Assembly (NCBI GenBank): GCA_032881465.1
Contig: CP126168.1
Location: forward strand, 2,170,001 to 2,234,000
Origin: Parvibaculaceae bacterium PLY_AMNH_Bact1
GTDB lineage: Bacteria; Pseudomonadota; Alphaproteobacteria; Parvibaculales; Parvibaculaceae
Reading direction: 5' to 3'
Length of the DNA stretch: 64,000 nucleotides
The first letter of the stretch is position 1, and the number at the start of each line of letters is the position of its first letter. The notes below the pieces were generated by a model. It was not told where the DNA came from. It searched no databases and worked only from the letters and a program-made list of their open reading frames with translations. This document shows, in pieces, positions 1 through 64,000 of the stretch. The translations under genes and the position numbers were made by a program.

Positions 1-316
1 ACATCTGCGTACCAGAGCCCGGATCAAGAGCAATAATCTCATTAAACGGCGTGCAGAAAATGAGCGACCCGGCCACAAGGATAGGCGTGCCCTCAAAAGC
101 ACTGACCTTGATGTCATCGGGCCGCTTGATGAGGTCGCCCGTGCTGAAGCTCCAGGCTCGTTCGAGCCCGTGCACGTTTTCCGGCGTGATCTGCGTGAGC
201 GTCGAATGGCGGCTGCCACCTGCGTCCCCGCCATAGTGAGCCCACTCGCTTGCGACCGCGGTCCATGAAAAGCCCAAAAATCCGACTAGGAAAATCAAAA
301 ACTGCTGGAATTTCAT
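1..316 (-). CDS. PQQ-dependent quinoprotein dehydrogenase, N-terminal part (runs off left edge)
   Basis: The reverse-strand frame is open from the window edge to an ATG at 316, giving about 105 residues. The first ~22 residues form a hydrophobic signal peptide ending near TAVAS, so the enzyme should be periplasmic. The mature start, WAHYGGDAGGSRHS followed by LTQITPENVHGLERAW, is the pattern of the first propeller blade of PQQ glucose/alcohol dehydrogenases. These oxidise sugars or alcohols and pass electrons to quinone or cytochrome c. The catalytic region lies outside the window, so the substrate cannot be judged. It is divergent from a TetR regulator with a dyad between them. Confidence 0.8.
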   Translation of the reverse strand, partial: MKFQQFLIFLVGFLGFSWTAVASEWAHYGGDAGGSRHSTLTQITPENVHGLERAWSFSTGDLIKRPDDIKVSAFEGTPILVAGSLIFCTPFNEIIALDPGSGTQM

Positions 317-337
317 GCAACACTCCATCTATAATAA

Positions 338-354
338 ATGAATGGTTCATTCAT
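338..354. promoter_or_regulatory. Probable TetR-type operator in the divergent promoter
   Basis: A perfect 7-bp inverted repeat with a 3-bp spacer, ATGAATG-GTT-CATTCAT, sits between the divergent PQQ dehydrogenase (ATG at 316) and the TetR gene (ATG at 422). Size, symmetry and position are typical of an autoregulatory TetR operator. Binding by the adjacent regulator is inferred. Confidence 0.6.
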
Positions 355-421
355 ATATGAACTCAAGCTCAGATTTCAAGATGCCTATTCTCTGATTATA
401 AGCAGGAAGATCAGGAGCCCT

Positions 422-1117
422 ATGGCGCGCAAACAAGCGACAAATCTTTCCGAGATCGCGGAAGCAGCGCTCGACCACATCTCCCGGCACGGGTTCAAAC
501 AGACACAAATGTCTGACATTGCCAAAGCCATCGGAACATCTGCCGGCACGCTCTATCTCTATGTGGAAAACAAGGAAGCCCTGCTCGCGTTGGCCGGCAC
601 GTTTTTGTTGAACCCAGCTGAGCTGGAGACATCCCCCCTTCCCTTTAAGGCTGTGCTGCGCAAAAACCTGGCAAAACTCTTTACAGAAACGGCGCAGAGA
701 CTGGCGACCTGGCCAATACTCCAGCAAGCGATCAAAGACAAGACCAGCGCCCCTGAGCGCTTCAAGGCCGTTGGATATGAAATGTTTGACCTATTGTCCG
801 CAAACCGCCGGGCGATCTGGTTCTTAGATCGATTGGCCTTCGAACTCCCGGAGTTCGCACCGGTTCAGCTCACCTCAGTGCGCGGCCGCACGTTGGGCCT
901 CCTCACAGATCTCCTTGATTCAACAGGGAAATCCTCAATTCCACCTCACGGTCTGGCAGTTATCGCCAGGGCTGCTATTGAAACCCTTGCCTGGTCGGCC
1001 ATGCACCGGCACCGCGAGGGTCTCGATGCACAGCCAATGGACAAATTGTCGGAGGAGTTCATCCGAGATCTGGCCGCGCAGGCCTTTTCCGGAACCCTGC
1101 AAGCAGCCCTCAGATAA
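422..1117 (+). CDS. TetR/AcrR family transcriptional regulator
   Basis: A 231-residue protein from the ATG at 422, preceded by AGGAG at 413-417. The frame can be extended upstream to 338, but that would run through the operator-like dyad and add a non-family N-terminus. The N-terminal helix-turn-helix covers about residues 17-58 (GFKQTQMSDIAKAIGTSAGT, then LYLYVENKEALL), the standard TetR DNA-binding fold. The C-terminal ligand domain is not informative by eye. It is divergent from the PQQ dehydrogenase and probably represses it and itself. The ligand is unknown. Confidence 0.85.
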   Translation: MARKQATNLSEIAEAALDHISRHGFKQTQMSDIAKAIGTSAGTLYLYVENKEALLALAGTFLLNPAELETSPLPFKAVLRKNLAKLFTETAQRLATWPILQQAIKDKTSAPERFKAVGYEMFDLLSANRRAIWFLDRLAFELPEFAPVQLTSVRGRTLGLLTDLLDSTGKSSIPPHGLAVIARAAIETLAWSAMHRHREGLDAQPMDKLSEEFIRDLAAQAFSGTLQAALR

Positions 1118-1120
1118 AAA

Positions 1121-1148
1121 AGCCCGCCATCTTCGCAGACAGCGGGCT
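1121..1148. terminator. Bidirectional hairpin terminator between convergent genes
   Basis: The 7-bp arms AGCCCGC (1121-1127) and GCGGGCT (1142-1148) form a hairpin between the TetR stop (1117) and the zeta-subunit stop (1172). On the minus strand the stem is followed by TTTTTATC, a good intrinsic terminator. On the plus strand the T tract is poor. Confidence 0.7.
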
Positions 1149-1171
1149 TCAGATTTCTGTGAGGAAAAAGC

Positions 1172-1495
1172 TCAGCCTTTGGTCTGAATTTCCTCAACCG
1201 CTTTGGCGAGCATTTCATCCATGGTGCGGCGAATCTGATGATCTGATTGCTCAATGCCTTTGGCATCAAAGTCTGCCCGGATTTTGCGGAAGACGTCATC
1301 ATCGCCCGCTTCCTTCAGGTCTTCCTTGACCAGGTCCTTGCCGTAGGCTTCTGCCTCATCTCCAGACAGGCCCATCAGCTCAGCGGCCCAGGCGCCGACC
1401 AGCTTATTCCGACGTGCCTCGGCCTTAAACCGAAGGTCCGCATCATGGGCAAATTTGCTTTCAAAACCTTCTTCACGCTTGTCGAAACCGGACAT
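1172..1495 (-). CDS. F1Fo-ATPase inhibitor zeta subunit (DUF1476)
   Basis: A 107-residue protein that matches the alphaproteobacterial DUF1476 family along its whole length. It opens with FDKREEGFESKFAHDADL and continues with FKAEARRNKLVGAWAAELMG. In Paracoccus and relatives this small soluble protein binds the F1 head of ATP synthase through its N-terminal helix and blocks ATP hydrolysis. It stands alone here, away from the atp operon, which is usual. Its start at 1495 is the only reasonable ATG. Confidence 0.9.
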   Translation of the reverse strand: MSGFDKREEGFESKFAHDADLRFKAEARRNKLVGAWAAELMGLSGDEAEAYGKDLVKEDLKEAGDDDVFRKIRADFDAKGIEQSDHQIRRTMDEMLAKAVEEIQTKG

Positions 1496-1847
1496 CGAGA
1501 ACCGCTCCTAAATAACTGTGGCAGGCGCCAGAAGGCGCCCCAATAATGAGTTGCTTGCGCTAGGCATAGCGGGCTCATTTTGCGAAATCAACATACACGT
1601 GGTCGCATCGGAGCCGAATGCTCTCTTTTTGCACAGATAGGCCACTTTTTCCAGCATTTCTGCGGGATTTCACCCGCGTGAATCTGCGTGTCGCTGGATT
1701 GTATCTACCCCCGCCATAGGCTAGGTTCCGACCGAAAGTTAAGGGCGAATCCAACGCTCAAATACGCCGCTGCGAACCAATGCCATCCGAGGGGTCACCC
1801 ACTGGCAAAAGAACCCAAAGCGGCCCAACCGATTGGACATAACCGAA
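1496..1847. other. Non-coding divergent promoter region (zeta subunit / purC)
   Basis: About 350 bp lie between the zeta-subunit start (minus) and purC (plus). I see no convincing ORF or tRNA. Short inverted repeats occur (GGCGCC at 1526-1531 with a second copy about 10 bp later, and GCGGG/CCCGC near 1660-1677). No riboswitch aptamer is recognisable. It must carry the promoters for both genes. Confidence 0.5.
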
Positions 1848-2615
1848 ATGAGCCGCCGCAGACGGGTTTACGAAGGCAAAGCCAAAGTCCTCTATGAAGG
1901 CCCGGAGCCAGGAACGCTGATTCAGCATTTCAAAGACGATGCCACAGCCTTTGACGGCACCAAACATGAGTTGATTGACGGCAAGGGTGTCCTGAACAAT
2001 CGGATTTCCGAATTCATCTTCACGCGTCTGAATGAGATCGGCGTGCCAACCCATTTCATCAAGTCGCTCAACATGCGCGAACAGCTGATCCGCGAAGTTG
2101 AAATCGTGCCCATCGAAGTGATCGTCCGAAATGTCGCCGCCGGCTCCATTTCCAAGCGCTTAGGGATTGAAGAAGGCACAGCCCTTCCTCGCTCAATCAT
2201 TGAGTTCTGCTACAAGAATGATGCGTTGGGTGATCCGATGGTATCGGAAGAACACATCACTGCCTTTGGATGGGCAAGCCCTCAAGAGATCGATGACATG
2301 ATGGCACTCGCCCTGCGCATCAATGACTTCCTGACCGGCCTCTTCCTCGGCATCGGGATCAAGGTGGTTGATTTCAAAATTGAGTTCGGTCGCCTGTTTG
2401 AAGGCGAAATGATGCGTATTGTCCTGGCGGACGAAATCAGCCCGGACAGCTGCCGCCTCTGGGACATCAACACAAACGAAAAGCTCGACAAAGACCGCTT
2501 CCGCCGGGATATGGGCGGTTTGGTCGACGCGTACCAGGAAGTCGCCCGGCGCCTGGGCATCCTCTTTGAAAACGATAGCGGAAAACCAACCGGTCCAACG
2601 CTTGTAAAGTCCTGA
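1848..2615 (+). CDS. purC: Phosphoribosylaminoimidazole-succinocarboxamide synthase PurC
   Basis: A 255-residue SAICAR synthetase that condenses CAIR with aspartate using ATP in de novo purine synthesis. The start [18 protein letters not shown] matches the family N-terminus, so ATG 1848 is preferred over an upstream TTG at 1833. Family hallmarks present include RVYEGKAK (ATP loop), the [12 protein letters not shown] stretch, and the end region DSCRLWD with [11 protein letters not shown]. It is the first gene of a purC-purS-purQ-purL run. The gap to purS is 29 bp, so co-transcription is likely. Confidence 0.95.
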
Positions 2616-2644
2616 GTTCCTCCTGCTGAAAGTCAAAAGGCAAC

Positions 2645-2890
2645 ATGAAGGCCCGCATTAAAATCACTCTGAAAAATGGTGTGCTCGACCCGCAGGGAAA
2701 AGCCATCTCTCACGCTCTAGACCAACTGGGTTTCGACGGCATCGGTGATGTCCGTCAAGGAAAATATATTGAAGTTGATCTGACCGAGACCGACCCAGCG
2801 AAAGCCCGCGCCGCACTGGAAGACATGTGCGAACGGGTTCTGGCAAACACGGTCATCGAAAATTACGCCATAGAGCTCGACGGAGCGTGA
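2645..2890 (+). CDS. purS: Phosphoribosylformylglycinamidine synthase subunit PurS
   Basis: An 81-residue small structural subunit of the three-part FGAM synthase (PurS-PurQ-PurL). It has the family pattern [20 protein letters not shown], then [19 protein letters not shown], and ends with the [19 protein letters not shown] strand. PurS bridges PurL and PurQ and helps ammonia pass between them. It lies 4 bp upstream of purQ. Confidence 0.95.
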
Positions 2891-2894
2891 GCAT

Positions 2895-3563
2895 ATGAAA
2901 TCGGCAGTCATTGTCTTTCCCGGGTCAAACCGAGAGCGCGACATGCTTTACGCGCTGGAGCAAATCGGCGGGCAGAAGCCCGTCACCGTCTGGCATCAGG
3001 AAACCACGCTTCCAGAGGTTGATCTGATCGTGCTGCCCGGCGGCTTTTCTTACGGCGACTATCTTCGCACCGGCGCCATTGCGGGCCTCTCGCCCATCAT
3101 GAAAGCGGTGAAGGAAAAAGCGGACCAGGGTGTTCGGGTTCTCGGCGTCTGCAATGGATTTCAGATCCTGACAGAAACCGGCATCTTGCCCGGCGCACTT
3201 CTCCGCAATGCCCATCTCAAGTTTGTCTGCAAAGAAGTCGAGCTTGAAGTTGCAACAAACAAGAGCGTGTTCACCAGCGCCTATACGCAAGGCCAGGTCA
3301 TTCGCTGCCCGGTGGCCCACCATGACGGCAACTATTTTGCAGATGACGACACACTCAATCGCCTTGAAGCAGAGGACCGAGTGGCGTTCCGCTATACACA
3401 AGCGACGAACCCTAACGGGTCCATCCGCAATATCGCGGGCATCATGAACGAACAGAAAAACGTGCTGGGCATGATGCCCCACCCGGAAAACCTGATCGAA
3501 CCTGCCCAAGGCGGCACGGACGGTCGAGGAATTTTCGCCAGTGCGCTGGAGACGATCGCGTGA
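2895..3563 (+). CDS. purQ: Phosphoribosylformylglycinamidine synthase glutaminase subunit PurQ
   Basis: A 222-residue class I glutamine amidotransferase that supplies ammonia to PurL. The nucleophile elbow [11 protein letters not shown] puts the catalytic cysteine at residue 86. The His and Glu of the triad lie in [10 protein letters not shown] near the C-terminus. The stop overlaps the purL start by 4 bp (GTGA), indicating translational coupling and 1:1 subunit supply. Confidence 0.96.
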
Positions 3564-5776
3564 TCAAGAACGATGTAGAGATTACCCCGGAACTGATCGC
3601 GGAACACGGGCTGAAGCCTGACGAGTACCAGCGGATTCTGGATCTGATCGGGCGGGAACCGACGCTGACGGAGCTCGGCATTTTCTCCGCCATGTGGAAC
3701 GAGCATTGCTCCTACAAATCATCAAAGAAATGGCTGCGCACGCTGCCGACAGAAGGCCCACGCGTCATTGAAGGCCCAGGCGAAAATGCAGGCGTGGTCG
3801 ACATTGATGATGGCGATGTTGTCGTCTTCAAAATGGAAAGCCATAACCACCCTTCATTCATTTCCCCATACGAAGGCGCGGCAACCGGCGTCGGCGGCAT
3901 CCTGCGCGATGTATTCACCATGGGCGCGCGCCCCGTTGCTGCCATGAACGCGCTGCGTTTCGGAGCGCCAGAAAACGACCGCACGCGGCACATCGTGTCT
4001 GGCGTCGTAGAAGGCATTGGCGGCTACGGCAATTGCTTCGGCGTGCCGACCATTGGCGGTGAAGTCAATTTCGATGCCCGCTACAATGACAACTGTCTGG
4101 TAAATGCATTCGCCGCAGGTCTTGCCAAGGCCGACGGCATCTTTCTATCAGAAGCCAAGGGCGTCGGCCTTCCGATCGTTTACCTGGGCTCCAAGACCGG
4201 CCGCGACGGTATCCATGGCGCGACCATGGCCTCTGCCGAGTTTGACGATGATTCAGAAGAGAAGCGCCCTACCGTTCAGATCGGCGATCCCTTCTCTGAA
4301 AAGCTATTGCTTGAAGCCACGCTGGAACTCATGAAAACCGGCGCCGTGATCGCCATTCAAGACATGGGCGCTGCGGGCCTCACATGCTCTGCTGTTGAAA
4401 TGGGTGCCAAAGGTAATCTCGGCGTGAACCTTGATCTCGACAAAGTTCCTTGTCGCGAAGAAGGCATGACCGCATATGAGATGATGCTGTCTGAAAGCCA
4501 GGAGCGCATGCTCATGGTGCTTGACCCCAACAAGGAAGAGGAAGCAGCAGCCGTCTTCAAAAAGTGGGATCTCGACTTCGCCATTGTTGGCGAAACAACC
4601 GATGACCAGCGCTTCAAAGTCTACCGCCACAAGGAACTGATGGCAGACCTGCCAATCAACGAATTGGGTGACGAAGCCCCGGAATATGATCGCCCATGGG
4701 TGGAAAGCCCAAAGCTGGCACCCATCGCTGCATCTGATGTACCTGCCCCCGATGATCTGGGCAAAGCGCTCATCGAACTGGTGAGCCTGCCGGACATGTG
4801 CTCACGTCGCTGGGTCTGGGAGCAATACGACAATCTCATTCAAGGCAACACAATGGCAGGCCCCGGGGGCGACGCTGCTGTGATCCGTGTTGGTGATAAA
4901 GGCAAAGGCCTTGCTTTCGCCGTCGACGTAACACCCCGCTACTGCGAAGCTGATCCGATTGAAGGCGGCAAGCAGGCCGTCGCGGAGTGCTGGCGGAACA
5001 TTACTGCTGTTGGCGCGGAGCCGCTCGCAGCAACCGACAATCTCAATTTCGGCAATCCGGAGAAACCTGAGATCATGGGCCAGTTTGTCGGCTGCATTCA
5101 GGGCATTGGCGAAGCATGCCTCGCGCTGGACATGCCCATCGTCTCCGGCAATGTGTCGCTCTACAACGAGACGAACGGACAGGCCATCCTGCCCACCCCT
5201 GCGATCGGCGGCGTGGGGCTCATGCCAGACGTGACAAAACGCGTAGGCAAGAGCTTCGTTGCAGAAGGTGAGATCATTCTCCTGATCGGAGCCCATGAAG
5301 GCCACCTCGGACAAAGCATCTACCAGCGCGACATCGTCGGCCAGGCAGCCGGTGCGCCCCCCAAGGTTGACCTGGCCGCTGAAATGAAACACGGGAAGTT
5401 CGTGCGCGACGCCATCCGCAACGGGCGCGTAACAGCAGTGCACGACATTTCCGACGGTGGCCTGTTGGTCGCTGTCGCTGAGATGGGCCTGGGAAGCAGC
5501 AAGATCGGCGCAACCCTCACACCGAGTAAGGACATTCCCCTGCACGCCTGGGCGTTCGGCGAAGATCAGGCTTGCTATGTCGTCACAGTGTCCGCTGCAG
5601 ACGCTGAAACATTCGTGAAAGACGCACTATCTGCAGGGATTCCGACACAAGCGATCGGAACCACAGGCGGCAATGAATTGACAGTAGAGGGGTCTCATCC
5701 CATATCATTGGCAGACCTCGACGCGGCCCATGAGGGGTGGTTGCCTACCTACATGAGCGCACCGGACACACACTGA
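3560..5776 (+). CDS. purL: Phosphoribosylformylglycinamidine synthase subunit PurL (small type)
   Basis: A 738-residue PurL of the short form, which requires separate PurS and PurQ. It converts FGAR, ATP and glutamine-derived ammonia to FGAM. Visible hallmarks are the N-terminal [18 protein letters not shown], the ATP/Mg region [33 protein letters not shown], and the C-terminal AIR-synthase repeat with [17 protein letters not shown]. The GTG start at 3560 overlaps purQ by 4 bp. The C-terminus is full length. Confidence 0.96.
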
Positions 5777-5817
5777 ATGGGTTCTGTTGGCCCCGGATCG
5801 GGATTGGAGCAAATAAG

Positions 5818-6054
5818 ATGGCAATGAATGCCAGCGACATAGAACGGCTGATAAAAGAAGGCCTTCCTGACGCCAAGGTTGAAATCAGAGACCTTGCGGG
5901 CGATGGCGACCACTATGCTGCGACCGTCATCTCTGCCTCTTTCGCGGGTAAGACACGCGTACAACAACATCAGATGGTTTATAAAGCCCTGAAGGGCAGC
6001 ATGGACGCAGATCTCCATGCCCTCGCGCTACAAACGTCCGCGCCAGAAGCTTAA
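5818..6054 (+). CDS. BolA family protein
   Basis: A 78-residue BolA-fold protein from ATG 5818, preceded by GGAG at 5806-5809. A longer upstream frame overlaps purL and is not family-like. The sequence has the BolA pattern IERLIKEGLPDAKVEIRDL, followed by GDHYAATVISASFAGK and QHQMVYKALKGSM, with the conserved His in HQMVY. BolA proteins pair with monothiol glutaredoxins in iron-sulfur cluster handling. The Grx4 gene follows 18 bp downstream, which supports that role. Confidence 0.9.
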   Translation: MAMNASDIERLIKEGLPDAKVEIRDLAGDGDHYAATVISASFAGKTRVQQHQMVYKALKGSMDADLHALALQTSAPEA

Positions 6055-6072
6055 GGTTTTAGGAGAGCAAAA

Positions 6073-6408
6073 ATGAGCGAAGCAGTAGCAGACCGTATCC
6101 GCAGTGAAGTGACAAGCAACGATGTTGTGCTCTTCATGAAAGGAACGCCCGTGTTTCCGCAATGCGGTTTCTCCAACACCGTGGTGCAGGTGCTCACCTA
6201 TCTCGGCGTTCAGTTCAAAGGTGTGAACGTGTTGGAAGACGATGACATTCGGCACGGCATCAAAGAATTTTCCGACTGGCCAACAATTCCACAGCTCTAT
6301 GTGAAGGGCGAGTTTGTCGGCGGCTGCGATATCATCCGGGAAATGTTTGAAAGCGGTGAACTGCGCGACTATTTCGGCTCCAAAGACATCGCCCTCGAAA
6401 CAGCCTAA
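6073..6408 (+). CDS. grxD: Monothiol glutaredoxin, Grx4/GrxD type
   Basis: A 111-residue monothiol glutaredoxin with the CGFS active site (Cys31, in PVFPQCGFSNTVVQ) and the glutathione-binding motifs WPTIPQLYVKGEF and GGCDIIREM. It carries [2Fe-2S] clusters with glutathione and works with BolA, encoded just upstream in a likely two-gene operon. Its stop codon overlaps the stop of the convergent GNAT gene by a few bases (6405-6408). Confidence 0.95.
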   Translation: MSEAVADRIRSEVTSNDVVLFMKGTPVFPQCGFSNTVVQVLTYLGVQFKGVNVLEDDDIRHGIKEFSDWPTIPQLYVKGEFVGGCDIIREMFESGELRDYFGSKDIALETA

Positions 6409-6848
6409 AGCGCTTTCCGGAAGAACACCCGGTCAAAACCATCCTGGCGGCCCCGCCCTGTCTCAACAAAACCAGCGCGGGTGTACCAGGCAATGTTTTC
6501 GGTCATATGCACGTTTGTGTAGAGGGTGTAGGCGCGTGCGCCACCTTGGCGCAGATGGCCTTCGACATAGTCCAGCAACTTGGAGCCCAACTGCCAGCCC
6601 TGCGCCTCAGGATCGACGGCGATGTTCTCCAGCAACGGCTGCTCATTGTCACCGGCAACAATCACAGCGTAGGCGCTCACGCCGCCCTCATCCCAGACGA
6701 AGACAGTGTCGTCAGCAATATGACGCGCAAAGTCAGGCCGCATCGGCGCCGGCTCCTGCCCCATCCGGGCGACATAAGGCTTATAGGCGTTAGCTGCAAT
6801 CTCCTGCAGTGCAGCAATGTCGCCTGATCGAGCGCGACGTATAGCCAT
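6405..6848 (-). CDS. GNAT family N-acetyltransferase
   Basis: A 147-residue GNAT acyltransferase from ATG 6848, with GGAGGG just upstream; a 5-residue longer start at 6863 would use that site as coding. The acetyl-CoA pyrophosphate loop appears as PEAQGWQLGSKLL (the Q/RxxGxG/A pattern, with G at the last position), and NIAWYTRAGFVETGRG is the usual C-terminal strand-helix. It lies immediately downstream of the rpsD terminator and is convergent with grxD. The substrate (small molecule or protein N-terminus) cannot be told. Confidence 0.85.
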   Translation of the reverse strand: MAIRRARSGDIAALQEIAANAYKPYVARMGQEPAPMRPDFARHIADDTVFVWDEGGVSAYAVIVAGDNEQPLLENIAVDPEAQGWQLGSKLLDYVEGHLRQGGARAYTLYTNVHMTENIAWYTRAGFVETGRGRQDGFDRVFFRKAL

Positions 6849-6861
6849 AAAACCCTCCAAC

Positions 6862-6891
6862 AAAAAAAGGGGCCCGAAACCGGACCCCTTT
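6862..6891 (-). terminator. rpsD intrinsic terminator
   Basis: On the minus strand a stem of AAAGGGG/CCCCTTT plus CGG/CCG with a 4-nt loop (6866-6891) is followed by TTTTTTTG. It lies 24 bp past the rpsD stop. Its T tract abuts the Shine-Dalgarno of the downstream GNAT gene. Confidence 0.8.
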
Positions 6892-6914
6892 GAAATTCTG
6901 TATTCGGCGCTAAA

Positions 6915-7532
6915 TCAGCGCGAATAGAACTCAATCACGAGATTTGGTTCCATCTGAACCGGATAAGGAATATCCGCCAGAACTGGTGTGCGAACGAAAG
7001 TCGCTTTGAACTTCTCCAGATCAACGTCGAGATAATCCGGCGTGTCACGCTCAGGGCTGCCAGCGGCTTCGAGCATTTTGCCGTTGGTCCGCATTTTCTC
7101 TTTCACTTCGATCACATCGCCTTCCTTCACCCGGTAGGATGGGATGTTGACACGCTTGCCGTTGACCAGAATGTGGCCATGGCCCACTGCCTGACGGGCA
7201 GAAAAGACGGTAGGAACGAATTTCGCGCGGTAAACCACAGCATCGAGACGGCGCTCCAGAAGGCCCACCAGGTTTTCACCCGTGTCACCTTTGATCCGTG
7301 ATGCTTCGTGATAGGTGCGCTTGAACTGCTTTTCGGTGATGTTGCCGTAATGGCCTTTCAGCTTCTGCTTCGCGCGAAGCTGCAGACCGAAATCCGAGAG
7401 CTTGCCGCGGCGACGCTGGCCATGTTCACCTGGACCATATTCCCGGCGGTTCACTGGGCTCTTTGGGCGACCCCAGATGTTTTCGCCAAGACGGCGGTCA
7501 ATTTTGTATTTCGCTTGGATGCGCTTTGTCAT
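6915..7532 (-). CDS. rpsD: 30S ribosomal protein S4
   Basis: A 205-residue S4, a primary 16S rRNA binder that nucleates assembly of the 30S body. It shows [20 protein letters not shown] at the start, the [20 protein letters not shown] stretch, and an S4 RNA-binding domain with [20 protein letters not shown] and [18 protein letters not shown]. It lacks the zinc-binding cysteines found in some bacterial S4 proteins. It is monocistronic, with its own terminator. Confidence 0.97.
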
Positions 7533-7648
7533 CGCTGTTTCCTTAATCAGAATGTAGGAAACGCGCCCTCCTCTGCGGGACCCGAAAACCGGACCCCACC
7601 GACAGGAAAGAGACCAATGCGCTTGGATCTTCCCACGGGTGCGTCGTC

Positions 7649-7679
7649 AAAAAAGTCGCGGGCCCCGAGGGACCCGCGA
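7649..7679 (-). terminator. trmJ intrinsic terminator
   Basis: A minus-strand hairpin with 7-bp arms TCGCGGG/CCCGCGA (7656-7662 and 7673-7679) is followed by TTTTTTGAC. It lies between the trmJ stop (7809) and the rpsD start (7532). The 276-bp gap otherwise contains the rpsD promoter region and no gene I can support. Confidence 0.75.
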
Positions 7680-7808
7680 ACTGGTCGCACTATACTTACG
7701 CCCGAGCCAATGTCAAACCCGCCATTCGCCGGAATCAACTCCTCAACCCCACGCCCTAAGCATTTGATTTTACGTGGAAATCAAGAGCAGCTGAGAATCT
7801 GGTTCAGC

Positions 7809-8612
7809 TCACTTTTCGCCCTTCATCTTCTCGATGGCCCGACGCTGCGCATGCTTTGTAAGCGCCGAAACGATCCCCCGGAGCGTACGGATTTCCTGTT
7901 CCGTGAGAGACGCTCGCTGGAACATGTTGCGCAGGTTCCGCACCATGGCCGGGCGCTTGTCCAAAGGCAGCAAAAAACCGGTATCGTCGAGCTCTTCTTC
8001 CAGGTGATCGAAAAAGCCCTGAATCTCCTGCTTGTTCGCAGGCCGGGTGCCATTCATCGGCATGTCTTCTGATGGCGTCTGATCACTCAACTGGCTCCAT
8101 TCGTAAGCGAGCAACAGCACAGCCTGGCCCAAATTGAGCGATGAAAAGCCCGGATTAAGCGCTGCCGTAATCACCGCGTCTGCCAGCGCCACATCGTCAT
8201 TGTGAAGCCCCGCACGCTCAGCACCGAACAAGACACCGGGCCGCCCACCCTCCAACAGGGCTGTTTTGAGCCGTCCAGCGCCCTCTTCTGGCGTATAGAC
8301 CTCCTTGACCATGTCACGCGGACGAGCCGTGGTCGCAAGCACATAGTCCAGATCTGCAATCGCCTCAGGCACCGTATCGAACAATTGAGCGTTCTCGATC
8401 AACTCAACTGCACCAGAGGCTGCTTTGAGCGCATGCTCGTTTGGCCAGCCGTCACGCGGAGCAACCAGTCGCAACTCCGTGATCCCGAAGTTCAGCATTG
8501 CCCGCGCAGACGCGCCAATGTTCGCACCCAATTGCGGGCGCACCAGAATAATCGCCGGCGCCGGGGGAAGCCCTGCCGTAGCGTTCGCCTTGGAACGGTC
8601 GGTTCCTGCCAT
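7809..8612 (-). CDS. trmJ: tRNA (cytidine/uridine-32-2'-O)-methyltransferase, TrmJ-like SPOUT enzyme
   Basis: A 267-residue SPOUT-class RNA methyltransferase. The N-terminal motif IILVRPQLGANIGASARAM is characteristic of TrmJ. The trefoil-knot SAM site is visible as VLFGAERAGL with NPGFSSLNLGQAV. The C-terminal ~80 residues form the helical dimer extension seen in TrmJ. The expected target is position 32 of several tRNAs. It is a single gene, divergent from icd, with its own terminator. Confidence 0.85.
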   Translation of the reverse strand: MAGTDRSKANATAGLPPAPAIILVRPQLGANIGASARAMLNFGITELRLVAPRDGWPNEHALKAASGAVELIENAQLFDTVPEAIADLDYVLATTARPRDMVKEVYTPEEGAGRLKTALLEGGRPGVLFGAERAGLHNDDVALADAVITAALNPGFSSLNLGQAVLLLAYEWSQLSDQTPSEDMPMNGTRPANKQEIQGFFDHLEEELDDTGFLLPLDKRPAMVRNLRNMFQRASLTEQEIRTLRGIVSALTKHAQRRAIEKMKGEK

Positions 8613-8847
8613 GTCACATCACCTTCATCTCCCCCAGAATTGAGGGATATTAAGGGGTGATAAGAGATTGGCGTGCTTTTATCAACGTGGCTCAAGTGTT
8701 ATACGAGAGCTAAAGGTGAGACGCGCTTTTGCCCCCGATTCTGCGAGTGCTGGCGTCTCCCATCCCGTTCATCAGGAACGGAAAGCAGCGCCCGTCCAGC
8801 CATTCGGGCATCTGCTGCGATCGCAATGGCACAAGAGGTCCGTACGC

Positions 8848-10071
8848 ATGTCCAAAATTAAGGTGGAAAACCCCGTCGTTGAGCTCGACGGCGATGAAAT
8901 GACCCGCATCATCTGGACCTTCATCAAAGAGAAGCTGATCCACCCCTATTTGGACATTGACCTCAAGTATTACGATTTGGGCATGGAATATCGCGATGAG
9001 ACCGATGACCAGGTCACCATCGATTCTGCTGAAGCTATCAAGAAATACGGTGTAGGCGTCAAATGCGCCACCATCACGCCAGACGAAGCCCGCGTCGAAG
9101 AGTTTGGTCTGAAGAAAATGTGGAAGTCGCCGAACGGCACCATCCGGAATATTCTTGGCGGCACCGTTTTCCGCGAGCCCATCATCTGCCGCAACATCCC
9201 GCGCCTTGTGCCAGGCTGGACAGAGCCGATCGTCATCGGGCGTCATGCTTTTGGTGATCAATATCGCGCGACGGACTTCCGGGTGCCAGGTGCTGGCAAG
9301 CTCACCATCAAATGGGAGGCCTCTGACGGGTCCGACACGATTGAACGAGAAGTCTATGACTTTCCCTCATCAGGCGTCAGCATGGCCATGTACAACCTGG
9401 ATGACAGCATTCGCGACTTTGCCCGCGCCTGCATGAAGTATGGCTTCGATCGCAACTACCCAGTCTATCTGTCCACCAAGAACACGATCATGAAAGCCTA
9501 TGACGGACAGTTCAAAGATCTGTTCCAGGAAGTCTTCGACAAGGAATTCAAAAAAGAGTTCGACAAGAAAGGCCTCACCTACGAACACCGCCTGATTGAT
9601 GACATGGTCGCATCTGCCATGAAATGGAATGGCGGCTATGTGTGGGCCTGTAAGAATTATGACGGCGATGTTCAGTCCGATACGGTCGCCCAGGGATTTG
9701 GCTCCCTTGGCCTCATGACCAGTGTACTGATGACACCTGACGGGAAGACCATGGAAGCAGAAGCGGCCCACGGCACCGTGACCCGTCACTACAGAAACCA
9801 CCAAAAGGGCGAAGAAACCTCAACCAATTCCATCGCATCAATCTTTGCCTGGACCCGCGGTCTGAAGCACCGCGCAAATCTGGATGGCAATGAGAAGCTT
9901 GGAAAGTTCGCCGCCCTGATCGAACAGGTTTGCGTTTCCACAGTGGAAAGCGGCTATATGACCAAGGACCTGGCACTCCTCGTTGGCGCAGAACAAAACT
10001 GGCTCTCAACGACCGGCTTCCTCGACAAGATTGCAGAGAACCTCGACAAGGCCATGTCCAAGGGAATTTGA
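8848..10071 (+). CDS. icd: NADP-dependent isocitrate dehydrogenase (eukaryote-like homodimeric type)
   Basis: A 407-residue isocitrate dehydrogenase of the TCA cycle (isocitrate to 2-oxoglutarate plus CO2). The start [20 protein letters not shown] fixes ATG 8848, with AAGAGG upstream. A frame extending to 8668 adds a non-homologous leader. The family motifs are [58 protein letters not shown] (metal aspartates) and [12 protein letters not shown] (nucleotide). This is the compact type common in alphaproteobacteria and mitochondria, not the E. coli type. Confidence 0.96.
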
Positions 10072-10089
10072 GGTCAAAGAAACCGCGAC

Positions 10090-11340
10090 CTAAAGGTCCT
10101 TTTTCTCTTCCTCAATTTCACGCTCAAGCTCATCAGTCGCACCATACGAGAGATTGCGCGCGCGAATCGCGTCGAGCAACCGTACCCGTGCTTCAGGATG
10201 TCGCCCGATAAACTCGCGGAAGCTGCGCGCATCAAGTTTTAGAACGTGCGCCTGGCTGAGGGTAACAATGTCAGCCGAACGACGCCGGTCATCCAACAGG
10301 GCCATCTCGCCAAAATACTCGCCCTCCCCAAGCTCCACCGATCGTTCGTCAAAATCGAGGCGGACACGTCCAATGACGATAAAATACATCCCGTCTGCCA
10401 CATCGCCCTTATGTGCAATTACAGCGTCCGGATCGATCACCTGAGCTTCAAGCAACTCAACAAGGTCCACCAACAATGTTGGTTTGAGCTCCTGAAAGAG
10501 CGGCACCCGCGCCACCATGCCCCAAGAAACAACAAAGTCCCGTCGATGAATTTCCCGGGCAAACCCGCTTGAGACGATGGCAATTGGCATAGCAAACATG
10601 CCAAGTCCAAAAATCATCACCAGTCCGCCAAAGAAACGACCCAGCGTTGTGAGGGGGACGACATCTCCGTACCCTACCGTTGTCAGTGTCGCCAACGCCC
10701 ACCACATCGACATTGGTATCGAACCAAACGCCTCAGGCTGAGCCTCATGCTCCAGCCAATAAATGCCCGTCGCCGAAAAAATCAACATGCCAGACATCAC
10801 AATGAGAGCAGCAAGCATTGCCCGGCGCTCAGACTTGAACACCCGTCCGATTGTGTAAAGCGCCGGGGAATAGCGGGCGAGCATCAGAAAGCGAAACAGC
10901 CTGAAGATGCGCAATATTCTAAGATCAACAGCAAACAGAAAACTCAAATAGAAGGGCAAAATGACGATGAGATCGATGAGCATTTGCACGGTCATCGAAT
11001 AACCCAAACGCACGCGCCATTTGGGCAGACCTCTAAATGCTGGGTGGTCTACGCAAACCCAAAGCCGGATCAAGTATTCAACGGTAAAAACCGTAATCGA
11101 GAAAGCGTTGAAGAGGCGGAGTTCTTCACCATAGAGGGCTGCGATACGCACATCAGTCTCTGCCGCAAACGCTACTACGTTGGCCAGAATGAGCCCAACC
11201 ATGAACACATCGAAAATAGCGCTTGGACGGTCACCCGTTTTGCCAGCTTCCAGGAGAATATAGAGCCACCGGCGCACACCCGAGACACCGTCGTCTGTCA
11301 TGGGGCCGTCTACTGGCTGTTTATCAAGCTGCTCCGGCAA
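10090..11340 (-). CDS. Six-TM voltage-gated-type K+ channel with C-terminal cyclic-nucleotide-binding domain
   Basis: A 416-residue membrane protein. It has six predicted helices, an S4 with repeated arginines ([19 protein letters not shown]), and the K+ selectivity filter [14 protein letters not shown]. This is followed by a C-terminal cNMP-binding domain with [15 protein letters not shown] and [18 protein letters not shown]; the E and R of [14 protein letters not shown] match the phosphate-binding cassette. It resembles MlotiK1-type channels. The ORF start overlaps the last 17 bp of alaS. A downstream ATG at 11301 is an alternative start without overlap. Confidence 0.88.
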
Positions 11341-14002
11341 GACTACCTACAGTTTCTTTGATAGCAGCCAAGGCAGCATCCGCCTTGCTGCCGTCAGGCC
11401 CGCCGGCCTGCGCCATATCAGGCCGACCACCGCCCCCTTTACCACCAAGAGCCTCTGCACCCGTGCGTACAAGGTCAACGGCGGAAAGACGGTCTGTCAG
11501 GTCATCTGTCACCCCAACAGCGATGCCAGCTTTCCCGTCTTCGCCCAGAGCGATCAGGGCAACAATGCCGGACCCAACATTCTTTTTGGCGTCGTCAATC
11601 ATGCCACGCAAGTCCTTAGGGCTGATCCCTTCCATGGCGCGCGCAATCACTTTCACGCCACCAAGTTCTTCAACTTCGGACGCACTGCTACTGGGAGACG
11701 CGCCACCACCGCCCATGGCAAGTTTCTTCTTGGCGTCCGCCAGGTCGCGCTCAAGGCGTTTGCGATCGTCGACCAGTATCGCAACCCGTTCGCTCAACTG
11801 GTCAGGCGTGATTTTCAAAACAGCAGCAGCGTCGAGAGCAATCCGCTCCTGATCATTGAGGTAAGCCCGCGCGCCCTCAGCCGTCAGTGCCTCAATTCTG
11901 CGCACTCCGGATCCCACAGCTCCTTCGCTCACAATCTTGAACAAAGCGATGTCACCGACCCGTCCAACATGGGTCCCGCCACATAGCTCAACAGAGAAAC
12001 TGTTGCCATCCTCGCGAGGCGAGCCCATGGACAGGACCCGAACTTCATCCCCGTATTTTTCGCCAAAGAGCGCCAGGGCACCTGCCTCAATGGCATCATC
12101 GGGTGTCATCACCCGGGTGACGACCTCATTGTTACGCTGGATCTCCTCATTGACGATTGTCTCCACCTCAGCGATCTGCTCTGACGTCATCGCTTTTGGG
12201 TGAGAGAAGTCAAAACGCAGCCTGTCGGGCCCTACCTGCGAACCTTTTTGGCTGACATGATCGCCCAGCACCCGTCGAAGCGCTTCATGAGCCAAGTGGG
12301 TTGCGGAATGGTTCGCGCGAGTGGACGTTCGCAAATGACCGTCTACGCGGAAGTCAGCAACCTCGCCGACCGTAAGCATACCTTTGGTCAGCGTGCCAAT
12401 ATGCACAATGAGGTCGCCCAGTTTTTTCTGAGTATCCGTTACAGTGAACTCAGCACCATCTCCGGTGAACATTCCGCCTGTGTCGCCGACCTGACCGCCA
12501 GACTCGCCATAGAAAGGCGTTTGATTGGCAACCACCACGGCCTCGTCACCAGCACCAACGCTGTCGACCCGCTCGCCATCTTTTACCAGAGCAACGATCT
12601 TTCCTTCCGCAGCTTCGCTCGTATAGCCAAGGAATTCTGTTGCTCCGACTTCCTCCTTGAGATCGAACCAGAGTGTCTCCGTCGCTGCTTCGCCGGAACC
12701 CGACCAGTTGGCACGTGCAGCCGCACGCTGCTTTTCCATCGCCGCATCAAAGCCCACCTGATCAACGCTCATATCGCGCTCGCGCAGGGCATCTTCAGTA
12801 AGATCCAGGGGAAAGCCATAAGTGTCGTAGAGCTTGAACGCCACATCGCCAGGAAGTTCGCCTGCCCCGCCTTGCTCACCGACAGCTTCGTCAAGCAGCT
12901 TCAAGCCGCGCGCGAGCGTTTCCCGGAAGCGTGTTTCTTCAAGTTTGAAGGTCTCTGTGATCAGCGCTTCTGCCCGACGCAATTCTGGATAAGCATCACC
13001 CATCTGGTGAATAAGTGCCGGCACCAACCGCCACATAAGGGGCTCAGCTACTCCTAACAGCTGCGCATGGCGCATGGCGCGACGCATTATCCGACGCAGC
13101 ACATAACCCCGCCCCTCGTTGGACGGCATTACGCCGTCTGCGAGAAGGAAAGAGCATGACCGAAGGTGATCGGAGATCACCCTATGGCTGACACTGTGAG
13201 ACCCATCCGGATCCGTACTGGAGCTATGCGCTGACGCTTCAATCAATGCCCGGAACAGGTCCGTGTCGTAATTGTCATGGCTGCCCTGAAGGAGCGCCGC
13301 AATACGCTCTAGTCCCATGCCCGTATCGATGGATGGTTTTGGAAGAGTGATACGATCACCGCCCGCCTGCTGATCGAACTGCATAAAAACCAAGTTCCAG
13401 ATCTCAATGAACCTGTCCCCATCTTCGTCAGGACTCCCAGGAGGGCCACCAGGCACTTTATCGCCATGGTCGAAGAAGATTTCAGAACAGGGTCCACAAG
13501 GACCGGTATCACCCATAGACCAGAAATTATCCGATGTAGAAATCCGGATAATCTTATCGTCAGAGAGACCTGCGACCTTCTTCCAGATCTTTGGTGCCTC
13601 TTCATCTTCAGAAAAAACAGTCACCAACAACCGGTCTTTTGAAATGTCATACTCTTTGGTAATCAGATCCCAGGCGAAGGCAATGGCATCGTCTTTAAAA
13701 TAATCGCCAAAGGAAAAGTTCCCCAACATTTCGAAGAAGGTGTGGTGGCGTGCTGTGTAGCCGACATTGTCGAGATCATTGTGCTTGCCGCCCGCCCGCA
13801 CACATTTCTGAGATGAGGTCGCGCGGGAATAGTCGCGGGACTCCATGCCAGTAAAGACATTCTTGAACGGCACCATGCCCGCATTCGTAAAGAGCAATGT
13901 GGGATCGTTCTGTGGAACGAGCGACGCTGACGGCACACGGGTATGGCCCTGCTTCTCAAAAAAGTCGAGAAAGGTCTCGCGGATCTGATTAACGCCGGTC
14001 AT
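11324..14002 (-). CDS. alaS: Alanyl-tRNA synthetase
   Basis: An 892-residue class II synthetase charging tRNA-Ala. ATG 14002 ([20 protein letters not shown]) fits the family start better than an in-frame start at 14056. The catalytic motif [17 protein letters not shown] is clear. The editing domain shows HSATH, with the distal [10 protein letters not shown] completing the zinc site. A DHHA1-like C-terminal domain ends in [13 protein letters not shown]. It follows recA in the usual alphaproteobacterial order recA-alaS. Confidence 0.97.
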
Positions 14003-14196
14003 TGCGGTCTCACATTCGTCTGATACTGGAGTCCAGCGCCGACAAAATGACGCCAAACCCTTGGAATTCGGTCTCTTTTTCTAAAGGTCACCGACGCTCC
14101 TGTCTAGCAAAGCGACCGCCTGGCAACATCCCGGATCCATCTTCTGACCCGGTTTGTTAAACGCTTGCCCATCAGGTTCAGCGACCAATTTCCCAC

Positions 14197-14231
14197 GAAA
14201 AAGCGGCGCCCACCGAAATGCGCGCCGCTTT
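14197..14231 (-). terminator. recA intrinsic terminator
   Basis: A perfect 10-bp stem AAAGCGGCGC/GCGCCGCTTT (14200-14209 and 14222-14231) with a 12-nt loop is followed on the minus strand by TTTTTCG. It lies 25 bp beyond the recA stop. Confidence 0.85.
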
Positions 14232-14255
14232 CAGGTCGAATATGGCGTTTCAGAC

Positions 14256-15365
14256 CTAACCTGCAACTTCCTCCGGCATGCCATCGTCGTCGTCCGCGTC
14301 AGGACCAACATCAAGTGCTTCGGCAAGTCCCGCGTCAGCGCGGATCGCTGTTTCGATGGCCAGTGCCATATCTGGGTTTTCCTTCAGGAAGGTCTTGGCG
14401 TTTTCACGCCCCTGCCCAATCCGCTGGCTGTCATAGGAATACCAGGAGCCGGATTTCTCAACGACCCCGGCTTTGACCCCAAGATCGACGACCTCCCCCA
14501 TTTTAGAGATCCCTTGCCCATACATGATGTCGAACTCGACCTGTTTGAAAGGTGGCGCCACCTTGTTCTTCACCACTTTGACGCGGGTCTGATTGCCCAC
14601 CACTTCATCCCGGTCTTTGATCGCGCCAATGCGGCGAATATCAAGACGGACAGAGGAATAGAACTTCAGCGCATTCCCGCCTGTCGTCGTTTCCGGACTG
14701 CCAAACATCACCCCGATCTTCATACGGATCTGGTTGATGAAAATGACCATGCAATTTGATTTGGAAATTGAGCCCGTCAGTTTCCGGAGCGCTTGGCTCA
14801 TGAGCCGCGCCTGGAGACCCGGCAAGCTGTCGCCCATATCTCCATCAAGCTCAGCCCGAGGCGTGAGTGCAGCAACCGAGTCCACAACGATCACATCCAC
14901 AGCACCTGATCGCACCAGCGTATCGACAATTTCCAGTGCCTGCTCGCCCGTGTCAGGCTGCGAGATCAGAAGATCATCCAGATTGACACCGAGCTTGCGG
15001 GCATAGACCGGGTCCAGTGCGTGCTCCGCATCGACAAAAGCGCAGATGCCCTCTTTCTTTTGAGCTTCAGCAACCGTGTGAAGTGCAAGAGTGGTTTTAC
15101 CACTTGATTCAGGACCGTAGACCTCAATCACCCGGCCCTTTGGTAGACCGCCAATCCCGAGCGCAATATCAAGGCTCAAAGAGCCGGTTGGGATCGCCTC
15201 AATCTCGACCACCTGCTCGTTTTTTCCGAGCCGCATGATCGACCCCTTACCAAAAGACCGCTCAATCTGACTGAGCGCGGCATCCAGAGCTTTTTGCTTA
15301 TCCATACTGTCCTTGCCAAGCAAGCTGACTACGTTTTCTTTCTGTTCTCGCGCCATAAGCGTCAT
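14256..15365 (-). CDS. recA: Recombinase A
   Basis: A 369-residue RecA, the strand-exchange protein and LexA co-protease. The Walker A is [13 protein letters not shown], the Walker B region is [20 protein letters not shown], and the L2/monomer-interface region with [17 protein letters not shown] is intact. The acidic tail ([15 protein letters not shown]) is typical. An alphaproteobacterial SOS box lies about 110 bp upstream of the start. The gene is terminated before alaS. Confidence 0.98.
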
Positions 15366-15476
15366 CCCCTTATTTCATACCGGCTCTGCGGAAGCAATTG
15401 AGGTAAATGTACCTTTTTTGTTCTCATGGGCAAGAAAAAGTTTAAGCCATTGATTTTATTGCTATATCTCAAGTGT

Positions 15477-15491
15477 GTTCTAAACCTGTTC
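15477..15491 (-). promoter_or_regulatory. LexA (SOS) box upstream of recA
   Basis: A direct repeat GTTC-N7-GTTC (GTTCTAAACCTGTTC) matches the alphaproteobacterial LexA site. It lies in the recA-cckA gap, 112-126 bp from the recA ATG. Two more boxes of the same form precede imuB and imuA in this window. Confidence 0.8.
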
Positions 15492-15552
15492 CACAAGTTT
15501 ATGCACAGGAAGACGCTCTGTTAAGCAGAATCGCGCGAGAAGGCGGCTTGGC

Positions 15553-18156
15553 CTACTCCATCGCCTCTTTCACCGCCGCAGCGAGCTGCTTGAGGCTGAA
15601 AGGCTTGGGCAAGAAGCGGAAATCGACAGAAGGGTCGAGGCTCTTGGCAAAGGCATCTTCGGCATAACCGGAGATGAAAATGATCTTGGTGCCCGGCCGT
15701 TTTTCCTGCAGCTGTTTCACCATGGTCGGCCCATCCATATTGGGCATCACCACGTCGCTAACGACGAGATCAATCGCACCATCATGGCTGTCGACAATCT
15801 CCAGCGCCACGTCCCCGCTCTCAGCTTCAAGGACCGTGTAGCCCCGCGTGCCGAGCGCCCGGACAGCAAAGGTTCGCACGGCGTCTTCGTCTTCGACGAG
15901 CAGGATCGTACCCTTGCCCGTAAGGTCAGGAGCAGCAGTTTCTTCAACTTGAGCCTGAACCTTCGCCGCTGCTTCTTCCTCTGTTTCAAAATAGCGCGGC
16001 AGGTAGATACGGAAGGTCGTGCCTTTGTCCACAGTAGAAAAGGCAAAGATGTAGCCGCCGGTCTGCTTAACAATCCCGTAGACCGTGGAGAGCCCAAGGC
16101 CCGTGCCCTTACTCACATCTTTCGTGGTGAAGAACGGCTCAAAGATCTTGCCCAGATGCTCTTTCGGGATGCCGCAACCTGTGTCCGTCACTTCGATAAG
16201 CACATATTCCGCCGGGGGCATCAGCGCATGATCCAGCGCCTTTGCGTCTTCAGCTGAGACATTGGCTGTGCGAATAGTAAGCCGCCCGCCGTCTTCCATA
16301 GCATCACGTGCATTCACAGCCAGGTTGATTACCACCTGCTCAAGTTGGTTCTGATCAACTTTCACAAGACCCAGATCCCGCTCATGGGTGATCTTAAGTT
16401 CCACCGTCTCGCCCAGAAGACGGCTCAGCAGATTGGACAACTCCGCCAGCTCATCAGTGAGGTTCAGGACCTTCGGCCGCAATGTCTGACGCCGCGAGAA
16501 GGCAAGCAGCTGCCGCACCAGGTTCGCAGCCCGGTTCGCATTCTGCTTGATCTGCATAACATCAGCGAAGCTCGGGTCACCTGCCTGATGACGCGCAAGA
16601 AGGAGGTCACAAAAGCCGATAATCGCAGTCAGCAGATTGTTGAAGTCGTGCGCTACGCCGCCTGCCAGTTGCCCCACAGCCTGCATTTTTTGCGACTGGG
16701 CGAACTGCATCTCAAGTGATTTCTGCTCACTCGTGTCAATGAGATAGGCAATGATGGAAGGCTGCCCCCCGGTCTCATTGGAATAGCTGGCAAAGAGCTG
16801 CGCAGTCTTCTCAATCTCCTCTCCCTGCTTCTGGAGGAATCGAAGATCAATCGGCCCGCGAGAGCCTCCAGACGACACAGCCCCATCGAGAAACTCTTTC
16901 AGAGCCACCCGGTCTTCTGCAACGACCAGGTCCGCAAATCGACTGCCCGCATCCGGCGTGCCTCCAACAAGTGTCACAAAGGCGGCATTCGAACTGCCAA
17001 GCACGCCGTCCTTGTCCAGCGTGGCAACACCGATTGGCGCATTATTGAAGAAGCGAGCAAACCGCATCTCCGCATCCCGCAGATGCGCTTCCGTATCGTC
17101 CTCTTCCTCCCGGAACATAACCACAGAGCGTGACGCACCGGGCGCTCCATCCACCGCCGGTGCAAAATTCTGCACAATGCGCACCTGAACCGGACCCTCG
17201 GGCCCTGTCAGATCAACATCGATGACCTGAGTTCCTTCTTCTCCGTCTTTTTCCTGAACGAAGGCATTCACATCACCAGCAACAAGGTCGCCGAACCTGG
17301 TTTTGCCTGACACCAGGTCTTCCGGTGACCGTCCCACCATCGTTGCGAACATCTGATTCACATAATCAAGCTGCCCGGAATCCTTCGCAGAGAAAAAGCC
17401 GAAGGGCGCATCATCCAGATAGGCCAAATATTTGTCGCGCCCCACTTGAGCTTGCGCCGCCGCAAGCCTCTCAGCGGTCATGTCTCTTAGAAGCCAGATG
17501 CTCGCACCACTCTTAGCGGCGGCACCTGTCAGCGGCTGAACGGCTGCCTTAAAGACGCGTTCCTGTCCTTGACCCGCGGGAGGCACGAACCGAAGCTCTT
17601 CCTCGTCCGCCAAGCCCAATCTGGCAGCCTGCGCCAATTGGTAGAGTTGCTCATCAACGCCAGCCTGCCCTGCAAGCAACCGCTCCAACGGCATGGGGCG
17701 GTCATGGGCATCAAGCCCAAGATGTCTATAAGCTTGGTTTGCAAACAGGACAGACCCGCGCCGATCTGTCACGAGACAGGGATCAGGCAGGCTTTCCAGT
17801 GCGTGACCAGCAACGCCGGTAACTTTGCCGCGCCCCACAATTGGGCTTGAGGGGCGCCCGGCTATAAGAGCCACAGTTGAGAAAAAGCCCACAGCGACCA
17901 GGCCGCCGATCAGTAAGTAGCCAGACGGCCCGGCAGCGCTCAAATTGAGAAAGACGAAGCCCCCGGCAGCGCCAGCCAGAAACAGGCCAATGAGCCCAGC
18001 CATCCCCAGCGAGTTACGCCATCGGTTCTGGTCTGAAAGTCCGGCCTTGTCAGAAGAGGCACGCGCAGGTCCACTGATTTCTGTCTTCGGATCAGAAACT
18101 GGTCCGTCGCCCCCAGCTCCATCTGCTCCGGGCCCATCCATCAGTGTATCGCTCAT
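15553..18156 (-). CDS. cckA: Cell-cycle hybrid histidine kinase CckA
   Basis: An 867-residue hybrid kinase. It has two N-terminal membrane helices (about residues 48-70 and 78-100), tandem PAS-like domains to about 480, and a HisKA with HDFNNLLTAIIGFCD (phospho-His about 503). The HATPase has N and G boxes (NLAVNARDAM, TDTGCGIP, GTGLGLSTVYG), and the C-terminal receiver has Asp about 801 in LVVSDVVMPNMDG. Domain order, motif and the position next to flhB and recA fit CckA. CckA sends phosphate via ChpT to CtrA, or removes it, controlling the cell cycle and flagellar genes. ChpT and CtrA genes are not in this window. Confidence 0.9.
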   Translation of the reverse strand: MSDTLMDGPGADGAGGDGPVSDPKTEISGPARASSDKAGLSDQNRWRNSLGMAGLIGLFLAGAAGGFVFLNLSAAGPSGYLLIGGLVAVGFFSTVALIAGRPSSPIVGRGKVTGVAGHALESLPDPCLVTDRRGSVLFANQAYRHLGLDAHDRPMPLERLLAGQAGVDEQLYQLAQAARLGLADEEELRFVPPAGQGQERVFKAAVQPLTGAAAKSGASIWLLRDMTAERLAAAQAQVGRDKYLAYLDDAPFGFFSAKDSGQLDYVNQMFATMVGRSPEDLVSGKTRFGDLVAGDVNAFVQEKDGEEGTQVIDVDLTGPEGPVQVRIVQNFAPAVDGAPGASRSVVMFREEEDDTEAHLRDAEMRFARFFNNAPIGVATLDKDGVLGSSNAAFVTLVGGTPDAGSRFADLVVAEDRVALKEFLDGAVSSGGSRGPIDLRFLQKQGEEIEKTAQLFASYSNETGGQPSIIAYLIDTSEQKSLEMQFAQSQKMQAVGQLAGGVAHDFNNLLTAIIGFCDLLLARHQAGDPSFADVMQIKQNANRAANLVRQLLAFSRRQTLRPKVLNLTDELAELSNLLSRLLGETVELKITHERDLGLVKVDQNQLEQVVINLAVNARDAMEDGGRLTIRTANVSAEDAKALDHALMPPAEYVLIEVTDTGCGIPKEHLGKIFEPFFTTKDVSKGTGLGLSTVYGIVKQTGGYIFAFSTVDKGTTFRIYLPRYFETEEEAAAKVQAQVEETAAPDLTGKGTILLVEDEDAVRTFAVRALGTRGYTVLEAESGDVALEIVDSHDGAIDLVVSDVVMPNMDGPTMVKQLQEKRPGTKIIFISGYAEDAFAKSLDPSVDFRFLPKPFSLKQLAAAVKEAME

Positions 18157-18258
18157 CTATCCAGATCTTATCTGCCGAGGTCACAATCCCAAGATACCGG
18201 ACGGTCTTTTCCATCCGGCCATGATCAAAGCCCTAGCGTGAGCGAATCATCGCGCACG

Positions 18259-19332
18259 CTAGTTGCGGGACATCTTACTCTTAAGACGCATCACGTAGCC
18301 AATAACCTCAGCAACAGCTTTGTAGTGTTCCGGTGGTATCGATTCTTCCAACTCCACAGATGCGTAGAGGGCACGGGCGAGAGGCGGGCTCTCCACAATC
18401 GGCACGTCATGCTCTGACCCGATTTCCCTGATTTTAAGGGCAATAGCATCCATCCCCTTGGCCACGCAGACCGGAGCTGCCATACCTTGGCTGTATTCCA
18501 GGGCGACAGCATAGTGGGTCGGGTTGGTGATAATGACCGCAGCGTCAGGCACGCGAGACATCATACGCTGACGTCCCCGTTCCATTCGCAAGGCTCGCAG
18601 CTTCGCTTTGACCGTTGGGTCGCCTTCCGTCTGTTTGTATTCGTCTTTAACCTCTTGCACGGTCATGCGTTGTTTCTTGTTCCACTGGGCCACCTCAAAC
18701 ACATAATCAGCCGCAGCGAGCACGGTCATAATAGCAACCACCATCGCAAGGATCTTGATCGCGATCGATTGAACAAAGGGAAGCAACATCCCCACATCCA
18801 TGGTCATGAGGATGAGCAATTGATCACGCATGGGCCAGACGATGAGAAAAGTTGCCACCGCCACCAAGCTCAGCTTCACCAGGCCTTTAGTAAAGTTCAT
18901 CAGACTTTTTGGAGAAAAAAGTCTTTTCAGACCTTCCTTCGGTGAAATCTTTGAGAGCTTCGGTTTCATATTCTCGGTAGAGAAAACCGGCATGTTCTGC
19001 ACCAGGTTTCCAGCAACCCCTGCCCCGATGAGCAACAGCATCGGCACAGCAAGGATCTTCAGAATCGTAAGGCCGATTTGCTGCCAAACAAACATGAGAT
19101 TGTTCTGATCAACAGAAATGTCGTGCGGGTTCGACAGAAAAACCGTAAAGGCGCGTGCGAAGTCACCGGATGCGCTTGTTGACACAACCCCGATCACCAG
19201 CGCTGTCGCAATCATAATGAACCAGGTGTTGACCTCCTGGCTCTTGGCCATGTCACCCTTTTTTCGGGCGTCCTCCAGTTTCTTGGAGGTCGCCTCTTCG
19301 GTTTTTTCTGAATCGTCGGCTTGATCCGCCAT
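18259..19332 (-). CDS. flhB: Flagellar type III export switch protein FlhB
   Basis: A 357-residue export-gate subunit with four N-terminal TM helices and a cytoplasmic domain. The autocleavage site NPTH (N270) is in AVIITNPTHYAVALEY. FlhB self-cleaves there and switches export from rod/hook to filament substrates. An N-terminal charged stretch (SEKTEEATSKKLEDARKKGD) is family standard. It is the last gene of the flgB-flgC-fliE-fliQ-fliR-flhB minus-strand run. An 8-bp inverted repeat (18233-18240/18255-18262) spans its stop codon. Confidence 0.96.
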   Translation of the reverse strand: MADQADDSEKTEEATSKKLEDARKKGDMAKSQEVNTWFIMIATALVIGVVSTSASGDFARAFTVFLSNPHDISVDQNNLMFVWQQIGLTILKILAVPMLLLIGAGVAGNLVQNMPVFSTENMKPKLSKISPKEGLKRLFSPKSLMNFTKGLVKLSLVAVATFLIVWPMRDQLLILMTMDVGMLLPFVQSIAIKILAMVVAIMTVLAAADYVFEVAQWNKKQRMTVQEVKDEYKQTEGDPTVKAKLRALRMERGRQRMMSRVPDAAVIITNPTHYAVALEYSQGMAAPVCVAKGMDAIALKIREIGSEHDVPIVESPPLARALYASVELEESIPPEHYKAVAEVIGYVMRLKSKMSRN

Positions 19333-19361
19333 AGACCCTCTCGCACGAAGCGCCTAGCCCC

Positions 19362-20120
19362 TCAGGCCAGGAACAAACTCATGCTCTCTTCAAAAAAGGT
19401 GAGAAACCACATCATCATCGCGCCCATGAGCACCGCAAACAGCGCAAAGCCCAGCAGAATATTCGCCGGCATCGCCACGAAAAAAATCTGCACCTGAGGC
19501 ATCAGTTTGGAAAGAATGCCAAGCGCCAGATAGAAAATCATCCCAAAGACGACAAAGGGCGCAGCAATTTGGACCGCCAGTTTGAAAGACCCGGCAACCA
19601 CACCCGTTGCGGTCTCAACAAAATCACCAATCGGCAAGCCCGCGCCTGGCTCAAAAAGCACATAGCTGTCTCGCATGGCTGCGATCAGCAGGAAATGTAG
19701 GTCCGTCGCAAAAATCATCGTCACCGCGAGCATGGAAAGGAAGGATCCCACGAGCGCACTCTGGATGCCCTGCGTCGGGTCGACATTCTGCGCAAAAGCA
19801 AGCCCGGTCTGAAAAGCAATGATTGTGCCTGCAACCTGCAACGCACTCATGATCAGGCGCGCAACCGATCCAATAAGAAACCCGACAGCGATTTCTGAGA
19901 AAACGCCCCAAGCGATCCCAGACACGGTCGCCGGTACCGGTCCATAGGTATCAGCCACAAGCGGCATCAAAACCATTGAAATCAAGACGGCGAGGGTCAA
20001 CCTCACGCGACTTGAGACACTGAACTCGCCGAGCGCCGGCATCAACATTACCATGGTGCCTATGCGGGAAAAGACCAGCATAAACACATAGGCAGTTGTG
20101 GGAGCGAGCTCAAAACTCAT
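19362..20120 (-). CDS. fliR: Flagellar biosynthesis protein FliR
   Basis: A 252-residue polytopic protein of the export gate, with the family pattern TAYVFMLVFSRIGTMVMLMP near the N-terminus. A long hydrophobic core follows with GFLIGSVARLIMSALQVAGT and GLAFAQNVDPTQGIQS. It assembles with FliP and FliQ into the helical gate in the basal body. It lies 42 bp downstream of fliQ and 29 bp upstream of flhB. Confidence 0.95.
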   Translation of the reverse strand: MSFELAPTTAYVFMLVFSRIGTMVMLMPALGEFSVSSRVRLTLAVLISMVLMPLVADTYGPVPATVSGIAWGVFSEIAVGFLIGSVARLIMSALQVAGTIIAFQTGLAFAQNVDPTQGIQSALVGSFLSMLAVTMIFATDLHFLLIAAMRDSYVLFEPGAGLPIGDFVETATGVVAGSFKLAVQIAAPFVVFGMIFYLALGILSKLMPQVQIFFVAMPANILLGFALFAVLMGAMMMWFLTFFEESMSLFLA

Positions 20121-20162
20121 GAGTTGGCACCAACCGCATTAATGGGAACAAGGAGGCGCACA

Positions 20163-20426
20163 TCAACCAGAAACAATTCGGTCTGCAATGTAGGTCATAT
20201 AGGCCCCCAAGGTGCTGCCCATGAAAGGTAGCATCACGATGAGACCAATGAAGATCGCGAGAATTTTGGGCACGAAAACCAGTGTCATTTCCTGGATCTG
20301 CGTCAGCGCCTGGAAGAGCGCAATGACGAGGCCAACACCCAGTCCAATGAGCATAAGAGGAGACGAGACTTTGAGCAGCACAACAATGCCCTCACGTCCA
20401 ACATCCAAAACTTCCGGTCCAGTCAT
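20163..20426 (-). CDS. fliQ: Flagellar biosynthesis protein FliQ
   Basis: An 87-residue two-helix membrane protein of the export gate. The sequence LLKVSSPLMLIGLGVGLVIA followed by QALTQIQEMTLVFVPKI is the diagnostic FliQ pattern. Usual length is 85-90. It lies between fliE and fliR in the same orientation. Confidence 0.95.
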   Translation of the reverse strand: MTGPEVLDVGREGIVVLLKVSSPLMLIGLGVGLVIALFQALTQIQEMTLVFVPKILAIFIGLIVMLPFMGSTLGAYMTYIADRIVSG

Positions 20427-20451
20427 CCCCTGCTCTCCTCAATAAGTGCCG

Positions 20452-20775
20452 TTAGATCGGCATCTTCATAATTTCCTGGTAGGCCGTGATCACATTGTCG
20501 CGGATCGCAACAACAGTCTGTAAGGTCGCTTCAGCTTCGGAAACCGCTGTCACCACATCAACTACATCCGCTGTTCCAGCAACCGCTGACGCGGCCTGCT
20601 GCTCAGCGTTAATGCCCGTCGCAGCCATGCTTTCCACAACACCCTTGAGCATGTCACCAAAGCCACCTTGGGCGGACCCGGCACTGGCTGCAACATCATT
20701 GGCACCACCCGCATCAGTCGCTTGTTTGACAGCGTTCGTATAGGCATTGAGTGCAACAGAAGCAGGAACAGTCAT
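20452..20775 (-). CDS. fliE: Flagellar hook-basal body complex protein FliE
   Basis: A 107-residue protein linking the MS-ring to the rod. The C-terminal part (QTVVAIRDNVITAYQEIMKM) is the conserved FliE end that resembles rod D0 helices. The N-terminal half is Ala/Gly rich, as in other alphaproteobacteria. It sits between flgC and fliQ. Confidence 0.93.
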   Translation of the reverse strand: MTVPASVALNAYTNAVKQATDAGGANDVAASAGSAQGGFGDMLKGVVESMAATGINAEQQAASAVAGTADVVDVVTAVSEAEATLQTVVAIRDNVITAYQEIMKMPI

Positions 20776-20803
20776 GACGTCTTTCCTCTAATTGGCCTTA
20801 GGT

Positions 20804-21214
20804 TCAACGACGAAGCAATTCGAGTGTCTGAGACATCATCCGCCGCGATGCCTGGATCATATTGAGGTTCGCTTCATAAGAGCGCTGCGCCTCTTTCATA
20901 TCCATGGACTCAACCAGCCCATTCACATTTGGCATCTGCACATAGCCATTCTCATCAGCCCCTGGATGGCCTGGCATATATTTCAGCTCAAAATCGGACT
21001 TATCGGCGACCGGTTTCCCAACCTTCACAACACGAGCATTAAGCTCACGGTCTAGTTCACTCTCAAACGTCACGATCTGCCGACGGTAAGGTTCTGCGCC
21101 CGGCGTCGTCGCGGCGGATTGTGAGTTAGCAATATTCTCCGCCAACACCCGCATGCGACCACTTTGGGCCCGCATGCCAGAAGCAGCAATCATCATTGAT
21201 TTCACAAGATCCAT
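20804..21214 (-). CDS. flgC: Flagellar basal-body rod protein FlgC
   Basis: A 136-residue proximal rod protein. The N-terminal helix (IAASGMRAQSGRMRVLAENIANSQS) and the C-terminal VESMDMKEAQRSYEANLNMI match the rod/hook family D0 ends. The ANxxS motif is changed to AENIANSQSAATTPG, as in many FlgC. It lies between flgB and fliE in a likely operon. Confidence 0.95.
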   Translation of the reverse strand: MDLVKSMMIAASGMRAQSGRMRVLAENIANSQSAATTPGAEPYRRQIVTFESELDRELNARVVKVGKPVADKSDFELKYMPGHPGADENGYVQMPNVNGLVESMDMKEAQRSYEANLNMIQASRRMMSQTLELLRR

Positions 21215-21236
21215 AGCCTGCTCTCCTCAAATACGC

Positions 21237-21647
21237 TCAGCCCTTACCCAGGGCAATTTTCAACATGCCGACGCTCTTCGAATAGAGACCGGTCACCGTC
21301 TGGTAATCCATCTGGTTTTGGGCGGCTTTAATCATCTGTTCTTCCAGCACCACTGCGTTCCCGGTCGGTGTGGTTTCAAAATCCGGGCTTCGGACATAGG
21401 CCGATGAGCTACCGCCTGTGCTGCCATTAGCGCTCAGGTGATCGCCGTCTGTCCGAGTTGCCGTCAGTACCGGCCGTGATGAGCGTGTCCGCAGCATCGC
21501 ACCAAAGTCAGGCTCGGATAGGTCTTTGGCAATGTAATTGGGGGTATCTGCATTCGCGACATTCTCTGCAATCACCCGCTGCCGGTCCGACAGCCAATGC
21601 ATGCGTTCCTTCATCATCGAGAAGATGGGGGAGTCACCAAGAAACAT
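21237..21647 (-). CDS. flgB: Flagellar basal-body rod protein FlgB
   Basis: A 136-residue proximal rod protein with the N-terminal helix WLSDRQRVIAENVANADTPN and the C-terminal QMDYQTVTGLYSKSVGMLKI. It is the first gene of the flgB-flgC-fliE-fliQ-fliR-flhB run. It faces fliO across a 330-bp divergent region that holds a CtrA-type box and a GGCA-N5-TGCC dyad. Confidence 0.95.
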   Translation of the reverse strand: MFLGDSPIFSMMKERMHWLSDRQRVIAENVANADTPNYIAKDLSEPDFGAMLRTRSSRPVLTATRTDGDHLSANGSTGGSSSAYVRSPDFETTPTGNAVVLEEQMIKAAQNQMDYQTVTGLYSKSVGMLKIALGKG

Positions 21648-21865
21648 GAGCGCGTGTCCTGATCATACACCATAAGGTGCGGGTTGCCGCGTGCTGCAAC
21701 CCTTTCTGGGATCACGCGAGTGAGAAATCGCGAACAGATGCAATCCTTGCGTCGTTCGTTAAGAGCAGTTTCGCGCCACTAGGTAAATTTTGCCTTAATT
21801 GGTTTCCCACAGGCTAAAGGTCCGAAATCTCCCAACCACTGTATCTACAGGACATTCTGAAGAGC

Positions 21866-21880
21866 TTAACCCGTTCTTAA
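21866..21880. promoter_or_regulatory. CtrA-type box in the flgB/fliO divergent region
   Basis: A perfect TTAA-N7-TTAA (TTAACCCGTTCTTAA), the known CtrA recognition pattern of alphaproteobacteria, lies 101 bp upstream of fliO and about 220 bp upstream of flgB. CtrA is the terminal target of the CckA pathway whose kinase is encoded at 15.5-18.2 kb. Binding is inferred. Confidence 0.65.
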
Positions 21881-21890
21881 GCATAAACCC

Positions 21891-21903
21891 GGCAACATCT
21901 GCC
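21891..21903. promoter_or_regulatory. GGCA-N5-TGCC dyad, copy 1 (flgB/fliO)
   Basis: GGCAACATCTGCC lies 10 bp downstream of the CtrA-type box. It is one of four copies of GGCAAnnTCTGCC, each in a flagellar intergenic region. The form suits a dimeric enhancer-binding protein such as FlbD. The binding protein is inferred. Confidence 0.55.
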
Positions 21904-21980
21904 CAGTTACGGCACAGAGTCGGCGATCTTGTTAACCAGTTTCGTCGCCGAGAGATGCCAAGGTCTTTTGGGGAAAGTTC

Positions 21981-22361
21981 ATGGAACTCAGCGAAATACT
22001 CCGCTTCGCATCAGCACTCATCTTTGTTGTTGGTCTCATTGTTGCCTGCGCCTGGTGCGCCCGGCGCTTCGGCCTGGTACCGACAGGTCGCCAAACATCT
22101 ATGAACAAGCGCCTCGCGGTTACCGAAACGCTCGCTATTGATCCCAAACGCAAGCTTGTGATCGTGCGACATGACGACAGGGAACATCTCCTCCTCCTAG
22201 GAGATCAGGACACCATTCTGGAAGCAGGGCTTCCAGCTAAGGAGGAACTGGCGGTCGAAGCGACAGCTGACGCCAAACCTCTCAATGCGTCAGCTCTTAC
22301 CGGCCCTGTAACAGATCAGATGCAAAAGGTGGTCTCTCTCCTGAAGGAGCGCCGCGCGTGA
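21981..22361 (+). CDS. fliO: Flagellar biosynthetic protein FliO
   Basis: A 126-residue protein with one N-terminal TM helix (about residues 8-30) and a short FliO domain: KRLAVTETLAIDPKRKLVIV then DREHLLLLGDQDTIL. FliO is an assembly chaperone for FliP. Its stop overlaps the fliP GTG start by 4 bp, and the gene order fliO-fliP supports the call. Confidence 0.88.
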   Translation: MELSEILRFASALIFVVGLIVACAWCARRFGLVPTGRQTSMNKRLAVTETLAIDPKRKLVIVRHDDREHLLLLGDQDTILEAGLPAKEELAVEATADAKPLNASALTGPVTDQMQKVVSLLKERRA

Positions 22362-23113
22362 TTTTCTCCCCAAGTCAAAAGCATCTGGTACTTGCAGCTC
22401 TCGCAGGATTGGCGGTCTTCATGCTGTCAGCCCTCCCTGCCTCAGCAGAAACCATCAATGTAGATTTCTCGGAAGGCTTTGGCCTCACAGAGCGCGTTGT
22501 TCAGATCATCGCACTCGTCACGGTGCTCAGTCTCGCTCCCTCGATTCTGATCATGATCACCTCCTTCGTACGCATCGTAGTGGTTCTATCACTTCTGAGA
22601 ACCGCGATGGGCGTACAACAATCACCACCTAACTCAGTGATCATCAGCCTCGCTCTGTTCCTGACCGCATTTATTATGGCTCCGGTCTTCGAAACAGCCT
22701 ACGAGACCGGCATTCAACCGCTCATCAACGAAGAAATCGAAATGGGTGAAGCGCTGAGTGTTTCCTCCAAGCCGTTTCAGGAATTCATGCTGACCCAGGT
22801 AAGAGACAAAGACCTGCAACTCTTCATGGACCTGTCAAAAACACCTGCTGTTGAAGAACAGCAAGACATTCCTTTTCAGGTCGTCGTTCCTGCCTTCATG
22901 ATCAGTGAGTTGAAGCGCGCTTTTGAGATCGGGTTTCTTATCTTTGTCCCCTTCATCGTCATCGACATGATTGTCGCCTCAGTCCTCATGTCCATGGGCA
23001 TGATGATGCTGCCGCCCATCATTATCTCCCTGCCCTTCAAGCTCATCTTCTTTGTGCTTGTCGACGGCTGGCACTTGATTACGGGATCACTTGTTCAGAG
23101 CTTCGGTACATAA
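22358..23113 (+). CDS. fliP: Flagellar biosynthesis protein FliP
   Basis: A 251-residue export-gate protein. It has a signal sequence (cleavage near ALPASAE), and the strongly conserved LVTVLSLAPSILIMITSFVR, RTAMGVQQSPPNSV, LFLTAFIMAP and VPAFMISELKRAFEIGF. It uses a GTG start coupled to fliO by a 4-bp overlap. It is convergent with the large exported protein gene at 23291. Confidence 0.96.
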   Translation: MIFSPSQKHLVLAALAGLAVFMLSALPASAETINVDFSEGFGLTERVVQIIALVTVLSLAPSILIMITSFVRIVVVLSLLRTAMGVQQSPPNSVIISLALFLTAFIMAPVFETAYETGIQPLINEEIEMGEALSVSSKPFQEFMLTQVRDKDLQLFMDLSKTPAVEEQQDIPFQVVVPAFMISELKRAFEIGFLIFVPFIVIDMIVASVLMSMGMMMLPPIIISLPFKLIFFVLVDGWHLITGSLVQSFGT

Positions 23114-23133
23114 AGCATCTGCAGAAAAGACAG

Positions 23134-23220
23134 CACCCCGGCCCCCGAGCCAGGTCCAAACTGACTCACACCTACATCGAAATGTCCTATAGATCCCAGA
23201 TCGCTAACGCGTCCGGGGTG
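23134..23220. repeat. Long-range inverted repeat in the fliP 3' gap
   Basis: CACCCCGG (23134-23141) and its exact complement CCGGGGTG (23213-23220) are separated by 71 bp, between the convergent fliP and giant-protein genes. It could be a loose terminator or a small structured RNA. No T tract follows directly. Confidence 0.3.
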
Positions 23221-23290
23221 GCATTTGAGTTATCAACGGGACTAGATAATTTAAATGCTAGTGCCACTTCTACACGCAGCAATAATGCAC

Positions 23291-26200
23291 TCAATTGATG
23301 GCTGCGCCTGCGCCATCCAAAGGCTCTGAGAAACTGCCTTCCATGCTCTGAACGAAACTGTCCAAAGTGTCGATTGACGCAACACTACGAGCAAGATCCC
23401 GGAAGGCCACACCATTGGTTTGAATAGGATCAGTGACCACAGCAAATGCCGCTGCATCCGGACTCGCGCTCATGAAGTCACCGAATTTTGCTCGCATCCG
23501 CTCCAATCCGATGGCGTTATCATCCAACGAGAAGCTAATGGCAGCACGCAAAACCTGAAACCGTTCGTCTTCGGTCAGAGGAAGCGGGTCGCGCCAGCGC
23601 TCACCAAGCGCAGTTTCGAAATTGGTGGCAGCGACCGCCCACTGCTGTGACTCCCAGTGAATATTCGCGACCAGATCAGCCACGCCCTCCCCTTCCGTTT
23701 CTGAAAGAAGATCCAATGCATGGTCGTATAGCCCAAGGTCGGTCAAAGCCCGTGCCTCAAGCAGTCGGCGTTTGTGTGTCAGGTCTTTTGGCAGCCGCAC
23801 CTGTTTGGTCGAACGAATAGCCCGAAGCGCCGCGTTGGGCTGGCGGTTCATGAGCTCAATCAAAGCAAGTTTCGCGGCAACCTGTGCCTGCGCTGTTCCA
23901 CGGAGCCGGTTGTCCACCTGATGTCGGAGCAGTGTCGCCGCCTTGTCTAACAAATCAACCTCAACCATCCGGTCGGCTAGATTGCGAATAAGCGCATCGC
24001 CACGTCGGCCAATCGGCGTCAGCTCCCGGAATTCATAGTAGATGGAGAGTGCGTCAACCGGATCCATATCGTCAGCGCCGCCGTCCAGATAAAGATCAGT
24101 AAAAGTCTCTGTCATGGCAGAAGCAACCCGGCGCGCCCGTTCGGTTTCCGGGAAGGTTCCAACGGCCATTCGCCAGATTTCCAGGCCCTCTGCAACTTCG
24201 CCCTTCGCAATCAACAAACTGCCTAGCCGTTCAAGAACAGCAAGCTCAAGATCATCGCCGCGCCAAACCAGTCGCAGGGCGTGTAGTTCATTGGTGAGCT
24301 CTTCGTCACTCATTGCACCCAGTTCATGCCGGAGATTGGCATGCGCAAATCGCGCACGAGCAAGTATGGCCCTCTGGTCAGACGTCAGGAGTTGATCATA
24401 TATCTCCAGAGCTTCGTCGGCCCGTCCAAATGCTTCGAAGAGACGCGCACGAGTGAGTGCGGCTTGCTCTACCCAGCGGCCATTGTCAGCACCAGCTGGG
24501 ATCCGATCTAGATTGAATTCGACACTGCCAAGATCACCCGTCGCCAACGAAGCCTCTGCGGCCTTCATCCTAAACAGCGCCTGCAAATCAGGCCCATAAA
24601 TCTCAAAAGCTTTCTCTGCCTGTTCGAAAGCCAGACGCGCATCCGCCCACTGGGTCAATTCCGCGTAGGCCACACCCCGCCAGAGCGAGGAATGTGGATC
24701 ACCATCCAACGCGGGAAAAGCCAGATCTGCAATAGCTTCTTCTGGCCGCGCCATCATGATCTGCGCAACACCGCGAAGTGCACGGAAGCCAGGATCATTT
24801 TCCAGCGTCTCAGACGCCAGCACTGCACCCTGCAACATGGTGTAGGCTTCAGTCCCGAGGCGATAGCTCAAAAGGAATTTTGCGTATTTTATGCGTGCTT
24901 CGGCAACATCGTCCTCTTCAGCAAGTGCCACAGTGCGTTGGTGGAACTGTTTGCGCTCGATGAAATTCCTGCCTGGTGAATAGCGCCACCGCTCGAAATC
25001 CATGCGCCCGGGTGCGGACGGATCACCTACACGAGAGGCCGTCGGAGCGCTGCCGGAATAGTCGGGGCCATCGGCTGCAGAAAGCGTCAAACCAGACCCC
25101 CGCGAAACAGTTACACCACGCGGGGTCTCGCTGACATAGAGATCATCTGCCCGTGACACGAACGCTAGTCCCTGTGCGGTAGACAGAGCCTCAAACTCAA
25201 CAAAATTGCGCGGCGCAAGAAGCCCCTGTGGCGGTCCTTTGGCTGTAACAATTGCAATCGTATCGTAGACCACAGGATCACGAACCCAATGAATACTTCC
25301 AACGCTCTCCACATCAAAAAGCACCTGCGGTTCGCCTGTTGCACTCCATGCGCGCGTTATCCCAACTGGCCTCGTTGGTTCAACAATCATGTCGCCCAGA
25401 GTCACAATCCAACGATTGTCACGCTCGCCTGCGGTAATGAGCACCCGTTCAGGCGGTGCAAAACGAAGAGCACTCGCCCCATCAAGTTCGACAATTTCTG
25501 GATCGCCAAGTCGTTCTCGGACCACCGGCCCAAGGTCAGACAGGTTAAAGTCTGTTTCGCGATCAAAAACCATCCAAACACGATTATCCCGCTGGAAGAT
25601 CGCCGCTTTGGTTGGTTCTACCCAAGGGAATGTCAGGCGAATGCTGCGCTCAGTAAGGTCGGAGGTAACAGGAAGCGCAGCTTGATCAATCTCGGTCGGA
25701 TTCGGATATGTGGAGGTAAGCGCCTCTGCACCGTCTGACTTTGAGCTATCTTCCAACAGGGAATCTTCTGCCTCGGCAACAATTGTCGGCTCAGCAGCAG
25801 TTTGCTCGGCGGTGGGGATACTGGGAACCATTTGCTCTGGAGGAGCCGACGCCAACGCTGGCGCTTCTTCACCCGCGGTTTCCGCTGCTGCAGCTTCTTG
25901 TGCCGCTGCTGCTCTCTGGCTCTCCGGCTCTTCAATCCGCTCTGTCGGTGCCCTGCTAGGAACAGGGAGCAGAGGTGTTGGGGCTGTCGAAGCGATAGGC
26001 CGAGCATCTTCCGGTCGTGCTGGCGCGACATCCAGCACCACACTTAGGTCCTCTCGGAAGTCGCGGACTTTGACACCCGGTTCGGTCTCAACAAACACCG
26101 TAAGTCGACCACCAGATTTCTCCGCGCGCGCAGATTTGACATAAGCTGGCGGATCAACGCGAAGTGCGGCCAGAGGAAGATCTGCGATCTGGTCAAACGT

Positions 26201-26863
26201 GATTGTGATCCGGTTGTCTCTGAAGGCTGTCGAATAAAGAACCGGACGGTCCCAGTCAAACGCCAGACGTGTAAAGCTTGGCTGCTCGCCGACACGCAAT
26301 GCCACGCGCGGCAGGTCCTCCACAATCTCCAAGGCTTGTGGTCCAAGCTCCGCGAATTGAGCGGCCCGCGCCTGTAATTCTCGTTCCTCTTCCGCAATAC
26401 GCGCGACAACATCCGCGGGCAACGGCGGTGGATCACCGGCCCAACCAGGTGCCAGCAAATCAATGTAAAGCTCATGCCCCGCTTTTCTGGCGTGAATCTT
26501 GAAGTCCGCCTTCATCGCCATTCGTAATGTGCGATCATCCCCATCCATGCGAACCAGCGCAAGATATCGCGGCATCCGACGCAACAAGTCATCAATATCA
26601 ATCTCTAGGGGCCGCTCAAAAGCGACAACCAGCACACCGGCGGAAACGAGAGTTTCATACCCGGGCAATCTGGCATCCGGTACCGTTGGATCTTCTGGCA
26701 ATCCGGTATCTGGCCAAGAGAACACCAGGCGACCGAAGCCATTTTTCTCAGCCCCCGACAATCGAACATCATCAGCCGCGCTAGCAGGTGCAATCTGGCT
26801 ACCTGAGAGCAACGCAAGCGCAACAAGCGACCGTTGGAAGAAAGACAAAAATACGGGGTGCAT
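23291..26863 (-). CDS. Giant exported protein with beta-rich N-terminus and helical-repeat C-terminus, flagellar-cluster associated
   Basis: A 1190-residue protein with a signal peptide (about residues 1-29, ending ASAAD). Residues 30-290 contain repeated beta-rich blocks (GRLVFSWPDTG; TRLAFDWDRPVLYS; RLTVFVETEPGVKV) that look AMIN-like. An Ala/Glu/Pro-rich linker covers about 300-375, and another beta block (RSIRLTFPWVEP) follows. The C-terminal half is alpha-helical with TPR-like spacing (RLAFEQAEKAFEIYGPDLQA; RADEALEIYDQLLTSDQ). Its start shares one base with the stop of the upstream MotB-like gene (TAATG). It may play a scaffold role like rhizobial MotC, but that is inference. I do not recognise a named family. 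Confidence 0.75.
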   Translation of the reverse strand: MHPVFLSFFQRSLVALALLSGSQIAPASAADDVRLSGAEKNGFGRLVFSWPDTGLPEDPTVPDARLPGYETLVSAGVLVVAFERPLEIDIDDLLRRMPRYLALVRMDGDDRTLRMAMKADFKIHARKAGHELYIDLLAPGWAGDPPPLPADVVARIAEEERELQARAAQFAELGPQALEIVEDLPRVALRVGEQPSFTRLAFDWDRPVLYSTAFRDNRITITFDQIADLPLAALRVDPPAYVKSARAEKSGGRLTVFVETEPGVKVRDFREDLSVVLDVAPARPEDARPIASTAPTPLLPVPSRAPTERIEEPESQRAAAAQEAAAAETAGEEAPALASAPPEQMVPSIPTAEQTAAEPTIVAEAEDSLLEDSSKSDGAEALTSTYPNPTEIDQAALPVTSDLTERSIRLTFPWVEPTKAAIFQRDNRVWMVFDRETDFNLSDLGPVVRERLGDPEIVELDGASALRFAPPERVLITAGERDNRWIVTLGDMIVEPTRPVGITRAWSATGEPQVLFDVESVGSIHWVRDPVVYDTIAIVTAKGPPQGLLAPRNFVEFEALSTAQGLAFVSRADDLYVSETPRGVTVSRGSGLTLSAADGPDYSGSAPTASRVGDPSAPGRMDFERWRYSPGRNFIERKQFHQRTVALAEEDDVAEARIKYAKFLLSYRLGTEAYTMLQGAVLASETLENDPGFRALRGVAQIMMARPEEAIADLAFPALDGDPHSSLWRGVAYAELTQWADARLAFEQAEKAFEIYGPDLQALFRMKAAEASLATGDLGSVEFNLDRIPAGADNGRWVEQAALTRARLFEAFGRADEALEIYDQLLTSDQRAILARARFAHANLRHELGAMSDEELTNELHALRLVWRGDDLELAVLERLGSLLIAKGEVAEGLEIWRMAVGTFPETERARRVASAMTETFTDLYLDGGADDMDPVDALSIYYEFRELTPIGRRGDALIRNLADRMVEVDLLDKAATLLRHQVDNRLRGTAQAQVAAKLALIELMNRQPNAALRAIRSTKQVRLPKDLTHKRRLLEARALTDLGLYDHALDLLSETEGEGVADLVANIHWESQQWAVAATNFETALGERWRDPLPLTEDERFQVLRAAISFSLDDNAIGLERMRAKFGDFMSASPDAAAFAVVTDPIQTNGVAFRDLARSVASIDTLDSFVQSMEGSFSEPLDGAGAAIN

Positions 26864-27495
26864 TAGGTTCTGCCTCCCCGCTGATCGCTTATGATCAGTA
26901 GCAATGCGTCGTCTGCGAGCCCTGGCGTGACAAAACGCTCAATAGACCGTGAATACCCTGCTTGTCGAAGGGCGGCTGCGACGCTATCTGCACGATCAAA
27001 CGCAAGTGTCCAATCTTCTGATGGCACCGAAGACATGACGCTGATTGGGTTAGCGACACCTGACAGGATACGGGAGAGGTCTGCCATCACACCACTTGCC
27101 AGAGGTCTCAATGCGCTCCCATCAGAAGCAAACGCGAAATCCGGAGCAAAGCGGATTACAAGACGCCCACCGTCCACCTGTTGCGACAAAGGTCCACCAT
27201 CGCCAAGCGGCACAAGACCGCGGTCAGAGAACACAGCAGCGAGATAGTCGACCGTCAATGTCGGCAGCGAAGAGGTTTGAATGCTGCGGGCGTTCCGCTG
27301 ATGGGCCGTCTGGTCAACAGCAGAGACACCCGGTCCACCAACAACACTCCCATCACCGCGTCCGCTAAGCGGCGACGACATGGCATAAATCAGCACGAAA
27401 AAGGCTACGAGAATGGCCGTCAGATCAGCGAACGTAACCAGCCAAAGGGAACCTTCGCTCTGGGTTTCATTGAGGGCCTGTTCCGAGGCGTTCAC
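26863..27495 (-). CDS. MotB-like protein with conserved TM aspartate
   Basis: A 210-residue protein. Its N-terminal TM (about residues 16-38, SLWLVTFADLTAILVAFFVL) aligns without gaps to MotB (W-x-[IV]-x-[YF]-A-D ... AFF), keeping the Asp that binds the proton in MotA/MotB stators. The C-terminal part is OmpA/MotB-like (DWTLAFDRADSVAAALRQAG), expected to be periplasmic. No motA is present in the window. It is coupled to its neighbours: 4-bp overlap with the upstream MotB-like gene and 1-bp overlap with the downstream giant gene. It could serve as a stator or as a structural partner. Confidence 0.75.
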   Translation of the reverse strand: MNASEQALNETQSEGSLWLVTFADLTAILVAFFVLIYAMSSPLSGRGDGSVVGGPGVSAVDQTAHQRNARSIQTSSLPTLTVDYLAAVFSDRGLVPLGDGGPLSQQVDGGRLVIRFAPDFAFASDGSALRPLASGVMADLSRILSGVANPISVMSSVPSEDWTLAFDRADSVAAALRQAGYSRSIERFVTPGLADDALLLIISDQRGGRT

Positions 27496-28178
27496 GATGA
27501 TGCCTCCGGAAGGGTGAAGAACCGGAAGCTCACAAAATCGCGCCGCGCATCAGTAACGCCGACAGCAAGATGGCCTTCCGGCGTGCCTGCAACTGACAAC
27601 AGTCGAGCCACCGAAGCGGCGCGGCGAACATCTAATCTATTTTGGGATGCGGCAGGAACAAGGATCGCAACATGCCTATCCTTGGAACCGTCAGCAAGCG
27701 CTGCACCCAGCGCCGCAAACAACATGCGCTTATCCGCGCGAATGGCAGCGGCGCCCTCAACAAAAAGCACTGAGACATCAAGCGTAAGATCCAGTGACCC
27801 ACCAGTCAGGACGCTCTCTTGCCCCCCGACGTCTGAGAAAGCAGCAATCACTGCATTTGAAAAATCACCTGACGCCGGCTGTGACCCATCCTGCAATACG
27901 GGCAATGTGCCACCGCTAAGGCGGCCGGTTTGATCAACGGTCCCTGCATTTAAGGCACCAAAGGCGTCCTGAATACCGCCAATCACAGGCCCAACCCGCT
28001 GTTCATCAAAAGACGAGCCCGAAGTAAGCACAAAGAAAAAGGTGAGCAGCATCAAGAACAGCGAAAGCTGCAACGTGTGCGTGCTGTCAGCACTGGTCGA
28101 CGCGGGCACAGCAGCAATTTGCCCCTGCCCATCCATCAGCGCGACGCTGGCTTTATGATCTTGATCACTCGCTGCCAC
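27492..28178 (-). CDS. MotB-like protein lacking the TM aspartate
   Basis: A 228-residue protein with one TM helix at about residues 36-56 (LQLSLFLMLLTFFFVLTSG). Aligned on its FF pair, the position of the MotB proton-binding Asp is a Ser. The C-terminal region (LTLDVSVLFVEGAAAIRADK then NRLDVRRAASVARLL) is OmpA/MotB-like. It is the first gene of a tightly coupled trio with the Asp-containing MotB-like gene and the giant exported protein. The loss of Asp suggests a non-conducting partner. Function not known. Confidence 0.7.
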   Translation of the reverse strand: MAASDQDHKASVALMDGQGQIAAVPASTSADSTHTLQLSLFLMLLTFFFVLTSGSSFDEQRVGPVIGGIQDAFGALNAGTVDQTGRLSGGTLPVLQDGSQPASGDFSNAVIAAFSDVGGQESVLTGGSLDLTLDVSVLFVEGAAAIRADKRMLFAALGAALADGSKDRHVAILVPAASQNRLDVRRAASVARLLSVAGTPEGHLAVGVTDARRDFVSFRFFTLPEASS

Positions 28179-28413
28179 GTTTGCCTGCCCGGCTCATTAG
28201 CGCCGTCTGTTTCGCGACCCGACCCCGAATCACTCCCGCCCAAGCCCTAAGAATGCCCGGAAACCGAGAGATTTGCGAAACTACACCGCGCACTCCACAC
28301 CTAAAGGCAGCCTAGACAAGGCCCAGTAAAGGTGCCGTTAAGAATGACCGGGTTTTCGGCAGGTTTCTGAGGGTTTTTGAAGGTTTAAGCTCAACTAAAT
28401 GGCAATTTAGGGA
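28179..28413. other. Intergenic region upstream of the MotB-like trio
   Basis: About 235 bp lie between motE-like and the MotB-like trio, both on the minus strand. I see no ORF and no full CtrA or sigma-54 match. TTAAGCTCAACTAAA near 28385 is a partial CtrA-like site. It is the only sizeable gap in the minus-strand run, so the trio probably has its own promoter. Confidence 0.35.
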
Positions 28414-29136
28414 TCACGGCAGCGCTGGCGCTTCTTCCAGCAGAGATGTCATGTCCAGTTCGGAGGGAATAGCCCCGCCGGTTGCCAATTCAACAGTCAG
28501 TTCCTGCGCCGCAATTGGGTCCATCGCCGCCAAAATGGGAGCCATTTTGCGTTCACTCATGCGCCGCACAACCTGGATCAACACATCCATGTCGAGTTGC
28601 CCCAGGATCCGGGCGGCATCCTTTGGTTTCATGTTGGAATACATGGTCACTAACGACGCTAACTGCTGCTCCTGCGCTTCTTCCTGTACGCCGAACAATA
28701 CCTCGATGCGTCCTTCTATTTCCTTGAGCTCATCAATGCGTGCCTGGACCCGACGCTCAGATGCCTCAAGCAATCTGGCCTGCATCTGAATATCCCGCTC
28801 CCGCATATCCAGTGCTTTTCGGCGCTGGCTCAAACTGCGAAGGACGTTCTGTTCTGAATTTGACGGACGATCAAAGTCTTCGGGCGCGAGACGCTCCGAC
28901 GGGTCGGCTTCCACAATTTCGGACTCTGCGCTCGCTTCGCCACCAGCCTCCGCCTCTTCAGTCGTTTCGGCGTTTGCCGCTGCATCTTCCTCCGCATATG
29001 CAGGTTGAACGCCACTCAACAACGCATCAACTCCAACACCGATAGAAATCAACTTCAAGCCCAACAACGCGGCCGCGCAGACCATCAAAGATGGTAGCAA
29101 GCGAACCTGTGGAACTTTGGAAACGTGGGATGTCAT
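28414..29136 (-). CDS. MotE-like flagellar protein (MgtE N-domain type)
   Basis: A 240-residue protein. It has one N-terminal TM or signal-anchor (about residues 13-35), an acidic linker, a coiled coil (RKALDMRERDIQMQARLLEASERR in part), and a C-terminal MgtE-N-like helical domain (YSNMKPKDAARILGQLDMDV, MSERKMAPILAAMDP). This is the layout of rhizobial MotE, a periplasmic chaperone for MotC. It lies 7 bp downstream of the DUF6468 gene, in the fliL-fliM operon. The name motE is withheld because orthology is only by layout. Confidence 0.75.
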   Translation of the reverse strand: MTSHVSKVPQVRLLPSLMVCAAALLGLKLISIGVGVDALLSGVQPAYAEEDAAANAETTEEAEAGGEASAESEIVEADPSERLAPEDFDRPSNSEQNVLRSLSQRRKALDMRERDIQMQARLLEASERRVQARIDELKEIEGRIEVLFGVQEEAQEQQLASLVTMYSNMKPKDAARILGQLDMDVLIQVVRRMSERKMAPILAAMDPIAAQELTVELATGGAIPSELDMTSLLEEAPALP

Positions 29137-29142
29137 AAGATA

Positions 29143-29628
29143 CTACCGAGCGCGTTTGAGTGCATCCAGAAGGGTTTGATTGAGGCCATCTTCGAGCCGT
29201 CCTGCGTCTGCCGGCGTCATACCAACCTCAGCTGACGGCATAGGCACGTGCTTTTCCCGCTCACGGGGTTTAAGGGCAGCTGGTATTGGCGTCGATTGCG
29301 ACACACGCGAGCGCCCTGTTCCGAGCTGGCCGGCCACCTTGCTCCCGGACGCCACCATGACGGAGAGTTCGTCAGCCAGAGCACGTGCATCACGCATCTG
29401 CTGCGTAAGACCATCATCAAGCTCGCCACTCACCTGCTTCATCTGCGAGATGCTGATTTCAGCCCGTGACGTAGCAGTGTTGAGTTGATCTATCGTTTGC
29501 TTCAATCCGTCCTGTCCGGACCGAAGGGCTTTGAGTTTCCGGTCAAGCATGGCGCAGTAAAAAATGGTCGCACCCAGCAAAACGGCGACCAATCCGTCGA
29601 GCAAAAGATCTGTTGGGATATTCATCAT
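29143..29628 (-). CDS. DUF6468 flagellar-cluster protein
   Basis: A 161-residue protein with an N-terminal TM helix (LLLDGLVAVLLGATIFYCAML) followed by a coiled-coil region (LKALRSGQDGLKQTIDQLNT) and a short polar tail ending LNQTLLDALKRAR. The family is found beside fliM in alphaproteobacteria; its role is unknown. Its start overlaps the fliM stop by 4 bp. Confidence 0.72.
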   Translation of the reverse strand: MMNIPTDLLLDGLVAVLLGATIFYCAMLDRKLKALRSGQDGLKQTIDQLNTATSRAEISISQMKQVSGELDDGLTQQMRDARALADELSVMVASGSKVAGQLGTGRSRVSQSTPIPAALKPREREKHVPMPSAEVGMTPADAGRLEDGLNQTLLDALKRAR

Positions 29629-30806
29629 TGCTCTGCCTCATCAGGTTCGGACTCTGCAAAAACCGAATTCAGAACGTCTGGCACACCTTGTGTAAGACGA
29701 ATGGCAACATTGCCGCCAGTACGCCCCATTCTGCCCTTCATCAGAGGAATATCGCCACACCGCATATCAACTGTGGAGTCAGGCGATGCATTGAGCATGA
29801 GCGTCTGTCCAACCTCAAAACCCATTACATCGCCCAGAGTCATCTGCTGCTCGTCAAGAACAGCATCAATCTGGACTTTGGTTGACCAGAGCTCGGTCGC
29901 CAAATGGCCTTCCCAAATGGAATCACGACCGAATTTTTCACCCATGAACATCTGCAAGAGGAGTTCGCGAATGGGTTCGAGTGTTGCGTATGGCAGGAGC
30001 ATTTCAATACGCCCGCCCCGATCTTCCATATCAATACGGAGCTTAATCAGGATCGCCGCATTGGCAGGACGCGCAATGGCGGCAAAGCGTGGGTTAGTCT
30101 CCATGCGATCAAGTTCGAATGTCACTGGCGATAGAGGTTCAAATGCCGCCTTCGCGTCATCCAGCACCACCTCAATCATCCGTTCGACAAGATTGAGCTC
30201 AATCGTTGTATAGGGGCGACCTTCGATACGCATGGCAGCCGTACCGCGACGCCCGCCAAGCAGAACATCAACGATCGAATAGATCAGATTGGAGTCAACG
30301 GTGAAGAGACCGTAATTGTCCCATTCTTTCGCCCGAAAAACGGAGAGAATAGCAGGAAGAGGAATGGAGTTCAGATAGTCGCCAAAACGAATGGACGAAA
30401 TATTGTCCAGACTGACTTCCACATTGTCCGATGTGAAATTGCGCAAGCTCGTCGTCATCAACCGCACTAGGCGATCAAAAACAATTTCGAGCATCGGCAG
30501 CCGCTCATAAGAAACCAACGCTGAATTGATGATCGCGCGGATACCAGTCCGTTCCCCATCATCATTCTCATCGACTTCAAACCCAAGCAGGCTATCGATT
30601 TCATCCTGGTTCAGAACACGCTCAGACGCTCCGTCTGCTTCAAGCTCAGACGCACCATCGTCATCGTCGGCCATCGCCGCCCATTCTTCGGCCATGGCAT
30701 CATCATCGCCACCGCCTCCATCGGCATCTGCTTCATCGTCGTCCCCGGCTTCCGCCTCCCAGGCAGCAGCCATCTCGTCCTGATCCAGATCTTCGTCATC
30801 CGCCAT
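29625..30806 (-). CDS. fliM: Flagellar motor switch protein FliM
   Basis: A 393-residue C-ring switch protein from ATG 30806, with GGAG upstream; a TTG 12 bp earlier is a weaker start. The N-terminal ~70 residues are an unusually long Asp/Glu/Ala-rich stretch before the conserved VLNQDEIDSLLGF CheY-binding peptide, which is therefore displaced inward. The middle CheC-like domain (GGRRGTAAMRIEGRPYTTIE) and the C-terminal SpoA domain (GDIPLMKGRMGRTGGNVAIR) are intact. It lies downstream of fliL. Confidence 0.93.
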   Translation of the reverse strand: MADDEDLDQDEMAAAWEAEAGDDDEADADGGGGDDDAMAEEWAAMADDDDGASELEADGASERVLNQDEIDSLLGFEVDENDDGERTGIRAIINSALVSYERLPMLEIVFDRLVRLMTTSLRNFTSDNVEVSLDNISSIRFGDYLNSIPLPAILSVFRAKEWDNYGLFTVDSNLIYSIVDVLLGGRRGTAAMRIEGRPYTTIELNLVERMIEVVLDDAKAAFEPLSPVTFELDRMETNPRFAAIARPANAAILIKLRIDMEDRGGRIEMLLPYATLEPIRELLLQMFMGEKFGRDSIWEGHLATELWSTKVQIDAVLDEQQMTLGDVMGFEVGQTLMLNASPDSTVDMRCGDIPLMKGRMGRTGGNVAIRLTQGVPDVLNSVFAESEPDEAEQ

Positions 30807-30836
30807 GGCGGTCTCCAATATCTGAAGCGAAGCGCA

Positions 30837-31349
30837 TTACTGCACCACAACTTCCTTGAACAAGACGTCACGCACCTCATGCGGCTCAACAGCCAGGTTG
30901 AGGCGACGAAGCAATTCTTCTTTCATGCGAACAATAGCCGCTGAGCCATCCAGATCCTCCGGACGCAGCTCGCGCAAATAGACCTGAAACCCATCTACAA
31001 TTCGTGGCATCAACAATTCTATCTCCGCAAGAATTTCCGCGTTGGGAACTTCAAGCGACACGCGCATTTTGAGATAACGGGTTGGACCACTGTCAGTGCT
31101 GATGTTCACAAGAAACTCAGGCATGTCATAGAAAACAGGTGGCTCCGCCACCTCTTCCACATCAGCCATCTCTTGCTCATCACCACCACCAAAAACACCA
31201 AAGGCAAACAGCGCACCAACAATGGCTCCGATCACGACAAGTGCAGGAAGTGCAATGTAAAGAACGATGACCTTACCGCTCATCTTCTTCTTTGCGCCTT
31301 CTTCATCGTCCCCTTCTTCGAAGTCGATGTCGGCATCCGTATCGCTCAT
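30837..31349 (-). CDS. fliL: Flagellar basal body-associated protein FliL
   Basis: A 170-residue single-pass inner-membrane protein from ATG 31349 (MSDTDADIDFEEGDDEEG). The cytoplasmic N-terminus is acidic, the TM is about residues 27-50, and the periplasmic domain contains FYDMPEFLVNISTDSG and RYLKMRVSLEV, matching FliL. It modulates stator function. A longer in-frame ORF to 31646 has no family match. It is first in the fliL-fliM-DUF6468-motE run and divergent from flgF. Confidence 0.92.
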   Translation of the reverse strand: MSDTDADIDFEEGDDEEGAKKKMSGKVIVLYIALPALVVIGAIVGALFAFGVFGGGDEQEMADVEEVAEPPVFYDMPEFLVNISTDSGPTRYLKMRVSLEVPNAEILAEIELLMPRIVDGFQVYLRELRPEDLDGSAAIVRMKEELLRRLNLAVEPHEVRDVLFKEVVVQ

Positions 31350-31496
31350 AGCCTCATATCCCTCGTTCTCGACTCCGTTAACAAACGGTTGTGAGATCTT
31401 GCAATCAGAGACAAATACTCGCCGATGGTGGTTAACGAAGCGTTGCCGCTCCCCTAACTCATCCACAGGACTTGCAATGAAAGGCAAGTTTTGCCG

Positions 31497-31509
31497 GGCA
31501 ACCTCTGCC
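31497..31509. promoter_or_regulatory. GGCA-N5-TGCC dyad, copy 2 (fliL/flgF)
   Basis: GGCAACCTCTGCC in the divergent fliL-flgF region, 62 bp upstream of the sigma-54-type promoter of flgF. A near-CtrA site (TTAA-N7-TTGC at 31432-31446) lies on the fliL side. Confidence 0.55.
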
Positions 31510-31571
31510 CTCCGGCTGGGCCTGCCGCCTGGAAAAACCTCTAAGTTACTGATTATGAAGACTTTTTCGAT

Positions 31572-31587
31572 TGGCACAGGCGATGCA
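31572..31587 (+). promoter_or_regulatory. Sigma-54-type promoter for flgF
   Basis: TGGCAC-AGGCG-ATGCA has the invariant GG-N10-GC spacing of sigma-54 promoters and a perfect -24 element. Transcription would begin about 31599, giving a leader of about 68 nt before flgF (31667). Confidence 0.6.
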
Positions 31588-31666
31588 ATGAGCTTCACCG
31601 GGAAACGGGAGCGAAAGCTTCCAGCGGCGGCAAATTGCCATCGCAAACAAGAGACGGACGAAACAG

Positions 31667-32398
31667 ATGGAAAACGCTCTCCTGATCGGGATGACCCGAC
31701 AGATGGCGCTCCGGCGAGAAATGTCGATCATCGCGAACAACCTCGCGAACATCAACACGAACGGTTTCAAAGCCGAGCAGCCGATATTCGAACAATACCT
31801 GTCCAGAACAGCATCTGAGGACAGCCCGAACGACACGATTTCTTTTGTGCAAGACTTCGGCATGCATCGCGACCTGCGTGAGGGCAGGATGGAAATCACT
31901 GAGAATCCACTCGATGTCGCGATTTCCGGCGAGGGCTACTTCAAAATCGATACACCAGAAGGCACCCGCTACACACGCAACGGAGCCTTCGAACTAGATG
32001 CCCAGGGCCGCCTGGTCACACGGGACGGCCACCCTGTTCTCTCAGCAGCCGGCGCAGGCTTCACATTTGGGCCCGAAGACGGACAAATACTGATCTCCGG
32101 TGATGGCACAATTTCGACAGACCAGGGTGCTCAAGGCCGTTTGAGCCTTGTCACTTTTGACGAAGAACGGAAGCTTCAGAAAGCAGGAGGCACTCTGCTC
32201 AAGACAGAAGAGCCTGAAATTCCGCTTCAAAATGTGAATGTGCTCCAGGGTGCCGTCGAAAGCTCAAACGTTCAACCCATCCTGGAAATGACCCACATGA
32301 TCTCAGTCATGCAGGCCTATCAGAGCGCAAACAAGATTGTCGAAAAGAGCGACGAACTCCAGCGTCAGGCCATTTCCACACTGGCTAAGGTCAACTAG
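31667..32398 (+). CDS. flgF: Flagellar basal-body rod protein FlgF
   Basis: A 243-residue proximal rod protein. The N-terminus MENALLIGMTRQMALRREMS and IANNLANINTNGFKAEQP, with the C-terminal VESSNVQPILEMTHMISVMQ, mark the rod family. The mid-section GEGYFKIDTPEGTRYTRNGAF is shared with FlgG and FlgE. It is the first gene of flgF-flgG-flgA-flgH. Confidence 0.95.
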   Translation: MENALLIGMTRQMALRREMSIIANNLANINTNGFKAEQPIFEQYLSRTASEDSPNDTISFVQDFGMHRDLREGRMEITENPLDVAISGEGYFKIDTPEGTRYTRNGAFELDAQGRLVTRDGHPVLSAAGAGFTFGPEDGQILISGDGTISTDQGAQGRLSLVTFDEERKLQKAGGTLLKTEEPEIPLQNVNVLQGAVESSNVQPILEMTHMISVMQAYQSANKIVEKSDELQRQAISTLAKVN

Positions 32399-32441
32399 TC
32401 AACAGCGCCTACAAAACAAGGCAAGAGAAAGGATCAACCCC

Positions 32442-33227
32442 ATGCAGTCGCTTAGCATCGCCGCCTCAGGCATGATGGCCCAGCAGCTCAATGTCGAGGT
32501 GATCTCGAATAACGTCGCTAACATGAGCACAGCAGGCTTTAAACGCCAGAAGGCCACATTTCAGGACTTGATGTATCAAGACCTGAAGCGCGTCGGCTCA
32601 ACATCCTCGGATTCAGGAACCATCGTCCCCGCTGGGATTCAGGTCGGCATGGGTGTCCGCACAGCAGCCGTGACGCGCATTACAGCGCAGGGCAATCTCG
32701 ACATTACAGAGAATGACTATGACCTTGCTGTGCAAGGACGCGGCTATTTCCGCATCGAGATGCCAACTGGTGACGATGCCTATACACGCGCAGGCAATTT
32801 TAGCACCAGCGCAACCGGTCAGTTGGTGACGACGGACGGATATACGGTCCAGCCGGGCATTACCATCCCTTCCAATGCGATTGACGTTTCGATCAACTCC
32901 CAAGGCCTTGTCCAGGTAACACTCGCCGGACAGACAGACCCGCAGACCGTTGGACAGCTGGAACTGGCTGCTTTCCAAAACCCGGCTGGTCTCGATCCGC
33001 TTGGTGACAACCTATTCATGGAGTCAGCCGCCAGTGGCACACCGACAACGGGAACGCCTGGGGCAGATGGGTTTGGCTCCCTGCTGCAAGGCTACCTTGA
33101 GACGTCAAATGTCGACTCTGTCGCTGAGATCACCAACCTGATCACCGCACAGCGTGCCTATGAAATGAACGCGAAGATGATCACCGCGACAGACGAAATG
33201 CTGTCGGTGACCTCAAACCTCCGCTAA
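32442..33227 (+). CDS. flgG: Flagellar basal-body rod protein FlgG
   Basis: A 261-residue distal rod protein from ATG 32442 (MQSLSIAASGMMAQQLNVEV), with AGAAAGGA upstream. An in-frame extension to 32337 overlaps flgF and is not homologous. It shows NNVANMSTAGFKRQKATFQD, the central VQGRGYFRIEMPTGDDAYTR, and the C-terminal LETSNVDSVAEITNLITAQR. It lies 43 bp after flgF. Confidence 0.97.
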   Translation: MQSLSIAASGMMAQQLNVEVISNNVANMSTAGFKRQKATFQDLMYQDLKRVGSTSSDSGTIVPAGIQVGMGVRTAAVTRITAQGNLDITENDYDLAVQGRGYFRIEMPTGDDAYTRAGNFSTSATGQLVTTDGYTVQPGITIPSNAIDVSINSQGLVQVTLAGQTDPQTVGQLELAAFQNPAGLDPLGDNLFMESAASGTPTTGTPGADGFGSLLQGYLETSNVDSVAEITNLITAQRAYEMNAKMITATDEMLSVTSNLR

Positions 33228-33254
33228 CGATAGAAAGTTAAAAGCAGGTCCATC

Positions 33255-34244
33255 ATGACGCGGCTTTCCTTTTCTCAGAGCTGGGCTTTAATCAATGCGA
33301 CGCTCGCATTGTGGGTCCTCTTTTCTCTAACTCAAGCCGAGGCAGCCGTACTGCGGCCACATGTCTCCGTCACTGGCGACACAGTGACCCTCGGCGACTT
33401 ATTCGACGATGCGGGAACGGCCAGCGATATTGTTATCGCAGCAGCTCCCCGTCCCGGCGCACCCACCGCGATATCTGTCTCTCGCATTTCCCAGGTGGCG
33501 CGTCGGAACGGCATAGCGTGGCGCAACACGCAGGGCCTGACCCGCATCGTCGTTTCAAGATCTGGCGTACCCCTGGCACCGGAGATCACGCGTGCCGCAC
33601 TCGCCGACGCGATCGCCGAGGAAGCACCCTCCATCGCTGCCAAAGGCGTGGTTGAAGTGGTTCTCACAAACGGCGCTGACCGGCTGATGGTTACCACCGA
33701 TGAAACACCCTCGCTCTCTGTAGAACAGGTCGCGTTTGACAATCGCAGCGGACGTTTCCGTGCCATTGTTCGCGTGCCGGCCGATGTTGAGAACGCCCAA
33801 AGATTCCGCGTGAACGGCCGGGCCTATCCGGCTCTGGATATCCCTGTACTCACACACCGCATGAGCCCGGGTGATGAAATTACTGAAACCGATCTTGATT
33901 GGGTGCGCGTGCCCGCCACCCGCGTCTCACAGAACATTATCGATGACACATCGGATCTGATCGGCTTCACACCTCGCAGAAGCTTGCGCCCAGGTGAGCC
34001 GGTCCGTAGCAGCGATGTCGAACCGCCACGCCTCGTCGAAAAGGGATCAATCGTTTCTGTAACCTACAAACTGGCGAACATGAGCCTGTCAACACGGGGC
34101 CGTGCCTTGGAAGATGGGGCCCTTGGTGAAGGTATCAAGATCGTGAATCTCCGTTCCCACCGCACCATTGAGGTTGAAGTAACAGGGGCCAATGAGGCTC
34201 AGATTGCACCTGTTGGTCCTATCCGCGTGAGCTCCCTTAAATGA
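33255..34244 (+). CDS. flgA: Flagellar P-ring assembly chaperone FlgA
   Basis: A 329-residue exported protein with a signal peptide (to about residue 31, ending QAEAA) and the C-terminal SAF/FlgA domain. The latter contains DIPVLTHRMSPGDEITETDL, RSLRPGEPVRSSDVEPP and VSVTYKLANMSLSTRGRALE. Larger than E. coli FlgA, as usual in alphaproteobacteria. It helps FlgI form the P-ring. Its stop overlaps the flgH start (ATGA). Confidence 0.9.
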   Translation: MTRLSFSQSWALINATLALWVLFSLTQAEAAVLRPHVSVTGDTVTLGDLFDDAGTASDIVIAAAPRPGAPTAISVSRISQVARRNGIAWRNTQGLTRIVVSRSGVPLAPEITRAALADAIAEEAPSIAAKGVVEVVLTNGADRLMVTTDETPSLSVEQVAFDNRSGRFRAIVRVPADVENAQRFRVNGRAYPALDIPVLTHRMSPGDEITETDLDWVRVPATRVSQNIIDDTSDLIGFTPRRSLRPGEPVRSSDVEPPRLVEKGSIVSVTYKLANMSLSTRGRALEDGALGEGIKIVNLRSHRTIEVEVTGANEAQIAPVGPIRVSSLK

Positions 34245-35032
34245 AAAACTCTATAAGAAAGGCGTTTCCTATGACCCAAACATCAAAGAAACTCCTGTCC
34301 AAAGCTATCGCTTTAAGCTGTATTGCCCTGGCTGTTTCTGGGTGCGCTGTAGCTGACCGGTTGTCCAATGTTGGCGCGGCACCTGCCCTCTCCTCCATTG
34401 CCAATCCAACCGCACAACCAGGCTACCAACCGGTTTCACTGCCCATGCCAACACCGGAACGAGCTTCTTACCAACCCAATTCACTTTGGCGTTCCGGCGC
34501 CCGCGCCTTTTTCAAGGACCAACGAGCGTCACGAATTGGGGACATTCTGACTGTCCGCATCAACATTGAAGACGAAGCGTCGGTCGACAATGAAACCAGC
34601 CGCACCCGCACCAATAGCGAGGACGCAGGTCTGGATAGCTTCTTCGGGTATGAAGCCGCCCTTGACTCAGTGCTGCCTGCCGCTGTCGTCGCGGGATCAC
34701 TAGCTGATCTGGACAGTGCAAGCTCCAGTGTTGGAACAGGCAAAGTAGATCGCAAAGAAGAAATTGATCTCACCGTCGCCGCGGTCGTAACCCAGCTCCT
34801 GCCAAACGGAAACATGGTAATTGAAGGCCGCCAGGAAGTTCGGGTGAACTTTGAAGTGCGCGAATTGCTAGTGTCCGGCGTCATCCGTCCTGAAGACATC
34901 ACCGCTTCAAACACGGTCGCGCATACCCAGATTGCTGAAGCGCGCATCTCCTATGGTGGACGAGGTCAGATCACCGATGTCCAGCAGCCACGATACGGTC
35001 AGCAGGTCTTCGACATTCTCATGCCATTCTGA
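34241..35032 (+). CDS. flgH: Flagellar L-ring lipoprotein FlgH
   Basis: A 263-residue outer-membrane lipoprotein of the L-ring. The lipobox is LAVSGC, with Cys at residue 35 from ATG 34241. A second start at 34271 has a better Shine-Dalgarno (AAGAAAGG) and gives a shorter signal peptide, so it is a real alternative. Family motifs are SLWRSGARAFFKDQRASRIG, LTVRINIEDEASVDNET and QLLPNGNMVIEGRQEVRVN. It is the last gene of the flgF operon, before a terminator. Confidence 0.95.
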   Translation: MKNSIRKAFPMTQTSKKLLSKAIALSCIALAVSGCAVADRLSNVGAAPALSSIANPTAQPGYQPVSLPMPTPERASYQPNSLWRSGARAFFKDQRASRIGDILTVRINIEDEASVDNETSRTRTNSEDAGLDSFFGYEAALDSVLPAAVVAGSLADLDSASSSVGTGKVDRKEEIDLTVAAVVTQLLPNGNMVIEGRQEVRVNFEVRELLVSGVIRPEDITASNTVAHTQIAEARISYGGRGQITDVQQPRYGQQVFDILMPF

Positions 35033-35052
35033 TCATCTGCATTTAGACAAAA

Positions 35053-35083
35053 AAAGGACGGGCTTCTCGGAGCCCGCCTTTTC
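35053..35083. terminator. Bidirectional terminator between flgH and dksA
   Basis: A stem CGGGCT/AGCCCG extended by outer G-C and A-T pairs with a 6-nt loop. It is followed by TTTTCT on the plus strand and TTTTTTT on the minus strand. It separates the convergent flgH and dksA genes. Confidence 0.8.
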
Positions 35084-35106
35084 TCTGCTTACTTAAAAGA
35101 AAGCAA

Positions 35107-35523
35107 TCAGTCGTCGCGGTAAACCTTCTCGCGCCGTTCATGGCGTTCCTGTGCTTCTATCGAAAGCGTTGCGATCGGCCTGGCATCCAACCGCTTCAGG
35201 CTAATGGGTTCACCCGTGTCTTCACAATATCCATAGGTGCCGTCTTCAATACGGAGCAACGCCTGATCAATCTTGGAGACCAGCTTCCTTTGACGGTCTC
35301 GAGTCCGCAATTCCAGCGCGCGTTCGGTCTCGTTGGAGGCCCGATCTGCGATATCTGGATGGTGCCCAGACTCATCCTGCAGATGTTGAAGCGTCTCCTT
35401 ATTCTCCCGAAGAATATCCTCTTTCCATCCTTCCAGCTTGCGCCGGAAATATTCCTTCTGCCTCTTATTCATAAAAGGCTCGTCATTGCTTGGCGTGTAG
35501 TCCTTAGGTAAGCGAACTGCCAT
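35107..35523 (-). CDS. dksA: DksA family RNA polymerase-binding regulator, one-cysteine type
   Basis: A 138-residue DksA/TraR protein with a coiled coil bearing the DxxDxA tip (HHPDIADRASNETERALELR) and a C-terminal globular region. The canonical four-cysteine zinc site is reduced: only the first Cys remains (YGYCEDTGEPI), the second position is Thr, and the distal pair is LSIEAQ. One-cysteine DksA proteins are known in alphaproteobacteria and still act with ppGpp. It sits between flgH and fliX, a usual alphaproteobacterial position. Confidence 0.92.
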   Translation of the reverse strand: MAVRLPKDYTPSNDEPFMNKRQKEYFRRKLEGWKEDILRENKETLQHLQDESGHHPDIADRASNETERALELRTRDRQRKLVSKIDQALLRIEDGTYGYCEDTGEPISLKRLDARPIATLSIEAQERHERREKVYRDD

Positions 35524-35821
35524 CCTTACTCTCTCTCCCTTTTGCGCCGAACCAGTACCAGAACGAATACCAGACCATCCGGACCTCTCTTCAGGGTCTG
35601 CATAGCCTCGATACGATGAGCCGACATGCGACGGAAACGAAGTCCGTCAGCACCTCGCTCAAGGCGCGGCGGGAGTATATGTAGGAGGCCCGCTCCATAC
35701 AACCAAGGGGTGGAGGGTGATCAGTGAAATATCCGTGAAATCAAGAGCTTGGGCCAAAATTCAGTCTTTTGATCAGCAAAATTTGTGGCGAGAACCTGCT
35801 TAACTCTGCCGACGAAGAGAA

Positions 35822-36253
35822 TCAGCCTGTCTGACCATATTTTGCAAGCTCGACCCTAGCCCTAAGTTCTATGTGATCGAGAACATTGGCCAGTTCAGGG
35901 TCATCAATCTCAGAACGCTCTGTGCTTACATGCGACAGCAGCTTCTGCAGCTTATCGGCGGGTAGCTCTCCCGCCAGCAAACCAAGTTTGAGTTCGTCCA
36001 ACACATCAAGCGTTTCTGAGGCATTTGCAATAGCCCGTCGTCGCCCCGTCATTGGGTCATCCGCAGCGTCCACACCTTGGACCGCCAAGAGAGAATGAAT
36101 AGACGCCAGAGAGGAGACGCCGCCAGCAGCCTGGCTCGCTTGAGGGCCACCAGATCCAAACTCCGGCGAAAATACCGCACCTGCCCCACCCGCACCGGCC
36201 TTTTTGGCTGGTGCTTTGGAGGGAGCTGCGCGCTGTGACGAAACGATCTTCAT
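35822..36253 (-). CDS. fliX: Flagellar assembly regulator FliX
   Basis: A 143-residue protein from ATG 36253 (MKIVSSQRAAPSKAPAKKAG). It has the FliX C-terminal domain: MTGRRRAIANASETLDVLDE, LKLGLLAGELPADKLQKLLS and DHIELRARVELAKYG. In Caulobacter FliX couples assembly to the enhancer-binding protein FlbD and so controls sigma-54 flagellar genes. It is divergent from flgI, as in Caulobacter. FlbD itself is not in the window. Confidence 0.88.
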   Translation of the reverse strand: MKIVSSQRAAPSKAPAKKAGAGGAGAVFSPEFGSGGPQASQAAGGVSSLASIHSLLAVQGVDAADDPMTGRRRAIANASETLDVLDELKLGLLAGELPADKLQKLLSHVSTERSEIDDPELANVLDHIELRARVELAKYGQTG

Positions 36254-36334
36254 AACGCTCTCCACTGACAGCCACAAAACTTGGTCTGACGACCTGTCGC
36301 TGTACCATTAAGCGGTAGAATGCAGCCTGCGCAC

Positions 36335-36349
36335 TTAACAGCGCGTTAA
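36335..36349. promoter_or_regulatory. CtrA-type box in the fliX/flgI divergent region
   Basis: A perfect TTAA-N7-TTAA (TTAACAGCGCGTTAA), 82 bp upstream of fliX and about 220 bp upstream of flgI. It is followed by GCATAAA, as is the flgB/fliO box at 21866, so the two regions share an extended layout. In Caulobacter fliX is CtrA-dependent. Confidence 0.65.
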
Positions 36350-36362
36350 GCATAAAACGCCC

Positions 36363-36375
36363 GGCAAACTCTGCC
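36363..36375. promoter_or_regulatory. GGCA-N5-TGCC dyad, copy 3 (fliX/flgI)
   Basis: GGCAAACTCTGCC lies 13 bp past the CtrA-type box and about 120 bp upstream of a sigma-54-type promoter for flgI. Same 13-bp dyad as at 21891, 31497 and 42186. Confidence 0.55.
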
Positions 36376-36493
36376 GTCCAAGCGGCAATGAATGCCGGTT
36401 TCACCACCAGAGAATGCCGCTGAATTCAACGTCGAAAAATATTTATCCCATGTATTTCAATGACTTATACAGGAACAACGCCAAACATCAGCG

Positions 36494-36509
36494 TGGCACG
36501 GCGTTCGCT
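36494..36509 (+). promoter_or_regulatory. Sigma-54-type promoter for flgI
   Basis: TGGCAC-GGCGT-TCGCT keeps the GG-N10-GC spacing and a perfect -24 element; the -12 (TCGC) is off consensus. The start would be near 36521, 50 nt before the flgI ATG. Confidence 0.5.
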
Positions 36510-36570
36510 AGGGAAGACCCAAGGACACGGGCACCCGTGCGCCCGGATATTGAGACAAAGGTCAAAACGC

Positions 36571-36783
36571 ATGCGTTCGTTCGTCAAATGGATTTCCAAG
36601 ACCCGTCCAGCCTTGCTCAGCTTGGTTGGAACGCTTTTGGTAACCTCGGGATTGCTGCTGCCCACCAGCGCAGAGGCAACTTCTCGCATTAAAGACATCG
36701 CAGATGTTGAAGGTATCCGGGAAAACCAACTCATCGGCTATGGCCTTGTTGTTGGCCTTGATGGCACAGGCGACTCGTTGAAC
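36571..36783 (+). pseudogene. flgI: Truncated flagellar P-ring protein FlgI (5' 71 codons)
   Basis: ATG 36571 begins a FlgI precursor with a signal peptide (about residues 1-34, ending SAEA) and the conserved mature start [20 protein letters not shown] then [14 protein letters not shown]. The match stops exactly at 36783, where the left end of the IS3-family element begins. The frame ends inside the IS at 36822. FlgI is normally about 370 residues, so ~300 are missing. The remainder of flgI does not reappear beyond the IS; instead flgL sequence on the other strand follows. A functional P-ring protein cannot come from this locus. Confidence 0.9.
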
Positions 36784-36812
36784 TGTCCGTCGTCAGGGTT
36801 TTTGGAACAGAT
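36784..36812. repeat. IS terminal inverted repeat, left
   Basis: 29-bp terminal repeat, 23/29 identical to the inverted right end at 38267-38295; the mismatches are at positions 4, 5, 7, 16, 17 and 19. Confidence 0.85.
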
Positions 36813-36857
36813 GGCTGCGTAGTTTAGCGGAGAGATTGGCTCATCTGTTGGTTGATA

Positions 36858-37838
36858 TTAGGCAGCTTGATTGCGGTATTGCAAACGCCGTTGTCTGATT
36901 GTGTTTTGTTTGATCCTTTCTCTTTCTAGCAAGATGGTCTGACCGCGACCGAAGTAAACATCAGCCGGTGTTAGGTTTCCGATGCTTTCATGGTAGCGGT
37001 GGTGATTGTAGTGCTCAACGAAGCGTTCAATGCTGGCGTTGAGATCACCCGGCAGGAAGTAGTTCTCCAGCAAGATGCGGTTCTTGAGGGTTTGATGCCA
37101 GCGCTCGATCTTTCCCTGGGTTTGTGGATGGTATGGAGCACCACGAACGTGATCCATACCTTGATCATTGAGCCAGTCGGCCAGTTCTGCTGAGACATAG
37201 CTGGCCCCATTATCAGACAGCAGTCGTGGCTTGTGACGAACAGCCACCTGATCAAACCCGGATGCTTGTAAGGCCAGCTCCAAGGTGTCCGTGACATCGC
37301 TCGTCTTCATCGTGGTGCAGAGCTTCCAGGCAATGACATAGCGTGAGAAGTCATCCAGGATCGTTGAGAGATAATACCAGCCCCAACCAACGATCTTGAT
37401 GTAAGTAAAGTCAGTCTGCCACATCTGGTTGATTGCGGTCGTCTTATCACGGAACTCGTTGGCCGCTTTGATCACGATGAATGCAGGACTAGTGATCAGG
37501 TCATGTGCCTTGAGGAGCCTATAGACACTGGCTTCTGACACGAAGTAGCGCTGTGTATCAATGAACCTCACAGCCAGCTCGCGTGGCGACAGCTCTGGTT
37601 CCTCCAACGCAAGGTCAACAATCTGTCGCCGGATATCGTCTGGAATGCGGTTCCAGACCCGCGCAGGCTTTGGCGCTTTATCTTCCAATGCATCTGCACC
37701 GCTCGTCAGATACTTATCGTACCAACGATAGAACGTGGTGCGAGGAATGCCGAGTTTGTCGAGAGTTTGTTTAGCTGACAGGTGTGATTGCTCCACCATT
37801 CGTATTATCTCAAGCTTCTCGGATGCGGGGTACCTCAT
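36858..37838 (-). CDS. IS3-family transposase OrfB
   Basis: A 326-residue DDE transposase. An N-terminal helix-turn-helix (LSAKQTLDKLGIPRTTFYRW) precedes an rve integrase core. The acidic triad is visible as TDFTYIK, SDNGASYVS and GKIERWHQTLK. The start overlaps the OrfA stop by 4 bp (ATGA), and the frame is -1 relative to OrfA. It can be made either by reinitiation or as an OrfAB fusion by slippage at an A7 run (37867-37873). The coding frame appears intact. Confidence 0.93.
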   Translation of the reverse strand: MRYPASEKLEIIRMVEQSHLSAKQTLDKLGIPRTTFYRWYDKYLTSGADALEDKAPKPARVWNRIPDDIRRQIVDLALEEPELSPRELAVRFIDTQRYFVSEASVYRLLKAHDLITSPAFIVIKAANEFRDKTTAINQMWQTDFTYIKIVGWGWYYLSTILDDFSRYVIAWKLCTTMKTSDVTDTLELALQASGFDQVAVRHKPRLLSDNGASYVSAELADWLNDQGMDHVRGAPYHPQTQGKIERWHQTLKNRILLENYFLPGDLNASIERFVEHYNHHRYHESIGNLTPADVYFGRGQTILLERERIKQNTIRQRRLQYRNQAA

Positions 37839-38209
37839 TCGATGTCCTCCCCATCTCCGATCATGCTTTTTTTGAGAAGGCGAAGCTCAAGCGCTTGCTC
37901 AGCGACAACCTCTTTCAGATCACGCGCCACACGGCGCAGACCCTGTACTTCGCTGGTGTTCGCTTCACGGGCAGTGTCGCCTGCCAACCGCTTGCGCCCG
38001 GCCTCCATGAACTCCTTTGACCAGGAGTAATACTGGCTCTGGGCAATGCCTTCCTGGCGGCACAGCTCGGCAATTGTGTCGTCGCCTCGTAAGCCCGCCA
38101 ACACAATCCTGATCTTGTCTTCAGACGAATAGCGTTTGCGTGTTTTGCGGCGGATATCCTTCACCGTGCGATCTGCAGCATCGGTATGGCGTTCGGGTGT
38201 ATCTCTCAT
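37835..38209 (-). CDS. IS3-family transposase OrfA
   Basis: A 124-residue DNA-binding subunit. It has the family pattern KRYSSEDKIRIVLAGLRGDD, TIAELCRQEGIAQSQYYSWS, and a C-terminal leucine zipper (LRRVARDLKEVVAEQALELR). ATG 38209 is preferred over the adjacent ATG 38212 because GAGGAG then lies 6 bp away. The A7 run near its 3' end is a probable -1 slippage site leading into OrfB. Confidence 0.92.
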   Translation of the reverse strand: MRDTPERHTDAADRTVKDIRRKTRKRYSSEDKIRIVLAGLRGDDTIAELCRQEGIAQSQYYSWSKEFMEAGRKRLAGDTAREANTSEVQGLRRVARDLKEVVAEQALELRLLKKSMIGDGEDIE

Positions 38210-38266
38210 CATTCACTCCTCAATGGTGAAGATGAACCAGAATCTCTCCCTTAGGAAATCAGCCTA

Positions 38267-38295
38267 ATCTGTTCCATAGGCCCTGACGGCATACA
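38267..38295. repeat. IS terminal inverted repeat, right
   Basis: 29-bp right end, inverted relative to 36784-36812 (23/29 identical). It abuts the truncated flgL at 38296. Confidence 0.85.
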
Positions 38296-38693
38296 ATGTG
38301 TCGCCCTTCGAGTTCGGTATTCAGCAATGATGCGATCTCGTCAAACTGAGAAGCAGCAGACAATTGTAATTGGGTTTGACCAGCGCCGGTGAGATCAAAT
38401 GACGTCGTCAGAGAATCTGTACGAAGCGTCGATGCGATTTCATCCATCCTGGTCAATGCTGTTGACTGCACGCCAAGCCGCAGGTTCACCAGCTCCATCG
38501 TTTTTACATAACCTTCGAGCGAACTGATCTGATCGCGAAGGGAAAGAACAACAGAAGCATCGGATCCAAGCCCACCATAGGTCTCAGCCTTCTTGCCGGT
38601 CACCAATTGTCGACTGAGATCATCCTGCGTTGACTTCAACGCATTGACTTCGTCCTGCATCCGCAATGTTCTGGCGAGGGATGAAATTTCCAT
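38296..38693 (-). pseudogene. flgL: Truncated hook-filament junction protein FlgL (5' part)
   Basis: ATG 38693 opens a flagellin-like N-terminus (RMQDEVNALKSTQDDLSRQL, VTGKKAETYGGLGSDASVVL, ASLLNTELEGRHI), matching FlgL for about 130 residues. The match ends at 38296, where the IS right end begins. Reading continues 12 codons into the IS and stops at 38259. FlgL is normally about 300 or more residues, so the C-terminal half is missing. It lies 19 bp downstream of flgK in the flgE-flgK-flgL order. Confidence 0.88.
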
Positions 38694-38712
38694 GGGTTTA
38701 CTCCAGCTGGTC

Positions 38713-40581
38713 CTAGCGGCCGATATTCAGCATGATTTGCATCAGTTCCTGAACAGTGGTCATCACCCGCGCATTGGCGCTATAGGCTGTTTCAAGAACC
38801 AATAAGTTCGACATTTCCGTATCAATATCGACACCAGCATCAGCGTCATATTGTGACTGCAACGTGTCGCGAATAATTTTGAATGAAGAGACGGCATTCT
38901 CCGCATTAGCGGCCTGCGATGCTTGATAGTCAACAAACCGCCTAGCAAATGAGTCAATTGACCCTTCGAACGGCGCCGAGGAACTGCCAATGCCCACGTC
39001 AGCCGCATAACTGCGAACATCGTTTGTCAGTCGCTCAATCAGGTCAAGCGGGCGCGTTGGATCACCAACATCGGTCGTTGGCGCTGTATTGTATACAACC
39101 AGAAGCGAACTATCAGCGACGATAGCATCGTTCACCCGGATACGCTGAGCGATACCCGTCTTTTGTCCACCATTGTCAAGGCTGTTGGAGTAAATCGCCT
39201 GACCATTGCCGTCGACAAACAAAGCCATGCCCGTCCCTGCATCGGTAAGAGATGCAGGTGTCGTCGTCGTGGACAAGGAATTGATATCCGACGTAGCGCC
39301 AGCCCCGTCATCTACAAACCTCAGCACTGTGCCGGCCGGGTTAGACACAACAACCGCCGCAGGCAGGGCTGCATTCAGATCTGTTACAATGGTCCCAATG
39401 GGTTGCGTCCAGTCAATCCCAATGACGGTGTCGTTTGGGTTGTTAGTAGCCGTATTGCTCAGAGGTAAAACACTGGGGTCTTCAACCTTGACGATGGTTA
39501 CATTCGTCGTTGTTCCGCCGATCGTGTAGCTGAGATTAATTGTATTGCCCGAAAGCATCCCAGCGGTATCAACTTCAAAACCCGTTGCCGCTCCCGCGAC
39601 AACAGCTGTACCGTTCGTTGTTTCTTCCGACAAAGACAGCATCAATTCAGAAGCCAGCTCATCAAGCTGAGATTGTGCTTCAGTAAGCGTGTTGTCTCTG
39701 AGCTCGATAAGCGCCGCAATCTCCCCAGATCGGAAAGCACCAGCTGCTATCAGGTCAACTGACGTTGATCCCGCGGTTAGAGAGATGGTCCCGACCGTTC
39801 TTTGAGTTGGGTCGGTGCTAAAGACAGACGTGGAATCCATCGACGTGCGCTCGTCAAACGAAAGCTCAGCGGCAGCTGAGTCAAGCAACGCAAAGCCGCC
39901 ACCTGTGAAGAGGCTGACCGCTCCATCCGACCGAGATACCACATTGATATCCATCAGCTCAGCAAGCCGGTCAATGGCGCTATCGCGCTGGTCCGCAAGA
40001 TCGGCTGTATCACCAGTCGTTGCACCTGCACGAACAATTTGCTCATTGATCGTAGCAACCCGCTTCAGCAGAACATCTGCCTCTTCAATCGCGGCACCAA
40101 TGCCCGCCTCGGCTTCGAGGCGCAGGCTTTGAACCAGGTCGGACATGCTGTTAAGAGAATCCGCGAGATCGTCTGCTTCATTGAGCACGTTTGCACGGAT
40201 AGCAGCATTCTCAGGCGTCGTTGCCATTGCCTGCAACGCGTCCGTCAACTCTGCTAAGCGCGAAGAAAGTGCAACGCCTGATTCTGACGACCCCATAGCC
40301 GTATCAATTCGCGATAGATAGTCGGCGGCTGTCTGAGCTGCAATAGTATCTGCTTTAGCGACACGCAACTGCTGCTGTTGCAGGAGATCAATATCGCGTT
40401 GCGCGGCTGAGTAGGCAACGCCGATGCTCCGCCCGTCAACCAACTGACTGTGTGTCGTCAGCGTTTTACGCGTGTAACCAGGTGTCCCGGCATTCGCGAT
40501 GTTGCGCGAAACCACATCAATGCCTGCCTGCGTGGCATTGAGGCCGCTGATTGAAGCATGGAGCGCATTAGTGAGTGTCAT
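38713..40581 (-). CDS. flgK: Flagellar hook-associated protein FlgK (HAP1)
   Basis: A 622-residue HAP1. The N-terminal D0 is LTNALHASISGLNATQAGID and VVSRNIANAGTPGYTRKTLT. A long variable Thr/Ala-rich middle follows, and the C-terminal NAENAVSSFKIIRDTLQSQY with LLVLETAYSANARVMTTVQE completes the helical end. It appears full length. It connects the hook to FlgL at the hook tip. It lies 53 bp downstream of flgE and just before the truncated flgL. Confidence 0.95.
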   Translation of the reverse strand: MTLTNALHASISGLNATQAGIDVVSRNIANAGTPGYTRKTLTTHSQLVDGRSIGVAYSAAQRDIDLLQQQQLRVAKADTIAAQTAADYLSRIDTAMGSSESGVALSSRLAELTDALQAMATTPENAAIRANVLNEADDLADSLNSMSDLVQSLRLEAEAGIGAAIEEADVLLKRVATINEQIVRAGATTGDTADLADQRDSAIDRLAELMDINVVSRSDGAVSLFTGGGFALLDSAAAELSFDERTSMDSTSVFSTDPTQRTVGTISLTAGSTSVDLIAAGAFRSGEIAALIELRDNTLTEAQSQLDELASELMLSLSEETTNGTAVVAGAATGFEVDTAGMLSGNTINLSYTIGGTTTNVTIVKVEDPSVLPLSNTATNNPNDTVIGIDWTQPIGTIVTDLNAALPAAVVVSNPAGTVLRFVDDGAGATSDINSLSTTTTPASLTDAGTGMALFVDGNGQAIYSNSLDNGGQKTGIAQRIRVNDAIVADSSLLVVYNTAPTTDVGDPTRPLDLIERLTNDVRSYAADVGIGSSSAPFEGSIDSFARRFVDYQASQAANAENAVSSFKIIRDTLQSQYDADAGVDIDTEMSNLLVLETAYSANARVMTTVQELMQIMLNIGR

Positions 40582-40634
40582 CGCAATACCGTTACTTTCG
40601 AAGCAAAGCTATACAGAACCTCTTAGAAGCCTAC

Positions 40635-42035
40635 TTACCGCTTCATATTGAGTGTTTCGGTGATCATCTCATCTGCTGTCGTGACAATTCGCGTGTTGGC
40701 GGAGTATGCCTGCTGAGTAATGATCAGCTTGGAGAACTCATCCGCAATATCGACATTGGAACCTTCAAGGGCTGCCGCAACGATCGCGCCACTGCTGCCT
40801 GTCAGAGCTTCACCTGATCCTTGTGTGGATGCAAAAGCACCGCCATCCATCTTCTGGAGCTCATTCGGATCGTTAAAGCGCACAACAGTCACCTCAGCGA
40901 GATCAACAGACTTCCCGTTCGAATAAGTTCCAACGATACGGCCATCGTTCGACACAGCCACCTCAAGCAAAGAACCAGATGCAAATCCATCTTGGTCCAG
41001 CGTGTTCACGGTGACATTTCCGTTGGTGTCTTCAAACTGCGTGATGTTGGATGTGCCGTGATCAAGTGTCACGTTGCCAAGATTGTTGCCGTTAATTGTG
41101 AGGTTCGTGATTGTTGCCGACGAAACCGCAGGTGCCAGCTGTCCGTTAGCAAAAACATAGTCCTGACCGATATTGTTCCATTTCGCAGCGGCACCGGTCG
41201 CGGTGTCGCTGGTCTTGTAGAACATGTTCCACGTGTCGCTGTCCGCCAGACCTGCAGGGCCATCGCCATCCGTGTTTTCAACCTTCGCCCAGCGAATTTG
41301 CACCTGAAGGGGTGCGCCCAAATCATCATAAACCGTAATGGAGCCGCCAGCGAGAGACCGATCAAGGAAGAGAGCTTCTTCGCCTGCCTGAACGAACCCA
41401 TTGCCTGCACCGCCGGTAACCGTTGTCGGGTCATTGGCAAATGTGCCCGCAAGCAGCAATTCGCTGCCCGCAATGGTCGTGTCTGAGTTCACTGTCTCTG
41501 GGTAAGCCGGCAAGTTGGCTTCGTAATCGATCACAGTGGTCAGGTTCGCGTTCAAGAAAGACCGGTTGATCTGAATGGCAGAGGGCACGTCCCCCACAGG
41601 GTTACCGGTTGCGATATCAATATCGACCCCCTGCAGATAGTAGCCCGAGCTGTTCACAAGATAGCCGTTCCGGTCCATCTCAAAATCGCCCTGGCGCGTG
41701 TAACGGTCTACGTCGAGAAGAACCGGCTGGTTGTCGAGTGAGCCAACAGACTCGGAGACGACGAAGAACCCTTCACCATTGATGGCCATATTGGTAGCAA
41801 CCGAGCTGGCATTGATCGCGCCCTGCACATTGTTTGTATAAGCGGGCTGCGCATAGGTTGTACCAGGAAGATGGAAGTTTTGACCGCTCGATGTCACGGA
41901 ATCATAAAAGCTCGTGTCTGTTCGTTTGAAACCGGTCGTCTGCGAATTGGCGATATTGTCCGAAATATGGGACAGCGCTGTGGCTTGTGCCCGAATCCCT
42001 GAAATGGCTGTCGACATCGCACCGTTAAAGCTCAT
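40635..42035 (-). CDS. flgE: Flagellar hook protein FlgE
   Basis: A 466-residue hook protein from ATG 42035 (MSFNGAMSTAISGIRAQATA), chosen because the longer frame to 42098 has no family match. It shows SDNIANSQTTGFKRTDTSF, the FlgE D2 region with SITVYDDLGAPLQVQIRWAK, and the C-terminal EGSNVDIADEFSKLIITQQA. The upstream region carries a strong sigma-54-type promoter. It is the first gene of flgE-flgK-flgL. Confidence 0.96.
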   Translation of the reverse strand: MSFNGAMSTAISGIRAQATALSHISDNIANSQTTGFKRTDTSFYDSVTSSGQNFHLPGTTYAQPAYTNNVQGAINASSVATNMAINGEGFFVVSESVGSLDNQPVLLDVDRYTRQGDFEMDRNGYLVNSSGYYLQGVDIDIATGNPVGDVPSAIQINRSFLNANLTTVIDYEANLPAYPETVNSDTTIAGSELLLAGTFANDPTTVTGGAGNGFVQAGEEALFLDRSLAGGSITVYDDLGAPLQVQIRWAKVENTDGDGPAGLADSDTWNMFYKTSDTATGAAAKWNNIGQDYVFANGQLAPAVSSATITNLTINGNNLGNVTLDHGTSNITQFEDTNGNVTVNTLDQDGFASGSLLEVAVSNDGRIVGTYSNGKSVDLAEVTVVRFNDPNELQKMDGGAFASTQGSGEALTGSSGAIVAAALEGSNVDIADEFSKLIITQQAYSANTRIVTTADEMITETLNMKR

Positions 42036-42094
42036 CTGTCCTATCTCCTTAAACCTGCCCCATGGGTTGGGGAATACGCGTTGGGAGGTAGAAC

Positions 42095-42110
42095 GCAAGG
42101 ACTGGGCCAG
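42095..42110 (-). promoter_or_regulatory. Sigma-54-type promoter for flgE
   Basis: On the minus strand TGGCCC-AGTCC-TTGCG has GG-N10-GC spacing and a perfect TTGC -12. Transcription would begin near 42083, giving a leader of about 48 nt to flgE. The GGCA-N5-TGCC dyad lies about 80 bp upstream, a normal enhancer distance. Confidence 0.65.
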
Positions 42111-42185
42111 ACATTTAGTCGTTTAATTTCAACAGCTTAAGTAAAATCCGAGGTCGCCTAACCGGGCAATTTCGACGCCCTGCTC

Positions 42186-42198
42186 GGCAAAATCTGCC
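42186..42198. promoter_or_regulatory. GGCA-N5-TGCC dyad, copy 4 (flgE)
   Basis: GGCAAAATCTGCC, 150 bp upstream of the flgE ATG and about 77 bp upstream of the -24 element. Fourth copy of the flagellar-region dyad. Confidence 0.55.
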
Positions 42199-42369
42199 GC
42201 AACGTCGGCAACGAATTTAGAGACAGTCTGTTCAATGTTGAGAGACTGGTTCCCGAGAGATTCCCGGCCTTTTGCTTGAACGTGAGCCCCGCTAGCCCTA
42301 GGTTCTGTGGCAATTATGAACAGGGAACCAGGCCGCACGAGGCGGCCAACCAAATAAGGCCGAGGAAGC

Positions 42370-43215
42370 ATGAAGTTCGAAGGTACTAAAGATTACGTCG
42401 CCACAGATGATCTGCGGATCGCGGTGAATGCAGCCATTACGCTGGAGCGCCCCCTTCTGATCAAGGGTGAGCCAGGAACCGGGAAAACCGTTCTGGCAGA
42501 AGAGATGTCAAAAGCGCTCGATGCAGAGCTCATCACTTGGCACATCAAGTCCACGACCAAAGCCCAGCAGGGCCTCTATGAGTACGACGCTGTCTCCCGC
42601 CTGCGCGACAGCCAATTGGGCGACGAACGGGTCAACGACATTTCCAATTACATCGAACGCGGCAAACTCTGGGAAAGCTTCGAGCGTGAGAAACGCCCCG
42701 TTCTGCTGATCGATGAAATCGACAAGGCAGACATCGAATTCCCAAATGACCTGCTGCTCGAGCTCGACCGGATGGAGTTCTTTGTTTACGAAACCGGCGA
42801 AACAATTAAGGCAGCGCAGCGTCCTATTGTTGTGATCACCTCCAACAATGAAAAAGAACTGCCGGATGCCTTCCTGCGCCGTTGTTTCTTCCACTACATC
42901 AACTTCCCCGATGAAGAGACGATGAAAAAGATCATCGCTGTCCACTTCCCGGATCTCAAAGGCCGTCTTATTCAAGAAGCTTTGAATGTTTTCTACGAAA
43001 TCCGCGACGTGCCGGGCCTCAAGAAAAAGCCATCCACATCTGAGCTGCTGGATTGGCTGAAACTCCTGCTGGTGGAAGACATTTCCCCAGAGAACCTCAA
43101 AGAGCGCGACCCTTCCAAGCTCATCCCGCCGCTCCACGGCGCCTTGCTCAAAAACGAGCAGGATGTACACCTGTTTGAGCGTCTGGCCTTCCTTGCCCGT
43201 CGTGAACGCAACTAG
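42370..43215 (+). CDS. MoxR-family AAA+ ATPase
   Basis: A 281-residue AAA+ protein with Walker A GEPGTGKTVLAEEM, Walker B VLLIDEIDKAD, and sensor motif VVITSNNEKELPDAFLRRCF. MoxR ATPases act as chaperones or cofactor-insertion factors, normally with a von Willebrand A partner. Such a VWA gene follows 26 bp downstream, supporting a two-gene operon. No metalloenzyme target is encoded nearby, so the client is unknown. Confidence 0.92.
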   Translation: MKFEGTKDYVATDDLRIAVNAAITLERPLLIKGEPGTGKTVLAEEMSKALDAELITWHIKSTTKAQQGLYEYDAVSRLRDSQLGDERVNDISNYIERGKLWESFEREKRPVLLIDEIDKADIEFPNDLLLELDRMEFFVYETGETIKAAQRPIVVITSNNEKELPDAFLRRCFFHYINFPDEETMKKIIAVHFPDLKGRLIQEALNVFYEIRDVPGLKKKPSTSELLDWLKLLLVEDISPENLKERDPSKLIPPLHGALLKNEQDVHLFERLAFLARRERN

Positions 43216-43241
43216 AGTCAGGGCAGCAAAAGGAGACGAAC

Positions 43242-44423
43242 ATGTTCGTTAACTTCTTTCATGAGCTGAAATCGGCGAATGTCCCGGTATCCTTGCGTGA
43301 GTATCTCACGCTCCTGGAAGCCATGGACAAAAAGGTCATTGAGGACAAGGTAGAGGATTTCTATTACCTCTCCCGCTCCGCTCTCGTTAAAGACGAGCGC
43401 AACCTCGACAAGTTCGACCGCGTCTTTTCTCATGTTTTCAAAGGTCTGGACTCACTCGAAGAAGGCGACATCGCCCAGATTCCAGAAGAATGGCTGAAAT
43501 CGCTCACCGAGAAATTCCTAACCGAAGAAGAAAAAGCCCAGATCGAAGCCCTGGGCGGCTGGGAAAAGATCATGGAAGAGCTGCAAAAGCGGCTCGAAGA
43601 GCAGGAAAAGCGCCACGAGGGCGGCAATAAGTGGATCGGGACCGGCGGGACCTCCCCGTTCGGCGCGGATGGCTACAATCCAGAAGGCGTGCGGATCGGC
43701 CAGAAGGAAGGCCGCCACGGCAAAGCCGTTAAAGTCTGGGACAAACGCGAATATAAAAACCTGGACGATGGCGTCGAGCTCGGGACCCGGAACATCAAGA
43801 TGGCGCTGCGCCGTCTTCGCCGGTTTGCGCGCCACGGCCAACCGACTGAACTCGATCTGGACGACACGATCAAATCAACCGCACACCAAGGCTATCTCGA
43901 TATCAAGATGGTGCCTGAGCGGAAGAACAAGATCAATGTCCTGATCTTCTTTGATATTGGCGGTTCCATGGACAGCCATATCAAACTCTGTGAAGAGCTC
44001 TTCTCCGCAGCGCGGACTGAGTTCAAGAACATGGAGTATTTCTACTTCCACAATTGTCTCTATGAATATGTCTGGAAGGACAATAAGCGTCGCCATCAGG
44101 AACGGATGGAGACCTGGGACGTTCTCCACAAATACCCGTCAGACTACAAAGTGATCTTTGTCGGCGACGCCACTATGTCGCCTTATGAAATCACCTATGC
44201 AGGCGGGTCCGTGGAGCATTGGAATGAGGAGCCCGGTGCAATCTGGCTGGAGCGCATTCAGCAGATCTATGAAAGCGCCATCTGGCTAAACCCGGTCGCG
44301 GAACGCCACTGGGAATACACACCTTCTATTCAGGTGATCGAACAGGTCTTCCAGGACCGCATGTTCCCGCTCACCTTGGAAGGGCTGGACAATGCCATGA
44401 AGGAATTGTCCCGAGCTTCCTAG
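43242..44423 (+). CDS. VWA domain protein, CoxE-like MoxR partner
   Basis: A 393-residue protein with a CoxE/VWA C-terminal domain. The MIDAS motif appears as the relaxed FFDIGGSMDSHIKL (D-x-G-G-S-M rather than DxSxS), followed by FVGDATMSPYEI. The N-terminal part (VNFFHELKSANVPVSLREYL) is typical of CoxE-like proteins. It is downstream of the MoxR gene and probably works with it. A terminator follows. Confidence 0.87.
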   Translation: MFVNFFHELKSANVPVSLREYLTLLEAMDKKVIEDKVEDFYYLSRSALVKDERNLDKFDRVFSHVFKGLDSLEEGDIAQIPEEWLKSLTEKFLTEEEKAQIEALGGWEKIMEELQKRLEEQEKRHEGGNKWIGTGGTSPFGADGYNPEGVRIGQKEGRHGKAVKVWDKREYKNLDDGVELGTRNIKMALRRLRRFARHGQPTELDLDDTIKSTAHQGYLDIKMVPERKNKINVLIFFDIGGSMDSHIKLCEELFSAARTEFKNMEYFYFHNCLYEYVWKDNKRRHQERMETWDVLHKYPSDYKVIFVGDATMSPYEITYAGGSVEHWNEEPGAIWLERIQQIYESAIWLNPVAERHWEYTPSIQVIEQVFQDRMFPLTLEGLDNAMKELSRAS

Positions 44424-44457
44424 AGATTCTATGTTCCACCTCTCAAGGTTGTGAATT

Positions 44458-44495
44458 AAGGGCCGCTTCAATTTTTGAATGCGGCCCTTATCTTT
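44458..44495 (+). terminator. Terminator of the MoxR-VWA operon
   Basis: A perfect 10-bp stem TAAGGGCCGC/GCGGCCCTTA (44458-44467, 44482-44491) with a 14-nt loop, then TCTTT. It lies 35 bp after the VWA stop. Confidence 0.75.
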
Positions 44496-44523
44496 AGGAA
44501 CCACCAATTTGAGGAGCAACCCC

Positions 44524-45180
44524 ATGCAACGCCATGCCGATCTGACCAAACGCGCCGTCGTCGACAGCACAAAACTGGATTGGGTCCCCTCACCTCTCGC
44601 CGGTGTGGAACGCCGGATGCTGGAACGGGATGGTGATGAGGTCGCGCGGGCCACCACCATCGTGCGCTATGCGCCGGAAAGTTATTTCGACCCCCATGTT
44701 CACGCGCTCGGCGAAGAATATGTCGTGCTTGAAGGCACCTTCTCCGATGAGCATGGTGATTTTGGCAAAGGTTTTTATGTCCGAAATCCACCCGGGTCGC
44801 GCCACCGCCCCCACTCCAAAGACGGATGTACGATCCTTGTGAAGCTTCGTCAGATGGACCCAAGCGACACAGTTCAAGTAAACGTCGACACAAATGCCGG
44901 TGAATATGAAGAGACCGGTGTTCCCGGCCTCACCATGCTCCAAGTTCACAAAGACGAGCGCGAACAGGTTGGCTTCTTCCGATTTGCCCCTGGCACCAAA
45001 GTCCCGTTGCATGAGCATGTGGGCGGCGAGGAGTTCTTTGTCATTGAAGGCTCCTTGTCCGATGCAAACGGCACCTACAAAACCGGCACCTGGGTCCGCC
45101 AGGAACATGGCAGCTCCCATGAAGTAACCAGCGAGGAAGGCTGCTTACTCTACTCGAAGTCAGGACACCTGCCACGCTAG
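44524..45180 (+). CDS. Bicupin protein (ChrR-like cupin domains)
   Basis: A 218-residue protein from ATG 44524 with two cupin folds. The first has SYFDPHVHALGEEYVVLEG with PGSRHRPHSKDG; the second has VPLHEHVGGEEFFVIEGS with GSSHEVTSEEG. Both keep the HxH...E...H metal ligands. The layout fits the ChrR anti-sigma cupin superfamily or an acetylacetone-cleaving-type enzyme, but there is no ECF sigma partner here. The function is not assignable. Confidence 0.82.
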   Translation: MQRHADLTKRAVVDSTKLDWVPSPLAGVERRMLERDGDEVARATTIVRYAPESYFDPHVHALGEEYVVLEGTFSDEHGDFGKGFYVRNPPGSRHRPHSKDGCTILVKLRQMDPSDTVQVNVDTNAGEYEETGVPGLTMLQVHKDEREQVGFFRFAPGTKVPLHEHVGGEEFFVIEGSLSDANGTYKTGTWVRQEHGSSHEVTSEEGCLLYSKSGHLPR

Positions 45181-45181
45181 A

Positions 45182-45224
45182 GCGTTTTCAGGATAAGCCG
45201 CAGCACTTATCCGTCCGAAAACGC
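45182..45224. repeat. Palindromic intergenic element (GCGTTTTC type)
   Basis: A two-part inverted repeat, GCGTTTTC-a-GGATAAG paired with CTTATCC-gtcc-GAAAACGC. It lies between the convergent bicupin and ABC ATPase genes. Its arms resemble a palindromic element with GCGTTTTC/GAAAACGC ends that is widespread in alphaproteobacterial intergenic regions. It may also act as a transcription stop. Confidence 0.55.
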
Positions 45225-45261
45225 GACGAATGCGGTTTGGATCAACCCAAAACGAAAACTA

Positions 45262-45972
45262 CTAAGGCCTTTGATAGGCCCCATCCCGGGCAATTTCACC
45301 ATCCACAAGATGCACATTGCGGTCGGCAGCTTCTGCGAAGTCCACATCATGGGTGACCGCGATGATCGTGGTGCCCTGCTCTTTTGCAAGCCGCACAAAG
45401 ATGTCGCATACAATGTCCGAGTTCTTAGTATCAAGGTTGCCCGTCGGCTCGTCAGCCAGGATGAGTGTCGGCGCATTCCCAAGGGCCCGTGCAATCGCAA
45501 CCCGCTGACGCTGCCCACCGGACAGCTGGTCCGGGTGCTTACCCGCCTGATCTCCAATCTCAAGATCATCCAGAAGCTGCATGCCTCTGTCCTTGGCTTC
45601 CTTCTCTGATAACTCACCCAATCTTTTGATAGGGATGATCACATTGTCGAGGATCGTGAATTCCGGCAGCAGAAAATGAAACTGAAAAACAAACCCCAGA
45701 TGGGCCAAACGAAACTGCGCCAGCGCATCCCGGTCGAGCAGGCTTGTGTCCTGACCTTCCACGATAACCCGCCCTTCTGTCGGCGCATCAAGAAGCCCCA
45801 GAAGGTAGAGCAACGACGACTTTCCCGATCCGGAAGGTCCCGTGATACTAACAAACTCACCTGCCGTGACAGAGAAATTGATGCCATGCACAAGCGTCAC
45901 TGGCACAGTGAGCGGCAGAATACGCGTCACGTTTTCAGTCTCAAGGACAACCCTGGGCGCTTCCCCACTCAT
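45262..45972 (-). CDS. ABC transporter ATP-binding protein, LolD/MacB type
   Basis: A 236-residue ATPase from ATG 45972 (MSGEAPRVVLETENVTRILP). It has Walker A GPSGSGKSSLL, Q-loop LGFVFQFHFLLPEF, signature LSGGQRQRVAIARAL, Walker B LILADEPTGNLD and the H-loop VTHDVDFAE. This is the type VII (LolD/MacB/FtsE-like) family. It overlaps the permease stop by 4 bp and follows an adaptor gene, forming an export complex. Confidence 0.93.
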   Translation of the reverse strand: MSGEAPRVVLETENVTRILPLTVPVTLVHGINFSVTAGEFVSITGPSGSGKSSLLYLLGLLDAPTEGRVIVEGQDTSLLDRDALAQFRLAHLGFVFQFHFLLPEFTILDNVIIPIKRLGELSEKEAKDRGMQLLDDLEIGDQAGKHPDQLSGGQRQRVAIARALGNAPTLILADEPTGNLDTKNSDIVCDIFVRLAKEQGTTIIAVTHDVDFAEAADRNVHLVDGEIARDGAYQRP

Positions 45973-47219
45973 GCTGCCCCCCGGATGATCTCTACCGGCC
46001 GCACGCGACTGGCTCGATGTGCGGGGATCCACGCTGCAACGATAGATGAAGCCAAAGCGAACAGGGCCCCAATCACATATTGATAGAAGCCGCGATCAAG
46101 CGGCAATCGGGAATCGTCGTAAAACCCCTCAAGTTCAAACTTGATGCTCCCCAAGGCCTCCACAAGCCCATATCCAACTGCCCAGCCAATCAGCATGCCA
46201 ATAACGCCAAGTGCAATGCCTTGCAGCAAAAAGATCTGGCGAATGTCATAGGCGCGAAATCCCATGGACATCAGGATTGCAATGTCCCGCCGCTTTTCCA
46301 TCACGACGGTGGAGATAATGTTGAAGATGCCAAAGGATGCGACGATCATGATCGCACTCACAATGGAATAGAGAATGACATTCCGGACAACAAACAGAGA
46401 AAGAAAGTCTTCATTCGCTTCCTGCCAGGACTCTGAGCGATAGGTCCATCGCTGCTCGATCCTCTCGGCAACCTCCAATGCCGTGTTTGGGTCAGGCAAA
46501 CGGATGCGGATCTGATCGGCAATATTGGGCTTGTTCATCAGAACCTGCGCATCTTTCAGGAGGACATATGCCCGTCCTTCATCAAGCATCACATTGCCCG
46601 CGCGAAATATCCCCACAACCTTCATCCGCACGACGAGGCCCGTTGGCGAGACCACGGACGCCAAGTCTCCCAAACGTAACTGCAATCGGTCGGACAAGCC
46701 CGTTCCCACGACAATGCCGTCGGATGTGGTCTTGAGGGCCGCCATATCGCCCTCAATCATATCTTCTTCAATCGTGGTGAGTTCCACCTCTTTGTCCGGA
46801 TCGACCCCCAGAATGGAAACACTGCGGTCCTTGCCACCATAGCGAACGATCACCTGGCCAGTGAGCACAGCTGAGGCAATAGCGCCTTCTTCCTGCTCAA
46901 TCTGCTCCACCTTGCCCTTATAGTCCTTGATACCCCGAAGCCGCTCACGCGGTTTCACGCCCTTTAAAGACAGTGCTCCCCCTTCATAGGCCTGAAACAA
47001 AGGTTGGACAGACGGGTTTCGAAACTCATCCTTGATTGTGACATGTGGCTGGCTGTTGATCAGCTTATCGGTCAGATCCTGCTCAGACCCCTGCATCATC
47101 GCAGAGACAGCGATGAAAAAGCCAACGCCCAAGGAGACACCCAGAACCGACACCAGAGTTTGACGTCGACGATGCGTGAGATGAGCAAGCGCAATCTGGA
47201 TATTAACCCATCGGAACAT
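45969..47219 (-). CDS. ABC transporter permease, FtsX/MacB-LolC type
   Basis: A 416-residue permease with one N-terminal TM (about 20-40), a large periplasmic domain, and three C-terminal TMs. The FtsX region contains VSAIMIVASFGIFNIISTVV and MEKRRDIAILMSMGFRAYDI. This is the mechanotransmission fold of type VII ABC systems. It lies between the HlyD-like adaptor and the ATPase. The substrate is unknown. Confidence 0.9.
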   Translation of the reverse strand: MFRWVNIQIALAHLTHRRRQTLVSVLGVSLGVGFFIAVSAMMQGSEQDLTDKLINSQPHVTIKDEFRNPSVQPLFQAYEGGALSLKGVKPRERLRGIKDYKGKVEQIEQEEGAIASAVLTGQVIVRYGGKDRSVSILGVDPDKEVELTTIEEDMIEGDMAALKTTSDGIVVGTGLSDRLQLRLGDLASVVSPTGLVVRMKVVGIFRAGNVMLDEGRAYVLLKDAQVLMNKPNIADQIRIRLPDPNTALEVAERIEQRWTYRSESWQEANEDFLSLFVVRNVILYSIVSAIMIVASFGIFNIISTVVMEKRRDIAILMSMGFRAYDIRQIFLLQGIALGVIGMLIGWAVGYGLVEALGSIKFELEGFYDDSRLPLDRGFYQYVIGALFALASSIVAAWIPAHRASRVRPVEIIRGAA

Positions 47220-47223
47220 CGAG

Positions 47224-48243
47224 TCAGAGCCCTTCTCTGGTCACACGTACTTCTTCACCTGCATGGAGATCTGTCGTTGGGTCCTGTATGACCCAAGCAC
47301 TTTCATCAAGGCCGTCAAGCACCTCGACATAAGCCCCGTCAATGGGGCCGAGCATCGGTGAGTTTCTCACAAGTATGTTGTCATCGGTCACTGTCCATAG
47401 AGAACTGTTCAAGACCGCACTACTCGGCACAAGCAATGCATCCTGCATTTCTCTTAGGATGATGTTGAGCTCAGTCGTCATCCCCGCCAGCAAGGGAGTG
47501 TCATCCGGCAGAGCGATATGAACACGGTATGTCCGAGCAATCGGGTCGCCGAAAGGCGTAATCTCTTTGATACGTCCTTCCAGGGCCTGCCCCTCAAAAG
47601 CATCCGCGCGGATAAGGGCCTTTTGACCGACAAGGACGCGCGGAATGTCCTCCTCATCCACCTCCGCCTCAACCCACAAATGAGAAGGATTGCCGAGAAC
47701 AAACAAAACTTTGCCAGCAGTCACAAGATCACCCACATCGAGCTGCATTTCAGAACGCATCACGTCACCGCTGATGGCCGCGCGAATGAAATGCTCCTGC
47801 AAACGCACACGCGCCGCTTCTAGCGCTGCTTCGGCAGAACGAAAATTGGCTTCTGATTGATCTTTGGATGCAGCGCTCGTGTTACCCGACCGAAAGAGAC
47901 GGCGATAGCGCTCCACATCCGACGTCGCATATTCAAGCCGTGCCTCCAGTTCCCGCACCGCCGCACTTGCTTCGCGGTTGTCGAGAATGGCAAGCACCTC
48001 CCCTTCAACAACAGCATCCCCCTCCTGCACCAAAACTTGCTCAATGCGTCCGGACACGTTGGCGCCAACACGCGCCACATGTACCGGCTCCACGGTCCCC
48101 GTTGCATAAACAGCAACTACAGAAGGACCGCGAGTCGGCTGAACAGCGCTCAGCATCGGCTGGGCAAAAAATGAAAGGTAGAGAAGTACGACCGTCGCTA
48201 TGCCAGCGAGTCCTGCCCCAATGATCCAACGGCTTCTTGTCAC
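47224..48243 (-). CDS. HlyD/RND-type periplasmic adaptor subunit
   Basis: A 339-residue membrane-anchored adaptor. After one TM (about residues 7-28) come a lipoyl/biotinyl half (GTVEPVHVARVGANVSGRIE and VQEGDAVVEGEVLAILDNRE), a coiled-coil hairpin, and a beta-barrel (LWVEAEVDEEDIPRVLVGQK). It is the first gene of a three-gene operon with the permease (4-bp gap) and ATPase. Such tripartite sets export drugs, lipids or peptides. An outer membrane factor is not in the window. Confidence 0.9.
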   Translation of the reverse strand: MTRSRWIIGAGLAGIATVVLLYLSFFAQPMLSAVQPTRGPSVVAVYATGTVEPVHVARVGANVSGRIEQVLVQEGDAVVEGEVLAILDNREASAAVRELEARLEYATSDVERYRRLFRSGNTSAASKDQSEANFRSAEAALEAARVRLQEHFIRAAISGDVMRSEMQLDVGDLVTAGKVLFVLGNPSHLWVEAEVDEEDIPRVLVGQKALIRADAFEGQALEGRIKEITPFGDPIARTYRVHIALPDDTPLLAGMTTELNIILREMQDALLVPSSAVLNSSLWTVTDDNILVRNSPMLGPIDGAYVEVLDGLDESAWVIQDPTTDLHAGEEVRVTREGL

Positions 48244-48415
48244 AATGGCCTCTTTTCTTGCTCAAACAAACCTGGGAAGACTAAACCATCAGCGCCAACC
48301 CTATTTCACAAAATAACATGGTATTTAGACAGACCTATACAAGGTTCCTTTGCGTAAATGCGACTACCAAAGCCACGGGTTTCAGCTATTCTCCGCGCGT
48401 TAAGGGTGGAACAAA

Positions 48416-49633
48416 ATGATGCAGATCATCGATTGGCTTAAAAACAAAAAGTGGAAGCGTCCAGACATCCTCTTGATGTTGATGGCCGTAGCAGTGCCGC
48501 TTTCCTTTGCGACATGGAATTCTCTGCTCAACAATTTTGCGATTGAACGCGCAGCCTTTGATGGAGCAGAGATGGGCATCCTGCAATCTCTGCGCGAGGT
48601 GCCTGGCTTCCTGGCATTCACCTTTGTTTTTGTTCTGCTGATTTTAAAGGAGCAAAGCTTTGCGCTGATCTCATTAGCGATATTAGGCATCGGGACAGCG
48701 CTCACCGGGTTCTTCCCCACGGCAATTGGCCTCTACTGCACGACGGTGCTCATGTCAGTTGGATATCACTACTACGAGACCGCCCAACAATCGCTGGCGC
48801 TGCAATGGCTGCCAAAAGGAGAAGCGCCAGTCGTCCTTGGGCGACTACTTGCAGTCGGCGGTTTCGCAAGCCTGCTGGCCTATGGATTGATATTCATCAT
48901 CTGGGAGTGGATTGGACTCGACTATAAATGGGTCTATTTGGCTGGTGGAACCGTGACGGTCCTCATCGCCCTGACCGCATGGGCACTCTTCCCAACGTTT
49001 GAAGCACCGACAGCGCAACGCAAGACCCTCGTTCTGCGACCTCGCTATTGGCTTTATTACGCTCTCACCTTTATGGGGGGCGCGCGACGCCAGATCTTCG
49101 TGGTGTTTGCGGGTTTCATGATGGTGGAAAAGTTCGGCTATTCCGTCACGGCGATCACCCTGCTCTTCCTCGTCAACCAGGCCTTTAACATGGTGCTGGC
49201 ACCCAAGATCGGCGGCCTGATCGCACGTTTCGGCGAACGCCGTGCGCTGACGTTTGAATATATCGGCCTGATCGGGGTCTTTGTGACCTATGCCTTTGTT
49301 GAGAATGCCACACTTGCCGCTGTGCTCTATGTGATCGATCACGCCTTCTTTGCTCTCGCCATCGCCATGAAAACCTATTTTCAGAAGATCGCAGACCCGG
49401 CAGACATTGCACCAACAGCAGGCGTTGCATTTTCAATCAACCACATCGCGGCGGTTGTTATCCCAGCCCTCTTTGGCCTGATTTGGCTGGTGAACCCAAG
49501 TCTCGTGTTCCTTTTGGGCGCCGGCATGGCGGCCATTTCGCTGGCTCTGTCCAGGCTGATCCCTACCCATCCAGAGGAAGGCCGGGAACTTAGATGGCAT
49601 AAACCGCTTTTTGGTGCCCATCCCGCGGACTAG
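48416..49633 (+). CDS. Major facilitator superfamily transporter
   Basis: A 405-residue protein with about 12 hydrophobic helices (for example ILLMLMAVAVPLSFATWNSL and ISLAILGIGTALTGFFPTAI). Between helices 6 and 7 the loop has the charged EAPTAQRKTLVLRPRYW. No diagnostic substrate motif is seen. It is convergent with dnaE2, 13 bp away, and divergent from the adaptor gene. Confidence 0.82.
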   Translation: MMQIIDWLKNKKWKRPDILLMLMAVAVPLSFATWNSLLNNFAIERAAFDGAEMGILQSLREVPGFLAFTFVFVLLILKEQSFALISLAILGIGTALTGFFPTAIGLYCTTVLMSVGYHYYETAQQSLALQWLPKGEAPVVLGRLLAVGGFASLLAYGLIFIIWEWIGLDYKWVYLAGGTVTVLIALTAWALFPTFEAPTAQRKTLVLRPRYWLYYALTFMGGARRQIFVVFAGFMMVEKFGYSVTAITLLFLVNQAFNMVLAPKIGGLIARFGERRALTFEYIGLIGVFVTYAFVENATLAAVLYVIDHAFFALAIAMKTYFQKIADPADIAPTAGVAFSINHIAAVVIPALFGLIWLVNPSLVFLLGAGMAAISLALSRLIPTHPEEGRELRWHKPLFGAHPAD

Positions 49634-49646
49634 CCATACGCCGAAC

Positions 49647-52600
49647 CTAGTGAAAATCCCGACTTTTTGGCATAAGACGCGCAGCGCGGAGCTGACGTTC
49701 ATAAAGCTTCTGTAGTGACCGTGTCCGTGGATCTTCACCGGGACGTTTCACCTCATCTGCATGCGCAAGCCCATTGTCGCCAATCTCATATTGGCCGTCC
49801 GTAAGGCCCGCCAGTTCATGGGTCCAGTCCTCAAGCCAGTCAGATACGACGTGGATCACTCCTTCTGCTTTCTGCACCCGTCCACGGACGCCCAAGAACC
49901 GCGACTGCAAAACCGTTCGTCGATAGCGCTCAAAAATCTTCGGCCAGATAATGATGTTCGCAACCCCTGTCTCATCTTCAAGAGTGGCAAAAATCACCCC
50001 ACTTGCGGTGCCGGGCCGCTGACGCACCAGAACAAGTCCAGCCAGATTAACCCGCGCACCATCACGAATAGCATCATCAGCCAGTCGCGCATTTGTGACG
50101 ACCCGCCGCGCTTCCAGTTGCGCACGCAAGAAGGAGACTGGATGCGCCTTTAAAGAAAGGCGCATGGTCGCATAATCATGCACCACCTGTTCACCGAGAG
50201 GCATGGCAGGTAAATGCACGTCCGGCTCTTCCTGAAAGCCTGCCTGTTCCAAATGCTCAAAAAGCGGAAGCGCCGCAGGCGCCTTCCCATTCTGGCCTTT
50301 CTTATGCTGCCCCCATCCCCCAAGCCCCCGCACCCCCCACAGCGCATCACGACGGTCCAAACCGATCGAGCGGAAAGCATCTGCATTGGCGAGTATTTCA
50401 ATCACTCGGGGGCTGAGGCCAGTCCTCAGCCAAAGATCGCGAACCGAGTCATAGCCATGTAATCTCTTGTCTTCGACCAACTCCGCAGCTTCTTCCCGAA
50501 ACCCTTTAATATGACGCAGCCCCAATCGCACCGCGCATGTATGACGGGGCTTGGTTTTCCAGCGTTTGCGATGAGTTATCTGCCCATTGGCTTGCGTCGA
50601 CGAAATAGTTTCTCCCAAAGGCTCCAACGTTGAATCCCAGTCAGATGAATTCACATCCGCGGGCAGCACCTCAACCCCATGCTCCTTCGCATCTCGCACC
50701 AATTGGGCCGGGGCATAAAAGCCCATGGGCTGGGAATTGAGGATCGCAGCACAAAACACGTCGGGGTAATGACACTTGAGCCAGGCGGACACATAGACGA
50801 GCAGCGCAAAGGACGCCGCATGGCTTTCCGGGAAGCCATAATCTCCAAAACCTTCAATCTGTTTGAAACAGCGTTCCGCAAAATCCTGCTCATACCCCCG
50901 GGCCACCATGCCGCCGATGAATTTGTGCTCAAAATCATAGATGGTGCCATTTCGCCGAAATGTTGCCATCGCCCGGCGCAACCCGTCCGCCTCCGGTGGC
51001 GTAAACCCTGCGGCCACAATCGCAATTTTCATGGCCTGCTCCTGAAAGAGCGGGACCCCCATGGTCTTGCCCAAAACCTCCCTCAATTCATCAGAAGGGA
51101 ACTCGACAGGCTCCTCACCATTTCGCCGTCGCAGATAGGGATGCACCATGTCCCCTTGAATGGGCCCGGGCCGCACAATCGCGACCTCTACCACCAGGTC
51201 ATAAAAGGTTCGAGGTTTAAGCCTTGGCAGCATGGACATCTGTGCCCGGCTTTCCACCTGAAAGACCCCGACCGAGTCCGCCTGGCACAGCATGTCATAA
51301 ACAGCCGGATCATCCTCCGGAACCGTGCGCAACCCATGTCGAATACCGTAATGGGTTTCCAGAAGATCAAACGCTTTGCGGATGCAGGACAACATGCCAA
51401 GCGCCAGCACATCAATTTTCAGAATACCCAGTGTGTCGAGATCATCCTTGTCCCATTCAACAATGGTGCGGTCTTCCATCGCCGCGTTCTGGATCGGCAC
51501 CACTTCTTCCAGTGCCCCGCGCGTGATCACAAACCCACCCACATGTTGAGAAAGGTGCCGTGGAAACCCGATCAATTCACCAGCAAGGGAAAGAGCCATC
51601 GCAATCAACGGATCATCCGGGTCAAGCCCTGCCTGCCGCACTTCGTCAGCGGCAACACCTTTGGATGACCAGCCCCAGGTCATCCGCGCCATGGCTCCCA
51701 CCACATCTTCAGAGAGACCCATGGCCTTACCCACTTCACGGATCGCACTTCGGGCCCGATAGGTGATCACCGTCGCCGCAAGTCCTGCCCGGTCCCGGCC
51801 ATATTTCTGGTAGATATACTGGATGACCTCCTCGCGACGCTCATGTTCAAAGTCAACATCAATGTCCGGCGGTTCATTACGCTCTTCCGAGATAAACCGT
51901 TCAAACAGGAGATCTACTTTGACCGGATTAACCGCCGTAATGCCGAGGCAATAGCAAACAGCCGAGTTCGCCGCCGACCCACGTCCCTGACAGAGAATGT
52001 GCTGCGACTCTGCAAAGCGCACAATGTCGTACACGGTCAAAAAGTAAGGTGCGAACTTGAGACGGTGAATGAGCTCAAGCTCCCGCGTCAGCGTGTCCCG
52101 TAACTTGTCCGTAATACCGTCCGGAAATTTTTCGGCCACACCGTCCCAGGTGAGCTTCTCCAGAAGTGCCTGAGGCGTCAGCGCGTCATCAAACACATCA
52201 TCGGGATATTCATAAGCCAGCTCATCAAGAGAAAACGTGCAACGCTCAACAATCCGGGCGGTCTCGGAAACGGCTTCTTCATACCCTCGAAAGATGTGAA
52301 CCATCTCAGTCGCACCTTTCAAATGCCGTTCCGCATTCGCCTCCAGACGAAAGCCTGCCTCATGAATGGTGCAGTGCTCACGAATACAGGTCATCACATC
52401 CTGCAGTTGGCGGCGCTCAGGCGCGTGATAGAGCACATCATTCGTTGCGACCAGAGGCACCTCCGCCACCCTAGAAAGACGAGCGAGTTCTTTCATCCGT
52501 CTTTTGTCGTCTCCTGTATAAAGACGGTTCAGCCCAAGCCACACCTGATCTGGAAAACGTGCGGACAGATCACAGAGGGAAACCTCAAATGCTTTCCCCG

Positions 52601-52985
52601 GTGTCGACGGCGCCATGGCGATGAAGCACTGGCCCTCGCCATAGGACGTAATATCGTGGAGCGTGAGGTAACACTCACCCTTGGGCGCGCGGCGATTGCC
52701 CAGCGTGAGCAATCGGCAAAGTCGCGCATAGGCCGGGCGGTCCTGCGGGTAGGCAATCACTTCAAACCCATCTTGGGTGATCAGCCGCACACCTGGTAGA
52801 AACCTTAAGCCCTGGTCTTTTGCCGCTTTATGCGCACGCACAATGCCCGCAAATGTATTGCGATCCGCGACACCAATAGCTGAAAGCCCGAGCTCGATTG
52901 CCTGTGCGCCAAGCTCATCCCCATGGGACGCACCCCGCAGAAAACTGAAATTGCTGGTAATCGCCAGTTCCGCGAAGGAGGTCAT
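49647..52985 (-). CDS. dnaE2: Error-prone DNA polymerase DnaE2 (ImuC)
   Basis: A 1112-residue C-family polymerase. The N-terminal PHP domain begins FAELAITSNFSFLRGASHGD. The catalytic core has DIDVDFEHERREEVIQYIYQ and the neighbouring YGRDRAGLAATVITYRARSA, and the C-terminal OB fold has VIFATLEDETGVANIIIWPK. DnaE2 is the catalytic part of the ImuA-ImuB-DnaE2 SOS mutasome, doing translesion synthesis. Its start overlaps the GIY-YIG stop by 4 bp, and its Shine-Dalgarno (GGGAGGAG) lies within the repeat region. The imuB SOS box should control it. Confidence 0.95.
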   Translation of the reverse strand: MTSFAELAITSNFSFLRGASHGDELGAQAIELGLSAIGVADRNTFAGIVRAHKAAKDQGLRFLPGVRLITQDGFEVIAYPQDRPAYARLCRLLTLGNRRAPKGECYLTLHDITSYGEGQCFIAMAPSTPGKAFEVSLCDLSARFPDQVWLGLNRLYTGDDKRRMKELARLSRVAEVPLVATNDVLYHAPERRQLQDVMTCIREHCTIHEAGFRLEANAERHLKGATEMVHIFRGYEEAVSETARIVERCTFSLDELAYEYPDDVFDDALTPQALLEKLTWDGVAEKFPDGITDKLRDTLTRELELIHRLKFAPYFLTVYDIVRFAESQHILCQGRGSAANSAVCYCLGITAVNPVKVDLLFERFISEERNEPPDIDVDFEHERREEVIQYIYQKYGRDRAGLAATVITYRARSAIREVGKAMGLSEDVVGAMARMTWGWSSKGVAADEVRQAGLDPDDPLIAMALSLAGELIGFPRHLSQHVGGFVITRGALEEVVPIQNAAMEDRTIVEWDKDDLDTLGILKIDVLALGMLSCIRKAFDLLETHYGIRHGLRTVPEDDPAVYDMLCQADSVGVFQVESRAQMSMLPRLKPRTFYDLVVEVAIVRPGPIQGDMVHPYLRRRNGEEPVEFPSDELREVLGKTMGVPLFQEQAMKIAIVAAGFTPPEADGLRRAMATFRRNGTIYDFEHKFIGGMVARGYEQDFAERCFKQIEGFGDYGFPESHAASFALLVYVSAWLKCHYPDVFCAAILNSQPMGFYAPAQLVRDAKEHGVEVLPADVNSSDWDSTLEPLGETISSTQANGQITHRKRWKTKPRHTCAVRLGLRHIKGFREEAAELVEDKRLHGYDSVRDLWLRTGLSPRVIEILANADAFRSIGLDRRDALWGVRGLGGWGQHKKGQNGKAPAALPLFEHLEQAGFQEEPDVHLPAMPLGEQVVHDYATMRLSLKAHPVSFLRAQLEARRVVTNARLADDAIRDGARVNLAGLVLVRQRPGTASGVIFATLEDETGVANIIIWPKIFERYRRTVLQSRFLGVRGRVQKAEGVIHVVSDWLEDWTHELAGLTDGQYEIGDNGLAHADEVKRPGEDPRTRSLQKLYERQLRAARLMPKSRDFH

Positions 52986-53392
52986 GGCACCGTATCTCCT
53001 CCCTCATCCTGAGGAGAGGTCGAAGACCTCGTCTCGAAGGATGCGGTACCCTCACCCTGCTTCGAGACGCGCGCTAACGCGCGCTCCTCAGCATGAGGCT
53101 GAGAGGAGACAGAACTGCGTTTTGAAAGAGATTTCAGTAGATTGAAGTCACCGACAATGAGCGCTTCCTTCTTTGCCCGACTCCAACCTTTAAGCTGACG
53201 CTCAAAAGAAATCGCATCAGCTATTCGCTCGAAGGTTTCGGAGAAGACCAAAGCAACAGGACGCCGTATCGATGTGTATCCATCAAATTTTCCTGCGTTA
53301 TGCTCCGCAACTCTCTTCTCCACAGACAACCGTGTAAGGCCAACATAGTAAGCACTATCCGAGCAGCGCAGGATGTAGACAGACGCACTCAC
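52982..53392 (-). CDS. GIY-YIG domain nuclease-like protein with repeat-derived tail
   Basis: A 136-residue protein when started at GTG 53392, which overlaps the imuB stop as GTGA; ATG 53416 is an alternative adding 8 residues. The GIY-YIG module spans about residues 4-85 (SVYILRCSDSAYYVGLTRLS, KFDGYTSIRRPVALVF, FERQLKGWSRAKKEAL), close to the YhbQ/UvrC-N type. The last ~40 residues (from QPHAEERALARVSKQ) are encoded by a palindromic repeat pair. It is between imuB and dnaE2, so it is likely SOS-expressed. Confidence 0.82.
   Translation of the reverse strand: MSASVYILRCSDSAYYVGLTRLSVEKRVAEHNAGKFDGYTSIRRPVALVFSETFERIADAISFERQLKGWSRAKKEALIVGDFNLLKSLSKRSSVSSQPHAEERALARVSKQGEGTASFETRSSTSPQDEGGDTVP
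53002..53098. repeat. Paired palindromic (BIME-like) repeat within the GIY-YIG 3' end
   Basis: Two inverted units. Unit A (53002-53043) has arms CCTCATCCTGAGGAG and GTCTCGAAGGATG with a central palindrome AGGTC-GAA-GACCT. Unit B (53050-53098) is the same plan inverted, with arms CCTCATGCTGAGGAG and GTCTCGAAGCAGGG and a GCGCGC-rich centre. They are shared by the reading frame of the GIY-YIG protein and the leader of dnaE2. Confidence 0.75.
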
Positions 53393-55005
53393 CCAAACAC
53401 CCCATGCACGAACCATTTCGGATTTGCCGTCTCACGACCAAAGAGACCGTCCCGATAGAGCCAGAAGCGACGGCCTTGTGCATCTTCCACACGGTAATAG
53501 TCCCGCACATGTGCCCGCCCCTGAGACGCGTTGCGATGACGCCACCATTCAGGCGCAATCCGCTCCGGCCCTTCTGAGCGGGCCACATGATAAGTCACCC
53601 GCCGCCAGCGGAACTGGCGCGGTGGACCATCCGGCACTTCTGCAATTGTCTCCACCGCTTCCGCACAAGGCAGCATGCGAAGGGGCCGCCCTATCCGCTG
53701 ACGTTCTTCCACTCGCCAGTCATGGGGCTCTCGCTCTTCTTCCAAAGGACGTATACCTGCCACTGCCGGAATAAACACAACAGCATTTTCCGGAATATGG
53801 CTTTCGCGCGGTTCAAACCGCCCCACCCGGTCAAATCCCAGACGGTTACCCAACCGGTCCACCAGAAAGCCAAGATCAGCCGGACGGTGTTTAAGACGGC
53901 TCTTCTTCACCTCCGTAATATCAGCTTGTGTATGAGCGATCGGGTCCGCCGCCGTCACATGAAGCACCATCGCTTCAATCCCCAGACCAATTTCCAGGCC
54001 CTGGCCAAACCCGGTCAGTCGCTCAGAAAAAAGAGCCGCGATATGAGCACCATCATCACTGGGCACACTGGTCCCCACATCAATGCTGAACCTCACACCA
54101 TCGGTTCGAAACAGGTGAAGCTCCAAGCGACGCGCACCCTGATCAGCCTGGTGAAGCAAAGGCACCATCTCATTACTCAGAAGACGAATGGCCTGTTCAA
54201 TATCCGTGAGCGCCACCAGCCCTTCCGCAAGCTGAAGACGGGTACGAAATGGCACCAGGGGTACATCAGGAGAGATCGGTTCACTGGCGCGCCCCAAAGC
54301 CTGATCAAGACGCGCGGCTAAAACCTTCCCAAAGCGCGCCACCATCGGCGCCCGAGGGAGCTGGTGCAAGTCCCGCACCTGCTTCATACCCAATCGCGCC
54401 AGGTCATCCACCATGGCCATATCCAGCCGGAGAGCACTCAATGGCAAAGGATCAAGTGTCGCGCGGACTTTGTCTTTTGCAACAAGCGTCACGGCGCGCG
54501 CGCCATAGCGGGTCACTGCCCAGGCGGCTCCTGGGTAGGGCGCCACACCGACCCGTGCTGACAGACCAAAGCCGGCCAGACGTTTCACCAGATCCTCCAC
54601 CAGACGTGCTTCCCCACCAAAAAGATGAGCGCATCCGGTAATGTCGAGAAAGATACCGTCAGGCTCTTCATGTACCGGGGTCGGGTCCGGTGCCGTCCAG
54701 GGCGTATAGCGTCCACACCAGTCGCTCAGCTGTTTGAGCGCCCGGATATCTGCGTGGGGATCCTCCCCATGCACCCCAAGCCCTGAGGCAACCGCCAGGG
54801 CGTCCGCCAAAAGCTGCCCGCGAGACACGCCCAGTCCCCGCGCCTCCCTGTTAAGCGCAACAACGCGCTCTCCTCCCTGTCGCGCACCGCGCAAGGCCAG
54901 AGGGGCGCTCGGATCAAGCTCACTCGCACGTGCCAGCCGATAAACCGGCCAATCAGGGAGCCAGAGAGACAGGATCCGCTTTTCTGTTGAATTTTCAGAC
55001 GACAC
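53389..55005 (-). CDS. imuB: Mutasome Y-family polymerase-like protein ImuB
   Basis: A 538-residue Y-family polymerase homologue that serves as scaffold in the SOS mutasome. It begins RILSLWLPDWPVYRLARASE, where a true polymerase would have the catalytic acidic residue. The palm region shows PDGIFLDITGCAHLFGGEAR, and GLSARVGVAPYPGAAWAVTR is the conserved DinB-like stretch. The C-terminal ~150 residues are the ImuB-specific tail. An SOS box lies 47-61 bp upstream. It is followed by the GIY-YIG gene (overlap) and dnaE2. Confidence 0.93.
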   Translation of the reverse strand: MSSENSTEKRILSLWLPDWPVYRLARASELDPSAPLALRGARQGGERVVALNREARGLGVSRGQLLADALAVASGLGVHGEDPHADIRALKQLSDWCGRYTPWTAPDPTPVHEEPDGIFLDITGCAHLFGGEARLVEDLVKRLAGFGLSARVGVAPYPGAAWAVTRYGARAVTLVAKDKVRATLDPLPLSALRLDMAMVDDLARLGMKQVRDLHQLPRAPMVARFGKVLAARLDQALGRASEPISPDVPLVPFRTRLQLAEGLVALTDIEQAIRLLSNEMVPLLHQADQGARRLELHLFRTDGVRFSIDVGTSVPSDDGAHIAALFSERLTGFGQGLEIGLGIEAMVLHVTAADPIAHTQADITEVKKSRLKHRPADLGFLVDRLGNRLGFDRVGRFEPRESHIPENAVVFIPAVAGIRPLEEEREPHDWRVEERQRIGRPLRMLPCAEAVETIAEVPDGPPRQFRWRRVTYHVARSEGPERIAPEWWRHRNASQGRAHVRDYYRVEDAQGRRFWLYRDGLFGRETANPKWFVHGVFG

Positions 55006-55051
55006 CGAGCTAAACCACTGAAATATATAATTAAACAGAGATAGACAGAAT

Positions 55052-55066
55052 GGAACAAAATAAGAA
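55052..55066 (-). promoter_or_regulatory. LexA (SOS) box upstream of imuB
   Basis: On the minus strand GTTC-N7-GTTC (GTTCTTATTTTGTTC), 47-61 bp upstream of the imuB ATG. It sits in the 142-bp divergent gap with a small lipoprotein gene (ATG 55148), so it could repress both directions. Confidence 0.82.
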
Positions 55067-55147
55067 CATTGAAGTGTGCCGGAAACTGTGACTGAAGGCG
55101 AGTCAGTTTTCGCGTATGCTTAATGGGTGTTTTGTTTGGAGGCCCGT

Positions 55148-55405
55148 ATGACCTGTTTGAAATCCGTTCTCGCTCTCAGCATCACTGCTTTATTGCTCGC
55201 CGCCTGCTCCACCGCTGAGGATCACGCCCGAGAACAAGCACGGCTTGATCGCATAGATGATCAACACTGCCGAGAGCTGGGCTTTGAACCAGAAACCGAG
55301 CCTTATGGAAACTGCCGATTGAAACTGAAGGAAGTTCGAGCCTCACAAAAAGCCCCGAACCATCCAAACTTCGGTGTGGGGGTTGGCATAGGGATTGGAT
55401 TGTGA
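55148..55405 (+). CDS. Small putative lipoprotein (1 of 2)
   Basis: An 85-residue protein from ATG 55148. The signal peptide ends in the lipobox LLAAC (lipid-attached Cys about residue 20). The mature part has CRELGFEPETEPYGNCRLKL followed by KEVRASQK, and a short Gly/Val tail. It shares C-x2-LGF-x-(5-8)-G/A-x-C-x-L-x-L-(R/K)E-(I/V)R with the next gene, so the pair are paralogues. Function not recognised. It is divergent from imuB across the SOS box. Confidence 0.7.
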   Translation: MTCLKSVLALSITALLLAACSTAEDHAREQARLDRIDDQHCRELGFEPETEPYGNCRLKLKEVRASQKAPNHPNFGVGVGIGIGL

Positions 55406-55408
55406 ACC

Positions 55409-55696
55409 ATGCGAGCCCTTGCCATAGCCTTATGCATTACCGGTAGCCTTGCCCTAAGTGCCTGCACAACACCTGAACAGCGTGCGTCAGCGGCTGCCGC
55501 CCAACGCAATGCAGACGAAGCAGAATGCACGTCCCTTGGCTTTCAGTCTCAAACAGAAGGTTTTGCGGACTGCCTCTTACGCCTGCGGGAGATCCGAAGC
55601 GAAAATGCAAAAACGCGCGCGCTGAACAATGCCCGCCGCGACCCGTTCTGGCCCTGGTATCGATCGCGTTACAGATATCCTTATCGCTATTGGTAA
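55409..55696 (+). CDS. Small putative lipoprotein (2 of 2), paralogue of the preceding gene
   Basis: A 95-residue protein with the lipobox LALSAC (Cys about residue 19). Its core ECTSLGFQSQTEGFADCLLR then LREIRSENAK aligns with the previous gene. The tail is rich in Arg, Tyr and Trp (RDPFWPWYRSRYRYPYRYW). The gap to gene 1 is 4 bp, so they are co-transcribed. The pair lies between imuB and imuA, opposite to both. Function not recognised. Confidence 0.7.
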   Translation: MRALAIALCITGSLALSACTTPEQRASAAAAQRNADEAECTSLGFQSQTEGFADCLLRLREIRSENAKTRALNNARRDPFWPWYRSRYRYPYRYW

Positions 55697-55770
55697 TAAG
55701 CGCTTCCAGGTGAAGTGGCCCCGGTTCACCGCCAAAAGATATGGGCGGAAGCGCGACCAACATTACAAAG

Positions 55771-56601
55771 TTACGTTCCGTATACGGAGACCTTTTCTGA
55801 CACGGGAAGTGACGCGGGGACAGAAGGCTGATCATCTCCTCCCCGATCTTGGTCAGACACGCTGGAAACAAAACTCCCCACACACGCATCCCAGGCAAGG
55901 TCTGACAGGAAGGGCCGTCCGCCTTTGCACTTCTCTAAGTCTACCTGCCAGCTGGGCCGGTCAATGGCGCGCAGACTACCCTCTTCCACTGTTGATGCTG
56001 CCGACACACACCAGCGTGTGAGCGCGGCACTGGGGCTTGCAAGCTCCCCAAACCCGCGCATCAGAATAAGGGGGGTGCTTGCATCTTCTGCTGCCAGGTG
56101 AAGTCGCCTGCTGGCGCGCAAATTAAAATGCCGGGACGTCGCCGGCACTTCACCAATAACTGCGGCAAACACACCAGCCCGAACACATTCCTCCAAAGCC
56201 CATAACATGTCCGGCTCCCGGGCCGGGTTCACCAGCAGAAGACGGCTTGGGTCAATGCCAAACCCTGCGAGACCCGGTCCATAGAGTGCCCCCATGTCAT
56301 AGGCGCCCCAGCTTTGCTGACACCAGGCGATCAGCCCCTTCCCGCTTGGCGCACCAGTCGCAAAGGTCGCACGCGTCGCTAAAGCCGCCGCAAACCCGAT
56401 GGCCGCTCCCATATCCCCGTAAGACGCAGCCCGCACCTCATGCACACCTCGACGCGCGAGACCACCGCCCGGCAGCTGCCTGTCCATAACATCCAGACCG
56501 AGCTGAAATCGCCCCTCCTCCTCTTGAAAAGGTGGGGTTTCCAGCGCCGCAATCTGCGCCCGCAGACCGGCCATCAGCTCTGTTTTCTTTAGGGACTGCA
56601 T
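55771..56601 (-). CDS. imuA: SOS mutagenesis protein ImuA
   Basis: A 276-residue RecA/SulA-like protein, the partner of ImuB. ATG 56601 (MQSLKKTELMAGLRAQIAAL) is chosen over a TTG at 56613. Typical ImuA features are LGLDVMDRQLPGGGLARRGV, HEVRAASYGDMGAAIGFAAA and LLLVNPAREPDMLWALEECV. It is 15 bp downstream of its own SOS box. It is separated from imuB by two opposite-strand lipoprotein genes, whereas imuA and imuB are usually adjacent. Confidence 0.9.
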   Translation of the reverse strand: MQSLKKTELMAGLRAQIAALETPPFQEEEGRFQLGLDVMDRQLPGGGLARRGVHEVRAASYGDMGAAIGFAAALATRATFATGAPSGKGLIAWCQQSWGAYDMGALYGPGLAGFGIDPSRLLLVNPAREPDMLWALEECVRAGVFAAVIGEVPATSRHFNLRASRRLHLAAEDASTPLILMRGFGELASPSAALTRWCVSAASTVEEGSLRAIDRPSWQVDLEKCKGGRPFLSDLAWDACVGSFVSSVSDQDRGGDDQPSVPASLPVSEKVSVYGT

Positions 56602-56615
56602 ACCACTAGCCAAAT

Positions 56616-56630
56616 GTTCTCTTTATGTTC
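56616..56630. promoter_or_regulatory. LexA (SOS) box upstream of imuA
   Basis: GTTC-N7-GTTC (GTTCTCTTTATGTTC) in the short gap between the methyltransferase stop and imuA, 15-29 bp from the imuA ATG. The half-sites read GTTC on the plus strand, opposite to the box at 55052. The pattern works in either orientation because LexA binds as a dimer. Confidence 0.75.
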
Positions 56631-56659
56631 TCATTTGGCTATATGAGAGTCAAGACAGA

Positions 56660-57397
56660 CTAGCGAGCCGCCTTACGTGCCAGCATCCTCACCTGTCCCT
56701 GCTCGACCGATGAATGCACGATCTCAAAACCGGCTGCTTTCAGCCGCCTTCGAACATCTGGTTCTCCAAGTCGCAACTTGGGATAGGAGCTCTTGTAGAG
56801 CACCCACCCCTCCTCTTCCCGGCGGTGAATAAGGTCATGGACCTCAACCCTATCCCCCCTATCTTCCAGAAAGCAGGTCATGATGCGATCTTCTGTCTGC
56901 GCAACAGGAATAAACCGGTCTACTCCCTCGAGCATATGGGTTAGATCCCGAAACCCCAACAGGAACTGACCACGCGACGCGAGGATGCTGTGCACCTCTC
57001 CAAAAAAGCGGTCGACTTCCTCAAAGGACAGGAGATGAGGCAGTGTGTCTCCAAGGCAGACCGCAAGCTCAAAACCCGGCAGCACGGTGCCCTGCAGCTT
57101 GGTCATATCTCCCTGCACAACATAAACGGCAGACCCATCGGTCCGCCGCTTCAGCTCCTCCAGTAGCTCTTCAGACTGGTCGACTGCCGTAACCTGATAG
57201 CCAATCTTTGTCAGCGCTACGCTGTGCATGCCTGGGCCGCATCCTAAGTCCAATGCTCTCGCACGCCCCGTCTCACACTCAAGATCAAGCCCACAAAAGA
57301 GGCCCTTATCCGCCCGCACGCGAGCATCAAAGTCCCCCACCATCGTCAGATAATCGGCCGCAAGAAGATCGCGGTAATGGTTCGCAACGTCGCCCAT
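56660..57397 (-). CDS. Class I SAM-dependent methyltransferase
   Basis: A 245-residue methyltransferase from ATG 57397 (MGDVANHYRDLLAADYLTMV). A longer frame to 57523 runs through AT-rich sequence and is unlikely. It has SAM motif I ALDLGCGPGMHSVALTKIG, motif II VTAVDQSEELLEEL, and a post-motif YVVQGDMTKL. The substrate is unknown. It is upstream of imuA in the same direction but separated by the SOS box. Confidence 0.83.
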   Translation of the reverse strand: MGDVANHYRDLLAADYLTMVGDFDARVRADKGLFCGLDLECETGRARALDLGCGPGMHSVALTKIGYQVTAVDQSEELLEELKRRTDGSAVYVVQGDMTKLQGTVLPGFELAVCLGDTLPHLLSFEEVDRFFGEVHSILASRGQFLLGFRDLTHMLEGVDRFIPVAQTEDRIMTCFLEDRGDRVEVHDLIHRREEEGWVLYKSSYPKLRLGEPDVRRRLKAAGFEIVHSSVEQGQVRMLARKAAR

Positions 57398-57539
57398 TAA
57401 AAATCCATATAAAGACTTGTATATATCTTTATGTATCTTCCACAAGATGGAGATATCAACATCTAAATTACAAATACAAATTTTATTTTTTACACCCTTC
57501 TGCATAACCAGACCCAACTTCACAAGGGAGTCGGCCGCA

Positions 57540-57737
57540 ATGAACGCCCACCCTGAACTGCTGGCTGCTGAGGCCGCACATCAGCATAGGATTGCGCAGC
57601 GCATTGCCAGGCTTCTTGGCGAAATGTTCCCGGATACAGATGGTGACACGCTCAATCAGTTCGCCAAACAAAAGCGACAACTAAACCTAAGACGTAGAAA
57701 CCCAGATTGGGTCAGCACTAAAGGTCCGAAACCTTAG
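57540..57737 (+). CDS. Small hypothetical protein
   Basis: A 65-residue basic protein from ATG 57540, preceded by AAGGGAG. It starts MNAHPELLAAEAAHQHRIAQ and ends with the charged KRQLNLRRRNPDWVSTKGPK. It is probably helical; no domain is recognised. It lies in an AT-rich stretch between a divergent methyltransferase and a chemoreceptor gene. The ribosome-binding site supports it, but homology is not visible by eye. Confidence 0.45.
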   Translation: MNAHPELLAAEAAHQHRIAQRIARLLGEMFPDTDGDTLNQFAKQKRQLNLRRRNPDWVSTKGPKP

Positions 57738-57816
57738 CCTATGGTAAAATCGAGTTTTATAAAAAAATAATAATTAGGTTTTAGGGTGGCCCCCGGGATA
57801 AAAAAAGGGCGGTCAC

Positions 57817-60225
57817 ATGAACAATCTATCACTTTCAAAAAAGCTCCCTCTTATCATGGGAACTTTGGCAACGCTTGCTGCTATTTCAGCGGGATTTGTC
57901 GGATTTATTCAGGCGCAAAGCGCGCTTCATCATGCGGAAGAAGAGAAGCTTCTGGCAATTTTGCATGACAGGGCTTCCTCTCTGAAAGACTGGTACAGCA
58001 CGATAGACGGAGACCTGTCAGTGGAGGCAGAAAATCCGATGGTCAATGAAGCTCTCTATGCGTTTGAAGATGGATGGGCGGAATTGGGTAGCGGTCAGCG
58101 TCAACGCCTACAACGACTCTATATTGATGAAAACCCCCATCCGCTAGGAAGCAAGGATGAGCTGGATGTTGCAAACGATGGATCCAGCTATGCACTCGCG
58201 CATAAATCCTATCACCCCTACTTCCGCCACCTGCAAAGAGAACGTGGCTATGACGACGTCTTACTTTTGGATCCAGATGGCAATGTCGTTTATTCGGTGT
58301 TCAAAGAAGTCGATTATGCAACCAATGTGACCACCGGAGAATGGAAAGACACTAACCTTGGAAGTGCATTCCGCGCAGCCCGAGACGCCGGAACAAGTCG
58401 AGAGAGAACGTTCTTCGACTTCAAGCATTATGCACCAAGTCAGGGGGCACCAGCCGCTTTCATGTCGGCACCCATAATCGGTCCAGGCAATCGGTTGGCA
58501 GGCGTGATCATATTTCAGATGCCAGTTGATACACTGAACCACGTGATGAACCGCACAGCAGGGCTAGGAGAGACCGGCGAAACATTCGTTGTCGGCCCAG
58601 ACCATCTGATGCGGAGCAATTCACGCTTCTCAGAAGAGTCAACAATTCTCGAGCGCAGGGTCGACACTGAGCCGGTTGATCTCGCCCTAGCAGGTGAGAC
58701 AGGGATCATGGAGACATTGGACTATCGCGACCACGAAGTCTTCAGCGCCTACACACCCGTTGAAATGGGAAACACCACTTGGGCCATCCTCGTTGACCAA
58801 GACTCCCATGAAGCCATGGAGGCAATCGACGGTCTGCTATTGGTTCTACTCGAAGTGATTGGGATTACGACACTGGTCCTTGCCGGAGTTGGCATATGGG
58901 TCGGACGCATGATCACGAAACCGATCCTTGCAATGGCTGATACAATGGAAGACATCGCTGGCGGAGACACAGGAACTCAGGTTCCAGGCACTGACCGCAC
59001 TGATGAGCTCGGACAAATGGCATCGGCAGTCGAGGTTTTCCGTCGAGGATTAATCGAGAGAGCTGAAATGCGTGTCGAGCAGGAAAATGAACGGACAGCA
59101 ACCCGCAAAGCGATCAAACAAGCAGTGAACGACATTGCGGTGCAAGTGGAGGCCAGCACGAGCTCCCTCATTGAGGATGTCTCTAGTGCGATAGACAGCG
59201 CTACAAAGGTCTCACGAGAAATTAAGGATGCGGCCAAACGCGTGGAGGAAGATACCCATACAGTTGCAGCTGCAACAGAAGAATCTCAGGCCAGCCTGAA
59301 TACCATGTCCTCATCCACCGAAGGAATGGCGAACTCCATCCGTGATATCAGCCGAGAAATGGAGACGTCTCTGGGGGCGACCAACCAAGCAGTATCTGCA
59401 GGCGACGATGCCAAACTGAAAATTGGATCGCTATCAGACTCTGTCGAGAAGGTAAGTGAGGTCGTCGCGGTTATCACAGGAATCGCGGAGCAAACCAACC
59501 TTCTGGCACTTAATGCGACTATCGAAGCTGCCCGAGCCGGTGAAGCTGGCAAAGGGTTTGCTGTAGTTGCCTCAGAAGTCAAAGACCTTGCCAACCAGAC
59601 AGCACGGTCAACAGACGAAATCGTCGCACAAATCTCCGACATTCAGCAATCAACTGAGGCGGCAGTCCAATCCTTTGACAACATCTCAACGGCTCTGGAT
59701 CGCGTCCAAGCAGTTGCCCAAACAATTGCAGGCGCCGTTGAAAAGCAAAACACCGCAACCGAAGAGATTGCCTCAACAGCTGATGAGACAAGACAGGCGT
59801 CTGAGGAGATTGCGCAGAGCGTTGCTTCAGTCTCAACTGAGGCCAGAAAAACAAGCGAGCAAACTGTGGATCTCAACCGGGCCATAGACAGTGTCACCGA
59901 AATGGTGCGCGACCTTGGAGCCGACCTGAACAAAGTCGTCAGAGCTTCAACTGACGAAGCGGACCGTCGCCTTTCTGAAAGGATCGAAGATGACTCCGCT
60001 TGCGAACTTGTGGTCAACGATAAGACCTATCAAACCACCCTTTCGGATCTTTCCGCGACTGCAGTTCGTGTTGCGCGCCCCGAAACGCTTGCAGATGTCC
60101 GTGGACGGATCGAGTTTTACTCCAAAACGCACGATATCAGGTGTGAGGCTGACGTGATCGAATGTAGCGGGACATTCATCCGCCTCGAATTTGTAGAAAA
60201 ACAAAGCATCAATATCGCTGCCTAA
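57817..60225 (+). CDS. Methyl-accepting chemotaxis protein with dCache sensor and PilZ-like C-terminal extension
   Basis: An 802-residue chemoreceptor. TM1 is about residues 10-32 and the periplasmic dCache-type sensor about 33-335 ([40 protein letters not shown]). TM2 is about 342-366, with a HAMP after it. The MA domain is about 450-725 with the hairpin tip [20 protein letters not shown]. Past the usual end, about residues 735-802 read [20 protein letters not shown] then [12 protein letters not shown]. This has the RxxxR and D-x-S-x-x-A pattern of a degenerate PilZ domain. The ligand is unknown. Confidence 0.88.
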
Positions 60226-60229
60226 AGAA

Positions 60230-60258
60230 GTTTGTTGAGGGCTTAGCCCTCAACAAAC
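60230..60258. terminator. Perfect 13-bp hairpin spanning the OYE stop codon
   Basis: GTTTGTTGAGGGC and its exact complement GCCCTCAACAAAC enclose TTA, which on the minus strand is the TAA stop of the oxidoreductase. It ends the convergent chemoreceptor (stop 60225) and oxidoreductase genes. No strong T tract follows, so it may stop transcription by structure or protect mRNA ends. Confidence 0.6.
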
Positions 60259-61319
60259 CCCGGCCATTGGCCCATATAGTCAACAAACTTACCACTCAGC
60301 CCCTGCTCATTCAGATACGCAGCGGTTACCGGAATAGTCACCGGCTCAAACGATGCATCGGCCGCCAGCTTATTCGGAAAATCATGGGTCAGGATGGCAG
60401 CTCGACCGAGCAGAACGAAATCACACCCTTGATCCAGACAGGCTTGCGCATCTTCAGGGCGTGCGATTTTTCCTGCAACACCAAGTCGCACATTACCCCG
60501 GTCCAATTCCGTGAAATAGTCCATGAGCTTTTTGCCCTTGAACTCGTCATCGGTCGGTTCCTTGAAGACATTCCAAAGCGACATATCCAGATAGTCGATC
60601 TTACCTTCGTCCATCAGACGCTGCGCCACGTCCACAATCTCGTTCAATTTCAGATCAAACCGTTCAGGCGACAGCCGGACACCAAGGTGAAAATCCACAC
60701 CGCACCGCGCGCGAATGCCATCAATGATATCAAACAGAGGCCGCGACCGGTTTTCAAGCGACCCACCATACTTATCGTCACGTTGGTTCACACCAGGACT
60801 GAGGAACTGGCACAGGATATATCCATGGGCCCCATGAAGTTCGACGCCATCAAAGCCCGCTTTCTCAGCGCGCTCTGCCGCAGCAATAAAATCTTCGATC
60901 AACCGGTCGACCTCTGCGGTCGACAAGGCGCGGGCGCCAAACTCTTCATTGTCAGATGGGCAATGAGGTTTTTCGCCGATAAGCTCCTGCGGTGAACGCA
61001 TACCCGCATGATGCAACTGCACTACAGCAACGCTGTCTTGTGATTTGATCGCTGAGGCCAGGCGCGTCAAGCCTTCAAGGTGATCGTCAGAGAAAATGCC
61101 CAGTTGCCCGGGAAAGCCCTGTCCCACAGCCTGCACATGCGCCGCGCAGGTCATGGTCAATCCAAAACCACCTTCCGCCCGCATGGTAAGCCAGCGAAAC
61201 TCCTCGTCCGACAGGCGTCCATCATCATGGCTCTGAGTGTTTGTGAGCGGTGCCAGCATGAAACGGTTCTTCATATCCGGTCCCCGCGTGAATGATAGCG
61301 GTTCAAACAGATCAGTCAT
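60243..61319 (-). CDS. NADH:flavin oxidoreductase, old yellow enzyme family
   Basis: A 358-residue FMN TIM-barrel. It starts DLFEPLSFTRGPDMKNRFML and has the core motif FDGVELHGAHGYILCQFLSP, then NQRDDKYGGSLENR. Near the end is LGVAGKIARPEDAQACLDQG, followed by FVLLGRAAILTHDFPNKLA, forming the FMN phosphate site. It reduces activated alkenes or related substrates using NAD(P)H; the physiological substrate is unknown. It is convergent with the chemoreceptor and 35 bp downstream of the methyltransferase. Confidence 0.9.
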   Translation of the reverse strand: MTDLFEPLSFTRGPDMKNRFMLAPLTNTQSHDDGRLSDEEFRWLTMRAEGGFGLTMTCAAHVQAVGQGFPGQLGIFSDDHLEGLTRLASAIKSQDSVAVVQLHHAGMRSPQELIGEKPHCPSDNEEFGARALSTAEVDRLIEDFIAAAERAEKAGFDGVELHGAHGYILCQFLSPGVNQRDDKYGGSLENRSRPLFDIIDGIRARCGVDFHLGVRLSPERFDLKLNEIVDVAQRLMDEGKIDYLDMSLWNVFKEPTDDEFKGKKLMDYFTELDRGNVRLGVAGKIARPEDAQACLDQGCDFVLLGRAAILTHDFPNKLAADASFEPVTIPVTAAYLNEQGLSGKFVDYMGQWPGFVEG

Positions 61320-61354
61320 TATTCTTCCCGAATGTCAGTGAAAACTTGGTTGAG

Positions 61355-61981
61355 TCAGGATTCCTGAGCCGTACCCCAATAATTGAAACCCGCAAATTGC
61401 GGCGTATCAGGCAGGTACATGGTCTCAAGATCCTTGACCTTGAAGCCCCCCTCTTCCAGCAATGTCGGGATCTTGCGGTTCACATGACAGCCACCAGCGA
61501 TCCGCTTCCAGAGCGGGTTAATCCGATTCTGCCATTTTTGAACATCAGGGTCAGGTGCAAATCCATGTTCCAGGAAAATCAAATTTCCACCAGGACGCAA
61601 AACACGGCGCATGCCTTCCAACGCTGTACGAGTGTCAGGAATTGTACAAAGCGCGTAGGTCACGAGGACAGTGTCCACCGAATTCGCCTCCAGAGGAATT
61701 TCCTCTCCCGGCAGACCGATAAACTCAACGTCAAACCCCAGACCTTCAGCGCGCGCGCCTGCAATCTTCCAACTCTCTTCGGAAGGGTCCAGACCAATCA
61801 CCCGCTCAACGCGAGAAGGATCATAATGCTCAAGATTAAGCCCAGTCCCGATACCGATTTCCAGAACCCGGCCTTCTGCCATCGGAACCACCTTTTTCCG
61901 CTGGTAGGCAATTGGCTTAGCGCCGCAAGCAAACTTACTGTTGATGATCCGAGGGACAATATGTTTTTCGTAAAAGCCCAT
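61355..61981 (-). CDS. Class I SAM-dependent methyltransferase (UbiE/phospholipid-type)
   Basis: A 208-residue methyltransferase from ATG 61981 (MGFYEKHIVPRIINSKFACG). An upstream extension to 62188 overlaps the next gene and is unlikely. Motif I is VLEIGIGTGLNLEHYDPS, motif II VERVIGLDPSEES, and motif IV VDTVLVTYALCTIPDTRTAL, with LRPGGNLIFLEHGFAPDPDV. The end (NPLWKRIAGGCHVNRKI) resembles PmtA/UbiE-like enzymes. The substrate is unproven. Confidence 0.85.
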   Translation of the reverse strand: MGFYEKHIVPRIINSKFACGAKPIAYQRKKVVPMAEGRVLEIGIGTGLNLEHYDPSRVERVIGLDPSEESWKIAGARAEGLGFDVEFIGLPGEEIPLEANSVDTVLVTYALCTIPDTRTALEGMRRVLRPGGNLIFLEHGFAPDPDVQKWQNRINPLWKRIAGGCHVNRKIPTLLEEGGFKVKDLETMYLPDTPQFAGFNYWGTAQES

Positions 61982-62031
61982 TCGCTCTCTCCCAATGTTG
62001 ATAGTTAAGAGTATAAGCGCAAAAAGGGGTC

Positions 62032-62847
62032 TTAGCGCCAGTCCGACACACCAAAGCGGAGCAAGCGATCCTGGGCGATCTGCCCGACGCAACGTCCACG
62101 CCCGCGTAAGGCCAAAACACCTGTGCGCACCAAATTGGCCTGCCTCAGAGGCGAAAGCACCCGAACCCCTTTGGAGAGAGCGTCCCAAATGTCTTCAGTA
62201 GCAGGAATCGCCTGGTTTTTGGCCCGATCTGAAAGGCCTGCAGAGTCAGCAACCAGAATGGCGCTGAGGGCAGCCTCCGCGCCAGAACGGGCGTAAACCG
62301 CAACAATGTCAGCATCCCCATCCGCGCTGTTGGGCACTCTACGACCAGCGACAGCGATCCCCCCTTTAACGACACCGGGGCGTAAACCGCGGATCATTTC
62401 AAGCCATAGAGCCCCGCGCAGGTCAGACGGCACATCCAGAACCGCATCAAAGTCGATGGAAAAAGTGCCACATTCACCACTTACGACATAAACTGAGGTC
62501 ACATGCGCAGCCTCGCGCATGTGCTGCACAACTTGGTCCGCCAGCGCGCCGACAACGGCATATTTCGCTGCCGCAATTGAATGATCAGGGTGCCCTGCAT
62601 GAACCGCAGTCCGTGCGGCTTCCAACGCTGTCCGTGCGGCTTCCAACGCTGTCCGCGCGGCTTCACTGCGCGGCAACACGTCAAGATGCCCTTGGGAAAC
62701 CAAACCCATATCGTCGTGAGCTTCGCGAACGGCTTGCTTGAGAAAGGCAACACCTGCTGCAACAGCGCTGTCAGACACAGACGCGTCTTCTGCGCTGGCA
62801 CCCAGATGATAGGTCGCACCCTGAATTTCGACTGACGTCGTACTCAC
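62032..62847 (-). CDS. Unrecognised 271-residue protein with 7-residue internal tandem repeats
   Basis: A 271-residue soluble protein with no family I recognise. The first half is helix-prone. An internal ARTALEA repeat (residues ~62-79) comes from a 21-bp DNA tandem repeat at 62609-62664. The second half (YVVSGECGTFSIDFDAVLDV, RVPNSADGDADIVAVYARSG) looks like a mixed alpha/beta fold. It lies 50 bp upstream of the methyltransferase in the same direction. No signal peptide. Confidence 0.65.
   Translation of the reverse strand: MSTTSVEIQGATYHLGASAEDASVSDSAVAAGVAFLKQAVREAHDDMGLVSQGHLDVLPRSEAARTALEAARTALEAARTAVHAGHPDHSIAAAKYAVVGALADQVVQHMREAAHVTSVYVVSGECGTFSIDFDAVLDVPSDLRGALWLEMIRGLRPGVVKGGIAVAGRRVPNSADGDADIVAVYARSGAEAALSAILVADSAGLSDRAKNQAIPATEDIWDALSKGVRVLSPLRQANLVRTGVLALRGRGRCVGQIAQDRLLRFGVSDWR
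62609..62664. repeat. 21-bp tandem repeat, about 2.7 copies, in-frame
   Basis: The unit GTCCGTGCGGCTTCCAACGC(T) occurs exactly twice (62609-62629, 62630-62650), followed by a partial third with one change (62651-62664). Being 21 bp, copy-number change keeps the frame and would add or remove seven residues. Confidence 0.9.
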
Positions 62848-62886
62848 ATTTCACCTACCAGTCAGCTCAATTGTGACAACCCTGCT

Positions 62887-64000
62887 TTATCGCGTTGCCA
62901 ACCCTGGTGCAGTCCAAACACCGTCGCTGTTTGCATCAACATAGATCGGATTGGTAAATGCATAAGGTTTAAACTCTGGATAGACCACGGCATAATCCTC
63001 GCCAGGATCACCAGACACTTCAACAGTAACATAGCTGTCTTTTTCAAAGCCGAGTTTGAATGCAACGACCTCACTATTTGCAACAGGGAAGCTCCGAAGC
63101 GCTTTGCCATTGACGCTGATCGTCAAAGTCGACGCATCAATCCAGGGCGCAGAAGATACCCGCACTGTAAGCTCCGCACTTGCACCAGCGACCATTTCTC
63201 CAAGACCCTTGTCATCGAGCGTAACTTCGAGCATCGGGCCTGTCGTCCCATAGACCCGCCCCCGTTGGACGGCAGACACAAAAGCCGCTTCATCAAAGGC
63301 TTCAATCGTGTCTTCCTCAACCGCGATCATATTTCTTGGCAAGCCGACCTGCTGGGAAGCGTTGTGAGAGTCGCTATTGGCTGTCGCGACAACTTTTTCA
63401 CCCTGTGAAACGAGTGAGAGCCAATCGCGACGAAGGGCAATCTCAGACTCTCGCGAAATTCCATTCATGACTTCCATGGCATCAAAATCGATATCGCGTC
63501 GACCCGTAACGGGATCAGGCTCAATCAAACGACGGTTACCCTCGCTGCCGAGTGGCTGGCCCGCATTAAACGAACGTCCTATACCCATATGGTCGAAATA
63601 GGCCGCCCTATCCCCAGACCAGTCTTCTTCCCAGGCCGGGCGCCCAGGCGCGAACCGGTCATCCCATCGGGCATGGTTGAGTTGAATAAGTGAATCGGCA
63701 CGACGCGCTTTAAGATCGTCGATCACCTCTCGCCACCGCCGGTTTTCATTGGCGAAAGCACCACGCCGGAACGCAAGAGCTTGCGCATCAACCGGAAACG
63801 CGTTCGCATGACCCAATGTATACGGCGTCCGGTCGCTGCCCACTTCTCCTGTGATCTCTGTACCTGCAATAGTTGCGACGCGATCACCAACCCCAAGCCG
63901 GTCGATGGTTGGCTGGAAATCAAAAACCGTTTCATGTTCGGTTGCGACAAGCACCTCTGCACCCTCTGCAAGATAAGTCGCGACACGCTTCGCCCGTGGC
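62887..64000 (-). CDS. PHP/CehA-McbA-type metallohydrolase, C-terminal part (runs off right edge)
   Basis: The frame is open to the window edge at 64000; a GTG at 63954 is internal. About 370 residues are visible. The PHP-like metal motifs are EVLVATEHETVFDF, LIQLNHARWDD and VVATANSDSHNASQQVG. The family is the CehA/McbA subgroup, usually exported. A C-terminal beta domain (TLTISVNGKALRSFPVANSE) ends the protein. The N-terminal HxH and signal peptide would lie outside the window. The substrate is unknown. Confidence 0.78.
   Translation of the reverse strand, partial: PRAKRVATYLAEGAEVLVATEHETVFDFQPTIDRLGVGDRVATIAGTEITGEVGSDRTPYTLGHANAFPVDAQALAFRRGAFANENRRWREVIDDLKARRADSLIQLNHARWDDRFAPGRPAWEEDWSGDRAAYFDHMGIGRSFNAGQPLGSEGNRRLIEPDPVTGRRDIDFDAMEVMNGISRESEIALRRDWLSLVSQGEKVVATANSDSHNASQQVGLPRNMIAVEEDTIEAFDEAAFVSAVQRGRVYGTTGPMLEVTLDDKGLGEMVAGASAELTVRVSSAPWIDASTLTISVNGKALRSFPVANSEVVAFKLGFEKDSYVTVEVSGDPGEDYAVVYPEFKPYAFTNPIYVDANSDGVWTAPGLATR

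Follow-up and report, generated by a model that had tools for sequence, protein, structure and literature searches.

Two neighbouring genes in the flagellar cluster of Parvibaculaceae bacterium PLY_AMNH_Bact1 encode different MotB/PomB-like proteins, here termed B1 and B2, of which only B2 possesses the ion-binding Asp of the stator channel; the two essentially always occur together and form an inseparable pair. The interpretation that we favour, with a probability slightly below 60%, is that the cell has a second flagellar stator, of the PomAB/MotPS type, to which B1 and B2 contribute one B subunit each; it would comprise a B1:B2 dimer and a PomA-like A subunit and would be held by a PflA-like spoke. 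The pair is the novel part of this arrangement, the adjoining large exported protein and the MotE-like gene being of an already known kind, and the literature searched contained no description of such a mismatched pair of B subunits or of such a stator.

The gene run and its conservation

In the window (the whole stretch of 64,000 nucleotides that was analysed), the pair lies among the following genes:

30837..31646, minus strand: fliL; the start of the first open reading frame is probably too far upstream, since relatives encode ~170 aa
29625..30818, minus strand: fliM, in the same gene run; the name rests on its place in the order of genes and on synteny with an Azospirillum locus that is annotated
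29143..29628, minus strand: DUF6468 protein; its position between fliM and motE is conserved
28414..29136, minus strand: MotE/FlgY/FlbB-like E-ring protein with an MgtE_N-like C-terminus; FlbB NCBIfam E 2e-7
27492..28178, minus strand: B1, the Asp-lacking MotB/PomB-like subunit, 228 aa, GTG start
26863..27495, minus strand: B2, the Asp-bearing MotB/PomB-like subunit, 210 aa, GTG start
23291..26863, minus strand: large exported protein, 1190 aa, a MotK/FssB/PflA-like spoke
22358..23113, plus strand: fliP, named by synteny; it converges on the large gene and delimits the run at its 3' end

The sequence-only reading from which this analysis started had described B1, B2 and the large gene as three overlapping minus-strand genes, and its coordinates, strands and lengths, as well as the overlaps of 4 bp (B1/B2) and 1 bp (B2/large gene), are all correct. 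The gap between B1 and B2 is -4 or -1 in 25 of the 33 relatives that have all three genes, and the overlap of the pair is a conserved design; the overlap that links B1, B2 and the large gene probably reflects the function of the large protein as the spoke that receives and holds the B1:B2 stator. A role in the flagellum, as originally proposed, is borne out by the constant place of the trio within the flagellar cluster, both in the relatives and class-wide as judged by synteny, and by the near confinement of the large gene to FlgI-positive genomes. In the present strain, flgI itself is broken.

B1 and B2 are both present in 76 genomes, and in nearly all of the loci examined B1 immediately precedes B2; direct inspection revealed B1 beside B2 in G143, G203 and G283 as well. 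Genome G152 has a weak B1 match ~6 kb from B2, and the pair locus of G186 is interrupted by a contig end. Many relatives carry genes between motE and B1; these were considered as candidates for a motA beside the pair and rejected, as sequence inspection identified them as cheY-/cheZ-like.

Two MotB homologues with one channel aspartate

The B2 protein consists of a single N-terminal transmembrane helix and an OmpA/MotB-type C-terminus. It scores above the cut-off of the Pfam model MotB_plug (E 2.9e-9), and the best matches of a class-wide B2 profile are PomB/MotB structures (1e-35), with the transmembrane helix and the OmpA domain both covered. The channel Asp (D24 in this genome) is kept in 43 of 44 sequences, the sole exception being a doubtful match, and all 44 have the channel-helix Trp (here W18). 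The families closest to B2 are of the PomB/MotS/MotD type, rather than the canonical MotB of the same genomes.

B1 is composed of a transmembrane helix (residues ~33-54), a plug-like helix (59-74) and an OmpA-like domain (~120-222). A class-wide B1 profile matches PomB/MotB structures (6e-12) over the transmembrane helix and the OmpA domain, and the predicted structure of B1 matches MotB/PomB/OmpA folds. Both small proteins thus have the single N-terminal transmembrane segment and the OmpA/MotB-like C-terminus that had been assigned to them, and the reported difference between a stator Asp in one and a Ser in the other stands as well: S39 of B1 aligns opposite D24 of B2 in an ungapped profile alignment. 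Across the B1 proteins, this position is occupied by Ser, Gly or Ala in 41 of 42 sequences. The channel helix of B1 is also devoid of the Trp and retains the remainder of the MotB-type transmembrane helix, LLAFFILLNSIS. Phylogenetically, the B1 proteins constitute one clade of single origin (100/100) that is separate from MotB and strongly diverged from both MotB and B2. In genome G070, an Asp is found in B1 as well as in B2, and the loss of this residue from B1 is therefore not universal; the channel helix of B1 in G070 resembles that of its own B2, which looks like a conversion by the latter.

Such a divergent protein might also be a MotB-derived accessory located outside the A ring, for instance a piece of the scaffold or an assembly factor comparable to Campylobacter PflB or FlgX, with B2 homodimers alone serving the PomA-like stator. 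The channel helix without Asp and Trp, the strong divergence of the B1 clade and the position of its gene among scaffold genes would all suit such a function. We nevertheless regard it as rather unlikely, given that B1 has kept the rest of the MotB-type transmembrane helix, the plug-like helix and the OmpA fold, that it is rarely seen in the absence of the PomA-like gene and essentially never in that of B2, and that the Asp-bearing B1 helix of G070 is so like that of its own B2, as if it were still working in that position.

A probable A subunit encoded elsewhere in the genome

The initial remark that motA is absent is valid for the window but not for the genome, which possesses a canonical motAB (C1:1785660-1786719) and a second A-subunit gene of the PomA type between fliN and flbD (C1:2608790-2609557). 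A search with MotA_N (PF20560) retrieves only the canonical A subunit from this genome, and the PomA-type gene is detected only with PF01618; the best family for its product is PomA (E 2.7e-60). The PomA-like gene lies next to flbD and also next to fliN in 29 of 30 loci, and has so far been annotated merely as 'MotA/TolQ/ExbB proton channel family protein'.

Its occurrence follows that of the pair: the gene is found in 72 of the 76 genomes with B1 and B2 versus 1 of the 62 that have the large gene but not the pair (Fisher p ~3e-29, calculated over genomes with the large gene from one class and ignoring kinship). A clear PomA-like match is absent in 4 of the 76 pair genomes. Since the pair co-occurs with a PomA-type A gene located elsewhere among the flagellar genes, a second stator is likelier than an accessory, and the earlier notion of an accessory operating without motA is probably wrong. 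Moreover, the near confinement of the pair to genomes with a sodium-type A gene suggests that B1 and B2 probably combine into one motor unit that binds ions at a single site. The Thr triad (equivalents of Thr158/185/186), which according to a published account (PMC10374538) is conserved throughout the sodium-driven stators, is present in the PomA-type protein of this genome and at all 24 readable loci, and points to Na+. A search of plasmid records for the named trio yielded only a spoke-like gene beside motAB (Azospirillum AZO_p5) and a PomA-like gene (AZO_p2); the Indioceanicola plasmid record carries no annotation.

Canonical MotAB-type genes are present in 47 of 47 genomes tested, and most trio genomes have one MotA_N-type gene. 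The latter observation would be in keeping with mixed stators in which B1:B2 use the single canonical MotA, the PomA-like gene co-occurring for another reason; this is most improbable in view of that co-occurrence and of the affinity of B2 to PomB/MotS/MotD-type families. One might also envision B1 and B2 as a structural, non-conducting pair, a part of a rim or spoke that holds the canonical MotAB, while the PomA-like protein serves something else. The presence of canonical MotAB-type genes in all genomes tested, the location of the pair in one run with the genes for MotE and the PflA-like protein and the degenerate peptidoglycan motif in this lineage could be so explained, but the near-invariant Asp and Trp of the B2 channel helix, and a PomA-like gene that tracks the pair and not the spoke, render this decidedly unlikely.

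The large protein and its E-ring neighbour

In line with the architecture noted at the outset, the large protein combines a signal-like N-terminus with three AMIN-like beta blocks that are related to one another (~33-137, 187-281, 400-490), a disordered linker (~283-394) and a TPR superhelix (~623-1178). Its best PDB fold match is chain K of the Campylobacter motor scaffold 9HMF (9.4e-11), which is probably PflA. The MotE-like protein matches MgtE_N just under the cut-off (E 3e-5) and the FlbB model (E 2e-7), and lies in flagellar synteny. The large protein follows the plan of MotK, FssB and PflA (exported, AMIN-like beta domain, linker, TPR superhelix, gene beside that of an E-ring protein) and, judged by architecture, gene order and the 9HMF fold match, resembles this type. 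The initial idea of an undescribed scaffold is not supported for it: together with the MotE-like gene it matches MotE-MotK of Cereibacter, CC_2059-FssB/CC_2058 of Caulobacter and FlgY-PflA of Campylobacter. MotF of R. sphaeroides, which was considered as a possible relative of B1, belongs to the Fla1 system.

According to the available sections of the respective reports, an E-ring protein and an exported AMIN/TPR protein are also encoded in one cluster and required for rotation in the Cereibacter sphaeroides Fla2 system (MotE-MotK; PMC10954123) and in Caulobacter (FssB/CC_2058 with CC_2059; PMC7885107, PMC11870540). Mutants in MotK (PMC10954123) and FssB (PMC7885107) have paralysed flagella, the MotE/FlgY E-ring and the MotK/FssB/PflA spoke being essential for rotation in both organisms. 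A B1/B2 pair is not reported in these sections, and the large protein studied here is set apart from MotK/FssB by its ~1190 aa and its three AMIN-like blocks. The Campylobacter FlgY-PflA spokes likewise have a beta domain, a linker and a stator-positioning TPR superhelix, whereas a PflB rim (transmembrane segment plus TPR) is described there where a MotB-like pair is found here (PMC12222027, PMC11870540). The Campylobacter cage proteins FcpMNO were considered as relatives of B1/B2 and ruled out, as they are PilMNO-like (PMC11870540).

A proposed stator with a single ion site

In the stator that we propose, five copies of the PomA-like protein, whose gene lies between fliN and flbD, would surround one B1:B2 heterodimer; as B2 alone bears the ion-binding Asp, the number of ion sites per unit would drop from two to one. 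Na+ would be the driving ion, and the large protein, sitting on the MotE E-ring, would receive and hold the B1:B2 stator. The His-x-Asp peptidoglycan motif of B2 has been lost in this lineage, the peptidoglycan-binding Asp being present in 27 of 44 relatives, and this loss would fit anchoring by the spoke. The heterodimeric MotB-like core suggested previously is a likely reading, as both proteins are true MotB homologues that essentially always occur together; the physical dimer itself, like the 5:1:1 stoichiometry, the use of Na+ and the anchoring by the spoke, is something that we infer as probable. More tentatively, and at less than even odds in our estimation, this may be a natural 5:1:1 stator with a single Asp, whose A ring advances on half the usual ion sites and uses ~5 ions per turn instead of 10, and which is anchored to a PflA-type spoke rather than to peptidoglycan and operates beside ordinary MotAB in about two fifths of the flagellated Alphaproteobacteria. 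It speaks against the proposal that MotB without the Asp is dominant-negative over the wild type in E. coli, so that a unit with only one Asp must work differently in some respect.

To our knowledge, all solved 5:2 motors contain two identical B chains, and stepping models assume two Asp residues that alternate. A conserved pair with one Asp-less partner offers a direct handle on whether two ion sites are needed, on the torque and ion cost of a one-site motor, and on the holding of a stator by a spoke rather than by the cell wall. In addition, a large class of bacteria gains a second, probably sodium-type stator whose A gene has carried only a generic annotation.

The proposed stator shares with the Na+-type stators PomAB and MotPS the PomA-like A subunit with its Thr triad and, in B2, the channel Asp and the OmpA domain, but differs from them by two dissimilar B proteins, one of them Asp-less, and by B genes that are joined to a spoke gene far from the A gene. 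In most stators the A gene adjoins the B genes (PMC12505986), and the separation seen here counts against the proposal. One MotA and two MotB homologues are also found in the AglR-AglQ-AglS gliding motor of Myxococcus, which is not flagellar and for which the choice between hetero- and homodimer is given as unknown (PMC9389320). Aquifex aeolicus (motA-motB1-motB2) similarly has one MotA and two MotB proteins; in the sections of the report available, however, the transmembrane regions of MotB1 and MotB2 are 97% identical and loss of the Asp is not reported, and each of the two was tested singly as a chimera with MotA (PMC4525482).

Two MotB homologues in one overlapping gene run

The three open reading frames of the trio lie at the positions proposed by the sequence-only reading, and their confirmed overlaps measure 4 bp and 1 bp:

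27492-28178, minus strand: B1, the Asp-lacking MotB-like protein
26863-27495, minus strand: B2, the Asp-bearing MotB-like protein
23291-26863, minus strand: the large protein (1190 amino acids), third ORF of the trio and spoke candidate

Profile comparisons and structure prediction indicate that both small proteins are MotB homologues. B2 exceeds the Pfam MotB_plug cut-off, and PomB/MotB structures are the best PDB matches of the class-wide profiles of both B2 (1e-35) and B1 (6e-12). Canonical MotB aligns with B2 at 99.5% (hhalign), and B2 with B1 at 99.0% across the TM helix and the OmpA domain; the direct match of MotB with B1 is weaker (59%, OmpA part only), so that B1 is tied to MotB chiefly via B2 and the PDB matches. 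The predicted structure of B1 is of low overall confidence (pLDDT 59); its OmpA part reaches mostly 70-80, and this part resembles MotB, PomB, YfiB and OmpA structures with E-values of 1e-5 to 1e-8. B1 and canonical MotB each form a clade in the tree, B1 with full support; bootstrapping had not fully settled, some branches are long, and the tree gives no firm grouping of B2 relative to MotB.

The proposed Asp/Ser contrast at the channel position, the ion-binding residue of the MotB TM helix, is borne out: D24 of B2 aligns with S39 of B1 with no gap between them (hhalign). B2 carries this Asp in 43 of 44 sequences (the exception, at locus L083, is a doubtful match) and, six residues ahead of it, a Trp in all 44. 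Ser (29), Gly (7) and Ala (5) dominate in B1, and Asp occurs once, in genome G070 (L070:7301-8059), where the channel helix is closer to the helix of the genome's own B2 than to other B1s, a sequence pattern as after gene conversion by that B2. A TonB-type operon of the source genome (L150:1077-1879; C1 about 2584576-2585378) contains a tandem pair of ExbD-like genes, of which one encodes the channel Asp (LIDVV) and the other Asn at that site (LINIV). By analogy, this parallel to B1/B2 suggests that Asp-lacking partners may be a wider theme in 5:2 motors.

Gene order is fliL-fliM-DUF6468-motE-B1-B2-large gene, facing fliO-fliP, in the nearest relatives, and persists out to Pacificispira spongiicola (28% identity of the large proteins). 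Class-wide, the trio is conserved jointly on one strand in 33 of 60 loci, 25 of which have a B1-B2 gap of -4 or -1; the gene overlaps suggest matched amounts of B1, B2 and the spoke protein. In nearly all loci, a DUF6468 gene (29143-29628 in the window) separates fliM from motE. A PAS/histidine kinase/receiver hybrid (15553-18156; labelled CckA-like by eye) lies directly 3' of flhB, a position kept to Pacificispira. In many relatives, genes judged by eye to be cheY-like and cheZ-like are inserted between motE and B1, placing a chemotaxis switch pair in the same gene run as the putative second stator there.

A PomA-like A subunit tracks the pair

The absence of motA holds within the window but not genome-wide, since canonical motAB is present at C1:1785660-1786719. 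Moreover, a wider family search (PF01618) found a further MotA-family gene in trio genomes, located in the source genome as follows:

C1:2608790-2609557: PomA-like gene, after fliF-fliG-fliH-fliN and before flbD (neighbours except flbD named by eye)

The best NCBIfam match of its product is PomA (2.7e-60), versus MotA1 for canonical MotA. It neighbours flbD in 30/30 loci and fliN in 29/30. Three Thr reported as conserved in all sodium-driven stators (PMC10374538) are present in all 24 readable loci and the source genome. The same arrangement on the Azospirillum lipoferum plasmid AZO_p2 is annotated just as a MotA/TolQ/ExbB family protein. Some genomes possess an extra PomA-like gene adjoining a single MotB-like gene (about 225-235 aa), apart from the trio (G127 C3:69615-70597 and G260 C6:703463-704497, with similar ones in other genomes).

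A partner gene of B1/B2 was predicted to track the pair rather than the large gene. Of the 76 large-gene genomes that have the pair, 72 carry the PomA-like gene; of the 67 in which no pair was called, 5 do. Direct inspection revealed B1 in three of these five (G143, G203, G283); G152 has a weak B1 match about 6 kb away, and in G074 the contig starts inside the large gene. Where neither B gene is found, only G074 of 62 large-gene genomes carries it (Fisher p about 3e-29, kinship ignored). These sets derive from match tables with E cut-offs of our choosing (1e-79 for PomA-like, where match scores show a clear break, and about 1e-11 for B2, to which a few weaker trio matches were added by position). 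By our own count, about 48 family-level groups contain the pair, and G034, from a nearby genus, has neither pair nor PomA-like gene.

The large protein and MotE belong to a known kind of scaffold

The expected architecture of the large protein was found: a signal-like N-terminus, three beta blocks, a disordered stretch and a TPR superhelix. The blocks are mutually similar (hhalign 98% for 1-2, 95% for 2-3), and some relatives pass the AMIN-like or AMIN Pfam cut-offs. Among 350,542 PDB chains, its model best matches 9HMF chain K of the Campylobacter motor scaffold (E 9e-11), which, judged by chain length, would be PflA; given a low-confidence model and low TM-scores, the match counts as resemblance, not proof of descent. 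The protein shares its kind of parts with Cereibacter MotK (PMC10954123) and Caulobacter FssB, i.e., CC_2058 (PMC7885107), mutants of which have paralysed flagella. CC_2059/CC_2058 have been proposed as FlgY/PflA, that is, E-ring/spoke (PMC11870540, PMC13023049). The view of an undescribed scaffold is not supported for the large protein and MotE. The large gene is present in 158 of 289 alphaproteobacterial genomes (tool threshold), or 143 under a stricter cut-off, and the anticipated link to flagella is evident from FlgI in 137 of these 143.

A candidate stator with a mismatched B pair

Starting from the observed homology, residue states, gene order, inseparability of B1 and B2 and co-occurrence of the PomA-like gene, we infer that the PomA-like protein, B1 and B2 would form one complex, putatively of 5:1:1 stoichiometry, in which one Asp per unit would carry the ions, with Na+ as the likely driving ion. 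The large protein may hold the stator unit. In the window's lineage, B2 has lost the His-x-Asp peptidoglycan motif retained by most relatives, a loss that would be compatible with anchoring by the spoke. In C. jejuni, the scaffold is reported to keep MotB apart from peptidoglycan (PMC11870540).

Two MotB homologues per MotA homologue are known from Myxococcus AglRQS, where hetero- versus homodimer formation is stated as unknown (PMC9389320), and from Aquifex (PMC4525482). In the open-licence PMC papers searched, no account was found of the pair or of a partnership with the PomA-like gene between fliN and flbD. We rate the proposed stator with a mismatched B pair as the new element, within a kind of system already known.

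Disruption of flgI in this strain

An IS3-type element interrupts the P-ring gene flgI (36571-36783) about 71 codons in:

36784-38295: IS3-type element, inverted ends 36784-36812 / 38267-38295
36858-37838 and 37835-38212: its transposase ORFs

A search of the genome for a second FlgI found none, and flgI is whole in sister genomes; the strain probably can no longer make a working flagellum, though the trio is intact. On its far side (38259-38693), the element runs directly into the 5' part of a flgL-like gene (named by eye); the remainder of flgI and the 3' end of flgL thus seem to have been lost, in the manner of an IS-mediated deletion.

Follow-up and report, generated by a model that had tools for sequence, protein, structure and literature searches.

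A complete insertion sequence in place of a flagellin locus between truncated flgI and flgL genes in Parvibaculaceae bacterium PLY_AMNH_Bact1

The closest described parallel is Xanthomonas fuscans subsp. fuscans 4834-R, in whose finished genome a complete ISXfu2 replaces 34 flagellar genes (33 kb) and which is non-motile in soft agar (PMC3826837). The locus analyzed here, in Parvibaculaceae bacterium PLY_AMNH_Bact1, likewise carries a complete insertion sequence (IS) in place of a contiguous flagellar block, which in X. fuscans includes rod/ring, hook, and filament genes. It differs from the X. fuscans case in the IS, in the bacterial class, in the smaller size of the block, and in being known from sequence alone. 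The flgI-flgL case is a further instance of a known replacement of flagellar genes by an IS, for which X. fuscans provides a near-identical precedent. IS150 deletions of up to 48.9 kb without target duplication have been recorded in the Lenski experiment with Escherichia coli (PMC11708052). The present locus resembles these in having an IS at the deletion junction and no target duplication, but in the Lenski lines the order of events was proved by a time series, whereas here only the end state is available. The Burkholderia mallei lineage is regarded as non-motile, and IS407A is a member of the IS3 family. IS407A lies in fliP of B. mallei (PMC4897507). There too an IS breaks a flagellar gene, but a single gene is interrupted and no flagellin cluster is deleted. 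Caulobacter has flgI and fliX as well as flagellin, flaF, and flbT genes. In comparison, the same kinds of genes are concerned here, with the flagellins and their regulators deleted along with parts of flgI and flgL.

PLY_AMNH_Bact1, a marine bacterium of an alga-associated type, belongs to the GTDB genus Mf105b01 of the Parvibaculaceae, and the window, the whole 64,000-nucleotide stretch that was analyzed, covers positions 2,170,001 to 2,234,000 of its 3,741,076-bp genome. A reading of the open reading frames (ORFs) at 49647-56613 of the window points to a cluster of two polymerases, DnaE2-like and ImuB-like, and an ImuA-like protein, and we take this set to be the usual damage-induced mutagenesis cassette. 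The features around the rearranged flagellar locus are as follows (window coordinates):

35822 to 36250, minus strand: fliX, intact, divergent from flgI.
36571 to 36783, plus strand: flgI 5' stub, codons 1-71 of about 383 (Pfam FlgI; aligned with intact flgI of relatives over residues 1-71).
36783/36784: left deletion junction, flgI/IS (from sequence comparison with three relatives).
36784 to 38295, minus strand: IS element of 1512 bp, IS3/IS481 type, with ends TGTCCGTCGTCAGGG / TGTATGCCGTCAGGG; one of three identical copies.
36858 to 37838, minus strand: orfB of the IS, 326 amino acids (aa), helix-turn-helix (HTH) and rve integrase core.
37835 to 38212, minus strand: orfA of the IS, 125 aa, HTH_Tnp_1.
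38295/38296: right deletion junction, IS/flgL (about 12.77 kb lost between both junctions relative to three relatives).
38296 to 38693, minus strand: flgL 5' stub, codons 1-132 of about 493 (Flagellin_N only; aligns to residues 1-133 of the flgL of a relative).
38713 to 40581, minus strand: flgK, intact.
40635 to 42035, minus strand: flgE, intact.

The flgI stub retains a signal-peptide-like start and reads from M1 to N71, and the flgL stub reads from M1 to H132; in each, the frame stays open for another 12 codons of IS sequence and then meets a stop. The FlgI model has a single match in the whole genome, namely, the flgI stub, over about 33 to 34 model positions. Comparison of the IS copies fixed both break points. 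The shared sequence of all three copies stops at the same bases, which in the window are 36784 and 38295, so that the flgI match to 36783 and the flgL match from 38296, which the sequence-only reading had placed directly against the IS, proved exact to the base.

Three relatives of the same genus (G001, G002, and G003; 96% identical in FlgK) have flgI and flgL in convergent orientation across about 12.8 kb, as do three genomes of other genera of the family. Measured by codon-level coordinates in three relatives, the distance between the positions that correspond to the two break points is 12768, 12771, and 12764 bp (±2 bp). In G003 the segment contains, in order, the rest of flgL, flaF, a flagellin gene, flbT, a second flagellin gene, a second flaF-type gene, a third flagellin gene, genes for two tetratricopeptide repeat (TPR) proteins, an FlgN-like protein and an FlgJ-like rod-binding protein, and the rest of flgI. 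The FlgN-like assignment is weak and below the cut-off, and the middle flagellin was called from its close match to the neighboring flagellin rather than from its own scan. Besides the remainders of flgI and flgL, the segment thus holds ten whole genes (FlgJ-like, FlgN-like, two TPR, three flagellins, flbT, and two flaF-type). The order flgI-flgJ-flgN-TPR-TPR-flagellins-flbT-flaF-flgL was found in G001, G002, G003, and G005, the last with no second flaF-type gene found, and also in G010, G012, and G015, members of other genera of the family with about 30 to 77% protein identity and apparently one flagellin fewer; the contig of G006 stops inside the segment. Because the intact order is common to the same-genus genomes and to three genomes of other family genera, it is taken to be ancestral.

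None of this material was recovered elsewhere in the genome of PLY_AMNH_Bact1. When the 12.85-kb segment of a relative was searched against the genome, only a 56-bp match was obtained, and this came from the flgI stub. Flagellin_N had a single match in the whole genome, the flgL stub, and no flagellin was found; FlbT had no match, while the FlbT model, like that of FlgI, does match in Caulobacter. No second copies of flgI or flagellin genes were found elsewhere in the genome. A complete IS therefore stands at the exact junction of two once-separate loci, and the segment between them is present in relatives and absent here. On the genome sequence the rearrangement is a deletion of about 12.8 kb, proved by the missing gene halves. 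The sequence-only reading had held that the DNA between flgI and flgL was deleted at the IS and that the 3' part of flgI, any flgJ-like gene, and the 3' part of flgL were gone from this place; the relatives bear out the former, and the latter extends to the whole genome. That reading had also allowed for complete second copies of flgI and flgL elsewhere and for 3' ends lying beside another IS copy, and the genome was searched for both and yielded neither. Its expectation that the rest of the gene set was kept did not hold, since the flagellin, flbT, flaF-type, FlgJ-like, FlgN-like, and TPR genes were lost as well. The deletion is larger than was then supposed and removes the filament in addition to the P-ring and the hook-filament junction.

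The genome (3.74 Mb) holds three copies of the 1512-bp IS that are 100% identical to each other, the other two lying on the minus strand at 155,000-156,511 and 67,578-69,089. The element has overlapping orfA and orfB, a DDE (rve) transposase, and TG..CA ends, as in the IS3 family; the two reading frames overlap at ATGA, and an A7G run upstream is a possible -1 frameshift site. The transposase of IS481 family members is encoded in a single ORF, and a plan of two ORFs with an orfA of the IS3 type departs from this. The earlier label of IS3 was partly upheld: OrfB scores above the cut-off of the NCBIfam IS3 model (193 bits against 160) and OrfA is IS3-like by model comparison, but the best-scoring model for OrfB is that of IS481 (206.5 bits), even though this score is below its cut-off of 224.

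Members of the IS3 family generate target duplications of 3 to 5 bp. No direct repeat of 2 to 30 bp surrounds the window copy (flanks GAAC and ATGT), and none of the three copies in the genome has a target duplication in this range. An exchange of flanks among the three copies by mutual recombination was considered and rejected, because no pairing of their flanks yields a duplication. Among relatives of the IS on plasmids (about 70% identity), duplications of 8 to 9 bp flank four copies from Bradyrhizobium elkanii, and a 29-bp repeat flanks one copy; the remaining copies examined have none, except for a single 2-bp match. The element and its relatives therefore depart from the 3 to 5 bp of the IS3 family, and the 3- to 4-bp duplication against which the locus was originally judged was the wrong yardstick. 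Copies of this element commonly lack a duplication even where no deletion is known, and the lack of one lends a rearrangement little weight; the case for a deletion is made by the absent gene halves and by comparison with the relatives.

With its IS3-type orfA, an OrfB that scores best with the IS481 model, and mixed duplications, the IS group is intermediate between IS3 and IS481 and may merit recognition as a separate group. The second copy (155000-156511) cuts a 466-aa recombinase-like ORF with a DUF6538 and a SAM-like domain; the catalytic domain is absent ahead of the IS, and the ORF just past it has no Pfam match. This site may be another one-sided deletion. The third copy edges an island of about 29 kb (67150-96460) that is absent from G002, and at the corresponding place G003 has a relative that shares 69% identity with the IS. 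That these elements form a distinct two-ORF group between IS3 and IS481, often moving without duplication and tending to delete adjoining DNA, is an idea we consider rather unlikely; it is drawn from the absence of duplications at all three copies, the gene truncated by the second copy, and the 29-kb island edged by the third.

A single IS at the junction of two genes without duplication is the product either of adjacent deletion or of recombination of one copy with another. We favor one insertion followed by adjacent deletion, to which we assign a probability of roughly 60%, because there are only three copies of the IS in 3.74 Mb. A single copy of this low-copy-number IS3/IS481-type element would have inserted into flgI or flgL, after which the transposase would have acted intramolecularly on the same chromosome, linking an end of the IS to whichever of the two genes had not been entered. 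The adjacent deletion would have removed about 12.8 kb, namely, the ten genes and, on either side of them, the 3' part of flgI or flgL. In the Lenski experiment, all 14 of 14 deletions at IS150, an IS3 family member, adjoined an IS already at that position (PMC11708052). The end state seen in this genome, in which neither flgI nor flgL is left otherwise intact with the IS inside it, is compatible with one insertion or with two.

Homologous recombination between same-orientation IS copies in flgI and flgL, looping out 12.8 kb and leaving a hybrid IS, would give exactly the structure seen (one complete IS, the flanks of two sites, and no duplication), and the identity of the three copies would make such recombination easy. 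We nevertheless hold this route to be doubtful, since the IS would have had to enter flgI and flgL independently, at sites 12.8 kb apart, when the genome has only three copies, and no trace of a second copy was found at the flgI/flgL locus. With the copy number this low, two independent insertions in the same orientation at this distance are a priori less probable than one (about 2% by a rough count for four copies). It is quite improbable that the IS inserted and deleted in a single event, e.g., into a double-strand break under repair. Such a one-step route has been put forward for movements of IS5 and IS481 that brought large rearrangements without duplication (PMC11708052), and the lack of duplications at all three copies here would suit it, but documented cases are few, and the outcome here would look the same as after an adjacent deletion in two steps.

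The collapse of repeats such as IS copies of 1.5 kb is a well-known assembly error, and the assembly was judged from its finished sequence. We consider it very improbable that two IS copies were collapsed and the segment between them dropped: the assembly is a single 3,741,076-bp contig (100% complete, 0.02% contamination), each of the three identical copies stands between flanks unique to it and hence the 1.5-kb repeats were bridged, and the record contains no sequence for a flagellin, a full FlgI, or FlbT. The SSU model had no match in the record, perhaps through masking, and thus gives no gauge of assembly quality. An inversion, which the sequence-only reading had offered as an alternative, or a translocation can be dismissed, as the other gene halves and the missing 12.8 kb are nowhere in the genome and the stubs keep the order and orientation that the relatives share.

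Elsewhere in the window, the flagellar genes align with their counterparts in the relatives over the full length and have no internal stops; a flag on fliL was traced to an over-long TTG start. Decay of the remaining flagellar genes was considered and set aside, given the lack of stops and the fact that private amino acid changes are no commoner than in G001 (130 versus 148). The flgG gene (32442-33227) has 16 private amino acid changes in 260 residues versus 0 to 1 in three relatives; these are scattered and conservative, look allelic and unlike decay, and possibly reflect an allele acquired through recombination. Apart from the two stubs, no flagellar gene left in the window is damaged, and the three IS copies do not differ from one another; the loss therefore looks recent, and slow decay might not show yet.

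The P-ring that surrounds the rod is formed by FlgI, the hook-filament junction by FlgL, and the filament by flagellins, while FlbT and FlaF act on the flagellins. We infer that the cell makes no P-ring, hook-filament junction, or filament, and without FlgI the hook should not cross the outer membrane normally. FlhA is single and intact in the genome, so that no second flagellar system is present to compensate for the loss. With FlgI, FlgL, and the flagellins lost, no working flagellum is expected, and the strain is very probably non-motile. A further member of the family, G007 (100% complete), has no FlgK match and appears to be another family lineage without flagella.

What emerges is the loss of an entire flagellin locus in one or two steps, which left intact every other flagellar gene that was examined. 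A survey of gene presence based on flgE, flgK, fliP, or flhA would list the strain as flagellated, almost certainly in error. Members of the genus Mf105b01 are found with microalgae in culture; they include "Alpha proteobacterium Mf 1.05b.01" from a Breviolum culture (PMC10915500) and a complete genome from a Cymbomonas culture (PMC10675990). If sister strains retain the locus, they and PLY_AMNH_Bact1 would form a clean natural pair for testing motility in the association between alga and bacterium.
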